Shown here one piece after another: positions 1 to 64,000 of a stretch of 64,000 nucleotides of DNA. The notes beneath the pieces are model-generated. The model worked only from the letters and a program-made list of their open reading frames with translations. It ran no database searches and had not been told where the DNA came from. Source of the stretch: Sipunculus nudus (Eukaryota; Annelida; Sipuncula; Golfingiida; Sipunculidae); assembly GCA_026874595.1 (NCBI GenBank), contig CM049307.1:61842370-61906369 (forward strand). The letters run 5' to 3'. Position 1 is the first letter of the stretch. Each line of letters opens with the position of its first letter. Both the position numbers and the translations under genes were made by a program.

Positions 1-2376
1 TCAGAAGAGTAAAACTTCACCAGGTGTAAAATTGACTATTAATTCCAGTTATTAATTATAGCTGAGATTGTAATTAGCATAATGATATTGTTTGTCCCTC
101 ATTCAACCAACAGTGTGTATACTTTATTTGAAAAGATGTTTTTATTTTATCAAATTTACTGAATTTTTTATTTTATTTCGGTGAATAAAATTAAGCATGT
201 CCTGAAAACTCCAATGTGCAAAACTTTTTAAAAGGGATTCAAGGAATAATTTTGTAGATGCCATGTTGTGGCATTATTTTCTATTACATTCAGTTTAAAC
301 ATTTGATTTAAAAATAATAAAATATATGTGTATGCATAATATGACCCAAAGTGAGCTACAATCTGGATATGTAATGATTGCAACTTAGAATTCTAATATT
401 TTAACTTATATTTTCACTTTTATATTACAAATTTATAACACTTGTAAATAAAAAAAATGAATCAGATAAAAACTATTATTGAAAAAATTGGATATGCTTA
501 AAAAAATAGGCTTATATATTAACTTAAATGCATTATTCCCTTGAAAGTGAAATGACGGTATTAGTCCATTCTGTCCACTTGCCTGTCTATCTTTAAATTT
601 TTCATAAGCATCACAGTATCTCAAAACTTTTACTGTTTTTTTTTCATGACAGTCTTGTCAGAGTATTAGTTTGCAATCATATATTGAGAACTTTACTATC
701 ACCAGGTAGGAGGGCCCTTTCCTCTTAGCTTCTCATATGCTTATATAAATATAAAACATTACAATAAAATATTTTTCATATTTTGCATTTGCTAAAATTT
801 CAAACTTTTGTCGTGACCCATGGGTCCTTTGTTTATATTCTGGATTCTCAACATCATTGTTTGGCTAAAACTGAATAAATACCAGACATGGTGCAAATAC
901 TTTGCAAATGTATATGAATATGAATATGAATATGTACTCCATTATAAAATTTCTTGCATAAGAATGGGAATTCAGGTGAAAATGAAAGTATTTGAATACC
1001 AGTGCAAATACTTTCAACATGTATTCATGAATGCATATATTCTATAATATTATTTTAATAATTATTTCAGTTATGTTTTATTTCAAATATCATATGATTC
1101 TCTTATAATTTTTAATAAAAATTATATTGGCACAATATTTGTTATTAAATTTTAATAAATAGTTAAACTCTTTTATTATATGTGCTGCTTATAAGTTATA
1201 TGGCCAAGTCAAAATCTGTGTGACAATAGCACTCCATTTGTTAATAAAATAAATGAAATCAATCCTCTTCCCTGTCTCCAAATAAAATATCAAAATCATA
1301 CATAAGCTAAACACCAACAACTCATAATAAAGCTTATATTTATTACCACACAAAACCAGCATATGCCTCTTTCCCAAATCAAATTTTTTATCATATATAA
1401 CAGCTGAGCGCTGTGACCCATGGGTCCCTTGTTTTTAATATGAAATGCATATATTTGTTAAAAAAACATTATTATATATATTGTAAAATGTTCACATTAA
1501 TGGAACTTTTGGCCTAAGGCCCCCTTATCAGAATTTCCAGAATAAAAAAAAATCATTCATTCATACTTTCATCTGCTCAAGAGGTACCCATGGAGGTTAT
1601 GTTGTCATTGAGGTTGTCTGTAGTAACAGAAAAATGTGTATGTTACTGTAAATACAAGACCAGTATGTGTTAGCTATTACAATAAGCACATGCTGTAAAG
1701 ATGATCATACTTTCTATTAAATTAAAATTTTATGAAAACGCCCACATGTGATATGACCTGATTTATATATCGCATTTCAATTTTCATTTTACCTCTTTCT
1801 CAATTTAATACTCTTAATTCTGTATTTTTGCTTTAGTCTGTAAAATATTTCACCACACAAATAACATTTGCAATATGCTTGATAAATAAGGTTGAAACAG
1901 CCTGCCCACAAAACTGGTCTTTATTGACTGGCAGTCAGTTGACATACCTCTGTGCACACTTGTTAGATGAGTTTTATCACACCCCTGTTACCTCAGAGAG
2001 AGGATACTTTTACTTCTATGAGACCTCTATATAGACATTAGTAATTTCTTTTCTCACATAAACAATTTTCTTTAAATTTATATGAAGAGTCTATCTTGAT
2101 CTGTTAAGAGGCTGCTTGACATCTTTTCTGATAGATTTTATATATTTATTTTATAATTTATATCACAATCACAAATTATATATGTACATATGTATTCTTT
2201 TGTTATAAAGTAACTTTTCTTCTGTTAGTTGAAAAATCACAAGGCTGAAGCCACAAAAACATAGAGTTTTATAAATGTTTTCATGAAAATTAATCTTTCA
2301 TCAGAAAGTATATATCTGAGAGAGCTCATTGCCACTGAAAGTATGAGCTTGCAAACCAGTTCGTACGCTCTTTACA
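1..2376. other. AT-rich intergenic stretch
   Basis: No convincing exon or RNA gene is visible on either strand. The stretch is very AT-rich, with short poly-A/T runs and a small GAATAT microsatellite near 910-935. A 15-bp motif, GTGACCCATGGGTCC, occurs twice in direct orientation at 813-827 and 1413-1427. Near-identical reverse copies recur at 49677-49691 and 50042-50056, so it belongs to a dispersed repeat. Around 1575-1625 there is a fragment of the 'GGAGGTTATGTTGTC' dispersed family also seen near 26275. Confidence 0.6.
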
Positions 2377-2420
2377 CAGCGCTTTACCTATAGGGCTACT
2401 TCCTATATCGTAAAGCGCTG
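2377..2420. repeat. Perfect 11-bp inverted repeat (hairpin)
   Basis: CAGCGCTTTAC at 2377-2387 is mirrored exactly by GTAAAGCGCTG at 2410-2420, with a 22-nt loop. It lies just left of the GC-richer island. It may be a transposon terminus or a regulatory hairpin; no function is asserted. Confidence 0.7.
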
Positions 2421-2449
2421 TTTGTTATGACCTCGTATCCTGAATTGCA

Positions 2450-2463
2450 ACACCAGAGGGGAG
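2450..2463 (+). promoter_or_regulatory. CTCF-like motif, plus orientation
   Basis: ACACCAGAGGGGAG matches 12 of 14 positions of the bilaterian CTCF core CCASYAGRKGGCRS as I recall it. It faces the second motif at 2957-2970. Confidence 0.35.
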
Positions 2464-2956
2464 CACTGTATTTTTGTCCAATCAGATGAGACCTTGTGCT
2501 GGAAGACAAAGCCAAGCGAGGAATACACAGAGCCATTTCTTTTTGAGTGACAGCTCATCCCCCAGCGTAACCGTCTGAACAGGCCAGGGGCTCAGAGAGA
2601 ATTGCCCCTGATGTGGTTTGCTTAGGGCCTTGGGCACATAGGATGCTCGGCCGGTGAGCTGTAATTCAAACGAAACGTATACGTAACAACAAAGACTGCG
2701 TGCACACCTCGCTGGCTGGTTTCAGTTCTGCAGACAACAGATATATGGCTACGCTAACACAGTCATAATGTCATAATCGAATCGGTCGATGATGCGAGAA
2801 TGCAGAGGGAGCAATTTAAATTCGACCGGAAACTTATCAAGCGGCGCTTGAAGCGGGGCAATGGGCGGAGCCAGGATGCCTGTCGAGTGTTTGTTTATTG
2901 GCATCTGATTGGCTGCTTGTCATATCGTATGCACACTTATTTCAGTGGATAACAAA

Positions 2957-2970
2957 CCGCCATCTGGTGT
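2957..2970 (-). promoter_or_regulatory. CTCF-like motif, minus orientation
   Basis: On the minus strand this reads ACACCAGATGGCGG, matching 13 of 14 positions of the CTCF core. It points toward the motif at 2450, so the pair is convergent across about 520 bp. Confidence 0.45.
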
Positions 2971-3075
2971 CTAAATATATCATAAACGGTCAAAGCTGGC
3001 AGCGTGAAAATCAGTTGCTTCTTTAGAAGCGCAAGATTTCCGCTGCCTCGGGAGCGTGACCAGTTCGGTATGCTA

Positions 3076-4049
3076 ACCTGGAAAATTAAATTTTCCTGAA
3101 TTAAAATGCCAAAATTGGATCAATTTCATTGGTAATAAAATACGATCACATAAAATGTATGCATAGACCCAATAATATATACATAATAAATACATAAATG
3201 AAAAATGTGAGTGAAGTATAGGAAACATCTGTATAATTCAGATATATTGTTACAAGAAAATGTTATTATACGCCTGTCTCTTAAGGGAATTTGTTATGGT
3301 ATATCCACTGTCTGTCCGTCTGTCTGGCCATTTGTTTGTAAACTTTTAGTATCAGTTACAAGGACCTACATGGATTTTCTCGAAACTCACCATAACTGCT
3401 GATCAAAAGATTATCTTGCTGGAGTTTGATTATGGGCAAATTCTTCAAATATGTAACAAGGTCAGAGGGTCACTAGGCTACTTTGTGGTGTTGCTGTGAT
3501 AACTTATCAGGAATATGATAGATTTTGATGAAACTCAAGAGAAATGTTGATCAATATATTATCTCACTTAAGTTCAATTTCCAGCAAAATCCATACATAT
3601 TTGATAAGGTCACAAGATATACAACATGCATATTATGTACCCTAGTGTACCCTAGTGTGGAACAAGGGATAATTGTGTGAATCTCACCCTCAATGTGTGA
3701 CACTTTTGTTGTCTGATATCTAATGAATAAAACTTTGAAATATTGAATTAAGACTGTAAAATAATTTAACTTAAGTTGATAAATTCTGCCATGGCTCAAA
3801 GTCACAACCAATTATAATTAATATACTGACATGTAAGAAGAAGTAGGACTTAGGTTAGGCATACTTGCTTAGAATTTCCTCTTTCATACACTGGGTAATT
3901 CACAAAATTACTATGATGATCCTACATATGTTGAAAAAATTTGCATAATGTGATCCAAGCAGTTATTTTGCAGGAGTCTGATAAATTCTAAACTTAAATT
4001 CTCAAACTTAAAATGCCTTTTGAAATAATTGATACTGAATAATAAATAT
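3076..4049. other. Intergenic stretch with old dispersed repeat
   Basis: No gene seen. About 3285-3620 carries text typical of a degenerate dispersed repeat (a 'ctgtctgtccgtctg' tract, then 'tatcagttacaaggacctac'). The remainder is unremarkable AT-rich DNA up to the left arm of the inverted duplication. Confidence 0.5.
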
Positions 4050-4092
4050 CAATTTGTTTGAGAGGACTACAGTTAGATCTGAACTGTGTGGT

Positions 4093-4108
4093 GGCTCTGA
4101 GAAGAGCC
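4093..4108 (-). promoter_or_regulatory. Histone-type 3'-end stem-loop of the minus-strand gene
   Basis: On the minus strand the sequence is GGCTCTTCTCAGAGCC: a perfect 6-bp stem (GGCTCT/AGAGCC) and a 4-nt loop TCTC. It is preceded by CAAAC and followed by ACCACA. It begins 39 nt after the stop codon. Metazoan replication-dependent histone mRNAs end in GGCTCTTTTCAGAGCC followed by ACCCA, which binds SLBP and is cleaved with U7 snRNP; stem, loop pattern (U at loop positions 1 and 3) and 3' flank all agree. No AATAAA lies in the next 100 nt. The motif is seen directly; its use in processing is inferred. Confidence 0.85.
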
Positions 4109-4147
4109 GTTTGTTTGAGTAAGATGATGTGGGTCACAGTGTCTCCA

Positions 4148-4486
4148 TCAGAACTCTGTCTCTGATTCAGTCATGTCTTCTCCTGTCATATAACGATGAA
4201 GGTCACATGACATCTGGTGGATCTGATTGGCCAGATCTTTGGTGTACTCAAACATCACATGACGAAGACCCTCAGCCACACTCATGTTGAGACTGAGCTT
4301 GTATCTGAAAACTTTATTGTTGTCAGAGAGGGCTCGTTCATACCGTACATTGTTGGCATCAATGTAGTTGTTTAGTTGGACCAGACGGTTACACGCCATG
4401 TCAAACTTGGTGGTCATCAGAGCCAGCTGGTACTCTATCCTGTCACGGTCAGACTTGTAGCAATAAGAACCAAGAGCCGAGTCCAT
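4148..4486 (-). CDS. Small intronless acidic protein of unknown function (left copy)
   Basis: This 112-codon single-exon gene starts at the ATG at 4486, in a good Kozak context (GACCACCATGG) shared with its sister at 7492. An upstream in-frame GTG is not a plausible start. The product is acidic and looks mostly alpha-helical, with Arg/Tyr/Leu-rich segments around residues 17-100 (for example RIEYQLAL and VRYERAL) and an acidic tail ending ESETEF. I see no signal peptide, membrane segment, zinc ligands or histone fold. It differs from the sister at residues 8, 9, 10, 65, 102 and 106 only. At least 12 synonymous changes separate the central 100 codons against one replacement, which indicates purifying selection. 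A TATA-like box lies upstream and a histone-type stem-loop downstream. It resembles, from memory, uncharacterised mollusc proteins; no function is claimed. Confidence 0.85.
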   Translation of the reverse strand: MDSALGSYCYKSDRDRIEYQLALMTTKFDMACNRLVQLNNYIDANNVRYERALSDNNKVFRYKLSLNMSVAEGLRHVMFEYTKDLANQIHQMSCDLHRYMTGEDMTESETEF

Positions 4487-4569
4487 GGTGGTCACAAGAA
4501 GTGATGTAGATAACAGTGTGTTGTAGCTGAGTATCAGAACAAATGTGACTTGTACAGGAGAGCTGTGTG

Positions 4570-4577
4570 TATTTATT
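4570..4577 (-). promoter_or_regulatory. TATA-like box of the left copy
   Basis: Read on minus this is AATAAATA, aligned with the TATAAATA of the right copy (7400-7407) within a nearly identical promoter and 5' leader. The first base differs, so this copy may be the weaker promoter. It lies about 90 bp before the ATG at 4486. Confidence 0.6.
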
Positions 4578-5000
4578 AGCCAGACAACCAGCTACAGTGA
4601 GTATCATATTGAGTTCTGATGGTGTTCATGTGGAGTAATGATGAGTAACTACATGCTGTGTGCTACAAGCAGCTACAGTCAGTATCATATTGAGTACCGA
4701 TTTTGGTCTGTGTAGAGCAGTGATGAGTAACTATTACATGTTGATTACCAGCAGCTAGAGCTAAAGGACAGTAGCTGGACTCTACTCACCACGGAGGTGT
4801 ACTCTACAGCTACTAATTAGACTCTGCTCTTGGGGTACTTGGAGGGCAATCACAACTAGGGTGATACAGCATTGATAAGCAGCCATACATGTAGTTCCTG
4901 TGCTCAACACTAGGGGTAACTTGTGAGCAGCTGTACTCTCGTTCAGCACAAGTTGTTACTTACAACTAGGGTAAAATGCCACAAGTAGAACTCAGCTCCA

Positions 5001-6939
5001 CAGGCATACATGTAGTTTCTCTATTCACCACTAGGGTATGCCTGTGAGCAGCTTGACTCAGCAGACTTGCTAGGTGCATGCATGTAGCTTACCATCAGGA
5101 TGCCCTGGTATTACTCACAACTGGTGAGTACCTGTATTGAGTAGACAGCCCCTTTGCCACAGGAAGGGTGTGTCAGTGATAGGACACCTCTCAAAGTTCT
5201 CATTTCCTGGGAATAAATCTTTAACGTGGTGGTCCATTGAAAAGCAAGATTCTGCTCAATACTACACAAGTTACATTCATTACACCAGAACATCTGCAAC
5301 AAGAAGTTACTCTAATCATCAACAGCTGAAAAGCACCTTTGACATTACCCACACATGGAGTTTCATTAACCAACACAGCTGCAACACTGCCCACAAATTT
5401 ACTTCAAATTCAGTGAAAAGTGGATAATAAACAAAATAAATCATAATGAAAGAGATCCCTATTAGTGTTCCTGTAAAAGTGAGGATCCCAATAACAAAGG
5501 TTTCAATGAGTAGTTAATGCATTTACTTTAATAATGACATAATTTAAGCACCAAGGATTATCCTCTATGTTGCATGTTACACATAATATTAAACTAAGTC
5601 ACTTTAGGTACTAAGAACTTAAAGTATGATAATTTTTTTTAAATATCAGGTTTGACTTTGTTATGATTTGATCTGCTCAGTTACTCACAGGTTTTAAATT
5701 CATTCTGAACCAGTCTTAACAGAGTCATTTAATTTGAATTTCTGATTAAAAAACAAGATATTCTGTATGAGTGAACTTCCTTGGACTTTGTTCATGAAAA
5801 TACCTGCATGACTTAAATGTAATCCTGATACAAATAAGTAAAAACTTTGATCAGTAACTTTTGATATTAAAATTATAAGCAAAATGTTTTATTTAATAAA
5901 ATCATGTCTTGTATGTTAAGAAAATATTTTTGCATATATTCACTTATTACACCTGCAGTCATCCCTGTGTCACAAAATTGTCAAAATTTCACACCTGTTG
6001 AGTAATAATTTAAAAAAATTTCATCATGTTTATTGTGACATGGCCCTTGTAATTTGTTTATTTTACTAATTATAACACTCATTATACCCATATTGTCGAC
6101 ATATGATCTGTTTTATCCAGGTTTAAGTGTGTATGCAAAATCCTGGCCCCATGATCAGTTTAAATAAACTAGGAAAAATAAACCTGTCAGGGTTCAGTAA
6201 GGTCATAGAAAATATACTGAGGACAGAGTCCATATGAGAATCCATCTGCAGAGGGAGTGAGTTGGCATGGGGACATGTTTTAGCGATGTTTAAAATGGAA
6301 TAACACTTTTGGACCACACCCAAATAATGGTATGATTATATAAAAAAGTGTTAAATTGTAGTAAACATATTCCAGCACATGGTAAAACTAAAATTTCAAA
6401 TATCAAATTTGATATCACACATTTTAGTTCACAAATGCTGCTTTTTTTGTTATTTTTGTGTGAAAGTTTGAGTAAATATCATTAGGCCAGAAGTTCTATA
6501 CCAGCAGAGTCTTTAAAATAATTCTCAGATAAATACAAGATACAAAATTGCATGAGGAGTCTCCTATCTCATAATCAGCTGAATTGTAACAATAATCAAA
6601 ATAACATCCTAATTTAGATTGAAAATTACTCTCAGTCTTGCTTATCATCAAATAGTCTCATTTCAAAGCAGCTACTGAGAAATGTGATATCTAAACTCAT
6701 CATTATCTGCAATAATAAAGAAGCCACTCAGTACAACCATGAGCTTACAAACTACATGGCTCACTACCATTAGCTGCTCAATAATACCAGTGCAACCAAC
6801 TGGTATGTTCTGTAACGAGATTCTAAATTGACCGCTTGCATTCTAGCTGGGAGTAGCTTTCAAAGACCATTTATACTAAGCAAGAGACAAGGTAGTCACT
6901 GAAAACCACCCCTTGTGGTGAGAAGAGAAACTATACGTA
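5001..6939. other. Spacer between the inverted arms
   Basis: The spacer separates the divergent promoters. Weak similarity between the arms continues to about 5130 and 6800. No exon is supported. A dispersed repeat occupies about 6115-6335 and is listed separately. Confidence 0.55.
6115..6335. repeat. Dispersed repeat, family also at 26.6 and 47.9 kb
   Basis: The words GAGGACAGAGTCCA, GGAATAACACTTTTGG and 'accacaccca' are shared with 47875-48175 in the same orientation and with 26575-26870 in the opposite orientation. There is no coding capacity. It is probably a short non-autonomous element. Confidence 0.6.
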
Positions 6940-7399
6940 TGCCTGTGGATCTGAGTTCTAATTGGCTGCTCATTAGTGCTGTTTTACCCTAGTTGTGTGT
7001 AACCACTTGTGCTGAACGAGAGACCAGCTGCTCACAAGTAACTCCTAGTGGCGAGCACAGGAACTACATGTATGTCTGTGGAACAGTTCTATTGGGCTGC
7101 TCATCAGTGCTGTATCACCCTAGTTGTAATTGCCCTTGTACTCACCACTGACAAGAGCAGAGTCTAATTAGTGACTCTGGAGTACACCTCGGTGGTGAGT
7201 ACAGACCAGCTACTGGTCATTAGCTCAAGCTGCTGGTACTGTGCATGTATTAGTTACTCATCACTGCTCTACACAGACCCCATCAGTACACATTTGATAC
7301 TCACTGTAGCTGCTTGTAGCACACAGCATGTAGTTACTCACATTGCTCTGCACTGACCCCATCAATGCTCAATATGATACTGTAGCTGGTTGTCTGGCC

Positions 7400-7407
7400 T
7401 ATAAATA
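7400..7407 (+). promoter_or_regulatory. TATA box of the right copy
   Basis: TATAAATA, 85 to 92 bp before the ATG at 7492. A start of transcription about 30 bp downstream, near 7430, would give a leader of about 60 nt. The surrounding sequence, including the leader, is almost identical in the left copy. Confidence 0.75.
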
Positions 7408-7491
7408 CACACAGCACTCCTGTACAAGTCACATTTGTTTCTGATACTCAGATACAACACACTGTTATCTACATCACTTCTTGTGACCACC

Positions 7492-7830
7492 ATGGACTCG
7501 GCTCTAGGTTCTGACAGCTTCAAGTCTGACCGTGACAGGATAGAATACCAGCTGGCTCTGATGACAACCAAGTTTGACATGGCGTGTAACCGTTTGGTCC
7601 AACTCAACAACTACATTGATGCCAACAACGTTCGGTATGAACGAGCCCTCTCTGACAACAATAAAGTTTTCAGATACAAGCTCACTCTCAACATGAGTGT
7701 GGCGGAGGGACTACGCCATGTGATGTTTGAGTACACCAAAGATCTGGCCAATCAGATCCACCAAATGTCATGTGACCTTCATCGTTATATGACAGAGGAA
7801 GACATGGTTGAATCAGAGACAGAGTTCTGA
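7492..7830 (+). CDS. Small intronless acidic protein of unknown function (right copy)
   Basis: This 112-codon single-exon gene begins MDSALGSD and ends ESETEF; the ATG at 7492 sits in GACCACCATGG. The open frame extends upstream to an ATG at 7435, but that lies at the expected transcription start and the extension is not open from a Kozak ATG in the sister, so 7492 is chosen. The protein is acidic (about 19 Asp/Glu against 13 Lys/Arg) and probably helical. Residues 17-100 are nearly invariant between the copies and the differences cluster at both termini. It has an intact TATA box, a short leader and a 3' UTR of only about 45 nt ending in a histone-type stem-loop. Architecture and codon conservation indicate a functional gene, expected to be S-phase- or germline-regulated if the stem-loop works. 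The family is not named here. Confidence 0.87.
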   Translation: MDSALGSDSFKSDRDRIEYQLALMTTKFDMACNRLVQLNNYIDANNVRYERALSDNNKVFRYKLTLNMSVAEGLRHVMFEYTKDLANQIHQMSCDLHRYMTEEDMVESETEF

Positions 7831-7853
7831 TGAAGACACCGTGTCTCTCAAAC

Positions 7854-7869
7854 GGCTCTTATCAGAGCC
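7854..7869 (+). promoter_or_regulatory. Histone-type 3'-end stem-loop of the plus-strand gene
   Basis: GGCTCTTATCAGAGCC: a perfect 6-bp stem with loop TATC, preceded by CAAAC and followed by ACCACA. It starts 23 nt after the stop codon. Downstream, AGATCTAACTGT is shared with the left copy and could serve as the U7-pairing (HDE) region, although it is not obviously purine-rich. No AATAAA follows before about 8205. The loop differs from the left copy by one base while both stems are intact, consistent with selection for structure. Confidence 0.87.
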
Positions 7870-7910
7870 ACCACACAATCAAGATCTAACTGTTGTACCT
7901 CACTAACAAA

Positions 7911-9380
7911 CTCTTTTCAATATTATAAAATTATTTTTAAAGGCCTCATAAGTATGGGGAAAACAATATAGTCAACATTATTGTCATTTCATTTTGGCAC
8001 TGTTCATAACCACAGTTTACGTAAAGCTAGTTTCATTTATGTTTCAGTTTCTTAAGTATCTTATACAAAGGCTCATAATTATAGAAACTTAAGCAAATAT
8101 TAGATTGTTTTATCAAAAATGTACAAAATTCAATCAAAGTAAATACTACAATTTAGACTGTACATCATTTATTTTAATTAAAATCTGACCTTGTTTAGTA
8201 GAAATAAAATGGTGAAGAACATTCATCTGAATTCTGCCTAAATTCATAAATACTAAACATGACAAGTTTGATCACAGAAAAAAAAATCCCAAGGTCATCA
8301 AGTTCACCCTGGAGGTATCAGCATTCATATCATTCATGCCTTATTGGATTGTTCATTGAATGTGTTGCTACTTACCAATATACAAAATGGAAACTTAAGA
8401 AAATTCAGATGAAAATTGGGAGAAATATGAGGAAATTACATTCTATCCATGTGAAATTAATATTTAATGGTCTTATGTCATAAATATGGACATGGGTTAT
8501 AGTTTATCAGTCAAATTGTTGCACGGTCAATTTTTTTATGTTCCACATGAGCACCTCTGCATTAGTTTAAACTAAAAAAAACTGTGAGCATGAAGTTGTT
8601 TGTATGTGGGTGACTTTGTTTGTGAAAAAAAAACGTGCTCTCAAAAAATTGTTTTTGATTCTTCATTAAGTATGAATAAGTTATATGCAAGAATATGGGA
8701 TTAAAAAAGGGCATGTCTTTATGATAAAAACTATATATGAGGAGAAGTGAAGAACATGTTTTTGAAATATTTATATTGCCTTTGAAAAATAAAACAAAAC
8801 AAAAATATTTCAGATCTTCTTCTCAATTTGAAATGCTAAATAAATGACATAATAACAAACTGCTGAGGATGAAAATCATTTGTATTTGTATCAAATTGTG
8901 ATTCTGTTATACAAGGAGGGACAGACAATGGGACAGACATGAGGTTCTAGTCAGACTGTTGTCCTTTGATTTGAAAAAAAAAAAACAAGCCAGCAAACAT
9001 AAATACAATAAAGACCTTTGAATATGAAAGTTAGGCTATTGACTCATAGCAAGCCAGTAATTAGTTTCAGTATCTGTGTTGTTAACCAGACAGCTCTGGT
9101 TTGTATTAATGCAATTCAGTGCAGTGCCAGCTTGATCATTCATCTGTTGTCAGTGTTGGCTTTCGTTGATGCAATAATTTTCTTTAAAATGACAATCTTA
9201 ATATAAAAATCCCCAGACAATAGGTGAAATAACATGATAGTGAAAAATTAGTCCATGTCAATTCACAAAATTTTAGTTAGTGAAAATAGCATGGTCTACA
9301 TTGAGTGTGAGGGTAGTGTTTATTGCAGTAAACAGCCCTAGCAGGGTCAGTAGTTTGTTCCATATCAGCACCTGTGAAGT
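7911..9380. other. AT-rich intergenic or intronic stretch
   Basis: No supported exon or repeat family. Could be intronic to the gene whose last exon lies at 10617-10887. Confidence 0.5.
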
Positions 9381-9759
9381 ATACTGTGGTTGCAAGGGTT
9401 TTAATTTCATGATTTTTGTGATTATGAAATATGAAACCCTCAGGAATAAGATGCCCCATCAACGAAAATGAAGAAGAGGGGATGATGCATAATCTGTGCA
9501 TGGTATTCAAACTTATCCTTGTAAAACATGTGGTAATCACACAAGATACATCGACTGTGACACTGGTCATAAGTGAATGACTTAACTAGAAATTAGTGAG
9601 GTATTGTAGGATTTATTCTAAATTTAAAATCAATACAAATTCTGCTGTACTTAGATTTTATAGGTTCTGGTGCAATCGCGAAACTGAAACCCTTGCAAAA
9701 CATTCAAAATGAAGAAATTGCAAATTTCAGCTTTGTGAATATAAAGCCAACCACAGTAT
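9381..9759. mobile_element. MITE of the TACTGTGG family
   Basis: Bounded by ATACTGTGGTTG (9381-9392) and its exact reverse complement CAACCACAGTAT (9748-9759). The interior has mirrored words (CAAGGGTTTTAATTTCATGA; GAAACCCTTGCAAAACATTC). Related copies with the same termini lie at 29739-29937 and 30663-31083, with a one-ended relic near 45920. There is no coding capacity, so it is non-autonomous. Confidence 0.75.
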
Positions 9760-10616
9760 GATGATGTGTATTCCCAGGGCATTGTTATCTCCAGTGAGCA
9801 GCCCTGACTCTTAATCTACCAGGCACCACTGACAGTGACACATGTCCAAATTTGAGATTTAAAAAGCATAAATTTCTTAATTAATAAGCACCTGTCTGAT
9901 AGTTGTGTACCAGTACCCTTGTAAAAAGTCTTTGGAAAAGGTGCAGGAAACAGCTCTGGCAGGGTCAGTTATTTGTTCTGCATGAACAACCATTGAATAT
10001 ACACACAGTTCCATTTCTCCACATTTTTGCCAATTGTATATTATTTTAAAAGTAATTTATGTTTTGTATAAATATGTTCAATTAATATATATAAGTATAA
10101 TAAATGTAATATATAAGCCCAGATAAAATCTTTGTACAAATTATGTGGTGATTATTTTCTCTTTTGGCGTATGTAACCCCCTCCCACCCCCCCCCCCCCC
10201 ACCCCCCACCCACCTAAAAAAAATCTTGTGAAAGGTTGTATGATAAAACTGTAACTTGTATAGATTAATGATATTTTTTCTTTAAAATACAAACATAAAT
10301 AATTACACCCAGAATGTTTAATTCACATGTAAAACCTGTTAGAAGTGTTCTCTTGGTGTATGTATTAAATGAAAATTGTTTATTGACAAAAAGATAGAAT
10401 GTTTATACCTAATGCTCCATCCCCACCCTTTGCTTAAATATCTGAAGCCTGAAATATGTGAGAGTATATGCATATGTGTGTAGTTGCATGGAAAAATTGT
10501 TTCAAAACCAGTGTATGTATAAATTTGCATATGCTGTGTCAAGTTGTAAACTGAGTACATAGTTCAAGAAGTGACTAATTTTGCCCCATTTGAAACTCTT
10601 GTTTTTCTCTTTTCAG
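9760..10616. other. Probable intron before the terminal exon, with a C tract
   Basis: No exon supported. A run of 14 C lies at 10187-10200 within a longer C/A-rich patch. The stretch ends in a polypyrimidine tract and acceptor (TTTTTCTCTTTTCAG) at 10616. Confidence 0.5.
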
Positions 10617-10887
10617 AATGATTAAGCGTTTGGACACCTGGTTACAAATATCGGAGGCTGCTCTGAGGTCTGTCTCTTCTGGCAGCACAGCAGGTGAAGG
10701 AGCTTCAGCTACCAGTGAAAATAGTTCTGATTCCAGTGATCAGGTGGCAGCACTATGCACTGGGTCAGCTGGACCAGATTTTCCTCTCCTGCCAGCCTCC
10801 AAAGGCTTCTGCATCACACTCAGGAAACACCTGGCTCAACTCAGGACCACAGTAGAAAGTGCTGGCATATCAGACTGTGCTGTGTGA
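10617..10887 (+). CDS. Terminal coding exon of an unidentified gene
   Basis: A strong acceptor (TTTTTCTCTTTTCAG) ends at 10616 and is followed by an open frame of about 90 codons to the TGA at 10885-10887. The exon starts with the third base of a split codon. The encoded C-terminus has a helical start (IKRLDTWLQISEAALRSV), a Ser/Gly/Thr/Ala-rich low-complexity stretch with SSDSSD near residues 22-42, a short PDFPLLPASKGF segment, and a final Leu/Arg helix. The ATG at 10618 is probably internal. No upstream exons were identified in the window and no family was recognised. Codon use and exon structure look genuine; the alternative is a chance frame after a cryptic acceptor. Confidence 0.6.
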
Positions 10888-11682
10888 TAACAAGAGCTGT
10901 TTTACTCTCTATCTAGGATATTTATTTTCATGTGTTGTTCATTTTCAGTGCTTATGCCAAAGTGGATCTCATGAATTTTAATACTTCAGCCTCATGGACA
11001 GTGAGAAGAGTTTAACATGTAATATCACCTGTTGCTGAATTATAAATGTCACAGTTTGATTAATGATGGAAAATGAAAAGGACTGGTCAGTGATGGTTCA
11101 CTTTGCTTTTGTGTGTTACTTTCTGCTTAAAGTGTGGTTTCACCACAGAACTGTCTCTAGATTATGGGCCATGTTGAACGAGTGTTCTTCCCCTGCAAAA
11201 TGTATTACTTAGGATGGCTCAGGTAATGTGTTGATGTAATGACATGTTTACCCTGTGGAGCCAGTTACCACATTGAGCCAGTTATGGTAGCAACAGTGTT
11301 TTCTCACATTGAGATAAGTTTGGGCACAATATTGTGTTGACCACATAAAACAAAGTTTGGTAACACAGTGACACACATAAGACCTTGAAATCTGCTGTAC
11401 CTAATATATTGACCCCAGTAAACAGTCTGACATGTACATTAGTATTCATTATGAAACCATCAATCCAACCACATCCAAGTTCGACTTGCCATTGGACGAT
11501 TGATCGCTGGGCAAGGTTCCATTTTGATGCTGTTTGTTACTTTGTATTTGTATATCTCTGGCAGGATAAGGTTCTTTGCATGTGCATACATAATTGTTTA
11601 CAATAGATTATGCAAAAATGCAATCTATTCAATTGATTTTGAAAGAAAACAACCAAGCATCAATTAATCGACACACCACAAG
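10888..11682 (+). other. 3' flank or UTR of the terminal exon
   Basis: No further coding sequence and no clear AATAAA signal before the minisatellite. Degenerate copies of words such as TGTGTTGACC and AAGTTTGG near 11335-11360 foreshadow the array that follows. Confidence 0.45.
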
Positions 11683-12640
11683 TGTTGACCCATGGAGACA
11701 AGTTTGGTTGGACCATTGTATTGACCCATGGAGACAAGTTTGGAAGCACCATTGTGTTGACCCATGGAACCAGGTTTGGTTTGACCATTTGTTGACCCAT
11801 GGAGACAAATTTGGTTGTCCGTTGTGTTGACCCAGGGAGACAAGTTTGGTTGTCCATTGTGTTGACCTATGGGGACAAGTTTGGTTGGACCATTGTGTTG
11901 ACCCATGGAGACAAGTTTGGTTCGACCATTGTGTTGACCCATGGAGACAAGTTTGGTTGGACCAATGTGTTGACCCATGGAGACAAGTTTGGTTGGACCA
12001 ATGTGTTGACCCATGGAGACAAGTTTGGTTGGACCATTGTGTTGACCCATGGAGACAAGTTTGGTTGGACCAATGTGTTGACCCATGGAAACAAGTTTGG
12101 TTGGACCAATGTGTTCACCCATGGAGACAAGTTTGGTTGGTCCATTGTGTTGACCCATGGAGACAGGTTTGGTTGGACCATTGTGTTGACCCATGGAGAC
12201 AAGTTTGGTTGGACCAATGTGTTGACCCATGGAAACAAGTTTGGTTGGACCAATGTGTTCACCCATGGAGACAAGTTTGGTTGGTCCATTGTGTTGACCC
12301 ATGGAGACAGGTTTGGTTGGACCATTGTGTTGACCCATGGAGACAAGTTTGGTTGGACCATAGGTTGACCCATGGAGACAAGTTTGGTTCAACCATTGTG
12401 TTGACCCAAGGAGACAAGTTTGGTTGGACCATTCTGTTGACCCATGGAGACAAGTTTGGAAGCACAAGTGTGTTGACCCATGGAAACAAGTTTGGTTGGA
12501 CCATTGTTTTGACCCATCGAGACAAGTTTGGAAGCACCAATGTGTTGACCCATGGAAACAAGTTTCATTGGACCATTGTGTAGACCACATTCATCAAGGT
12601 TTGGTTGTATCATTGTGTTGACCACATTGACTGAAGTTGT
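11683..12640. repeat. 36-bp minisatellite, about 26 units, with a 144-bp higher-order repeat
   Basis: The unit is 'gtgttgacccatggagacaa' followed by 'gtttggttggaccatt'. Recurrent variants (GACCAATG, GGAAACAAG, GTTCACCC, GGTCCATTG, GACAGG) form a four-unit block of 144 bp that is repeated once: GTTCACCC occurs at 12113 and again at 12257. Because 36 is a multiple of three and the unit lacks stops in several frames, long frames run on both strands (up to 308 codons). They have no independent support as genes. Confidence 0.95.
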
Positions 12641-13328
12641 GTTTCCCTGGTGTACCAGATAGGGCTATGCTAGGTTGCTCTACTGTGTTGACTCGAGGGA
12701 GAAAAAGTTTGGTTGCACCAGTATGGTATCCTCAGGGAGCCAAGTTTGGTTCACTGATAGTACATTAATATTAACATGTAGAGTGGAGTTCACTGATGTA
12801 ACAAGCAATTTTTACACTTGATGGTGCTTGCATGCAAAAATTACAGGACAGAACCTACCTGTATGTTCCAGATACTTGTACTTAAAAGTCCCATAGGGTC
12901 ATTCAGCTTTCTGTGTCTTGACAGGATGAACACCATATTATAGAATGATGTTTTCAAAACTGTCATTTATAATTCCATATTAGTATTCATTTTGTGGCAC
13001 TTTATCTCTTTAAAATTATGCAAGAAAACTTTGAATGTTAGACTCTTCTTTCAAGGTGTGTTGAGGAGAGCTTGTTTTCCTAATTAAGTATGTGATATCA
13101 GAATTGATTCATACTGTTCATATTATCACTGTTTGGAATAATAATATTTCACAAATAATTTACTGTCTCAAAAGCCTCCTAATACTGCTGAATTAAAAGG
13201 GCTACTCACATAGGGGGGTGAATGAACTCATATTTAGATAAAATTTAGTCAAACATTAGGCATAAGAGGCATACAGTGGGGGCTGTATGGTCTTAAACAT
13301 TTCTTATGAACTGATATAACTGACTTTT
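12641..13328. other. Intergenic stretch
   Basis: Degenerate echoes of the 36-bp unit persist to about 12755. After that nothing is recognised. Confidence 0.5.
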
Positions 13329-13634
13329 TTAGGCCAAAAAAAAATTAAAGGTATGTCTCAGGCACTTTTTTTTTTTCAGAAATCAGTGAGGGCGGACTAT
13401 ATTTTATTTTGGACCGTTTTTGAATGTTTAGATAAAAATGTCATATGATCAGGGAAAAGCATGAAAATAATAGAATTTTATGGCTAAACAGGTAAAAGCA
13501 CTACATAACAAAGGAAATCTGATCAAAATTGTTATCTGCTTGAAAGATGAAAATCAAAATAAAAATTTTTGATGCAGGGAGTTAAATTGATGCAAGCAGC
13601 GCCTGAGATCCATACCTTTTATTTTTTGGCCTTA
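13329..13634. mobile_element. MITE with TTAGGCCAAAA termini
   Basis: The left end runs TTAGGCCA, an A tract, then GGTATGTCTCAGGCAC. The right end read in reverse is TAAGGCCA, an A-rich tract, then GGTATGGATCTCAGGCGC. These form imperfect ~35-bp terminal inverted repeats around about 235 bp of non-coding DNA. A single terminus of the same family lies at 20949-20985. Confidence 0.75.
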
Positions 13635-14136
13635 GTACAGTTTCTTTTCTGATATGTTATTATTCTCTTAACCTGCATTGTTAAAGTAAATTGTATGTAA
13701 AGTACAGAGGCTTTTACCGAGCATTGTATGAAGTTCTGTACACTGACCTCCTGTAATTGTGTAACAGTCATGGATCACACATTAAAACTTTACACAAGGC
13801 ATGTGATATTTGTCAGTATATTTTGATTTGTTGCTGTATATCAGTGTGTGTGTAGATGTATATACAATAATGTATGTATAGGTGGTGATAACTGGTTGTA
13901 TGACTGCAGGCAAGATGACCAGTCACTGGTTCAGAAACAGTTCCAAAGCACAGCATTGTATGCATGTGATTGGATGATTTATCACTATAGGGTAATTCTT
14001 AACATGTTATGTTGTGTTTCAGATAGTTATATTATATAAAATTACATTTAAAAAACACATATAAACAAGTCTGATCAAAATCTATCATCCAGGTGGAATC
14101 GTAGAGATAAAGAACAAGAATACACAGAAAAAGTCC
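13635..14136. other. Intergenic stretch
   Basis: Nothing recognised beyond low-complexity TGTATA-rich text around 13840-13880. Confidence 0.4.
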
Positions 14137-14215
14137 GACCACCCCATATGGGAATCAAACCCATGACCCTCCGACTGCTAATCGTCTGCTCTACCACTGA
14201 GCTAACAGGGATCCC
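14137..14215 (-). mobile_element. tRNA-derived SINE head (tRNA-like, minus strand)
   Basis: On minus this carries a pol III A box TTAGCTCAGTGGTAGAGC (14188-14205) and a B box GGGTTTGATTCCC (14150-14162) at tRNA spacing. The D-arm is well formed, but the anticodon arm pairs poorly (loop TTAGCAG) and no acceptor stem closes. This suggests a SINE head rather than a working tRNA gene. The tail toward 14085 is A-rich. Confidence 0.7.
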
Positions 14216-15055
14216 CAACTTCCTCCAAGTATCAGCACACTTTCATAGGAACCAGCCAAACGACATCACTACTGTATCTGCATGTGTCGACACAGTGACT
14301 TTGCATGCAGCATTGATAAACTGAAATCTTAGCTCAATCAACCATGGATGAAGTTTGCTGCCTTGATTGAAATTGGAGAAGTTCTTCAGGTTTGTTAATG
14401 AGAAATGGGTTCTATTTCAAGACTGCCTGATTGGCATGTTCGCAGGGGAAAAATAATTATTTGGCATATTTCAAGTTTGATTGTTTATTCATTTATATGT
14501 TATAAATGTTAATTCAGCTTCATGGTATTAACTGTTGTTGAGACATGGAAAGTACTTCATGAAGAACCAGCCTGAAGCCAGGAGTTAGTATTTGGACCTG
14601 AGGATTAGAGGTACTTTGACCTGAAGATTAGAGGAACTGAGATTCATCAACACCTAAGCTTGGACGGCCAGTTGCACATAGTTGGGACAACCACAGTTTA
14701 TGTTGATCTAGTACCTCCAGTTTGTAATTGTCATTTTTTATACAATCTTCTTCAATAAATAATCTGTATATTCAACATCACTGAGATCTCATCTATTCAT
14801 CAACAGACCAAAATATACCAAAAAATCCCTTGTGATAAGACAAGGGTGAAAGGGCATGCAGGTTTTACTTAAGCAACAAATTCTTTTACACATTTGCAGG
14901 GATATATATATATATACAGATGCAGAAAAAGATTGACTAGGGAACTGACTAAATATTTGGCTGCTCAACATGAGGAGTATAGGTAAGGGTCTGAAGTCTT
15001 TAGCAGAATGAACAAACAGTTGAGAAGAGGGTTCAAATTCATGAGTTTTGGCAAT
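14216..15055. other. Intergenic stretch
   Basis: Short local repeats (CCTGAGGATTAGAGG / CCTGAAGATTAGAGG near 14595-14640) and a TA microsatellite near 14905. No gene is supported. Confidence 0.4.
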
Positions 15056-17370
15056 GCAGAACTCTGGGAAGGGACCAACTTCAAAAGGCAGGGGATGAAT
15101 GGTCCAGGGAAGATACCAACTTCAAGGGCAGGGGATGGAGGGTACAGGGAAGGGACCAGCTTCATCAGACAGTGGATGGAGGGTCCAGGGAAGATACCAA
15201 CTTCATTAGACAGGGGATGAAGGGTCCAGGGAAGATACCAACTTCAAAAGGCAGGGGATGAAGGGTCCAGGGAAGAGTTCGAGAGACCAACTTCATTAGA
15301 CAGGGGATGGAGGGTCCAGGGAAGGGACCAGCTTCATCAGACAGTGGATGGAGGGTCCAGGGAAGATACTAACTTCAAAAGGCAGGGGATGAATGGTCCA
15401 GGGAAGATACCAACTTCAAGGGCAGGGGATGGAGGGTACAGGGAAGGGACCAGCTTCATCAGACAGTGGATGGAGGGTCCAGGGAAGATACCAACTTCAT
15501 TAGACAGGGGATGAAGGGTCCAGGGAAGATACCAACTTCAAAAGGCAGGGGATGAAGGGTCCAGGGAAGAGTTCGAGAGACCAACTTCATTAGACAGGGG
15601 ATGGAGGGTCTAGGGAAGGGACCAGCTTCATCAGACAGTGGATGGAGGGTCAAGGGAAGATGCCAACTTCAAAAGGCAGGGGATGAATGGTCCAGGGAAG
15701 ATACCAACTTCAAGGGCAGGGGATGGAGGGTACAGGGAAGGGACCAGCTTCATCAGACAGTGGATGGAGGGTCCAGGGAAGATACCAACTTCATTAGACA
15801 GGGGATGAAGGGTCCAGGGAAGATACCAACTTCAAAAGGCAGGGGATGAAGGGTCCAGGGAAGAGTTCGAGAGACCAACTTCATTAGACAGGGGATGGAG
15901 GGTCTAGGGAAGGGACCAGCTTCATCAGACAGTGGATGGAGGGTCCAGGGAAGATGCCAACTTCAAAAGGCAGGGGATGAATGGTCCAGGGAAGATACCA
16001 ACTTCAAAAGGCAGTGGAACGAGGGTCCAGGGAAGGGACCAGCTTCATCAGACAGTGGATGGAGGGTCCAGGGAAGATACTAACTTCATTAGACAGAGGA
16101 TGAAGGGTCCAGGGAAGATACCAACTTCAAAAGGCAGGGGATGGAGGGTCCAGGGAAGGGACCAGCTTCATCAGACAGTGGATGGAGGGTCCAGGGAAGA
16201 TACCAACTGCATTAGACAGGGGATGAAGGGTCCAGGGAAGATACCAACTTCAAAAGGCAGGGGATGAAGGGTCCAGGGAAGAGTTCGAGAGACCAACTTC
16301 ATTAGACAGGGGATGGAGGGTCCAGGGAAGGGACCAGCTTCATCAGACAGTGGATGGAGGGTCCAGGGAAGATACCAACTTCAAAAGGCAGGGGATGAAT
16401 GGTCCAGGGAAGATACCAACTTCAAAAGGCAGGGGATGGAGGGTCCAGGGAAGGGACCAGCTTCATCAGACAGTGGATAGAGGGTCCAGGGAAGATACTT
16501 ACTTCAAAAGGCAGGGGATGAATGGTCCAGGGAAGATACCAACTTCAAAAGGCAGGGGATGGAGGGTCCAGAGAATGGACCAACTTCATGGGGCAAGGAA
16601 TGGAGGGTGCAGGGAAGGGACCAACATCATAAGGCAGGGGGTGGAGGGTCCAGGGAAAGGGCCAACTTCATTGGCCACGGGATGGGGGATCCAGGGAAGA
16701 TACCAAATTCAAAAGGTAGGGGATAGAGGGTCCAGGGAAAGGGTAAACTTCATGGGGCAAGGGGTGGGGGATCCAGTGAAGATACAAACTCCAAATGGCA
16801 GGGGATGAAGGGTCCAGGGAAGGGACTAACTTCATGGGGCAAAGGATAGGGGTCTATTGAAGATTCCAACTTCATGAGGTTTGGGATGGAGGGTCCAGGG
16901 AAAGGGCCAACTTCATGGGCTACAGGATTGGGGAACCATTCAAGATACCAACTTCATCCGACAGCCGACAGGGGATGGAGGGTCCAGGGAAGAGACCTAC
17001 TTCATTAGATAGGGGATGGAGGGTCCAGGGGAGAGACCAACTTCATGAGGTTAGCAAAGGAGGGTCCAGGGTAGATACCAACTTTAAAAGGCAGGGGATG
17101 GAAGGTCCAAGGAAAGGGCCAACTTCATGGAGGCAAGGGATTGGAGGGTTCAAGGAAGATACCAATTCAAAAAGGCAGGTGATTGGGGGTCTAGGGAACA
17201 TTCAAACTTCATCAGACAGGAGATGGAGGATCCAGGGAAGGGACCAACTTCAAAAGGCAGGGGATGGAGGGTCCAGGGAGATGACAACTTTATTCGACAG
17301 TGAATATAGGGACCTAAATGAGACACTGGATGAAGGGTCCAGGGAGGGGATCAACCACCTTCAACAGCAA
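15056..17370. repeat. ~41-bp minisatellite, over 50 units, with a ~294-bp higher-order repeat
   Basis: The unit contains 'ggatgaagggtccagggaag' followed by 'ataccaacttcaaaaggcag' or variants with 'ggaccagcttcatcagacag'. A marker variant with GAGTTCGAGAGA occurs at 15275, 15569, 15863 and 16281. The first three are exactly 294 bp apart; the last gap is 418 bp. Units degenerate after about 16560. Frames read through parts of it but are driven by the repeat. Confidence 0.95.
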
Positions 17371-18165
17371 GAGTGATGAATGGTATAGAAAAGGGACCAA
17401 TGTCCCGAGCACTTTAATGGTTTAACTGAGGGACCAAATTAATGAAGGTATGGTCAGAATTAATTACTGTTGGTTATGAATGGTTCTCAGATGGTATGAG
17501 ATTTGCCACAATGGTCTGTTCAGGAAACGGCCCTGGGTCAGTCCAAAGTATGTTTACCCTCAAATTCAAACTGTATTCATGACCACACCAAATGAACCGA
17601 AAGGAAAAGCATACACCTTATTGTTACAGGAGAGCATTGGTTGTGGGAATTCACAATATATGAGATTATAAAGGGATCTATTAATGTTAATCTGCTCAGA
17701 GAGACACTCACTGATAACTAATGAGCAATGCATACACCTGTCTTTCACATTCAGCCACAGCCAGAGTTCAAAGAAAAAAAGAAATACTTGTCAAAAAGCA
17801 ATATGAATTTAATAATTTTACAAAGATTTCTCATTCTTTATAACCGGTTATTGAGCAATACAAATTTCTATACAGGTAGAATTTTACACAACAAACTTAG
17901 GATTTTTATATAAAAATCAGGGACACCAACTGATCTGGAGCCCCAGCTACAGGTGTATATTTACAATTAATCTATATATAGGCTCAATTCAACAGGGTAC
18001 TCTTGTGGACTAGTACAATGTACACGTACAAAGAACTAATACATGTCTTATGGACCATTCTACTTGGTGAATGAATATACATACATTAAGTGTACAGATC
18101 AGTGCGATGGCTATATGCAAACTGTCTCTGCATGTATATTTTTAATAGCTGATAAAAATGCACAG
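17371..18165. other. Intergenic stretch
   Basis: Last decayed minisatellite units fade out by about 17450. A 63-codon frame at 17480-17671 has no splice or homology support. Confidence 0.4.
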
Positions 18166-18455
18166 CCTGTAGGCATGAATCTACAATGTGTAGGCATTAG
18201 TTTACAACCCGTGTGGATTAATCTACCACTTGTAGACATCAGTATTACAACCTGTAGGCATTAGTCTACAACCTGTAGGCATTAGTCTACAACCTGTAGG
18301 CATTAGTCTTAAACATGTAGGCATTAGTCAACAACCTGTAGGCTTTAGTCTACAACCTGTAGGCTTTAGTCTACAATCTGTAGGCATAAGTCTACAACCT
18401 GTGGGCTTATATCTACATTGTGTTAACATTACTCTTTGATGTGTAGGCATTAGAC
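18166..18455. repeat. 21-bp minisatellite
   Basis: Unit ACAACCTGTAGGCATTAGTCT in about 13 imperfect copies. The cleanest run is 18250-18400, with degenerate units at both ends. Confidence 0.9.
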
Positions 18456-19443
18456 TTCAACCTCCATCTCAAGACTGACCAACCATTCCTTCTGTCTCAA
18501 CTTTAAGCCAATAATATGAAGGCCAAAATGTTTTGTGACTGTATCTCCTTTTGTTAATTCCCTATGTCCTACTCTGTCACAAAACAATTTGTCCTTAATT
18601 TTTTGTCTCCTCTGCTTTTCATTTATGATGCCCCTTGAGAAAACGGACAAATGCAAATGTGACACAATACACAGAGGTCCCATGAAGGTCATGCAAAATG
18701 TGATGAAAACAGTCATGTGTCCTATCTCACAACATGTTTGTATTTGGCTTTTTTCTCCTCGCAGTAAGCAAAATATATCATGAAAACAATACAAATATCC
18801 TTCAGAATACCCAATTATTTTCAGTCTCTTTCCTTCCCCACAGTGATTGCTTGCACATTTCATATAACACGAGAACAAAATTATCTTATCAATCAGTTAT
18901 CCCAATTGATATATATAATAATGGAAAAACTTATTTTATCAGCTCGTACTTTGGCTTTATAAATATGTCAACTTAATACTCAAGTTTTCTTGTAAACCTT
19001 ATTAACAACTAAAACAAAACAAAATTACACACAGTTACTCCAATATAGGATATATGATGGTTACATGTAATAATAATGTGCTAGATCGTTTTCTGTCATA
19101 AATGAGTACAAAAGTATATTGATTATTCTTACAATGTGACTGTGTATATATAATATACACAAATGTGTATCTGCTTCACATTTATGATTATAGAAAATAA
19201 TAAATACATGTATTCTTATCTAAATAACAATAATTAATTCCTTTGGCCTACATTATGTTTTCTAACAACCAGTGAAGTGGGGTACAAAAAAAAGTGAGTG
19301 CTACATTACATGTGACCAGGTAATCACCCAATCAGGAAACAAAGATACAGAACCAGACCCAGCACGGGGCAAAAGAGACAGTACAGCTCCCCCCCCCCCC
19401 AAAAAAAGGGTTCAACTTCAATCCAGGCATATTTTGCTTTCCT
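18456..19443. other. Intergenic stretch
   Basis: A 142-codon minus-strand frame (18450-18878) overlaps here but has no domain, splice or context support. A run of 12 C followed by 7 A lies at 19389-19407. Confidence 0.45.
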
Positions 19444-19795
19444 TATTGCCTCCACCTGGAGGGTATGTTTTCATCCCTGTTTGTGTGCAAGTGTTTGTGT
19501 GTTGTTCACAACATAACTCACACAATCATGCAAGGAATCTCATGTAATTGTCAGGACATTTCAGGACTAGGCCAATGGAGAAACAATTCAGATTTGGTGT
19601 CGATCTAGCACATGATCCAGATTTAGGAAAGTCATCAAGGAATATTCACAAATGTACAGTAACTTATGCCCAAGTGAACGTGGGAATATGGACCATATAG
19701 GTGAATGCAAACAAGGTTTTGGGAGCATCTAACAATAGGGACTGATCACATGGCAGAGACTTGCATTCCTTTGAATGCAGATTTCTAGTTATGTC
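19444..19795. repeat. Dispersed repeat 'CTCCACC-GGAGGGTATG' family
   Basis: Shares with 39645-40105 the succession CTCCACC..GGAGGGTATG, 'caggacatttcaggactagg' (there 'cagggcatttcaggaatagg'), AATATTCACAAATGTACAGT, and a 3' part with AAGTGAATGCAAACA and CTTGCATTC. It is non-coding. Short relics of the 5' end also appear near 1575, 26270 and 45045. Confidence 0.7.
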
Positions 19796-22700
19796 TTAAT
19801 TTTATCTTAACAACCATTCAAGACCCCAGGGCTTCTTATAACAGGACCACATTGGTTGCCTGGGTGACCTCAATCAAAATTCATAAACATCCTCTTCCAA
19901 CAAACCTTCAACAGTTCACACTTTTATAAACAACAGGTTAATGTTCATATGGTAACAATCATAAAATTAATATCTATATACATTACCCTTCACTAGCCAT
20001 GACTATGCAGATGATTATTACTACTATTGCATCAGTTAACCCTTTAACAGTTAACCCTTAACCATCCAGAATGTTCTGACTCACATGCCATGTGACTGTT
20101 CTCGATAAAAGCATGAAATAAACAATAACATCTTGTTTTTTCTAAAACTGGTACACATTAAGATTGAAACATTTTTTTGCAAAGATTCTGCCAAATTTGT
20201 TGATATACTTATTAAAATATACCCCCTTTTTACACTGTATGTAAACATTTCACAACTGTTTGCAGGTCAGGGCTAATATTTCTACCATAACAATGATGCA
20301 GGCTACCTTGTATCTTGGGATACTGTGAGTGATTCAGCTGCAGACAGGAAGCATAAAACAATAGAAAAAAAAAGATAACAATAGGACTCCTCTTACACTA
20401 AGAACAAACCAAATGAACTGCAAGTGCATTTATAAACTTGTTGTGCCACTCTGTGCTGCATTAACATATGCTTAAGTTAAAACTCTCTAACAAGAAAAAG
20501 TAAAGAGTGAAATGAGTCAATAGCACTCAGCTGGGCTGGATTCCTCTTTCACAGCAGCCATTTAAACTCTAAAACTGCATTACAAGATGAAACTTGTATG
20601 GTTCTTTGGTCTAAGTTAAATGCCTCATTCGCCATTTTATCTGTGTGAATATGAGATGTGACCATGTTGACTGTTTTACTAATAGTGCAGAAAATATAAA
20701 TCCAGCTTTGCATCAATTGACGGAAGTGTATACAGACACAGACTGTAACTGCTCCTGCTATTGGAGGAGTCATCTGCGACAATACTACATATGTTATTTA
20801 AAATGAACCCTGGATGACACCAATACAAGTAAAATGGCAACCTTGGTATCCTCAGGCCAAGCAGTGTTCGACGTGTTGTGCTTTCAGGGTTACAATACAT
20901 GTCCTCTTATCATCAAATGTTGTCTACCTTAATACTAGGATTTTATGATTAGGCCAAAAAAAAAAGGTATGGTTCTCAGGCACCGCCTGCCTCAATTTTA
21001 TATTGATACATTAACTTCTGTAATATATTATTGTAAGACATTATATAATTGTATATTTTGTACTATATAATATGATCTTTCACTATATTCTATTTGTACT
21101 CAAATGAAGTAATCAGCAAAAATATTTTAACCTTTTACAAACTTGAAAGTTGATTAAATCTGATAACGCTTTCAGATCCATTAAACCATGTCACTTAAGC
21201 AAGGAAGCTTATTTTGTCAGGTAAAAACAACACTTATAAACCTTGCTTGGTGGAGGAAAAGTAACAACAATTTAGACAGAACTTCACAAGCTAGATCAGT
21301 GTAATTCAATAATAAAGTAGCCTAAAAATAGTTTCTTGTCAATGCAATAGTCTGTTGGCAAACTTTCAGATACTTTAATCTTTGCAAGGGTTCTCATGTT
21401 TCCAGGAGCTGTATATGTTTCAGAAAGGAGCAACTAATATGAACTTATACAGGATGAACAAAACAAGGGTTTACCAAAACAAGAATACTGTTAGCAATAG
21501 GAGCATATCCTGTACTATTAAAGGCAGCTATTCACCTACCTAATCAGTAGAACTTGTGTGATTTCTGTGTATTTATCAATGAGCTGTAGGTCATTCCTGC
21601 TCAGAACTTGTTTATCTACAAGCTGTTTGTAAACATGGTACATGCGCCAATGCTGACAAACAGAAAAACACTAAAGTTTAACCAAAAGGTGGCTGGTTGG
21701 ATAAGTGTGAGAGTAAAAGGTCACTTATTGCAAAAAACACAATTTGCAAAACTGTGGTTTCATCTGCCTTGCCAGGTGATGTCCTTTTTGAATGTGTTTG
21801 GATTATTTTGGCAGGCCTCCTACTTGTTATAAACACATGGGTATTAACAAAACGAACAGCCTGAGTAACATGAGATCCTCGTTTCCAGTCTATCCTGTTA
21901 AATGATTAATGGGATTTTCTTTAATTAACAGACCAGATATTGGAAAAGACCCCTTTAAATATCTACAGGGCCAACCACTTGAACTAAATGGTGAATAAAT
22001 GTAGACAGGACTGGTTCCAAGTACCTAGATAAAATATGTGCCTAACAAATTCTGGAACAGCCTTTGCAGCTTGATTAATGTAAAACAAAACTATCACTGA
22101 CATGTAATCTTTTTTTAGGCTTTGAGGAAAATACTGGCATCTGTAGCTTCCCTAAAACTGTCCTAAATAGTCCTAACGGTAAAACCTGCCTGAAACTTAA
22201 TACAGTAACAGAGCATATTCAGTGAATTACGTACTGTCAGAACAATATGTGAAAATGTATAAAGGAGTGCGCCTGAATGCTGATGTAATTCAAGCAAATA
22301 ATCTGATATTTTTCACACCACCCTACGCATAAATATAATTACCACAGTCTTTTTAATGTCCTGCAAGCTAACAAATGCTCCACTTGGGAGAAAGCAGGTT
22401 TATATTTCGCTTTGTGGCAAACTGTATTGTAGTCAGAAATGATCATTTCAAGTACAGTCCTGTGCATTTGTGGGCTATCCTTATAAATCAGTGAAGGACA
22501 AGACAACACAGCATACACCAATTATTAAGACCATGTGCTTTTAGAGATACAAGATCATACAAGAAAATAACACAGATGAGGGTTTGCTTATAATCTGGGG
22601 GGGGGGGGAATCTTTTCATATTTGCATACAAGTTAAACTGTATAGATATTCAATCACAGGGTTAAATTTTAGCCCCAGAAAATACAACATCCACAATCCT

Positions 22701-25700
22701 GTTGAAAAGATCAACATGCCTTTATAATACCAAAATACTGCAACAGATGTCATGCACACATTTGACACAGATGTACAAAAATTATGTCTTGATCAACTCC
22801 TTTTTTCAAGGTGTGTTTCAACCACAGATTTAATTGAAATTGATCCAAAGTTTTTTGGGTTACCTTGGAAACAAACAGACAGACATAAGAAGGCATTTAT
22901 AGGAATTAACAGCCATCATTGAAAATATTAACCTCTGACCTACTCTACTAGTTGTGGCAATTAGAAAGATAAATATTTAAAGTACATGGTATACTGATGT
23001 GGTTTTACTACTAAGATGGTGTCTGTTACATGCACATTTCTATTTGCACCTTTAATTCAATATAAAATTCCTGTCCACAAAAGAAGTCTTATAGATCTTT
23101 AACAAATCAAATAATCCAATTCAAGACAAGCATTTTATAAGCCACAGCTGCCAAGGAAATGGACCATCACTGACTTTGTAACTCACCACAGTTTACTACA
23201 AGACAAACAGAGACCTTCTGAGGTACTCATCAAACAAAGCCAACTCTGAGGTGCTAAAATTCCAATATTCTCTCAGAAATCATAAAACACAGGCGGGAAT
23301 TAAACCCTTTGATAAAATCTGAATTGTCTGCTAGCTTCAAAGGATCAACAATGACTATGGCTAAAATAGAGATGATTCTGGTTTCATCTTTAATTAAGGT
23401 GTCAAACAGCAGTTGCTCATGATAGCAATGCTGAAATAATCAAGTACTGATTATCATCTTAATCCCTGCATCTACTCTTTAATAATAACTATTATTGATG
23501 AAAACCACTTAATACTGTATGTGACATAAAGGATGCACATTTGGTATTTTTGGCTTGCCAAAGACTGCCATAACCACCTAAATCTGATGCAGATCACTTG
23601 TACCAGAGACAGAGGGCTACAGCAGCATCAGCGCATTTCAAAGAGGTGATAACAATGAAAAGTCCTAACAAACATAAGAGAAGATCAGGCATACCAACAT
23701 ACAGGACAATCTATTCAAAGCATATATCATTTAGCATATATCAGCTTACACAGTTTTGTAGTCAAATTATATCAGTCAATATGAGCAGTTTGAGAAACAC
23801 AAATCTTACAAAGTAATTTCCTGATACAAAATGTATAAACATGGTTTTGGTTCAATAACTAATTTCATTTGTATCATGTATCTGTAAACTTAACAGCCAG
23901 CAAACATTACATCCTGTGTGACTCTTGTGTATACAGATAATGCAAAATACATGCTTACACCAACAGTAAATACTCTTATAATGCAGGCTTTATAACACTT
24001 TCATTTTTGTGCTTGGATATAATCCTGACAGCATCATGGTTGCTATAACTTATGGCACCAGAGTACTTGCAGTGATAACGTACCACAGGTCAAGTTAACG
24101 TGCAAACCACAAGAGGTTAATACTGGTCAATTACAAGTTCAAACCTAGTGTAATCATGTACAAATACATACCAACCATCCCTGTTGAATTTCAACATGTA
24201 ATAAGTTATCTCAAATCATGCAATATTCCATGGTATATATAGCCAACCCCTGAACTGTCTTGTCTCTGGAAGAACAAAAAATATGGCAAGAAGTGAAGAT
24301 TTTCCTCTTAAATTGGTGCAAAACAAAAGAACAAACTAGCATTATCTTAAAGGCATGTAGTATTCACAAACTCCCAAACATAACAAAAGTAATTAATTTA
24401 ATCACTTGTCTTATATGTCACAGAATTCTACAGGTAACATGGCCCCAAAATGTAAAATATTAATGATTCAAATTTTCTGTTTCATTAAGCTCCTTTCATA
24501 TTATTCAAGGTAAAAAATCAAGATGAAAAATAACACACAATGTATTTAAAAACTTTGTGAAGCTTTCATAAAATCATTGAAAGGCCAAGAAAGGTTAATG
24601 GTATAAATATCATGCAATGATACATTATTAGCCTGTAAACTCTTATGATTGAAGCTGCAATCAGGCCTATATTATTTGAGGTCAAAGGTCACATGAGAGG
24701 TTAAAGGTCAACAGGTAGTCTAAACAATAATTTTACCATCGGTTCCCTGTGATATTATCTACATGCCATCAGCACTAGATAAAGCATTCTGTCTTTCCTG
24801 CTTAACTCAATAGCAGCATAACCATTATTAACAGCAACTAATCAAATAGACATCAAAAGCCAGGTTCAAATATACAACCGTTATTTTCTTTTACAAGTTA
24901 TCTTCCTGTAATTAGCACCAGAATTATAATTCATCTCTACAGGTCACAAATTAACATGTAACATTTCTTACATTATGAGTAATACTGCAACATTATATAT
25001 TCCAACCAATCAGTAGTCAGATAACAACTGTGGACGAGGCACACGGAATACAATACGACGCAATTTACAAAGCAACTGTTTGATTTCATCAACAAGTCAT
25101 TGTAGCTTTTGGCTGAATTTGATTGGCATTTAATGTTTAATGGATGCAGTGGGTTAACATATCACTGCATATCTCTTTTCATCTGCAAACTGTCTGTGGA
25201 GCACCTGACACCTTTAAACAACAAATATGCAAATTATAATCTATCTGAGCTTATTTATTCTGTTACACCATCTGATGTCTGTTAAACTACTGCAGATATT
25301 CAAAATGTCACAAAAATACTGGGGTGGAGATAAAATATTTTTACAAAACAATTTTAGATTTTGGGACCCCTTGATGAGTGTAATATGCTGAACCACTATA
25401 CTGTGTTGTAAAATGAGATATTAGACATCCTCAGTACAGAGATAATATTATTTAAAGCTCAGGTGGCATCATTTCACAAGCGACCAACCAAAAAATAAAC
25501 TTAACCAATTAGTTTACAATAAGTGTGCATTTAGGGCACCATGATTTGTACATTTATTTCTATTAACACTGCCATAAATTTTTCCAAAACCTATGTAAAA
25601 GAAAGAAACCAGAGGTTTTTAATTTGTGAATTGAAACACAAATGTCATATACTGTTAGTGTAAATGTTTGGTTGAGGGTTCTATGATAATGCCAAAAATG

Positions 25701-26574
25701 TATAAATACACTAATAAATACCTGATTCAACAACCTGTGTCTGCATCATTTTTTTTTCATGAAACTTTAACAGATAATTAAGAATTAAGGTTTTTCAAAC
25801 ATACCTAACCTTGTATGGCTTTCCCATAGTAAATTTTTACAAAAAAAAGAGAAAACATGTCTACATTTTCAGGAAACGTTTATCACCTGCAAACTCAGTC
25901 ATTCATCCGAATGAAGTAAAATAGAAGGAGTCCATTTTAATGCAAGGGTTCAAGCAGTGTGGTTTGTTATCAAAAGAAGAAAACAGCCTAAATAATTTGA
26001 CTGGTCCTGTTTAAGAAACAAGCCGCAATATCCTGTAAACTGGTAAACTGGTGCTCTAATCTTGCCAACACTAACATAAGAGATATCAATGTTTAAATGG
26101 ACCACAGAATTATACACACAGCAAGATTTGCAATGCACTTTGTCAAGTTAATACCACAGTCATTCACATGATTTTTGTGACATCACTGATGTGTGACAAA
26201 GGCAGGCCAGACAGAGTGGATAACATTCTTGTGAATTGGAACTGAATCATGTATGTTTTACATTCAAGCCTCATCAAGGAGGTTATGTTGTCACCTATGT
26301 GTGTTGGTTTGTTTAGTCTGTTAGCAGTCAGTTATTCAGAAACTACTGGGAGGATTTCAACTTTGCAGTTGGGGGCAGGGGACAATGGCAAAGGAAGCTA
26401 AATTTTTGGTGCTAGTCTGAATAAAATACAAATCTGCAGAAGGGAGGTATCTTGGCCAGGCAGTTAAATTTTTGGTAAGGATCCAGATGACAGGTGCTGG
26501 ATTAAGTGGGATCAGTTTACCTTGGCAGAGGTATGCACTCTACTGAGCACCATTTTAGTTATTTCATTCATATT
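19796..26574. other. Long stretch without a recognisable gene
   Basis: Nearly 7 kb of AT-rich DNA with no supported exon. Items seen: an isolated MITE terminus at 20949-20985 (family of 13329-13634), a run of 12 G at 22597-22608, and AGGTCA-like half-sites around 24680-24715. It may be intergenic or intronic. Confidence 0.5.
20949..20985. mobile_element. Solo terminus of the TTAGGCCAAAA MITE
   Basis: TTAGGCCA, an A tract, then GGTATGGTTCTCAGGCACC matches one terminus of the element at 13329-13634. No partner terminus was found nearby, so this is a fragment. Confidence 0.6.
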
Positions 26575-26870
26575 TCATGACTTATTGGACAATCAGCTAC
26601 TATAACTTGTGTTTGGGCGTGGTCCAAAAGTAAGCGTTATTCCACTCTAAACTCTACCGATACACATCCCCTTGCCAGCAAACTCTCCCTGAAGATAGAT
26701 TCTCACCTGGACACTGTCCTCAGAGTACTTTTGTGTCCCATCTCCATGACTTTATCAAACCCTGACATGTATATTTTTCCCAGTTAATTGGCACCGTTTG
26801 TGGTGGCAGCCATTTTGCATATACATTATAACCCGGAAGTCACAGGTTGCATGTTGGAATTATGAGTATA
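26575..26870. repeat. Dispersed repeat, inverted copy of the 6.1 and 47.9 kb family
   Basis: Contains GGGCGTGGTCCAAAAGTAA, GACACTGTCCTCAG, 'tttttcccagtt' and a terminal ACCACTAGTG. These are reverse-complement counterparts of words at 47875-48175 (CACTAGTGGT, GAGGACAGTGTCCA, GGAGAAATAAACCTCCCAG). Confidence 0.65.
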
Positions 26871-29738
26871 CCACTAGTGTATATATTAATTAAAAATTAC
26901 TGAGAAATAATCGCTAGAAATCATGGAGACACAAGCTGTGGAATGCCATACAGATCTTAGAACTACAACTGCAAGGTTTGTTTTACAGCATACATTACTA
27001 ATAACAGTATGCCTATCTAGTAGATACTTCCAGTTTAACTTTTGTAAATTTTGTGTATTTGATATGACTTATCTGTGCATTTTGATTTTCATAAGATTTG
27101 CTTCTTTTAAGCTAGGTTAAGTTATGCCCATTTGATGTATGAAGAACTACTTAAACAGTGTATCAACAGTAAACTAGTGCAGAAAAGTATATATATTCTT
27201 TTTTTTCTATGAAGATAAAATTGTTTACATCTCTGTTGCTAGTATTACAGCATCTCTGGTGCTCTAAATATCTGACTTTCACTAACAAGGCTGTGATCTA
27301 CAGTTAAATGTCATGGAAAATCATGTGCCAATATACATACATTTCCAACTGAATACATCAAAACAAGCATACATTGGTTTTTCTTACAAAAATACAAAAA
27401 GCTCTAAAATTGTCAGTGTGAATTAGGGTTTTAAATAACATAGAATATATTTGCCAGTCTTGGAATTGTACAGAAAATGTAAAAACACCATCTGCTGAAA
27501 GCCCCTGTATACTGGTGGACAGAGCTTTCACTCAAGTTCACTATACACAAACTATGGGACAAGTTGTGTGTGTGTGTGTGTGTTTTTTGTTTGTTTTTTT
27601 TTTTTGGGGGGGGGGGGGGAAGGGGGGGGGGGAATGTGTACTATCAGGACTGAGGGGATTTTTAAACTTGCCCAGTAAGACCTCAATCATAACCTCTCTG
27701 AGGCAAGATGAAAACATGCCATGCATCTGCCCACATAATTCAACCTCACCTAGATGATTTTAAATCCTTTTATAGTCTGATCCCATTGGAGTGCACTTAA
27801 ATTTTTTTGAGGTCTGGAAAAAGATTTAATGAGAGGTAATTGGACATAGACAAGTGAGAACCCTGACTCTGAATTTTAACTTCAATATATTTTACATGTA
27901 TCATACCTTCTTTTGCATTTTGAAAGCAGTATTGTTAAACTGTCATGAGATAAATGATAATGTATTATATGTAAGCATAGTGTAAAAATTTACTGTAAAA
28001 TGAGAGCACCAAGTGACAAGGACGTTCTGTTTTGTCTGCATTAACAATAATTCATAACATGAGCGTATGTACAGATGAACATGCAAAATGTGCAGGGCCT
28101 TCAAACTAGGAATTGTATGAAACTTAAACATAAACTGTGTTTCCAAAATAACCAAAGGGTTCAAAATATACTGGATGTATAGAATTATAAACTGATGAAA
28201 TGTTCTGAATAAGCATCCACTGCTGTTACAGTGTATGAGAAAGGGTAATGTACATACGTATGTACCTATTGCAACATAACTTATATAATATATAAGAACA
28301 GTAAAACCTCACCCAAAGACCTCTTTGGTTTAACGACCACCTCAAAATAACAACCACTTTTCAGTCCTAATTCTTTTTTGGCTCTTTATATCAGACCTCG
28401 CTCAGATGACTAACTTGAAGATGCTACCACTTTACTGAGGTTCCACTGGTGGTCATAATCAAGGTTTCAGCTTAGAATTTGCTTAGAAAGACTTCCCCCC
28501 CCCCCCCCCCTGCCATTTCCCTCCAGAAAGTCACCTCTATAAGGCACAAACAAGGGTATGAAAACTGTCAGTGACATCTTGTCCAAGGGTATAAGTGCTC
28601 ATAAGTGACTCAGCTTAATGTTCTACCAAGCCCAAGATGCTGGAACCAGTTGAAAGTTAATGGCTGATTTGTGAATATATATTATGATATACGTATGATC
28701 TGATAACATTTAATCCACAAACTTACTAAACTGGTGGAGAGATATCTCCCTCCTCCATACCTGAACTGCACCATATTACACAGATATTCCTGAGACTGTG
28801 TGCCAGGGCTGTCACAATACACCCATATATTGATACAGCTGGATATGAAGTCAAACTTGTAATCATCAAATGCTCCTGTAATGACATACTGATGATATCA
28901 GACTACCAAGACTTCCAACATTTAACTCCTGTCTCTCAGCTCCATATTAGGGCCATATAAGGTGAAGTCTCTACCCATCAAACTAGTTTAGCAGACTGAA
29001 TAGTGAAATTAATTCCATTTATCAAATAGAGAAAATTTTATGAGAAAAGGGTTTGGTTGTATTTTAATATTACAATATAGCCTTGTGTGTATATTATTGT
29101 GCATTGTATCATTGTGTATTGTACCATGAATTAACACAAAACCTGATATATATGATATCATGATAAAATGTACTGTTACAGCCCATGTGTGCATGTGTGT
29201 GTGTATGTGTGGACTATACAATGATTAGAGGATACACAGTTACATCCCTTGGACCAATGTCTGCTCATGCAAACCTCCATATAATAGTCTGTAAAATAAT
29301 GTGTTTTTTTTTTCAAATATCTCCCTTCATTCCTGTTAAAGACATATTTATTAATATTTACCACACTTGCTCATTTTTATTACTGTCACACTGCTTATAT
29401 AAGGGAAATCTGGATGAAGGTATCGCCATGGCAACCATTACAGGTCAGGTACTAGAGGTCAAGTGAAAGCAGCTTTAGACTGGTCCCCAAGACCAAGCTG
29501 GTCAAATATATATCCCTGGTTCAGACATGAATATTGATGGGCACAACACATGAATATTCATGACATACTTAAACAAACACACACATGAATATTCATGATT
29601 AACAGAAACAATTGGGCAATATAAACATGATAATACAATAACTAGCTGTATAGCATATATATTAAAACAGCATATCTATATACAAAAACAATAAGATATA
29701 CATACATATTCATATGTATTTTTTTGTATATATATGTA
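26871..29738. other. Stretch without a recognisable gene
   Basis: Holds a (TG)n tract at about 27567-27582, followed closely by a T run and two G runs (27606-27619 and 27622-27632). A C run of 16 lies at 28495-28510. About 28300-28450 is a dispersed repeat beginning 'acagtaaaacctcaccc'. Confidence 0.5.
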
Positions 29739-29937
29739 TATACTGTGGAATCAGAAATATTTGTGTTATCTTATTTTCACTGTTCATTTGTGGTGAGCAC
29801 AAAAATTATGAAATTAAGACACACAAATGCTTCAAGTTGTAGTTATTTCAAAACCACATAACTAACAGGACCTTCAAATCAAAAACGTAAAAACAATGAA
29901 AATTTTACAAACATGAAACATCTGTAGCCACAGTACA
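29739..29937. mobile_element. Short MITE of the TACTGTGG family
   Basis: TACTGTGG at 29741 and CCACAGTA at 29928 bound about 200 bp with mirrored interior words. Same family as 9381-9759. It lies just past the stop of the G-alpha gene and is probably within its 3' UTR or flank. Confidence 0.6.
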
Positions 29938-30005
29938 TACACGTGTGTGATACCTGATTTAAAAGACACTAGTCATAACATAAGCCTGACACAGGCTTTG
30001 AGGTT

Positions 30006-30575
30006 TCATTGCAACATTAGGGAGTTTAGGTTGTCCTGTAGAATTATGTCCTTAACGGCCTCAAAAACAAACTTGATGTTCTCGGTATCAACCGCTGTGG
30101 TAAAATGGTGGAAGAGGGGTTTTCTTCGTTCCCTCCTGCGAGAGTCAAACAGGTTCAGTTGGAAGTTTTGCACAGATTCTAAATTACGTGGGTCCCCAAG
30201 GAATTGTGGGAAATAGTCTTTGATGCTGACTTGACGTATTTTGTCACGTAGCAAGTCTGTTTTGTTAAGAAACAAGATGATTGAAACATTAGAAAAAGCC
30301 TTATTGTTCACAATGGTTTCAAAAATGTTGCACGACTCCACGAGGCGGTTGGTTTTCCTATCTTCCATTAGTACCTGGTCAAATTCACTGGACGACGACA
30401 TGAACAAGATGGAGGTTACTCCTTCAAAACACTGGAACCATTTTTGTCGCTGTGACCTCTGACCTCCGACATCGACGAATAAGAAAGGCACACCTTTTAT
30501 GTCGTACTCGTGTTCTATGATACCCTTAGTTGCTTTCCTTGCAAAGAGTATATCCTGTCTGATAGGAATGTAGTT
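30006..30575 (-). CDS. G protein alpha subunit, G12/13 class: last exon
   Basis: The exon follows a clean acceptor (GTTTTTGTTATTTCAG) and encodes the final 189 residues up to TGA at 30008-30006. It covers most of the Ras-like GTPase domain. Switch I has RKATKG (residues 13-18, with the catalytic Arg and Mg-binding Thr). Next come the G3 motif DVGGQ (35-39, catalytic Gln), [13 protein letters not shown] (61-73), the G4 motif NKTD (104-107) and the G5-like HHFTTAV (156-162). The C-terminus ends LMLQ, as in G12/13 proteins. The class couples receptors to RhoGEFs at the plasma membrane. RSQRQKW after switch II resembles the invertebrate (concertina-like) form more than the vertebrate one. All key GTPase residues are intact. 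Confidence 0.95.
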
Positions 30576-30662
30576 CTGAAATAACAAAAACACCAAATGA
30601 CAAGTCACTGATCAGTGGGATAGCTGGACAACAAAACTTGTTGACAGTTCACCTGTACTCTA

Positions 30663-31083
30663 TATACTGTGGTTGGCTTCATATTCAAGGGATTAAAATT
30701 ACCCAATTTTCTCAATCTCATTGTTTTGCGAGGGTTCCATTTTTGCAATCTCAAAATACATAAACATGGTACAACTTTTCTTTATGTTAACCAATTATAT
30801 CATATAATGTGTGCCCCAAATCTTAACCATTGCATGGAGATACAATGGAACATCACCCAGGTATAAATTAATTTCAGATAATCTAAAAGCTCTTATATTA
30901 TTTATCACAGCAATCTTTGAACATGCAAAATCTGTTATTATTCATAATATCAACCATTTACCTTTCAGGTTGCCCTATAAGATGGGACCTCTTGTGCATG
31001 AAGGATTTATTTTTGCGGTAATTCCCCTTTTTGGAAATCTTGCATATTTGAAACCCTCAATAAAAAAGTGGAAACCACAGTAT
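30663..31083. mobile_element. MITE of the TACTGTGG family in the G-alpha intron
   Basis: TATACTGTGGTT at 30663 and the reverse CCACAGTA at 31075-31082 define the ends. GAGGGTTCC and GAAACCCTC lie inside as mirrored words. Related to 9381-9759. Confidence 0.65.
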
Positions 31084-32447
31084 GTGAATCAAACTTGTTA
31101 GTATTTATGTTAAGCAAGAACCATGGCAGTCCATGTATTTATTTTTGAGAAACTGGAGCTTTTGTATCAAATTTTAAATCATTCTTGGGTGCCCAAACAA
31201 GTCCTGTAACTTCCAAGGTCATTTTTCAAGGAGCTCATAGAATGTCAAGAAAGAAGTTTCTAGGTCCAATGGTTCAGATTTGTGTCCTGTTTCAAAAATG
31301 TTCGGCTAGATGGACGGGAAGGGCCGACAGACTTGGGACAAACGTGATCATTATTGCTTAGGGGCCCTAAAGTAAGCAGAGCTAATTAAGATGCGCATGA
31401 TTATAATACAGCTTTTCTTGGAAAATACCTTTCAACTACTGAATGATCCTATTAAAGCTTGATCAGAGAAAACAAAATGGGTGACACCATAAGTCTCCTT
31501 GGCTATTCTGAAGATGTAGACAAAATACACAGTTGTGACCTCAATCCAAAAGAGTTTAAACTTAAATTACACTGAGAGTGTATGCAACTCTGGTATACAC
31601 AATGAAACAAATTCAAGTTTAAAACATGACATATTTTAGCTATAATTAAATTCTATTAACAAACACCTGAGGGCAGCAGTAGTCAAGGCTATGCCCTGGG
31701 AGGTTGTCTGGTTCAGATTCTTATAGGTCACCTCTGAGTGTCACTCAGTAGGACTTAAAGTGCTTCTAAATGTAGGTTAGAAAGATACTAGTCTATTTCA
31801 GTCAGGTTAATAGTGACATATCAGGAAGTCTATTGCTTTGATTAGGTACACAGGGGTTAGCTCCATTTGACAGGAACCTGAAGCGGTAAAGCTAGCCACA
31901 TACATTCTTTAATAAATTTAGTGGCTGCTGCATTTACACGTCATGTATAACTCCATTTATCTTCATCTAACAAGCTGCAACTCAAACATGAAAACATCTT
32001 CATTCCATGCATACTTTAGCAGCATGAAGTCTGAACTACATAAATGGGGTTGAAATTCATGTCAATACCATCAAGGATATCTCTGAACACTGAAGGGACG
32101 CTTCACTTCACTGAATGCTTAGCTAGGGGCGCAACTGGTGCTTGCAAATTTGGCCAAACACAAAAACTTAACTTTGTGAATAAAATGGACAAAAAATAAT
32201 CAAAAAATTTTAAGGAACTAAATCTCAGATTCAGCTTGTGGAGGTCTACAAGCCTATCCCTTGACTTAAAAGCACAGTCCATGTGTCTGGATGAAAACCC
32301 CCTTGATTAGGATCAACATACATACATGTTCTTTTCTGTGTCATGTTTACAGGTTAATTCTGAATTTTTGTAACCCTGTCCCCATCAGTTAAATATACAA
32401 ATGATTGTTAAATATTAAAATTTGGACTAACAAATATATGCAGAGTA

Positions 32448-33191
32448 AAACTAGAATATCAGCAGAAGCTGACAAAAGCCCTCAGCCAAAAGAACAGTGT
32501 TCAAAGGTGGTAATAGTAACCAAGTACTAAATATCTGTTCTGACATGGATGTATATCTGTACATGTCTCAGTTATAAATTTAAAATGGAGAGGTATGTAC
32601 CATGATTCATAACAATCCACCAAATGCTTCCTGAAAAATAAGCTTCTAAGTTTTATTCTATTATAAGCTCTGTGACCTTGAAAAATTGGTCAAGGTCACC
32701 CATCTTCAAACTTGACCGAGATTTTGTCGATATACATCTTCACCAAAGAAATAAAATTCCTATTGTGAATCCTTTTAGAGATACCCCGCGCACAAGGCCA
32801 AAGTTGAAAAATCCAAGAAAAATTCATTAAAAATCAGAAATTGTAGGTGGCGCCACCAAACTTGTGTAGCAGGTACAGACTATAAGTCCAAATAATCATA
32901 GTAAGTTTTGTGAAAATCCACCAAATGGTTCCTGAGTAATAAGCATCTAAGTGTTTTTCTATAATCAGCTCTAAAATGTAGAAAAATAGGTCAAGGTCAC
33001 CCATCTTCGAACTTGACCGAGATTTTGTCGATATACATCTTTACCGAGGAAATAAAATTCTGACAGTGAAACCTTTTCCAGATATCCCACTCACAAGGTA
33101 AAAGTTAAAGGACGCCGGACGGACGGACGGATGGACGGACAGCTTGGGTGACGACAATAGCCCATCAGCCTAAGGGCTGAGGGCTAAAAAC
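32448..33191. mobile_element. Pearl-like (HINE-type) non-autonomous element, two core units
   Basis: It starts AAACTAGAATATCAGC and has subterminal inverted repeats AGCCCTCAGCC (32477-32487) and GGCTGAGGGCT (33175-33185). Between them are two ~301-bp core units (anchor GGTCAAGGTCA at 32688 and 32989) and a GGAC tetranucleotide tract near 33115-33141. Close to the 3' end AGCCC..GGGCT can form a hairpin. This is the layout described for bivalve pearl elements, later linked to Helentron-associated elements. Each core unit carries a GTGACCTTGA/TCAAGGTCAC-type motif, and the first a GGTGGCGCCACC palindrome. The second copy is at 59306-60652. Confidence 0.75.
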
Positions 33192-33485
33192 TGCAGTAGA
33201 TAGATCAGTGCTGTTCAGAGCATCCATCCATAAAATTTCTGATGGGTGGAGATGGAATGGGAAGCTCAACCCTCAAACAACCCCAGATCTTAACTAAAAC
33301 TTTTATTCTTTGTGGTCATGTTGTCTGATAACAAGTTGTTTTTCTTTTCCTTTTTTTCCTCATGGTTCTTATGTCCTGTGAAATTCTGGCCATGGCTGAT
33401 ATGTACTGCAAGCTTTTTCAATGAAAAGATGGCTATGTGGGTTTTTTTTCTGGGATATATTCTGTGGAAGATTGTTAAGGAGTCT

Positions 33486-33690
33486 TGTGTTCTGTGGACA
33501 TATCCTATGGCACTTTGTCTTTGGATGTTATGTCCTGGGACATTTTGTCTATGGATGTTATGTCCTTGGACATTTTGTCTATGGATGTTATGTCCTGGGA
33601 CATTTTGTCTATGGATGTTATGTCCTGGGACATTTTGTCTACATAGATGTATGTTATTTTCTGTGGCATTTTGTCTGTGTATGTTATTTT
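33486..33690. repeat. 30-bp minisatellite
   Basis: The unit contains ATGTCCTGGGACATTTTGTC followed by TATGGATGTT. There are about five clean units, with decayed ones continuing to about 33900. The frames it creates (for example 33312-33725) are rich in Cys/Phe/Leu and are artefacts of the 3n period. Confidence 0.9.
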
Positions 33691-34021
33691 GTAATTATTT
33701 CTTTTGTCTGGTGACAGTATTTTGATGAATCTTGTCCTATGGCATTCTGTCTACAGATGTTATGTTCTGTGGCTTTTTTTATGTTATATTCTTGGCCATT
33801 TTGTCCATGACTGTATATTTAATGGCATTTTGTAGATGTGTTCTGTGTCATTTGAATAATGGATTTTATTCTATGTCATTTGGGCTATGGATGTTATTTC
33901 CTGTGTTTTTTTTTAGTGTGGACTTGTGTCCAATGCACTGTACACACAAAAGATAGTGTATGCTTGGTGTACAAGTTGCCAATTATAATTCTGAGGTATG
34001 TCTTTACAGTTAATACATTAC

Positions 34022-34072
34022 CTTTGCTCCTATTCTGTTGAGATTATCCAGGAAATACTTGATGGCATCCCC
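34022..34072 (-). CDS. G protein alpha subunit, G12/13 class: penultimate exon (51 bp)
   Basis: A 17-codon exon, GDAIKYFLDNLNRIGAK, flanked by acceptor GTTTTCACAG and donor GTAATG on the minus strand, phase 0 on both sides. It corresponds to the 'KYFLDNL' helix that immediately precedes switch I in G-alpha proteins and joins in frame to the NYIPIRQD start of the exon at 30575. The first ~170 residues of the protein (N-terminal helix, P-loop, helical domain) must lie upstream on the minus strand. I searched by eye for a P-loop (GESGKS) signature and did not find it, so those exons may lie beyond the window. Confidence 0.93.
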
Positions 34073-36414
34073 CTGTGAAAACAAAACATGAACCATGTTA
34101 GTTACATGCTTAAACTCCACTGTATAAAATTAAATATATGACAGTAGAAGCTGTCGGAATTTCAACCACCCAATACTCAATAGGAAGTGGGGTTCATGGT
34201 GTGATATTGCTGATGATATCAGTCTAGTTGACACTGACACTTTCCTTCCTGGGTTATGCTGAAATAGTGATTCAAGTCATGGGTTGGACTTCAGTTGAGA
34301 TAAAAAACTGTGATTTGACATGTTAACATTTATACAATCACTACTGTATATTTATATATATGTCACAGTGTAGATGTGAATCCAGTTGAGTTCGGAACTC
34401 AACTAGTTGAGATGGGAATTCCAAAGTAAACTAGTTGAGATGGGAATTCCCATGTAGTCACTGTTATTCCATTCTCAACAAGCTGACACTGGAATATTCC
34501 AATGTATACCAGTTAGCACTGAGATATCGAGAAGTGAACCAGTTTACTTTGGGATATCCTGAAATACACTAGTTTAATTAAATCTAGATGAGTCAACTGT
34601 TTAAATGTTTTACACATTAATAAATGTTTTTAATTAAGTTACCGATAAAAGGATATTTTTTTGTAATAATATTAATGAATATGTAAATTTATGATATTGT
34701 TGTAGTGAATTAAAAGCCTCATTCCTTTTTACTATTATCTAGTCTAGTTTGACATAAAACTGCAGCTAGATTTCATTGTACATTGTTTTATATGCCCGGC
34801 GGTCTCCATTCTCCAGCTGATGTTCTTAAAACCAGGTTTACATCATCAGAAACTGGATGACCTTTTTACCTGTCAGGTCATATGTTACTATATATTAAAA
34901 CAATTCATCCCTATTAATGGACTCAGTAGCTGTAGTGGATGTTGTTTCAAGTTTAAAATAATGTTATTGCAATAAATTCCCCTTTTTCAAGCCTATTAAT
35001 ACTTGCAGCTTTCTCAGCCCACTAGGAAGAATTCAACCCAAGCAGCTATACTGGATTTGGCAAAATCAATGAATATAAAATAAGTGGTATCATCCCAGGT
35101 GGACCAATCCCATTTAGACAGGTCTAATTTCTACAGTCCCAGCTGGACGGTTCCTAGTTGGATTGGTCTCAGTTGTGAGGTTTCAAATAAGATGCATTAT
35201 TTATAAATTATAGAGTATAGTTAATCAAAGTATAACATATAATATAACATCAGGCTTACAACAATTTTCCTTGCCCAGGGCATACAAGTAAGTTTTAATA
35301 ATGAACCCTATAATACCAATAATGATTTAGTCCTTTCGTACACAAAAACCTAGCCTTTCCAGTTTCCACTAATACATTAACATGTTTGCACAGTGTAAAT
35401 GTATTCCTCCTCACAGGGACAAGCTGACTGTAAGCAAAACAAGATAAAATATTCACTGCTATTATCATATTACATCAGAACAGAACATTCTAGAAAATTC
35501 CCCTTAGTTCAATCGTGACATATATGATATTAGCTTCACCATGTTATATAGCCATAGGTTTGTGATCTCTAGCTTTACAAACAGAAGGGACCACAGAATG
35601 ACTGAAGTATGCATGTGTACACAAGACTGGCCTGTATACATAATATGACTATCCAATGTTTTTCTTTTCATCACAAACCCTTACAAAGTGGGTTTCAAAG
35701 ACAGTTATCAGGGAGGTCTTATCAATGCTTATATTAAGTGTCTCCAGTATGACCCAGATAACAAGAGCTAGATTTTTTTTTTTTTTTACAAACAGACACT
35801 GCTCCCAAGGTCATTGCAATCCATTACTTCTACATACAGTCAGGCTGACACAGGAAAATGACAGTCTGTTTACACATATATATCCCCCTCACACTGCAGT
35901 CCATATGCAGATATTTCACCAGACATCACACATATTTCAATAATAGCCTAGCTGCAATAAAAGCCTATGCAGGAAAAGAGGTGTGGATGAAAGGTATGTG
36001 AGACAGCCCAGCACTTGGTTGTTGTGCTGCTGACCTACTTATGAACAGTTGTGTGGGTCAAGTAGGTCTACACAGGACCCAGATCTGCAGCATCCCTTAC
36101 AGACTGTACACAGATAAACACCACACCTGCTGATTTACAAGTGCAGAGCCTCTACCTCTCACTTTTACCAAGCAGAACAAGACAACCTGCAGCAAGCTTG
36201 GGAGGCTGGAACTCTGCTGTGGTCCTTGGGGAAGATAACCATACAAGCAAAAGTATGAACCTCTCAAGCCCCTCCCCCCCCCCTTCACAACTAGCCATGC
36301 ACAAAAGTGAACCCATCTTCTAGGAGTGTGCCAACTGATAGATGATTGGTTATTTTCTTTCATAAATGGTTGCATTTTGTATAATAGGTCAGAAACACTT
36401 ATGTATGTTTCAAC
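34073..36414. other. Probable G-alpha intron DNA with degenerate repeats
   Basis: No exon found. Loose repeats of AACTAGTTGAGATGGGAATTCC lie around 34385-34570 and similar 'agctggac'-type words around 35100-35180. A C run lies at 36274-36283. Confidence 0.45.
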
Positions 36415-37171
36415 TGTCAAGGCCCAGATCCTGGTCCAGAATCCCTGGTTCGTTCAGACCAAATCCCAATCAGGATTCTGTCCAGCCTAAATTTCAATCT
36501 TCAATTAATAACAAAGTGAATGACTTCCTGTCTGATCAGCTGAAGGTAATGGATAACCATGATATAACTCATGTCGACCAAGGCTCATTTTAAATATCAA
36601 ATCAATGTAAAATTATTTAAATTTATCAAATGTTTTTGGTCTATTCTAGATACAGAATTTGATTATTTTGATTGATACACAAATGATGCATGTAGGTAAT
36701 ACAAGCCAAGAAAAGTATAATTGATCAAGTTTTTTTAAATCATATTTCAATTTTATTTTAATATTTCATTTTTCAAATTCAAAGGTTAAGTTGTGCCACA
36801 AATGTCAGTAATTATTCTTTACTCCATTAATTAGTTCATGGCAGGTATCAGTCACAAGTTCAACTAATAGTGTATCTGAAGTTTGCTTGGCACAGATAAA
36901 ATTTGTTCATGATGAAATCACAGGCATTATCTACCAACTCACATTCTGAATCAGGATTTGGGCTTGACCAGATCCTGATTGGGGCTTGGACTGGTCAAAA
37001 TCATGATCAGGATTTGGTCTGGACAAATCGGGAAATGGTGCAGACCAAGTCCTGCTCAGGATTCAGTCCAGCCTTAACCCCAGCCCAAATCCTGATTGGG
37101 GTTCAGGCTGGACTGAATCCAGATCTGAATTTGGTCCCTGATTGGTCAAGATCTAGATCTGGGCCTTGACA
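36415..37171. mobile_element. Fold-back element with perfect 16-bp TIRs
   Basis: TGTCAAGGCCCAGATC (36415-36430) is matched exactly by GATCTGGGCCTTGACA (37156-37171). Similarity continues inward imperfectly (for example GGACAGAATCC-like and CCCAATCAGGATT words on both sides). The right half is a degenerate ~22-bp minisatellite of 'gatcctgattggggcttgga' variants. No transposase frame is present. Target-site duplications were not evident. Confidence 0.75.
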
Positions 37172-38940
37172 TAAGCACATGCAAATTTCATATTCTCTGC
37201 AAAAATATATTTAAATCCTGCCAGAGAAATAAGGAAGACAGGACACAAAGTAGCAAACAACATTTAACCCTGTGCAAAGAAAAAGAAAAAACAAAATTGC
37301 CACTACCTTGATCTTTCAGCATGATGTACAAGTCAGAATGAATTTACTTTAACAATATTTTATGTATAATTCTATACCGCAGTTTTAACAATAACATAAA
37401 AGGTACATTAATGATCAATTAATCACTGGAAATTTTCCCCTTTAAATCACTGAACATGGTTTAACCACCAATCCCTACCACTGCTATCTTTACAACAGCC
37501 CTATTCTTAACAGTCAATACTTGACTCAGAAAGAATCTGAACTGGACCAATAGTTGTAAACCTGCCCTGTTAGTGGATATCCAGTTGACTGGACAACAGG
37601 ACAAGGCCAATGAAACAGGGTCATCCCTACAGCTCAGTTGGCCTGCAGTATGATGAGCTTAGAAAACGTGTCAACAATGTTCTTTAAAAAGGTTGAATAC
37701 TTTGTTGCAGCACTCAGTGAAGGGTGACCACTAACATAGTACTGAAAGTGAATCAGATTAGAAAAAGCAAGAAATCATTCTTGCATTTTCTTCAGTTATT
37801 TTATCAAAATCCAGAAAATGTGTTAAACAATACAGCAAAGCAAGAACCTGATCAAACCTTGGAATTGTAACTCAAGCCGGCCATCCTGAGGTGACATGTC
37901 ACACAACATGAACATTCCATACACACAGCAACATGTTCTGCAACGTGTCCTGCAAAACTATGAGACGATGAGACAAAGTTTTCTGCCTAGGACATATTCT
38001 GTCTTGTTTCTCTTTATTTATATAGATATATAGGAAAACAGGCATAGGTATTTTGAGATAGCTAAACAACTTCTTCTGATTGTCCTGTTGACCGCACAAA
38101 ACACATGGCACCCTCATCAGACAAGGTGAAACCATTGACGGTCACATTATCACAGGATAACATGATCAATCGTTATATATTCGTTGGCTCCCCCCCCCCC
38201 CCACACTGGGCGTGATGTCACGTGACAAGTCACAGGAAAAAGAAACATGTTCCTTCTTCTGCAACATGTCGCACAACTCATGATAACATGCGACTAACCC
38301 CCTTACATGGTGCAACTCGTCACGGAACAAGCGTGTTCTGCGACTTGTCGCATGAACATGTCGCCTCGTGTATGGCCAGCTTTACAAGGCAGGTCATATT
38401 TTCTTGTTGTACATATCATATATCTCTTAATTGTTAATAAAAAGATTCCATCTTCAATTATTCCATATGTCTAATAAGAATACAAGTTATGGCCGCATAA
38501 ATTCAGTTAATGCACAGTTTAAGGAAGCCTCTGATACACAATTCCAAAAGCACAGGGACCTATAGTCAGTAGTCATATCTTGTATACATTAGACTACTTG
38601 TAGCATTTTTCACAATTACCACACTCACTGGGCACCCATACACAACAATCAGTGTCTACATCCTGGCACTTTATCCTCATCTGGTATTCCTTTCAAGAGG
38701 GTTTGATGGCTCACCCCCAGCTGGGTGTCCTGAACTCGGATATTTTTTCTTCCTGTTTTGATAAATGCTAAAGAGTGGTTAGGAATACTAAGGATGAAGT
38801 TTTCCGGTTAACGTTCTGTCTCCCTTGTTTTATGCCCTCCCATGGCTTCCCGTCTCAGAATGATTTCCGCTACCTCTTGGCGAATCATAGGAAACTGAGC
38901 TGTAGAGAATAGTTGAAAGACACAAGTGCAGCACTGTACT
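37172..38940. other. Intergenic or intronic stretch
   Basis: No gene recognised. A C run of 13 lies at 38190-38202. Around 38220-38370, GC-richer text with repeated 'caacatgtcgc'/'cgacttgtcgc' words suggests a small degenerate repeat. Confidence 0.4.
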
Positions 38941-39625
38941 ACCAGTGTCCTGAACATATTTCTACCAGTGTCCTGCACATATTTCTACCAGTGTCCTGCA
39001 CATATTTCTACCAGTGTCCTGAACATATTTCTACCAGTGTTCTGAACATATATCTACCAGTGCCCTGAACATATTTCTACCAGTGTCCTGAACATATTTC
39101 TACCAGTGTCCTGAACATATTTCTACCAGTGTCCTGAACATATTTCTACCAGTGTCCTGAACATATTTCTACCAGTGTCCTGAACATATTTCTACCAGTG
39201 TTCTGAACATATTTCTACCAGTGTCCTGAACATATTTCTACCAGTGTCCTGAACATATTTCTACCAGTGTCCTGAACATATTTCTACCAGTGTCCTGAAC
39301 ATATTTCTACCAGTGTCCTGAACATATTTCTACCAGTGTCCTGAACATATTTCTACCAGTGTCCTGATCATATTTCTACCAGTGTCCTGAACATATTTCT
39401 ACCAGTGTCCTGAACATATTTCTACCAGTGTCCTGAACATATTATAACCAGTGTCCTGAACATATTTCTACCAGTGTTCTGAACATATTTCTACCAGTGT
39501 CCTGAACATATTTCTACCAGTGTTCTGAACATATTTCTACCAGTTTCCTGAACATATTTCTACCAGTGTCCTGAACATATTTCTACCAGTGTTCTGAACA
39601 TATTTCTACCAGTGTCCTGCACATA
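38941..39625. repeat. 23-bp minisatellite, about 29 units
   Basis: The unit is TGTCCTGAACATATTTCTAC + CAG. Variants GTTCTGAAC, GTCCTGCAC and GTCCTGATC are scattered. Highly homogeneous, so probably young or actively homogenised. Confidence 0.95.
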
Positions 39626-39644
39626 TTTATTACAATATGATATT

Positions 39645-40105
39645 TGTCTCCACCAGGAGGGTATGCATTCATCCCAATTTGTTTGTGTGTTTGTTTAAAT
39701 ATAAATCACCCAAACATGAACAGAACCTCATGACATCTCAGGGCATTTCAGGAATAGGCCAATGAAGAATCCATTAGATATTGGTGTGGATCAAACACAT
39801 AATCCAGATCCAGGAAAGTAATAAAGGAATATTCACAAATGTACAGTCACATATTTAGCCAAATCACTGGTACATTTGGCATAAGTAGAAATCAGCATTT
39901 TAATTAATGCAAGCCTTCACCATGAGGGGGGGGGGGGGGGGTCCCTGTTGTGGGAAGCTTTCAAAATCATATTCACATTCACTTATTCAGCCAATATTTA
40001 CCAGGTACATTTGTGCATAAGTGAATGCAAACATGTGACCCCCCTCCCCCCCACCCACTCATGGTGGAGGCTTGCACTCATTAGAATGAAGATTTCTTTA
40101 TTACT
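39645..40105. repeat. Dispersed repeat 'CTCCACC-GGAGGGTATG' family, second copy
   Basis: Collinear with 19444-19795 (see there), with a run of 16 G at 39926-39941 and a C-rich patch near 40040. The 5' end abuts the 23-bp minisatellite. Confidence 0.7.
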
Positions 40106-40559
40106 TTATTTTATGTATGTTGCTGTGTGTATGATTTAGGTGTCTGCTTGTGCATTTACACCTGAGGGCATAGAGCATGCACACATGTGAGCAGATGTGT
40201 ACACGTGTTTGTGTATCTGCACTTGCAATCTTGCATGTGTACATGTTTGCAGATGAACGCACTTTGTATATGCTGAAGTGTACATGTTGGGGTGTATGTC
40301 TGATTGTTCAAATTTTTCTCCCATGATGTACTTGAAGGAATCTCTGCAGCTGACCATGTAAAGAGTAAGAATAGGTCCATGGTCTGTCTGTGGCCCTGTG
40401 TATTGAATAATGATGACGGTAACTCTATGATAAGAATTTAATTATATGTTATTACAATTAAACTTCTTGATTTAAAGTTTTATATGCTTTGAGAGAGGAA
40501 TAATCCAGAAGTCAACTTGTTGTTAAGGCATTAGAGTTAATCTCTATCAAGATTTCACC

Positions 40560-40640
40560 ATTATGCCATTCAAGCACAGGCGGGGTTCATCCCAGAACCT
40601 TTCCGATCCGTAATCCAATGCCTTAACCACTAAGCTACAT
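40560..40640 (-). mobile_element. tRNA-derived SINE, second type
   Basis: On minus, GTAGCTTAGTGGTTAAGGC (40620-40638) is a pol III A box with the extended D-loop seen in Leu/Ser-type tRNAs, and GGGATGAACCCC (40582-40593) resembles a B box. Downstream text AATGGCATAATGG may be SINE body. It differs from the SINEs at 14.1 kb and 57.9 kb. Confidence 0.6.
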
Positions 40641-42008
40641 CCTACCCTTAACCTGACAACTTGAGCACAATAAAATTAGAGTCTGTCAGTTTATAAGTTT
40701 AAAAGGAAAGTGATGTCGGAAAACATGGCAATGGATTTCTGATGCACTCTCACGCATGAAAATACATAAATTTGGGGGTACTGTGTTTGTGTGCAAACCT
40801 GCAATAGTCATGGGTGTATGAATGCTTTAAGTGCACAATTTAATATGCATGTCACAATCTCTACCAGTTTCTCTATTAGGCTGAGATAATAATATTCTCA
40901 CTGGTATTAAAACTGCCTCTTTTTTCTTTTTGGTTTGCAACTCTTCATTAGTTACAGTGCAATAAATAAAAACTTATTTATTTTACATGGATTGTACAAA
41001 TAGTTATTGTAGTATACAGTATTACCCTTTTAGTGTCAAGAGTATACAGGTATGACAATGGAAACATACAGGTTTCCTGCACCAAAGTCTGAAAGACATG
41101 TAAAGTGTAACATCCTAACCAGAACTATAAAACTGTATAATTTAGCGATGTTTGCCCTATGTGTACAATTGTTGTTGCTCCTGATGCCAGAGGGCATAAT
41201 CGGAGCTAAAAGTGAGCTTCCAACATGATTGAGGAAATCCTGACTTTACATTTAAGGCTTAAATTAAGACTAAATTGTTTAAATGCTACATGACTGAGAA
41301 AGTGACATTTTGCATTTTAGATCCAGTTTTATCATTAGAAATGTCAGATTTTTTATATGCAGGGAGAATAGACTCCCATAAAGGTGAATCACAGCAGACA
41401 GCTAGTACTTAGTGGTCCATGAAACCTGCTGAAAATATCACACTGCACTGGACTCAGGTACATTATATGAAATGAGAGGTACATAAAAACTACATCAAAT
41501 GCATGATTCATCATTAGTTCTCTGTATGTGAAGGATGATGAGTACATTTAAACTATTTTGAAACTTAAAGGGGCCTATTCACACACCAAATATATTTAAT
41601 ACATATATGCATCATGGTACCTTCCAATAGTTTGCTCTAAAACCATATGCTAACTCTTGTACACAAACAGCAAAAATGTTTGCACTTGACACAATCAGCA
41701 CCAAAAACATAAACATAGCTTGCTTGCCATCAGGTAGCTGATTTTTCATGTTTCAAACCAGGATTTCTTTATTCATGTTTCTTCTCCTTGTTGGGGAGTT
41801 GTCACACATTCTCAAGATCAGACCTCTGGTCAAGCAGTCTTGTTATGGTGAACAGATATATGTTCTGTGTTAACTCACCAATAGTACCATATATCATTGT
41901 GTAAAACAGGTGAACTTGAGATAGTAAACCTGTGGTCCCGGATGGTTTTGATAGGAAACTATTGTACCCAGACAAAACTAGACATTTCTTGGGACCGCAG
42001 GTGCCAGA
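40641..42008. other. Stretch without a recognisable gene
   Basis: Only one structure stands out: an inverted pair CCTGTGGTCCC (about 41930-41940) and GGGACCGCAGG (about 41993-42003), which could form a long hairpin and abuts the element starting at 42009. Confidence 0.45.
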
Positions 42009-43668
42009 GTATCCCCAGACATAGTACCCCCCCTTTAAGAATAGGCCCCCATTTTTAGCAGCATATACTGACACTTGGCAAGCAATTATTGTTTCTTCCA
42101 TCTATCAATCCACAATCTTTTTGAAGATGTTGGTCCCGTGACCTTGGACCTCATGACCCCAGAATCAATTGGGGTCTTACTTTTTCAATGGGACATATAT
42201 AAGTCAAGTTTGAAATCTATACATCAATAAAGCAGGAATTATCATCCAGAAACTAATTTTTTGACAGATGGCTCCTGTGGCCTTGACCTTTGACCTTGTG
42301 ACCTCACAACTGACAGGCGTCTTCCTCTATTGGCAGGGGAACTGTATGTGCAAGATGAAATGTCTGAGATGAAATATTTGGCTGAAAATGCATCCACATC
42401 TTTTTAAAGATGTGTCCTGTGACCTTCACCTTGGACCTCATGACCCCAAAATCAATTTGGGTCTTGCTTTTCCAATGGAACATATACAAGTCAAGTTTGA
42501 AATCCATACATCAATAAAAGCAGGAATTATCATCCAGAAACTAATTTTTGGACAGATGGCTCCTGTGACCTTCATCTTTGACCTTGTGATCTCGAAATTG
42601 ATAGGGGTCTTCCACTCTTGGCAGGTGAACTATTTGTGCAAATTGAAAGATCTGAGATGAAATGTTTGGCTGAAAATGCATCCACAATCTTTTTAAAGAT
42701 TGGTCCTGTGACCTTGACCTTGGACCTCATGACCCCAAAATCAATTAGAGTCTTGCTTTTCCATTGGGACATATATAAGTCAAGTTTGAAATCAATACAT
42801 CAATAAAAGCAGTAATTATCATCCAGATACTAATTTTTTTACAGATAGCTCCTGTGGCCTTGACCTTTGACCTTGTGCCCCAAAATTGATATGGATCATC
42901 CACTATTGGCAAGTGAGCTATACATTCAAGATGGAAGACCTGGGATGAAAGTTTGGCTTAAAATGCATCCACAGTATCTTTTAAGATGCGAGTCAAGTGA
43001 CCTTGACCTTTGACCTCATGACCCTAGAACCTACAGGGTTCTTACTTTAGTGGTGGGCCATACATAAGTCACGTTTGAAATCCATATGGCTATCAACACT
43101 GGAGATATCATAAGAGGTGTGTGATTTTCACCAAATATGGACACATTAAAGGTCAAGGCCACTCTCATGGTAAAGGTCATGACCCAAATGTAAATAGACC
43201 TCATCCCATCTCTCTACATGTGCATAATATGAAAGAAATCTGTCCATTAGTTTTTGACTTATAATGCTTACAGTACTGTCAAGTGGCAATTATGGGGGGA
43301 TTAAAAGGCGTAAAAACAAAAAAGGATAATAGGTGGCGCCACCAGTTTCCAGTATATCTCAAGGCTATCGAAGATCTTCGGTCACTTGATTTTTGGACCA
43401 GTCCATGCAAGTTTACTTGAGATATTTAAGAATTTGTGTTATTTTCAGCCAAAATGGACCTATTCAAGGTCAAGGTCACTCTCCTAGCATAGGTCATGAC
43501 CCCTTTTTAAATAGGCTTCGTCCCCTTACCTATATCTATACAAATGTAAAGTTTGAAAAAGATCAGTGAAATATTTTTTGAGTTATCCCGCTCACAAGGT
43601 TTTTCTGCAGCGGCGGCGGCGGCAGGACCGTCGTGAAACCATAGTATCCCGACTTTGTCTGGGGATAC
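42009..43668. mobile_element. Large pearl-like element with ~289-bp core units
   Basis: Perfect 12-bp terminal inverted repeats GTATCCCCAGAC (42009-42020) and GTCTGGGGATAC (43657-43668). The left two thirds consists of about three ~289-bp tandem units (anchor CAGATGGCTCCTGTG-type words at 42265, 42553 and 42842). Each has TGACCTTGACCTT-type runs and 'gacctcatgacccca'. The right part has a GGTGGCGCCACC palindrome (43332-43343) and ends near a GCGGCGGCGG tract. No transposase was seen. Relationship to the pearl/HINE class is inferred from layout. Confidence 0.65.
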
Positions 43669-46600
43669 AATGAACTAATGGCCTGAGATAATACACATTG
43701 CAAAAATTTTATGCACCTTTAATAAAATGATGTCTGCACTGAAACATTAATAATGTAACACTACGACAGTGATACTTTTTCAATGGAGGTGTCATTTTCA
43801 TTGTTCTGCATGCTTCATGGCATGGTTCTGATTCCTGCTGTTTCCAGGTTGAGCAGTGCTACATGTCTGCTGTCAGGTACAGCCAAGCAGACTGGAGAGA
43901 CTGACAGCAACAGCCTTTATCAGGTGCCAGAGCTCAACACAGGCTGCAAAAAAGTGCTAGTTGCTGACAATCCAGGCACAATATGCCATCAGTTTCATCA
44001 ATAAAATGCATCATTTTAACATACAATACTTCCATGATGATCCATAACTCACAACAATCACCTGTCTGACCTCGACCTTTGACTTTAAATCCTGCAAACC
44101 TGATATCAGATCAACCATTTTGGATTGAAGAAAACGCAAGTGTTTGGATGGATGGCTGATAGCAGTCTTGAGGAAAAGCTTATCTAACTGTTTTCAAATT
44201 CCTAGGAAAACAGGAACAACTTCAGATCTTTACTAATTACTACAGATGAAGAATAAATGTGCACAGTTTGGTACAAACCTGTCCACTTACTCTGCAGAAG
44301 TTTCTTAGTTTAAATGCTTCTGAGGTTCAAAACAATCTGCCAAGAGTGCCCACTTTACCATTACACTATAATGTATAAATATAAGGTCCTATTTTCAGTA
44401 TTCCATGTGTGTGTGTGTGTGCACATGTGTGGGTTATAATGAATGGACCGACTTATGAGCTTTCAAATTAGTAAAATAAGTCCACATGTATTAAAAGTTC
44501 TAAATATTCATTTTAAAATGCTTCATGTTTCATGTCTGAACAGTCTCTACCTGTTTTACATTTTAAATTGTGAAAAATACTGAAGGATGCAAAAAATAAC
44601 AAGGAAGAAACAGATGTAAGTATACTAACTGTAAATCAACTTTACCATACTCATGTTACAGCTGTGTGCCATTCTGATGTAGAATATGGGCCAGCTCAAA
44701 CTACGGTAATGGCCATATCATATCCCAGCTCAAACAGTAGTTCTGAGTAATGTGTTTGCTATATGAAAAAGATCTCATACTGAACAAATTTATATTCATA
44801 GGCAATCTCACCCAGACAGACAAATGGTTAACTCTATAAAACCCTCAAAGGAAACCAAAATGAATACACAATTTATTGACATTACAACAACTCCTAAGAC
44901 AAGAGGAAGTTGATTAGTAAATCAGTGATAGACAAAAATGTATATACTGACTTCTACACAAAATATAATATACTTTTGCTTTTTAATTTCAGCTATTGTT
45001 ATCTTATATCTGTGCATTGTATGTGTATTATATTCCATCACTTTTGGAGTTTCTTCCAGGGTATATGCTCATCCCATTAACGCATAAATGTTCACTCCTG
45101 ATAAATGTCTCAAGATGACTTCAAAAACTCTTTCATATATAAGATTGATCTGAGGCCTTGTTATGGCTAACATCACACTTATCCAGCTTGGGGCCCCTGT
45201 CTTTGTAACACTTGGTCCATGCAGCAAGGGAGACCGGTAGATGCTGACCACTGATTGATGATGCTGGCCTGCAGCCACCAGACAGTCAGATAATGACCGG
45301 ATGGCATACCACGGCCCTGCAGCATCTAAACCATCATCATCTTCAATTCCAGCAGCAAGTTTGTACTAACAGTCTCTGATTCCCCCTATCACCAGCCTTT
45401 ACCAGCCCCTGTCTGGCCATTACCGGCACATACCTAGACACTAAAGGCAGAATCATAATATCCAGCACGGAAGTGATCCTGCATCTTGCTGCAGGCTTCT
45501 TGTACAGCCCCTGAAGGTTAGATATGTGTGTACTCAACACAACAAACACACACATATATCGATTACATGCAGAGAATGGCAGTAGAATAATAATATTTTT
45601 TAAAAGAACTGTGAGGTAGAACCTGTTAGTTTTATTTCAGCCCATTTCAGCCCTGTGTTAGCATTTACGTTGGCTACTAAAATGCGTAAATAATATGTGA
45701 TTCCACACACATAGCTCCATGTGGGCCAGAGTGGTAAATAGTTATATACCAACATTTAGAGAATGTTTGATTTCTCCGTCAGAGCCAACAATTAATCCTT
45801 AACTATTTCATGGACTGGGCCAGTCTGGATTTTTTTTGTGGTTGCATGCAAAAGCACAACAGATTTCTACCATTTAAAGTAATATGTCATTTAATTGTAA
45901 TTAATATTAAATGGCTAATATACTGTGGTTGGCCTTTTGCTCCCAAGGGTTGCAAATTCACAATATTCTCAAAGTGAATATAAATTGCGGATAAAAAACC
46001 TCTATGAATAAGACAGAACATCTACACAGTTGAACAGTAATCTATTCTTAAGCCTTAATGGCTTTCATTTATTCTTTTAGACAGACAACAGATATTTAAT
46101 GTGTTTGATATAATAAAGATTATGTACATTGTGTATGTTACTTTACAGTTAATCGCAACAATGAATCCATCGCAAAACAAAAACATAAAAAAAAAAATTC
46201 ATGAATACTTAACCTACTGAATTTTAGTCCAATCACATTAGGTACACTAGTCCATCAGAGTCCACACTGATGTATAATACACTCAGTAGAAATCCTAGCG
46301 TCTATACTGGGTCCTGAAGTGCTAGTAAATTTAGCCAGCTTGGTACTAGACCTGTGACCCCTGGACTGATCACAAAACTGCAATGTGTTAACCCTAATGT
46401 CACTTGAATCATACTGTCTTGGAGAGCTGGACACGAAGTTTCTTATTGTAGACACACAGACAGTTGAGACAAGTTAAAATTTCTATAGACTGTTTGCCAG
46501 CACTTGGCAACCTTTCGCACAGGGTTTACTGAGACAGTGATAAGGCCCCTGCAATTGCTTGTTAACCCAGCAACATACTTCAGCAGCCTTGACTGACACT

Positions 46601-46771
46601 GACCTAGACTGCTGGGGCAAACACTTTATAAAAACATGGCAGACCTGTGATTTTTATTCATGATAAGTGATTTCATCAAAATTATTGATTAACAAAATGA
46701 GGCAGTTTCCAATGCCAGTAAGGTAAAGACTAAATGAGGTGTCATACAGAAAATAAATATTTTTTATATAT
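43669..46771. other. Stretch without a recognisable gene
   Basis: No supported exon. About 45040-45060 has a relic of the GGAGGGTATG-type family and about 45920-45990 one end of a TACTGTGG MITE. A (GT)n tract lies near 44406-44420. Short frames at 45069-45555 and 46255-46455 lack splice sites, ATG context or homology. Confidence 0.45.
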
Positions 46772-47370
46772 AACTAGAATACAAGCGACTACTTGTATCG
46801 GCCAAATCACAGAGGCATGGGTAAAGTACCTGTAAGACATTGAATTTTCCTTACATGACATGTCTCCTAATTTTATGCATCTGTGATGTTGATTAAACCT
46901 CTCATATATGTGCACTTGTCACCAAAATCAGATAAATTAACAGATGGATACACCAATCCACTACTGAGAAAAAGTGCATCAATGTATTGTATAAAATTCA
47001 AACAGCAGGTGGCGCCACCTATCTAGTCTACTACAAGGCTATCCAAGACCGATAAACATGCAAAATTGAAGGCTGTAACATCCATCCACTTTTGAGATGT
47101 GAGAATTTTTTTCCCAAAGCAAACGGACAGATGGACACCATTTTAAAAAACAATTGTAGATGGCACCACCAGTCTTAAATATGAGATGGAAGGATCTAAG
47201 ATCTATGAACATGCTCAAGTTCTGGCCAATATGGCAAACCACTCCTGAGGGAAGGGCATCAATGGTCTCAGAGGAGTTTGCAGTAAAATGAAAGCAGTGG
47301 TGGTGGAGGCGGCGGAACCCCGTCAAATACTAATTGTTATCCACAAGACTTTGTTTTAAGCAGATACAAT
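46772..47370. mobile_element. Non-autonomous element of the AACTAGAATAC family
   Basis: Starts AACTAGAATACAAGCGACTA with TTGTATCGGCC. Ends near TTTTAAGCAGATACAATTG, whose reverse complement begins CAATTGTATCTGC, giving a subterminal inverted repeat around TTGTATCxGC. Interior holds GGTGGCGCCACC (47008-47019) and a decayed copy GGCACCACC. Second copy at 55636-56525. Confidence 0.65.
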
Positions 47371-48796
47371 TGTGTTATGTTTGCCTGGCCTGGGTAAAAT
47401 GAATATATATTCCAATGAATATGCTCTCAGGGTCATGTGAACTTCATGGTCACTGGTCAGGCTATTTATGCTAATGAATGTGAGAACAGCTTATTGAAGA
47501 GTGTGTAAGCCCTGCAGCCCAACAGGTGGTAAACATGTCACAATAATACAGAGTTCTTCTGTCGCCAATATCCCATTTATCTACTGATTCTGACTGTGCC
47601 GATCAAATACTCTGGAAAATATATGGAGAATTATAAGCCTTCATTTCAATAAGAGAGGAATTATGATCTTAGTGCATTCATGTGAATGTTATAACATTGT
47701 CAAACAATAGAAACAGAATGAGTTACATAGTGGGGACAAAGAATTTGTTTGAATAATTGAGGTTACTGATTTGAAAGGTTGGTCATTAGATGAACTGGCA
47801 GTACACAAAAGAGTTAATATTTTTTGCAGGTACTCCTGTATAATATATATTATTATATAAGATTTTCAATATTATAATATCACTAGTGGTATATCCATGG
47901 TTTATAACAATATGCAACCTGAGACATCCTTGTTTTAATATGTACACAAAATGGCAGCCCCCCTCAGCAGTTTGGAGAAACTGGGAGAAATAAACCTCCC
48001 AGGGATTGATAAAGCTGAGGGATGCAAAATGAAAATACCCCCTGAGGACAGTGTCCAGGCAAGAATCTATCTATACAGATAGTTTGAAAGTGATGGGATG
48101 TATTTATAAAGGCAAAGTTTAGAGCATTATAACACTTCAATTCTGAACATGCCCAAACCCTGCAATTATAGAAGGATTATATGTAATTTATATAATGTTT
48201 CAATAGATATTTTTATCAACGGCGATATCTAGGTCTTATTTACATCTTTATGAGAAAAATTATGATTCTCAACATTTATACTGTAATTTTTGCTATTATC
48301 ATATTCAAATCATAATATATTTTCATCAGTAAAATTTAATTATTGACAAATGTTTTATCTATAGATGAAAGCAATTTTTTAGTTATACAATCAGAGATAA
48401 TTAATCAAAGCTCAGCTGCTGATTTTAATTTTCATGTGAACTCAGTTCAAACATAACCTCCTGTTAAGGATATACATAACACTCCCAGTACAGAGAGGGA
48501 ACATTGTATAACTGTACACAGCAGTTCCAGTACAGCTGTACTTGCAGTAAGCATTATGTTCTTTATTTCCAGTCAGTTGGCTGTCATAAAGTGTTCATCT
48601 GTGCCCCAGCAAAGGTCATCCACATTACAGTCAAAATGTGGGAGCAACATGGCCAGGTTTTAACATGTCTAAATTGTGACTTCATTCCATATCATGTTGA
48701 TAAATTTAGCCTCATAAACAGTCACCATTATGCCAAAATGGCAGCCAATAGGCAATGGACTAAAATAAATATGACAATTTGGATATATATTAGGGT
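47371..48796. other. Intergenic stretch before the tandem duplication
   Basis: No gene. Contains the repeat at 47875-48175. At about 48770-48849 two ~41-bp direct repeats (TATGACAATTTGGATATAT-type) mark the left breakpoint region of the 2.2-kb duplication. Confidence 0.45.
47875..48175. repeat. Dispersed repeat of the 6.1/26.6 kb family
   Basis: Begins at CACTAGTGGTATA and includes GGAGAAATAAACCTCCCAG and GAGGACAGTGTCCAGG. Same orientation as 6115-6335 and opposite to 26575-26870. Confidence 0.65.
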
Positions 48797-50962
48797 ACAA
48801 AATACATAATATGACAATTTGGATATATTTTAGGGTACAAAATACATACATTTGACTCAATAATGTTTATGCTCATGTTTGAGAGCGCACTGAATTGCAG
48901 GATGCCACTCTTACCAGCTTTCAGTTACAGTCATGTACTCATGATTCATTTGTAATTGGCCTTTAAATTAAAGAGGAATTCAACATTTTCAAGGACCTAA
49001 TTTTTAACCTTGCTGATAAATTTGCCTTGAGTGAAAAGAACCTGATTTTCGAGTAATATGATGGTTTTGATATCTAACACCTCAAGATTCATTCAAGATG
49101 AAACAATCATCAATGGCACCAGCACATACAAATAAGGCCTGTGCTAAGGGGTCTTCAATTCAATTCGATTATCGATTATTGCCTTTTGATTCAATTATAA
49201 ATTTGATTATTGCATACCTTCAAAATTTTCTGTACGAGAGGTATATCTACGAAAAGTTTTCATTCCATATGATGCTATAAGATTAGGATTATTATATACC
49301 TGAGAATTTATAAAGACTAAATAATATTTAGATCTTCTCATCCCTTATAGTGCTAACATCTAATGAAGGATATAAGATGACTTTCTTTGTTAAATAACAG
49401 CGCTACTTCATCATGTATGCTGTTTAACAGTTCCAAAGTAAAAGCTAGAGACCAAAAGGTATGAAAATAAAAGAAAATGCAACAATTGAAATTTATTGAT
49501 TATTTCATGCCTGATTCAATTATCAATCAATGACTGGCTTTGATTTAATGCATTGATTATTTGATGCATTGTTACAGCCCTAATACAAATACAACATGTT
49601 ACAGGTTACCTATTTTAATACTTAAAGAATTTTATTAAGTTATATAAATCTATGATCAGTTTTGGTTCCTAACAAGGGACCAATGGGTCATGTCGCTCAG
49701 CTAAATTTTGGAAAATTTTATCAAATGCAAAATATACTTTTGGTTTTTCATATATTAGCATTTGATAAGCTAAGAGGAAAAGGCCCTACTAAAATGAAAC
49801 CCTATAATAAGGGTACAGTATAATAATTAACAAATTTATTTACTGAAATAAAATAATGTAAAACTATTCAAAAGAGCATAAACAAAATTTTAACAGCATG
49901 TTAAAACAAACAAATTAGGTATAAAATGCTTATTTACTGTGTAATAAATTTAAACTTGTGGCCTGAAAACATTTAATGATGCAATAAATAAAAATATGGA
50001 CTTAAGTGTTATATGAAAGGATACATTTCATAAACAAACAGGGACCTATGGGTCACTGTGCTCAGTTGAAGCTGACCTTGAAAGTTAAAACAGTGTACCG
50101 TGTATGGCCACGGCCTTGGTGCTATTATATACAAAAGGCACACTAAAGTCTGCCTCGCACCTTCCGACGCACCAGTTGTTTTGTTCAACTGATATACCTG
50201 ATTACTGTATTCAACTTAATAATAGCCCCTCCTGTAATACGCGCCCCCCCCCCCTTCCTGATTTGGGATATCACTTTAACTTTAAGAAAACTAAGGGATA
50301 AGCCATCCTAACCTCACTTTCCTCCAGGGCTAGCCAATATTATAACAAAGGGCAAAATAATGCTTTCATTTCTCCCACCAAGCTTAAAAGTTACGGCAAG
50401 TTTTTATTCTATCTCTGTTAGGTTTTATCATCTTATATAATAATAATATTAGTTACACACAACATTAGATAACATTGACTGACTGTGGCCATGCTGATCG
50501 GGTGACCTGAATTCAGGTACGTTTGTGGATGTATTGTGCAATGAAATATATATATATGTACAGGATGATAAATTTTATCCTAAAAATATTTGGCAAAGAA
50601 GGGCGGCCATCTTACATACAGGTACAAGTTTTTCAGCGTCCTCAGGGCTGCCAAGGATAATTTACGGCATTCAGCATTTTTATGTCAGTCGAACTGGACG
50701 CTTTGAATATCAATGACCATGTGTGTATGGTGGTAATATACACCCAATAAAGAACATTACAATGCTTAGTTTTTGTTTGAATTTATCATTTAACATAAGA
50801 TTTACATGTGCACATCGTTAAATAATTGGTAAGAAAAGGTTTGTTCTGCTGCACTGACACAGGGATATTAACTGAATCAATATATGAAAGCCCATCTGAC
50901 AGTAGAGCCACTGATTTTCCGCGATCACGGACAGAATCGCAAAACTGACAGACCAAAAGGGA
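48797..50962. repeat. Tandem segmental duplication, copy 1 (2,166 bp)
   Basis: Repeated directly at 50963-53249 with only scattered substitutions (for example GAAGGGCGGCC against GAAGTGCGGCC) and a C-run length change (11 against 12). Contains the dispersed motif GGACCxATGGGTCA twice (49677 and 50042) and an AT-rich GATTATCGATTATT element ending in TTACAGCCCTAAT near 49590. No real gene is evident; identical short frames in both copies are carried by the duplication. Confidence 0.95.
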
Positions 50963-53249
50963 ACAAAATACATAATATGACAATTTGGATATATTTTAGG
51001 GTACAAAATACATACATTTGACTCAATAATGTTTATGCTCATGTTTGAGAGCGCACTGAATTGCAGGATGCCACTCTTACCAGCTTTCAGTTACAGTCAT
51101 GTACTCATGATTCATTTGTGTTTGGCCTTTAAATTAAAGAGGAATTCAACATTTTCTAGGACCTAATTTTTAACCATCACAACCTAAACTCTACAAAGAC
51201 ATAAAAGCCACACTGGATCAGTGCATGATCTAATCACCATGGGCCCCTGGTTACATTAAAATAAATAGTGCTGAGAAGGAAAATGAATGACAACCTTGCT
51301 GATAAATTTGCCTTGAGTGAAAAGAACCTGATTTTCGAGTAATATGACGGTTTTGATATCTAACACCTCAAGATTCATTCAAGATGAAACAATCATCAAT
51401 GGCACCAGCACATACAAATAAGGCCTGTGCTAAGGGGTCTTCAATTCAATTCGATTATCGATTATTGCCTTTTGATTCAATTATAAATTTGATTATTGCA
51501 TACCTTCAAAATTTTCTGTACGAGAGGTATATCTACGAAAAGTTTTCATTCCATATGATGCTATAAGATTAGGATTATTATATACCTGAGAATTTATAAA
51601 GACTAAATAATATTTAGATCTTCTCATCCCTTATAGTGCTAACATCTAATGAAGGATATAAGATGACTTTCTTTGTTAAATAACAGCGCTACTTCATCAT
51701 GTATGCTGTTTAACAGTTCCAAAGTAAAAGCTAGAGACCAAAAGGTATGAAAATAAAAGAAAATGCAACAATTGAAATTTATTGATTATTTCATGCCTGA
51801 TTCAATTATCAATCAATGACTGGCTTTGATTTAATGCATCGATTATTTGATGCATTGTTACAGCCCTAATACAAATACAACATGTTACAGGTTACCTATT
51901 TTAATACTTAAAGAATTTTATTAAGTTATATAAATCTATGATCAGTTTTGGTTCCTAACAAGGGACCAATGGGTCATGTCGCTCAGCTAAATTTTGGAAA
52001 ATTTTATCAAATGCAAAATATACTTTTGGTTTTTCATATATTAGCATTTGATAAGCTAAGAGGAAAAGGCCCTACTAAAATGAAACCCTATAATAAGGGT
52101 ACAGTATAATAATAAACAAATTTATTTACTGAAATGAAATAATGTAAAACTATTCAAAAGAGCATAAACAAAATTTTAACAGCATGTTAAAACAAACAAA
52201 TTAGGTATAAAATGCATATTTACTGTGTAATAAATTTAAACTTGTGGCCTGAAAACATTTAATGATGCAATAAATAAAAATATGGACTTAAGTGTTATAT
52301 GAAAGGATACATTTCATAAACAAACAGGGACCTATGGGTCACTGTGCTCAGTTGAAGCTGACCTTGAAAGTTAAAACAGTGTACCGTGTATGGCCACGGC
52401 CTTGGTGCTATTATATACAAAAGGCACACTAAAGTCTGCCTCGCACCTTCCGACGCACCAGTTGTTTTGTTCAACTGATATACCTGATTACTGTATTCAA
52501 CTTAATAATAGCCCCTCCTGTAATACGCGCCCCCCCCCCCCTTCCTGATTTGGGATATCACTTTAACTTTAAGAAAACTAAGGGATAAGCCATCCTAACC
52601 TCACTTTCCTCCAGGGCTAGCCAATATTATAACAAAGGGCAAAATAATGCTTTCATTTCTCCCACCAAGCTTAAAAGTTACGGCAAGTTTTTTTTCTATC
52701 TCTGTTAGGTTTTATCATCTTATATAATAATAATATTAGTTACACACAACATTAGATAACATTGACTGACTGTGGCCATGCTGATCGGGTGACCTGAATT
52801 CAGGTACGTTTGTGGATGTATTGTGCAATGAAATATATATATATGTACAGGATGATAAATTTTATCCTAAAAATATTTGGCAAAGAAGTGCGGCCATCTT
52901 ACATACAGGTACAAGTTTTTCAGCGTCCTCAGGGCTGCCAAGGATAATTTACGGCATTCAGCATTTTTATGTCAGTCGAACTGGACGCTTTGAATATCAA
53001 TGACCATGTGTGTATGGTGGTAATATACACCCAATAAAAAACATTACAATGCTTAGTTTTTGTTTGAATTTATCATTTAACATAAGATTTACATGTGCAC
53101 ATCGTTAAATAATTGGTAAGAAAAGGTTTGTTCTGCTGCACTGACACAGGGATATTAACTGAATCAATATATGAAAGCCCATCTGACAGTAGAGCCACTG
53201 ATTTTCCGCGATCACGGACAGAATCGCAAAACTGACAGACCAAAAGGGA
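50963..53249. repeat. Tandem segmental duplication, copy 2 (2,287 bp)
   Basis: Offset from copy 1 is 2,166 bp before and 2,286 bp after a 120-bp extra segment at 51176-51295. That segment is bounded by AACC on both sides, consistent with a microhomology deletion in copy 1 or an insertion in copy 2. The right junction follows CAAAAGGGA, the same word present at the copy 1/copy 2 junction. Confidence 0.95.
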
Positions 53250-55635
53250 ATTCCGTGTCCTGAAAATATATAAGTTTTAATGTATTTTTTGCCAAAAATA
53301 TCTTGGCAATTCACTTGAAACATGTATGCAGTGACAAAATTGTTAATTCCACTGACAGCATGTGGGGGCTTACCCATGTACTCATGATCCCAGAGCCCTA
53401 GGTTTATTTGTGTGTATACAGCGCTCGCACAAGGGATGCTGGGAACTTGCCTACTTGGCTAAATGCAATCCAGTAGCACATAATATGCATATTAAAACAA
53501 GGATGATTTTTTCATATGGTGCCGTATTTACCAAGTAAAATGTTCACAAGTCCAGTGAATGCGGACGCTGTCAGCTGGCTTGCACACTGAAACACACGGA
53601 GACTCACACATGGCACATTGTTAACAAGACAATCAGCAGCGCATTATAATTATAAACATGAAGCGCCCTTTCCTCAGGTGATGTGAAATTCAATGTTTGT
53701 CAAGCTTGTATTATTGGACTACATCAAGAAATGAATGTATCATAATAGGTCAACAAAGTTCAAGATTGGATTATGATTCTGGCTGGAGAGAATCCTGAAC
53801 TTTGCTGGGCAAAGGTAGCTTGCGAGTGGCCTAGGAAACCAAAGGTCACTCTGCAGATGACAACATACTATGACCTCACCGGCAAGTACAAAATTAAACT
53901 GAACAGTAATAATATGTGATGTCATGTCAGGACATGAATAATGAATATGACTGACAGCTATAAGATAAAGGCAGCAAATGGATTAAGGCATCTCTGGCAG
54001 TCCAGCTAAATAGGCCTTGCTGTCAATGAAAGGTCAGAAGTCCATGATGGTGCCAGCCATTAACTAAGAGCTAAATACAACATCACCAGGACACAGTATG
54101 ACATTAATGCATGTGTGTGGGAGTTGATGTTGTGGACCTATCAATAATGTTCCATGGTTCTTTCCCATTAAACTTAAATTTGTTTTGTCTTCCTGACCTC
54201 TGGCACATTTTTTTTATTATTTGACTTTATTGGTAGCCTTGACCTCTCATACGTTTTCGAATACACACTGAAACCTTAAACAGAGAGTAATTTAGTCCAT
54301 ATTTGTTTAAATATCAAACTCCCTTGTCAATTATTCTTGGTGTGTATGTTATTGTTACAGAGAAGACAAACAATTCTGTTACAATGAAAGCTTCCTGACA
54401 AAACTTCCACTTGAGTTCCTCATCACTTATTAATTCTACCTTATAGGTATCTGGTATCTGTAAATGAAGTAGCTTTTAGCCTGGAGTGACTTTCTTTCAT
54501 GATATTCATGAATTTAAAACTTGGGGGAGGTCTGGGACATTTTGATTTATTTCAAAGCATGGTGGGAACAATGATGTGAAATGAGGACAAAAATAGAGGA
54601 TGTCCTTGGTTGTCATGTCAACCTAACATGATTCTTCTTCATCCTCCTCCACCATTCTGTATCCAACATCACTTCCATGTAAGAATAGTACGGAAACTAG
54701 ATGATTAAAAACTTTCATTTCAAGAGAGTATTTAAAACTAAAAAATATCATATGAGTACATAATGCCCTATCATTAAATACATGGGTATCCAGACTCCTG
54801 AGGATGGGAAAATTGAATGCAATAATTAAAATGTTTAACACATAAATACTTCCAGGAAATAGCGGTACTGAATGTCCCACAATGCATTTTCTTAACAGCC
54901 TACCTAAATATTCTTCAAGTTTAAAGACTATTCACATTTTAGAGTTCACTTTTTTTCCTCAACTGTCAGAACTTTTTATGGGGTCCAAGGTCAGGTACAG
55001 ACCACAGATATTTCCTTAATCATCCACAATGACCTGTACCTCTTTAAAAAGCTAAGTTTGGGTGACCGCAATTCCTCAAATATCTGCCATTTTTTTCATA
55101 TCATATGAAAAGGTCAAGGTCAGGTAAAAGGCAATTTAATTTATCACTGGGTCTGCAATTGCACAAGGCACAAATCAAAGTAAAGTTAACTTCATTTTAT
55201 GCCTTTTTTTTCACATGGTCTAAGGTCTTGTGAAGGTCACTCCAATTACTCAATCATTTTCCTTTTTTTATAGGCCCAGCCTTATGTCAGGTGAAGGTTC
55301 CTCAAAGGACTACAGCTTTCCCAAGACCTGACCTTGTATCAATGGCAGCATTCTTAAATTCTCTGCCTTCTTAGTTTGGCCTTGTTTGGGTGACCACAAA
55401 GCCTAGAGAGAGGAGAACAATCCTGCCCTCTCAATGGTATGCAGTTTTATCACAATGTTTCTCAAATTCAGGTCACTCCATTTCCAAAAAATATTTATTT
55501 TTTTACAAGGTATTAAAGGTTAGAAATGCATCAACATTTCTTTAATTATCCTATTTTTTTAACACTCCAGTTCAGCACACTTCATGACTATATATTTCAC
55601 CTCCACTTCCTTATTTCACCTCCACTTCCTTAGTT
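53250..55635. other. Stretch without a recognisable gene
   Basis: 53.4-54.1 kb is slightly GC-richer but no exon is supported. 54950-55400 holds degenerate 'aaggtcaggt'/'aaggtcaaggtcagg' text reminiscent of the ~289-bp units at 42.0-43.7 kb and is probably an old relic. Confidence 0.45.
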
Positions 55636-56525
55636 AACTAGAATACGGGTAGTCGACAAGCGACTACGTGTATCAGCCGAAATCAGAGTGGAACGGGTGA
55701 AGTGAGGCATGGATTGGGTGGCAAGGGGAAATAGAGTGAAGTGTGTTGCATATTTGCATGGATGTCTGAAGCCGAAATGTGTATGTAGGTTGCACCACCT
55801 ACCACAAAATCCAGAAAGCTGTCAAAATTGTATACATATGCAAAGAGTCTAACCACTGCCGAGATATGAGTGATTTAATCCAAGGGCAGACAAACAGACG
55901 GATGCTGTACAAAAATGGTTGTAGGTGACGTCACCAGTTTTGTCTGTGATAAAGAGCTATGTGAGATCTACACACATGCAAAATTTTGGCCCAATCGGTC
56001 AAACGGTTCCCAAGATATGAGCTTGGATGTCTGCAGCGTAAATGTGAATGTAGGTGGCTCCATCTGTCATAAAATCAAGAAAGCTGTCCAGGATGAATAC
56101 ACAGGCAAAGTTTCAGGTGGATAAGTCCAACCAATGACTCGAGTGATTTTATCCCAAGGCAGATTAACAGATGGATGCTGTGCAAAAATGGTTGCAGGTG
56201 GCGCCACCATTTTTTATGTATGTAATAAAGCTATCCAAGGGCTACATTTGTTCATTCTTTTTTCCTGATAAGTCAAACGGTTCCCGAGATATGTGGGTTA
56301 ATGTGTCAAAACAGACGCACAGATTGATGCACTGGAGAGAGGAATGGTCAGAGGTCAACACAAAATATTTTGGCACCATAATATTTTTGTGACCCTATGA
56401 TCGTGTAAAGTTTCGGAAAAATATGTCCGGTGGTCTCAGAGGTCTATTCCGGAAAGGAACACCGCCGCGACAGAACCAGATCAAAAATATGGTATCCGCT
56501 AAACTTTGTTTTTGCTGATATAAAT
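55636..56525. mobile_element. Non-autonomous element of the AACTAGAATAC family, second copy
   Basis: Starts AACTAGAATACGGGTAG, then GACAAGCGACTACGTGTATC, matching 46772. Ends TATCCGCTAAACTTTGTTTT then TGCTGATA. Interior has GGTGACGTCACC near 55923, GGTGGCTCCATC near 56053 and an intact GGTGGCGCCACC at 56197-56208. These are three spaced versions of the palindrome, suggesting decayed internal units. Recurring phrases such as TCAAACGGTTCCC-AGATATG are shared between units. Confidence 0.65.
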
Positions 56526-57899
56526 ATATAGCTTGCCTTCCACTGGACTATTGTGTAAAAAAAATAGCTGACTTAAAAATCAATAAATAAATAGACCAGG
56601 AATCTGTGGTGTCATAAAAAATGTTGCTATATTATTATCTAAGGACCACAAACATAAGATGAAATGACTGGTAGAGGAAATTCCTGATGTCACCAAAATG
56701 ATATATTGTATCAGATAGCATCTCTGTGGTGATACCATAGTTTTCAGTGGTACACCATAGTTTGTGAATCAGATATACAAATAATCTCAATATGAAATAA
56801 GGCTTTTTATTATCATATGTATTATTTAAAATTTATCACAATTTATTATATAAATATTTGGTTTTCTTTATCATCAGTCATCAGGGCTCAACATAAAGGG
56901 TAAACCACTGTTGGGGCAAGTAAAAGTTAAAGAAAAAGGTGGAAGGGCAACCAAAAGTGCCCAATTGGGCATGTGGGTGCAACATAAACCACTGCTCAAT
57001 GGCCTGAATCTTGACCAATCTTAACTTGGCCACTTTCTTTTTCTGGAGAAGTGAAATCATATTTTAATACCTCTAGGTTTAATTACATGCATTTTTTAAT
57101 CCATGCAAATTCCAAAGAATAATTAACAAGGTATAATCACGTTTGATGATGCAATGATACTACACCCTAGACGTTGTTTGACATCTGACTAAGCTGTAGA
57201 ACAACAACAACTGTGATTATTAACTAGAAGCAACCCGCTATGTAATATGTGTAATATGTGTGAACAACAAACAGGGCGGACAACAATCGCGGCCCCTCTC
57301 AGCTCTGTCATTCTTCAAAATCAAATGGGGGGGGGGGGGGGGGGGGGGGAATTCCAAAGGTCTTCAAATGCTACTTGTTTCATAGTTGTTTCTACAAATC
57401 ACTACAACTCGGAGGGGATTTTAGCTGAGATATCACTAGCTATGACCTGTTCTAACAACATGACTACTGTACTCAAATCCTAGATGACAAAACCTCTACC
57501 TAAACGACCCTGCAGCCATGTGCCAGGAAAGAACACTGCCATCTCCTTAGCATCAGAATAATGCCTGTTTTTAATTTACCTCAAATCAAGCTAAATGCCT
57601 GTTTTTAATTTACCTCAAATCCTGCTAAAAGCAAGAAAAATTAAAATCCTGCTAAGAAAACCACTTCCACAGTTTATATTTGAATATCTGCAGAATACCA
57701 TACCGGTTTCGGACTTTGTTACATGTCAGTATCATGTGCTTCTTCTCATTTTATATTCTGGCGCTAACCAGACCTGGTGACCACTGCACATGCGGGCCCT
57801 GTGTGTGTAATTGTCCCCATTTCTGGGTCATACATTTGAGGACTTCCAAAATTTGGCAATTGTTTGCAAGTGAAACTTGAAGTTTGACACACTGATGAC
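56526..57899. other. Stretch without a recognisable gene
   Basis: No exon supported. The most striking item is an uninterrupted run of 23 G at 57327-57349. A short direct repeat (ATGCCTGTTTTTAATTTACC) occurs twice at about 57561 and 57596. Confidence 0.45.
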
Positions 57900-58190
57900 A
57901 GCCTTCTCATAAAACCTGCAGAGCTCTCACCCTAGGTGAGGTCAACCATGAAAATTCTCACCGCCTCATTGAGATTCGAACTCACTTTGAGTCCTGTGCT
58001 CTGCAACTGAGCCACAGAAGTCCTTTATTGGCTGCCACTTTACTTTCACTGACTAACTTGATTTTCGGCAGGACTGTATTTAAAACAGTGAGCATTCTTA
58101 GCATTCCTGCTGACAGGATGCCACAATCCAACTGTGATCACTGAGAGATATTCAGTCTTCTTCAACTGTCTGTGGCACCTAGTTTTCAGT
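57900..58190 (-). mobile_element. tRNA-derived SINE, third type
   Basis: On minus there is an A box TGGCTCAGTTGCAGAGCA (57998-58015) and a canonical B box GAGTTCGAATCTC (57971-57983). Upstream text (AAAGTGGCAGCCAATAAAGG) and the downstream GGTGAGAATTTTCATGGTT are taken as SINE body. The tRNA fold is incomplete, so this is not a functional tRNA. Confidence 0.65.
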
Positions 58191-58635
58191 CTAATTATTT
58201 TTGCCTAACCCTGATTACTGGTCTTTAACAAATATATTGACTGAAAAATGTTGACAAATTTATTACTATTGGCAGCACAGTTATCAATGTATATTATACA
58301 TGTAAACTGAGAAAAACTTTTGTCATACCACATACTCTTATATGCCAAATCTTTTTTTTTTTTTTGTTTTGAAGTCTTAAGCATTCATCTTATGCAATAT
58401 TCAGTGAAATTTCAAATGTGTCAAACATCTGATGTGTCAATTGTTACTGATGTAATTTTGTAAATAGTCAGTACACATGGTTGGCCATGCCCTGAAAACA
58501 ATTCTTACTTGGTTAACATGGAAACTTCACAAAGTGTTCAAAATCTTGCAAGAAAAACAATTTATTTTTAGAATATAAAATTAGTTACTAAATGCCTAAG
58601 TCTAGACATAAAAATAGAGCAAACTGATTATTCAC
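58191..58635. other. Probable intron downstream of the orphan exon
   Basis: No further exon identified on the minus strand between 58191 and 58635. A poly-T run lies near 58351-58365. Confidence 0.4.
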
Positions 58636-58725
58636 CTTCATATACCTTTCTCTATCAAACACAGCTGCTATATCTCTTAAAGTATATACACGGACTTGGC
58701 CCAGGTTATTTCCAGAACCATTCAC
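58636..58725 (-). CDS. Internal exon of an unidentified gene (90 bp)
   Basis: A 30-codon exon between a good acceptor (TTTACACATACAG) and donor (AAG|GTGAAT), phase 0 on both sides. It reads VNGSGNN, then LGQVRVYTLRDIAAVF, then DRERYMK, and joins in frame to the exon at 59081-59167. The alternation of hydrophobic residues suggests a beta strand followed by a helix. 'VYTLRDIAAVF' loosely recalls the 'VC.Y.L.DI..VF' segment of sema domains, but the conserved Cys is missing, so that is only a weak suggestion. No family is assigned. Confidence 0.7.
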
Positions 58726-59080
58726 CTGTATGTGTAAACACTTTATATAGTGAGTAATAGTCTCTAGTAGTCTACTATAATTGTGAATGTATCTGATGGT
58801 AAGGAATGATACCATGACACAAGTACAATACAATACACATAAAATCCCATCCTCTTATTGGATAGATCCTAAAATACCTTAAGAAAATAGGGAAGAATTT
58901 TCCTTTTCCTGTCACTTTAGTGTATGGTATGACCAGCAATTTACTTCTTTTCCCTGCACCATTCACACTACTCAAACAAAATATAAATTGCTGTACACTC
59001 TAGTGGGAAAATGACAAATGAACCAATTAACTTGCCAAAACATACATGACAAGCATACAGCACATGATGGTGAACAGTAC

Positions 59081-59167
59081 CTGTCGAATGTAAACAACAA
59101 GGAAAGGTTTTCCACGATCTGCATTACAGATTGTCTTACATGGCTGAAAACCTTTCAACCGAAACTT
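59081..59167 (-). CDS. Internal exon of an unidentified gene (87 bp)
   Basis: A 29-codon exon flanked by acceptor GAATAGTTACAG and donor CAG|GTACTG on the minus strand, phase 0 on both sides. It reads KFRLKGFQPCKTICNADRGK then PFLVVYIRQ. The frame is closed by a stop 6 nt upstream of the acceptor, so splicing is needed. The two Cys and the 'KPFLVVYIRQ' strand look like part of a folded domain. A 355-bp intron separates it from the next exon. It lies on the same strand as the G-alpha gene, about 25 kb upstream, but does not match any part of a G-alpha subunit, so it is most likely a separate gene. Identity unknown. Confidence 0.72.
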
Positions 59168-59305
59168 CTGTAACTATTCACAGAATTAATGTGAGCTGTG
59201 CAGAGAACACTGGTCACCAGTGAGACACTTATAACTGTAACAATTTACTTTAAATCAAATTAAAATCTTCAATAGTGAAACTATACTCCAATTTAAAACA
59301 GATTT

Positions 59306-60652
59306 AAACTAGAATATCAGCAGAAGCTGACAAAAGCCCTCAGCCAAAAGAACAGTGTTTAGAGGTGGTAACAGTGAAAAGTACTAAATATCTGTTCTCA
59401 CATGGATGTATATCTGTACATGTCTCAGTTATAAATTTAAAATGGAGAGGTATGTACCATGACTCATAACAATCCATCAAATGCTTCCTGAAAATAAGCT
59501 TCTAAGTTTTATTCTATTGTAAGCTCTGTGACCTTGAAAAGCAGGTCAAGGTCACCCATCTTCGAACTTGACCGAGATTTTGTTGATATGCATCTTCACC
59601 AAAGAAATAAAATTCCTATTGTGAATCCTTTAAGAGATATCCTGCTCACAAGGCCACAATTGAAAAATCCAAGAAAAATTCATTAAAAATCAGAAATTGC
59701 AGGTGGCGCCCCCAAATTTGTGCAGCAGTTACAGACCATCAGTTCCTATGATCACAGTAAGTATTGTAAAAATCCACCCAATGGGCCCTGAGAAATAAGC
59801 TTCTAAATGTTTTTTCTATAATCAGCTCTGTGACCTTGAAAAGCAGGTCAAGGTCACCCATCTTCGAACTTGACCAAGATTTTGTCAATATACATCTTCA
59901 CTGAAAAAATAAAAATCCTACGGTGAAACCTTTTAGAGATATCCCGCTCACAGGCCAAAAGTTGAAAAATCCGATAAAAATTCATTAAAAATCAGAAATT
60001 GTAGGTGGCGCCACCAAACTTGTTAAGCAGGTACAGATTATCAGTCCCAATAATCATAGTAAGTTTTGTGAAAATCCACCCAATGGTTCCTGAGAAATAA
60101 GCTTCTAAATGTTTTTTCTATAATCAGCTCTATAACCTTGAAAAGCAGGTCAAGGTCACCCATCTTCGAACTTGACCGAGATTTTGTCAATATACATCTT
60201 CACCGAAAAAATAAAATTCCTACGGTGAAACCTTTTACAGATATCCCGCTCACAAGCCCAAAGTTGAAAAATCCGATAAAAATTCATTAAAAATCAGAAA
60301 TTGTAGGTGGCGCCACCAAACTTGTTTAGCAGGTACAGATTATCAGTCCCAATAATCATAGTAAGTTTTGTGAAAATCCACCAAATGGTTCCTGAGTAAT
60401 AAGCATCTAAGTGTTTTTCTATAATCAGCTCTAAAATGTAGAAAAATGGGTCAAGGTCACCCATCTTCGAACTTGACCGAGATTTTGTCGATATACATCT
60501 TTACCGAGGAAATAAAATTCTGATGGTGAATCCTTTTCAAGATATCCCGCTCACAAGGTAAAAGTTAACGGACGCCGGACGGACGGACGGACGGATGGAC
60601 AGCTTGGGTGACGACAATAGCCCATCAGCCTAAGGGCTGAGGGCTAAAAACC
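59306..60652. mobile_element. Pearl-like (HINE-type) element, four core units
   Basis: Same family as 32448-33191: start AAACTAGAATATCAGC, subterminal inverted repeats AGCCCTCAGCC (59335-59345) and GGCTGAGGGCT (60635-60645), GGAC tract near 60578-60597. It has four core units at 301-302 bp spacing (anchor GGTCAAGGTCA at 59544, 59846, 60148 and 60449). Palindrome GGTGGCGCCACC is intact at 60004 and 60306 and has one substitution at 59702. It lies just upstream of the exon at 59081-59167, probably in the preceding intron. Confidence 0.78.
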
Positions 60653-63455
60653 AAAACAAATATTTCCATTATATACAAGTATTATGTAAACTTATTTCAT
60701 CATCAAACAAATTAACCAATGTGTTGAAAATTATCTAGATTTCGGACAAATCCCACCTTTGGAATACTATGTTCAATGGTTTCACAGTTAGTGCAACTGC
60801 AATTCTATAACATTTTTTTCCTATCAACAATTCAAAATACTAACACTATTTTCCCCCTATCAATATATTTTATGGTTCCCCCAAGCAGTAGTTTTGACAT
60901 ACATGTATCATTTCCTCATGTAAAAATGAATAATGCTTCCTCTATTTTGTCTGTAAAAGTAACATGAATAAAGAGCTGAAGACATGAATGTAGTATTTTA
61001 AGATTGCCACTTCCTGTTTGTCAGTAATAAGTTAATTGCCTGTGCAGGGATTGATAAATACCATGCTTAAGGTGAAGTGAGGATTCTCACATAACTATGA
61101 ACTTCTACCCCTGTACTGATGGGTCTTGCACTACATGACGTGAATTGTTATCACCTGACTAAGCACACCTGATTAACCATGTCTGATAAGGCCTGTCTGG
61201 TTATCACTGTGCCTTCCATGGCTATCACTGGTTGGTCTGAGCCTCCCTTGCAGTGTAACACTTAGTAAACTCATGCCCTGTCTATAATTGACACCCTCAG
61301 CCCAGCAACCCATCTCAGTCAGTCAGTGACTACTGTGGTATGGCTCACTGTTTTAAAATCAGGTGTGAAGACCTGAAGCTAGTGCTATATATGGCATACC
61401 AAGTTATTTACTCTGTTATGAAACATATGTTATGAAATACTAGAATATTAATGTTTGTTCTTTTGCACTTTAAGGCCAATGCTTAGTTGCATTCCAAATA
61501 TGACAGATAGTGCTGGAAGCACATCCACTGGATACTGTGTCTTAGTTTCTAATATATTTCACTGTGATAGAACCTTCGCAAAACAATGTAAAATTCTGCA
61601 GGGATTAAACCGTTGAATATCAAAAAGGACCCCTCTTAGGACAAACTTGGCATCATTGTGACATTTCAAGACCAAAATAGGTACAGCTAATTTCAATTAA
61701 TCGAAATCTGGTAAACTGAAACAATTTCTGAAGTCCAGAAACATTTTTTAAGTTTTATGTACCTAAATTCTCTATTTAACTGAAACAGTTTACTTGAGAT
61801 TTTCAGATATTTAAATTTCTGATAACGAGGCTACATTTTCAGCAACAAGTTATTGAAACCCATCACCAGTAAAGAAGTTGATTACCCCTGCGTTGGTTAC
61901 CTGGGTAAATACTTTCTGTAGTTTTCACATAATTTTTTATAAAATGCCAGCAGGCCTGACTTACAGAACGTCAAACAAGCTTGCTGGAATCATCACAGGG
62001 TGTTGTTCTCTGGTTAAACAACTACTCACAACCTCTCTTCATGCCTGTCATTTAACATAACATGCACATGCTTAGTATAAATCTTTCCATATTTAAAGTT
62101 CAATCTGTGTTTTACTTACAAATGCTCCTCAACTGTTCACAATATATCTTATGTGATAGGTTACCACTTTTTTAACATTGGCACAGTACTGATTATTGTA
62201 AACCTGATACAGAAAAGGATGTTTTTATTAGGCAGATGAGTAATTTTTCTTAAATATTGATAATCTATTTAAACCAGCTGATGCAATTTACCAATAATTA
62301 TATCAATGTCAAAGTGATAACAATTTTCCCCTTGTCAGATTCATGATGTACTGGATGATACATTCCCTAAACCTCTTACAAAGTGACAACTGTTTCCCCT
62401 TGTCAGCTGTGAATTTTGAAAATTAACAATGTGAATATCAACATTAAATTTTTTTCTGCAACTTTAAACATTCAACTGAAATGGGAAAATGTTTCTTAAC
62501 ATATATTTACTCTAACTGGAAATGTTATTATTCCATTATTTCAAAGTTTTACTGGACATTTAACAGTAACAAACCCAGAAATATAATGACAATCAATGCA
62601 TCAAAACCAATGATCTCCTATTGCGGTGATCTAAAGCCACTCTTAGGATCACACAAATTTGCGGTTAATTGAAATTTCTGCCCTGGAACCAACCAGTTTC
62701 AATTACCTGAAATCCTCAGTGTTTCCACGGCATTGCAACAGTTGAGAGCAACCACTTTCAATTTTATAATATTTGTATAATCCAAATGAGGACGGGAGGT
62801 TTAAGTGAATATAACTGAAATAATAGTGAAACAGATCAAACTTAGACACTACAAACACAAGAAGATTCACTGTTTTGTCTGGTGAATTAAATAGCAGTGA
62901 CTTGCATGTAAACAATCAAATAATATGCACAGTGAGGGACTATGATTCACTTTCAGATGAGCACAAAAGTATCAAATTTCACATTTGCTGTATGGTGGTT
63001 TGTGATGCCACAAGTAACAGAATACAAACTGATGACTACTGAGCCACAGCTGTGTGCAACACTAATGTACTTGGATTATTCCACCAATCCTGACTTATCC
63101 ATTGCCTCACATACAAAAAGTTATACAAATATACCCTTCATGCTATTCTAGGTATATTGAGCTAAGCATGTGAACCAGCAACTGCTGTACTTGACCAGAA
63201 CATACAAGACACTGCAGCTATGCCAACTGCCACTACACCAAGTCTGGAACTGGCACTGCCTCCTTGAGACTACTCTAGTGTGTTTTGTTGGAATAGCCCT
63301 GTAGACACAATGTGTGAAATTAGACATTTGGACCTCCTGGCCACTCTTATTTTGGTTTTGTGAAGCACTTTGCATGAAACGTTCTGAAGAATGGGTAGTT
63401 CACCGACATATCCGCAAATTAAAGTCAATGAAACTCAGTTTATTCCTTACAGTAG
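60653..63455. other. Stretch without a recognisable gene
   Basis: No supported exon on either strand. 'Tttcaatta..gaaa' type text around 61690-61800 and 62640-62720 is similar between the two sites and is probably a dispersed repeat. Confidence 0.45.
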
Positions 63456-63560
63456 GGTTGGGACGTTTACCGGTATACGGTATTATCACGATATCTCACA
63501 GCCACGGTTATCATACCATCAACTTTCCTATTATCGCGATATCACGATATCAATTTTTGT
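63456..63560. repeat. Possible MITE fragment, ACCGGTATACGGTAT / ATCGCGATATCACG
   Basis: GGGTTGGGACGTTTACCGGT, followed by repeated TATCACGATATC words, resembles a widespread animal MITE type in which palindromic ACCGGTAT and CGATATCG-like words recur. No second terminus was located. Confidence 0.35.
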
Positions 63561-63895
63561 TCACGATTATGGTTCACAGACAAGCCATTGAATTATATAT
63601 TTCTGGAGAAAACTGGCATCATAAGAGTCTGTCCATGTTCAAATTAAATGTATTTCCAAGAATCACATTTATTTTTATAAACCACATGTATTTGAATACC
63701 TGCGTGTCGGTGGAACCGTGTGCTTACGGACTTCGGGAAATGTCCGGAAATAGCAGGATGAATCTTAGAGGACAAAAGCTTGAGAATTCCAGGAGAAAAT
63801 AACATTATAAAGAAGAGCAATAAAACATATTTATGCTTTTATTGCATGGAACGATAAAACATAAAAGTGTCACCATTGGATCGAACATTCCTTAC

Positions 63896-63946
63896 GGGTT
63901 GCATATTTTGCCATGGATATAAAATTGGATTGGAATATTTAGCCAT
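63896..63946 (-). CDS. Speculative first coding exon
   Basis: On minus, ATG at 63946 opens 17 codons (MAKYSNPILYPWQNMQP) that run into a donor-like CCC|GTAAGG. The surrounding 63.69-64.00 kb is GC- and CpG-richer than its neighbourhood. The exon base before the donor is not a good match (CCC instead of CAG or AAG). It could be the start of the gene carrying the exons at 59081-59167 and 58636-58725, but nothing directly links them. Confidence 0.15.
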
Positions 63947-64000
63947 GATGGGTATGACACGCTCTCCGAAAATTCCGGGATTATCCAGCTTTTTTTGTAA

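Follow-up and report, generated by a model that had tools for sequence, protein, structure and literature searches.

The closest described systems to the genes presented here are the replication-dependent histone genes. Their mRNA 3' ends (RF00032; SLBP and U7 snRNP) carry a 6-bp stem with a 4-nt loop, an ACCA/AACA 3' flank and a histone downstream element (HDE) 7-9 nt past the stem, and the genes themselves are short, single-frame and organized in tandem arrays. All of these characteristics are shared by the gene family described in the following. However, this family codes for a non-histone protein, predicted as a two-helix hairpin without a histone profile match, and its promoters have a TACTCA repeat for which the histone repeat shows no enrichment. 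To our knowledge, the full bipartite signal has so far been known only from histone genes. In the literature searched outside subscription journals and bioRxiv, a histone 3' element on a non-histone gene was not described in the accessible parts of the papers listed (including PMC6303110, PMC1924863, PMC2781718, PMC6210712 and PMC12551290). In the case of C. elegans histone mRNAs, the hairpin is followed by an AATCC element and AATAAA, and cleavage at the poly(A) signal followed by trimming was left as a possibility, according to the accessible part of PMC1924863. As far as that part of the source goes, a hairpin and a conserved downstream element are common to C. elegans and the family, whereas the C. 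elegans genes are histones with a conserved poly(A) signal nearby and the family is non-histone.

The window, that is, the whole 64-kb stretch of DNA analysed, contains a pair of intronless genes within an imperfect inverted repeat (4003..7956). The arms of this repeat (4003-5036 and 6910-7956) show 84% identity and each stop approximately 70 nt beyond the HDE of their own gene. Gene A (MDSALGSYCYK..., 4148..4486, minus strand) and gene B (MDSALGSDSFK..., 7492..7830, plus strand) are 112-codon open reading frames, with the stop included in the coordinates. Their proteins, of 112 aa each, are 95% identical, with a dN/dS of 0.11 between the genes. A pattern scan located a TATA box, TATAAATA, 92 nt 5' of the ATG of gene B (7400..7407, plus strand) and a TATA-like box, TAATAAATA, 92 nt 5' of the ATG of gene A (4570..4578, minus strand), the latter falling short of the strict TATAWAW pattern at a position that aligns with the gene B box.

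Both genes end in a histone-type stem-loop, detected by motif scan and by Rfam Histone3. In gene A this is GGCTCT-TCTC-AGAGCC (GGCTCTTCTCAGAGCC, 4093..4108, minus strand), starting 39 nt past the stop, and in gene B GGCTCT-TATC-AGAGCC (GGCTCTTATCAGAGCC, 7854..7869, plus strand), starting 23 nt past the stop. Histone3 scored 36.9 bits at gene A (4067-4113, minus strand, E 3.9e-7) and 32.6 bits at gene B (E 1.6e-5), thus above and just under the gathering score of 34, respectively. Among the matches listed for the same model in the 1.43-Gb genome, the one at gene A had the best score. Within the 64 kb, exact matches to the motif were confined to these two positions; up to 3 mismatches, five matches were found, four of them at these two near-palindromic sites, while 0.6 would be expected by chance. 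A combined stem-loop and HDE pattern had 169 matches in the genome against 1 for the reversed pattern. A chance origin of the window stem-loops was ruled out by this control together with the motif-scan expectation and the Rfam E-values.

Overall, the first-pass annotation described these ends accurately. The perfect 6-bp stems with 4-nt loops, the identical stems with different loops (TCTC and TATC), CAAAC on the 5' and ACCACA on the 3' side of each, and the distances to the stops were all recovered on re-measurement, as was the acidity of both proteins (pI of 5.3 for A and 5.0 for B). The same holds for the lack of a nearby poly(A) signal: no AATAAA/ATTAAA lies within 340 nt at either gene, none was found up to 400 nt past the gene A stop on the minus strand, and the first such hexamer past the gene B stop stands at 346 nt. 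Additionally, each gene has an HDE 8 nt beyond the stem, GTTCAGATCT in gene A (4075..4084, minus strand), a candidate U7 pairing site, and ATCAAGATCT in gene B (7878..7887, plus strand). Their AGATCT cores (4075-4080, minus strand, and 7882-7887, plus strand) were not mentioned in that annotation. Both HDEs resemble those of the H1, H2A, H2B, H3 and H4 genes of the same genome.

The window pair belongs to a family of about 185 copies, some of them broken and many in tandem arrays, a membership absent from the first-pass annotation. With the window protein as query 118 genome matches were obtained, and a divergent family member matched about 66 additional places. Family proteins have lengths of about 97-122 residues. 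In genomic sequence, all 59 family loci read (the truncated L074 being excluded) showed a single uninterrupted frame across the aligned region and are thus intronless; L102 has no ATG at the usual place, and the usual stop is missing in L044 and L045. Values of dN/dS were 0.08-0.45 in all 19 of 20 family pairs for which a value could be obtained. Judging from these frames and substitution rates, the family genes are single-frame genes under purifying selection.

At the 3' end the stem-loop was kept in 53 of these 59 loci (51 by simple scan plus the two with a lost stop), and it persists down to 16-28% protein identity to the window gene. Four loci have a variant hairpin lacking the consensus stem but keep the HDE. 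The stem of L071 pairs at 5 of 6 positions. In the 60-copy array at C2:72.6M, from which one full repeat unit was read, this unit likewise pairs 5 of 6 and the edge of the next unit pairs 6, while the array at C3:79.2M has a changed HDE core, CATCCTCATCT. Histone3 alone found 17 of 28 further family loci supplied (E 0.1). Of the stem-loop plus HDE matches, 100 were listed; 73 of these could be attributed to the family and 14 to H1. One of the hexamers AATAAA and ATTAAA is present up to 400 nt past the stop in 37 of the 59 loci and up to 200 nt in 15, these being raw counts in A+T-rich sequence. Since, in addition, both stem-loop and HDE are missing from L041 and L047, which still retain an open frame, some family members could be polyadenylated.

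These hexamers, and the frames that outlived the element, would fit an unused relic, namely an element that an ancestor had gained when a duplication or fusion supplied a histone 3' end, with the genes now polyadenylated downstream. The structure of the stem argues otherwise. Across the alignment 99.4% of cells are paired, a value that none of 500 shuffles reached, whereas slid structures pair just 15-53% of cells. Compensatory changes on both sides between subfamilies were detected at 4 of the 6 stem pairs (reached by 16 of 500 shuffles), and the covariation score was 0.347 against 0.156 when shuffled, although related sequences can outscore shuffles in this test without structure. Further pair types in the stem were unexceptional, as 355 of 500 shuffles had as many. 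Mapped on the protein tree, stem type requires 8 changes, compared with a minimum of 7 and a shuffled mean of 19.8. Read together, these comparisons indicate that the stem structure is maintained by compensatory change and that stem type is inherited along the protein tree. With the nearly fixed spacing of the HDE and the retention of the element at the lowest protein identities, a relic is hardly probable.

In order to compare the family signal with that of the histones, a covariance model was trained on 26 family elements only. This model found the histone 3' ends of the same genome (H4 48.2, H3 41.0, H2A 40.0 and H2B 37.7 bits) and 7 of the 7 linker-histone loci supplied (40.7-56.0 bits), and the family member L132, excluded from training, scored 62.1 bits. 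Under Rfam Histone3, H2A and H2B of this genome reached only 21.5-22.2 bits. For 25 of the 26 family elements the HDE matched the histone ATTCAGATCT with at most 3 mismatches, compared with 8.4% of shuffled flanks, and it starts 7-9 nt after the stem in the family and 8-9 nt in histones. By these sequence measures the family carries a bipartite stem-loop and HDE signal like that of the histone genes of the same genome. It is conceivable that the elements act post-transcriptionally, with SLBP promoting translation or stability, and that the 3' ends come from the ordinary poly(A) machinery and are trimmed later; the C. elegans hairpin, which precedes a conserved poly(A) signal and leaves room for such trimming in the accessible part of PMC1924863, would be a parallel. 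However, the family has no poly(A) hexamer at a fixed short distance, unlike C. elegans, and it has kept the HDE that it shares with the histones, which makes a purely post-transcriptional role very unlikely.

Regarding the processing factors, the SLBP RNA-binding domain (PF15247) had two adjoining matches at C1:29.647M (best E 1.8e-13). RF00066 detected no U7 snRNA in the genome; a U7 pattern gave 76 matches against 17 for its reverse, and none of the 32 that were read and folded was convincing. Spill-over from a neighbouring histone gene was rejected, as none of the PF00125 matches listed (150 of 212 candidates scored) comes closer than 100 kb to the window pair or to the arrays at C3:79.2M, C3:18.8M and C4:58.0M. 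Most of these matches are located on small contigs or at the termini of C1 and C2.

The encoded proteins had been said to share no histone fold, and this view was borne out. No Pfam family exceeded the cut-off for family proteins, and the list of 25 Pfam families obtained with 29 members (E 0.1) contained no histone family. The probabilities printed by hhalign, on a per cent scale, were 0.2 for H4 and 0.1 for H3, which, with the Pfam scan, ruled out divergent histones. The window-pair proteins are predicted as two long helices forming an antiparallel helical hairpin. Structure searches with the predicted model returned generic hairpins only, with a likeness to, for example, PspA/Vipp1 and the p85 iSH2 coiled coil; weak Pfam or PDB matches to DUF4455, Syntaxin and the BAP31 coiled coil were discarded as under cut-off or generic helices. 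The family proteins are thus non-histone and, judging from the window pair, predicted to be helical hairpins.

The family is very multicopy, and the same element occurs in dispersed repeats, namely L007-L015, with three stem-loops in each of the 9 copies, and L079/L135. This would fit an origin from a transposable or virus-like element whose copies, selfish or domesticated, multiplied after it had taken over the histone 3' pathway. Such an origin nevertheless appears unlikely: most copies are tandem and not dispersed, the frames are under purifying selection, three family-protein queries found no viral relative in IMG/VR (where only close relatives would be detectable), and no structural match was obtained in BFVD at E 0.001.

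We therefore favour, with a probability of roughly 85%, a non-histone family of about 185 copies whose mRNA 3' ends are made by the histone route. A non-histone family with a histone-type 3' end, as the first-pass annotation had proposed, is supported well beyond the one pair by the signal shared with histones, the compensatory evolution, the inheritance along the protein tree, the purifying selection and the encoded SLBP. Most likely, the family mRNAs would be cleaved by SLBP/U7 without poly(A). SLBP would bind the stem-loop and U7 snRNP would base-pair to the HDE, some 8 nt further 3'; cleavage by the CPSF73 complex would fall between the two, so that the mRNA would end just past the stem-loop without poly(A). 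The mRNA level may then be coupled to S phase or early embryonic cleavage cycles, and a helical protein may be made in bulk in step with DNA replication.

As the full histone signal stands on a non-histone family, a second protein set may be under replication-linked control without poly(A). If true, this would break the histone-only rule for the bipartite signal, offer a natural test of which histone mRNA controls need nothing but the 3' end, and point to proteins likely needed in bulk at DNA replication or in early embryos. The wider reading, on balance probable, is a second replication-coupled regulon of about 185 non-histone copies with its own promoter code, SLBP/U7 processing and no poly(A), together with mobile elements plugged into the same pathway. 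The family may have a transcription factor of its own that activates it. Upstream of the family genes, TACTCA occurred 87 times in 8,653 nt, compared with 7 times in control flank totalling 7,500 nt, the motif having been picked after ranking all 6-mers in 30 promoters, some of them near-copies. The histone repeat showed no such enrichment, and TACTCA is a family-specific promoter repeat.

The two 112-codon, intronless genes of the window (4148-4486, minus strand, and 7492-7830, plus strand) had been proposed in the first-pass annotation to end in histone-type 3' stem-loops, and both stem-loops (4093-4108, minus strand, and 7854-7869, plus strand) were confirmed as perfect and not attributable to chance, using a chance test and the Rfam Histone3 model. 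In the full-genome scan with this model that the annotation had also suggested, 75 candidates were scored out of 297,000, and window 4067-4113 (minus strand) was the best of the 74 matches listed, outscoring the matches at H4 genes in the histone arrays. Histones of the same genome scored 21.5-33.3 bits and matching loci of the family related to the window pair 22.0-36.9 bits. Of 28 additional family loci given to the model, 11 were without a match at E 0.1.

The H2B, H4, H3 and H2A genes sit in a 5.35-kb histone repeat, each with a stem-loop and then a ATTCAGATCT-like sequence, and the spacing between the two is 8-9 nt in the core histone and linker-histone H1 genes of the genome (H1 identity: Pfam PF00538 matched in both loci tested, L126 and L134). 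This sequence is taken here as the histone downstream element (HDE). Both window genes carry it, as GTTCAGATCT and ATCAAGATCT, 8 nt past the stem. Judged by sequence, the 3' signal of the window genes is bipartite (stem-loop plus HDE) and common to the histone genes of the genome. A covariance model trained solely on 26 family elements, window pair included, recovered the H4, H3, H2A and H2B 3' ends at 37.7-48.2 bits and scored 40.7-56.0 bits at each of the seven H1 loci supplied. Inside the window it gave two sites at 57-59 bits, both training members, with all else at or below 16 bits.

The 3' ends of 59 family loci were scanned after removal of the truncated L074, 18 of the 59 being near-copies from one array. 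A stem with at least five of six pairs was present in 51, at 22-128 nt past the stop. The 5' stem half is GGCTCT, TGCTCT, GGCCTT, GGTTCT, GGCCCT or GGTCCT, each with its matching partner, the exceptions being one mismatch in L071 and a G-U pair in L035, L037 and L066. One locus (L069) has a variant hairpin, GGCCTC/GAGGCC, with HDE; three (L067, L068, L073) retain the HDE beside a hairpin that departs from consensus, and among the loci scanned L041 and L047 have neither stem-loop nor HDE. Tandem stem-loops, two in L033 and three in L070, precede a single HDE. In the array copies L044 and L045 the stop codon is lost and the extended frame runs through its own stem-loop, which stays intact. Across the 26 elements 99.4% of cells are paired, falling to 15-53% in slid structures, and both-side changes occur in four of the six pairs; the number of pair types was not above shuffled. 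Mapped on the protein tree, whose long branches leave deep joins unsure (tool warning), stem type changes 8 times (minimum 7, shuffled mean 19.8). Because of these paired cells, the both-side changes and the agreement of stem type with the protein tree, the stem-loop reads as a single ancestral acquisition maintained by selection.

With the plus-strand window protein as query, 118 genome matches were obtained at E <=10 and 113 at E 0.001; a divergent member gave 109 rows at E 0.1, and by a hand tally of the overlap 69 of them (~66 places) were new. Copies, a few of which are fragments or contain stop codons, form tandem arrays at C3:79.21-79.26M (26 copies, unit ~2.0 kb), C2:72.58-72.69M (60 copies, unit ~1.66 kb) and C3:18.78-18.98M (51 copies). 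A third relative (L065) is located 1.8 kb beyond the left edge of the window, and an extra member (L132) was detected solely via the stem-loop and HDE pattern. In an alignment of 29 members mean column identity is 40%, with R48 and A52 invariant, and dN/dS is 0.08-0.45 in 19 of 20 pairs, synonymous change being saturated in the remaining one. The proteins had been described as acidic and without a histone fold: no relation to H3 or H4 was detectable, in line with the second part, but pI spans 4.6-10.3 across 25 members and acidity is therefore not a family trait. No Pfam family scored above cut-off. AlphaFold2 predicts helices 2-55 and 58-111 in the two window proteins (mean pLDDT 84.7, pTM 0.67), with generic structural matches; these helical hairpins stay a prediction, since the input was just two near-identical sequences.

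The pattern GGYYYT-N4-ARRRCC-N9..13-AGATCT occurs 169 times in the genome and its reversed form once; variants such as that of the C3:79.2M array escape it. Classes, assigned by coordinates, cover 100 of the 169: 73 family, 14 H1, 8 dispersed repeats, 1 unknown and 4 chance-like. The family matches comprise 70 beside a protein match, L132 and two within the C3:18.8M array for which no protein match was listed. For H1, frames were read at seven; the other seven were assigned by a near-identical element or by adjoining locus L080, where a lysine-rich 66-aa frame lacks a Pfam match. The unknown (L133, C3:82.02M) has a strong stem-loop and HDE, scored at 50.5 bits by the family model, and no convincing frame before the element.

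Histone 3' ends are cleaved about 5 nt past the stem and receive no tail. By analogy, the family mRNAs would be cut about 5 nt downstream of the stem and left without a tail. Their timing might be S phase or early embryo, which, like the function of the proteins, we infer. Intronless genes, high copy number and tail absence would suit rapid production in short cell cycles. The genome encodes SLBP; U7 snRNA was looked for in the genome and not found. Of the 59 loci, 37 have an AATAAA or ATTAAA no more than 400 nt from the stop, so many may have an alternative poly(A) end. In the 250 nt upstream of the ATG, 17 of 32 members have a TATA-type box (TATAWAW), one of these boxes at -215, and other members show near-matches. 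TACTCA/TGAGTA tops all 6-mers by member count (25 of 30), with 87 occurrences upstream versus 7 in control flank. Since this motif is abundant there but sparse at histones (promoters of H4 1, H3 0, H2B 1; 5 in the entire 8.4-kb histone stretch), the family seems to have its own transcription program and to have only the 3' end in common with histones. Published accounts give histone mRNAs as sole known users of the stem-loop end or SLBP (PMC6303110, PMC2781718), describe a C. elegans variant of the histone 3' end (PMC1924863) and report stem-loops in clam histone genes (PMC6210712). No report of a non-histone family with a histone-type 3' end was found in searches of open-licence literature.

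Repeats also carry such stem-loops. One dispersed repeat (L007-L015, also L081) has three histone-type stem-loops in each of 9 copies; in L007, two of these stem-loops come after short frames (94 and 111 aa). No Pfam match and, for the one frame queried, no IMG/VR match was obtained; a mobile element appears to use a histone 3' end here. In a second dispersed repeat (L079, L135, L076), frames of 154 aa (L079) and 128 aa (L135) have similar endings, each followed by stem-loop and HDE; we take them to be transposase-like, and Pfam gave no match. L076 has a like stem-loop and no frame called there. A further repeat (L077, L078) has a GGCCCT/AGGGCC stem-loop with CATTCATGTCT downstream and no frame just upstream in the stretch read.

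Right of the pair, window 10618-10887 looks by eye like the terminal coding exon of an unrelated gene on the plus strand, and the pair may lie inside an intron of this gene. The inverted repeat at 37043-37136 (40 bp, arms 85% complementary), where several miRNA families scored far under gathering scores, is probably a small foldback element. Large minisatellites occupy 11682-12623, 15066-17290 and 38939-39628 (units 36, 41 and 23 bp), and the terminal exon of a gene for a G-protein alpha subunit lies at 30006-30608 on the minus strand (Pfam PF00503, E 4.9e-69, profile positions 154-333).
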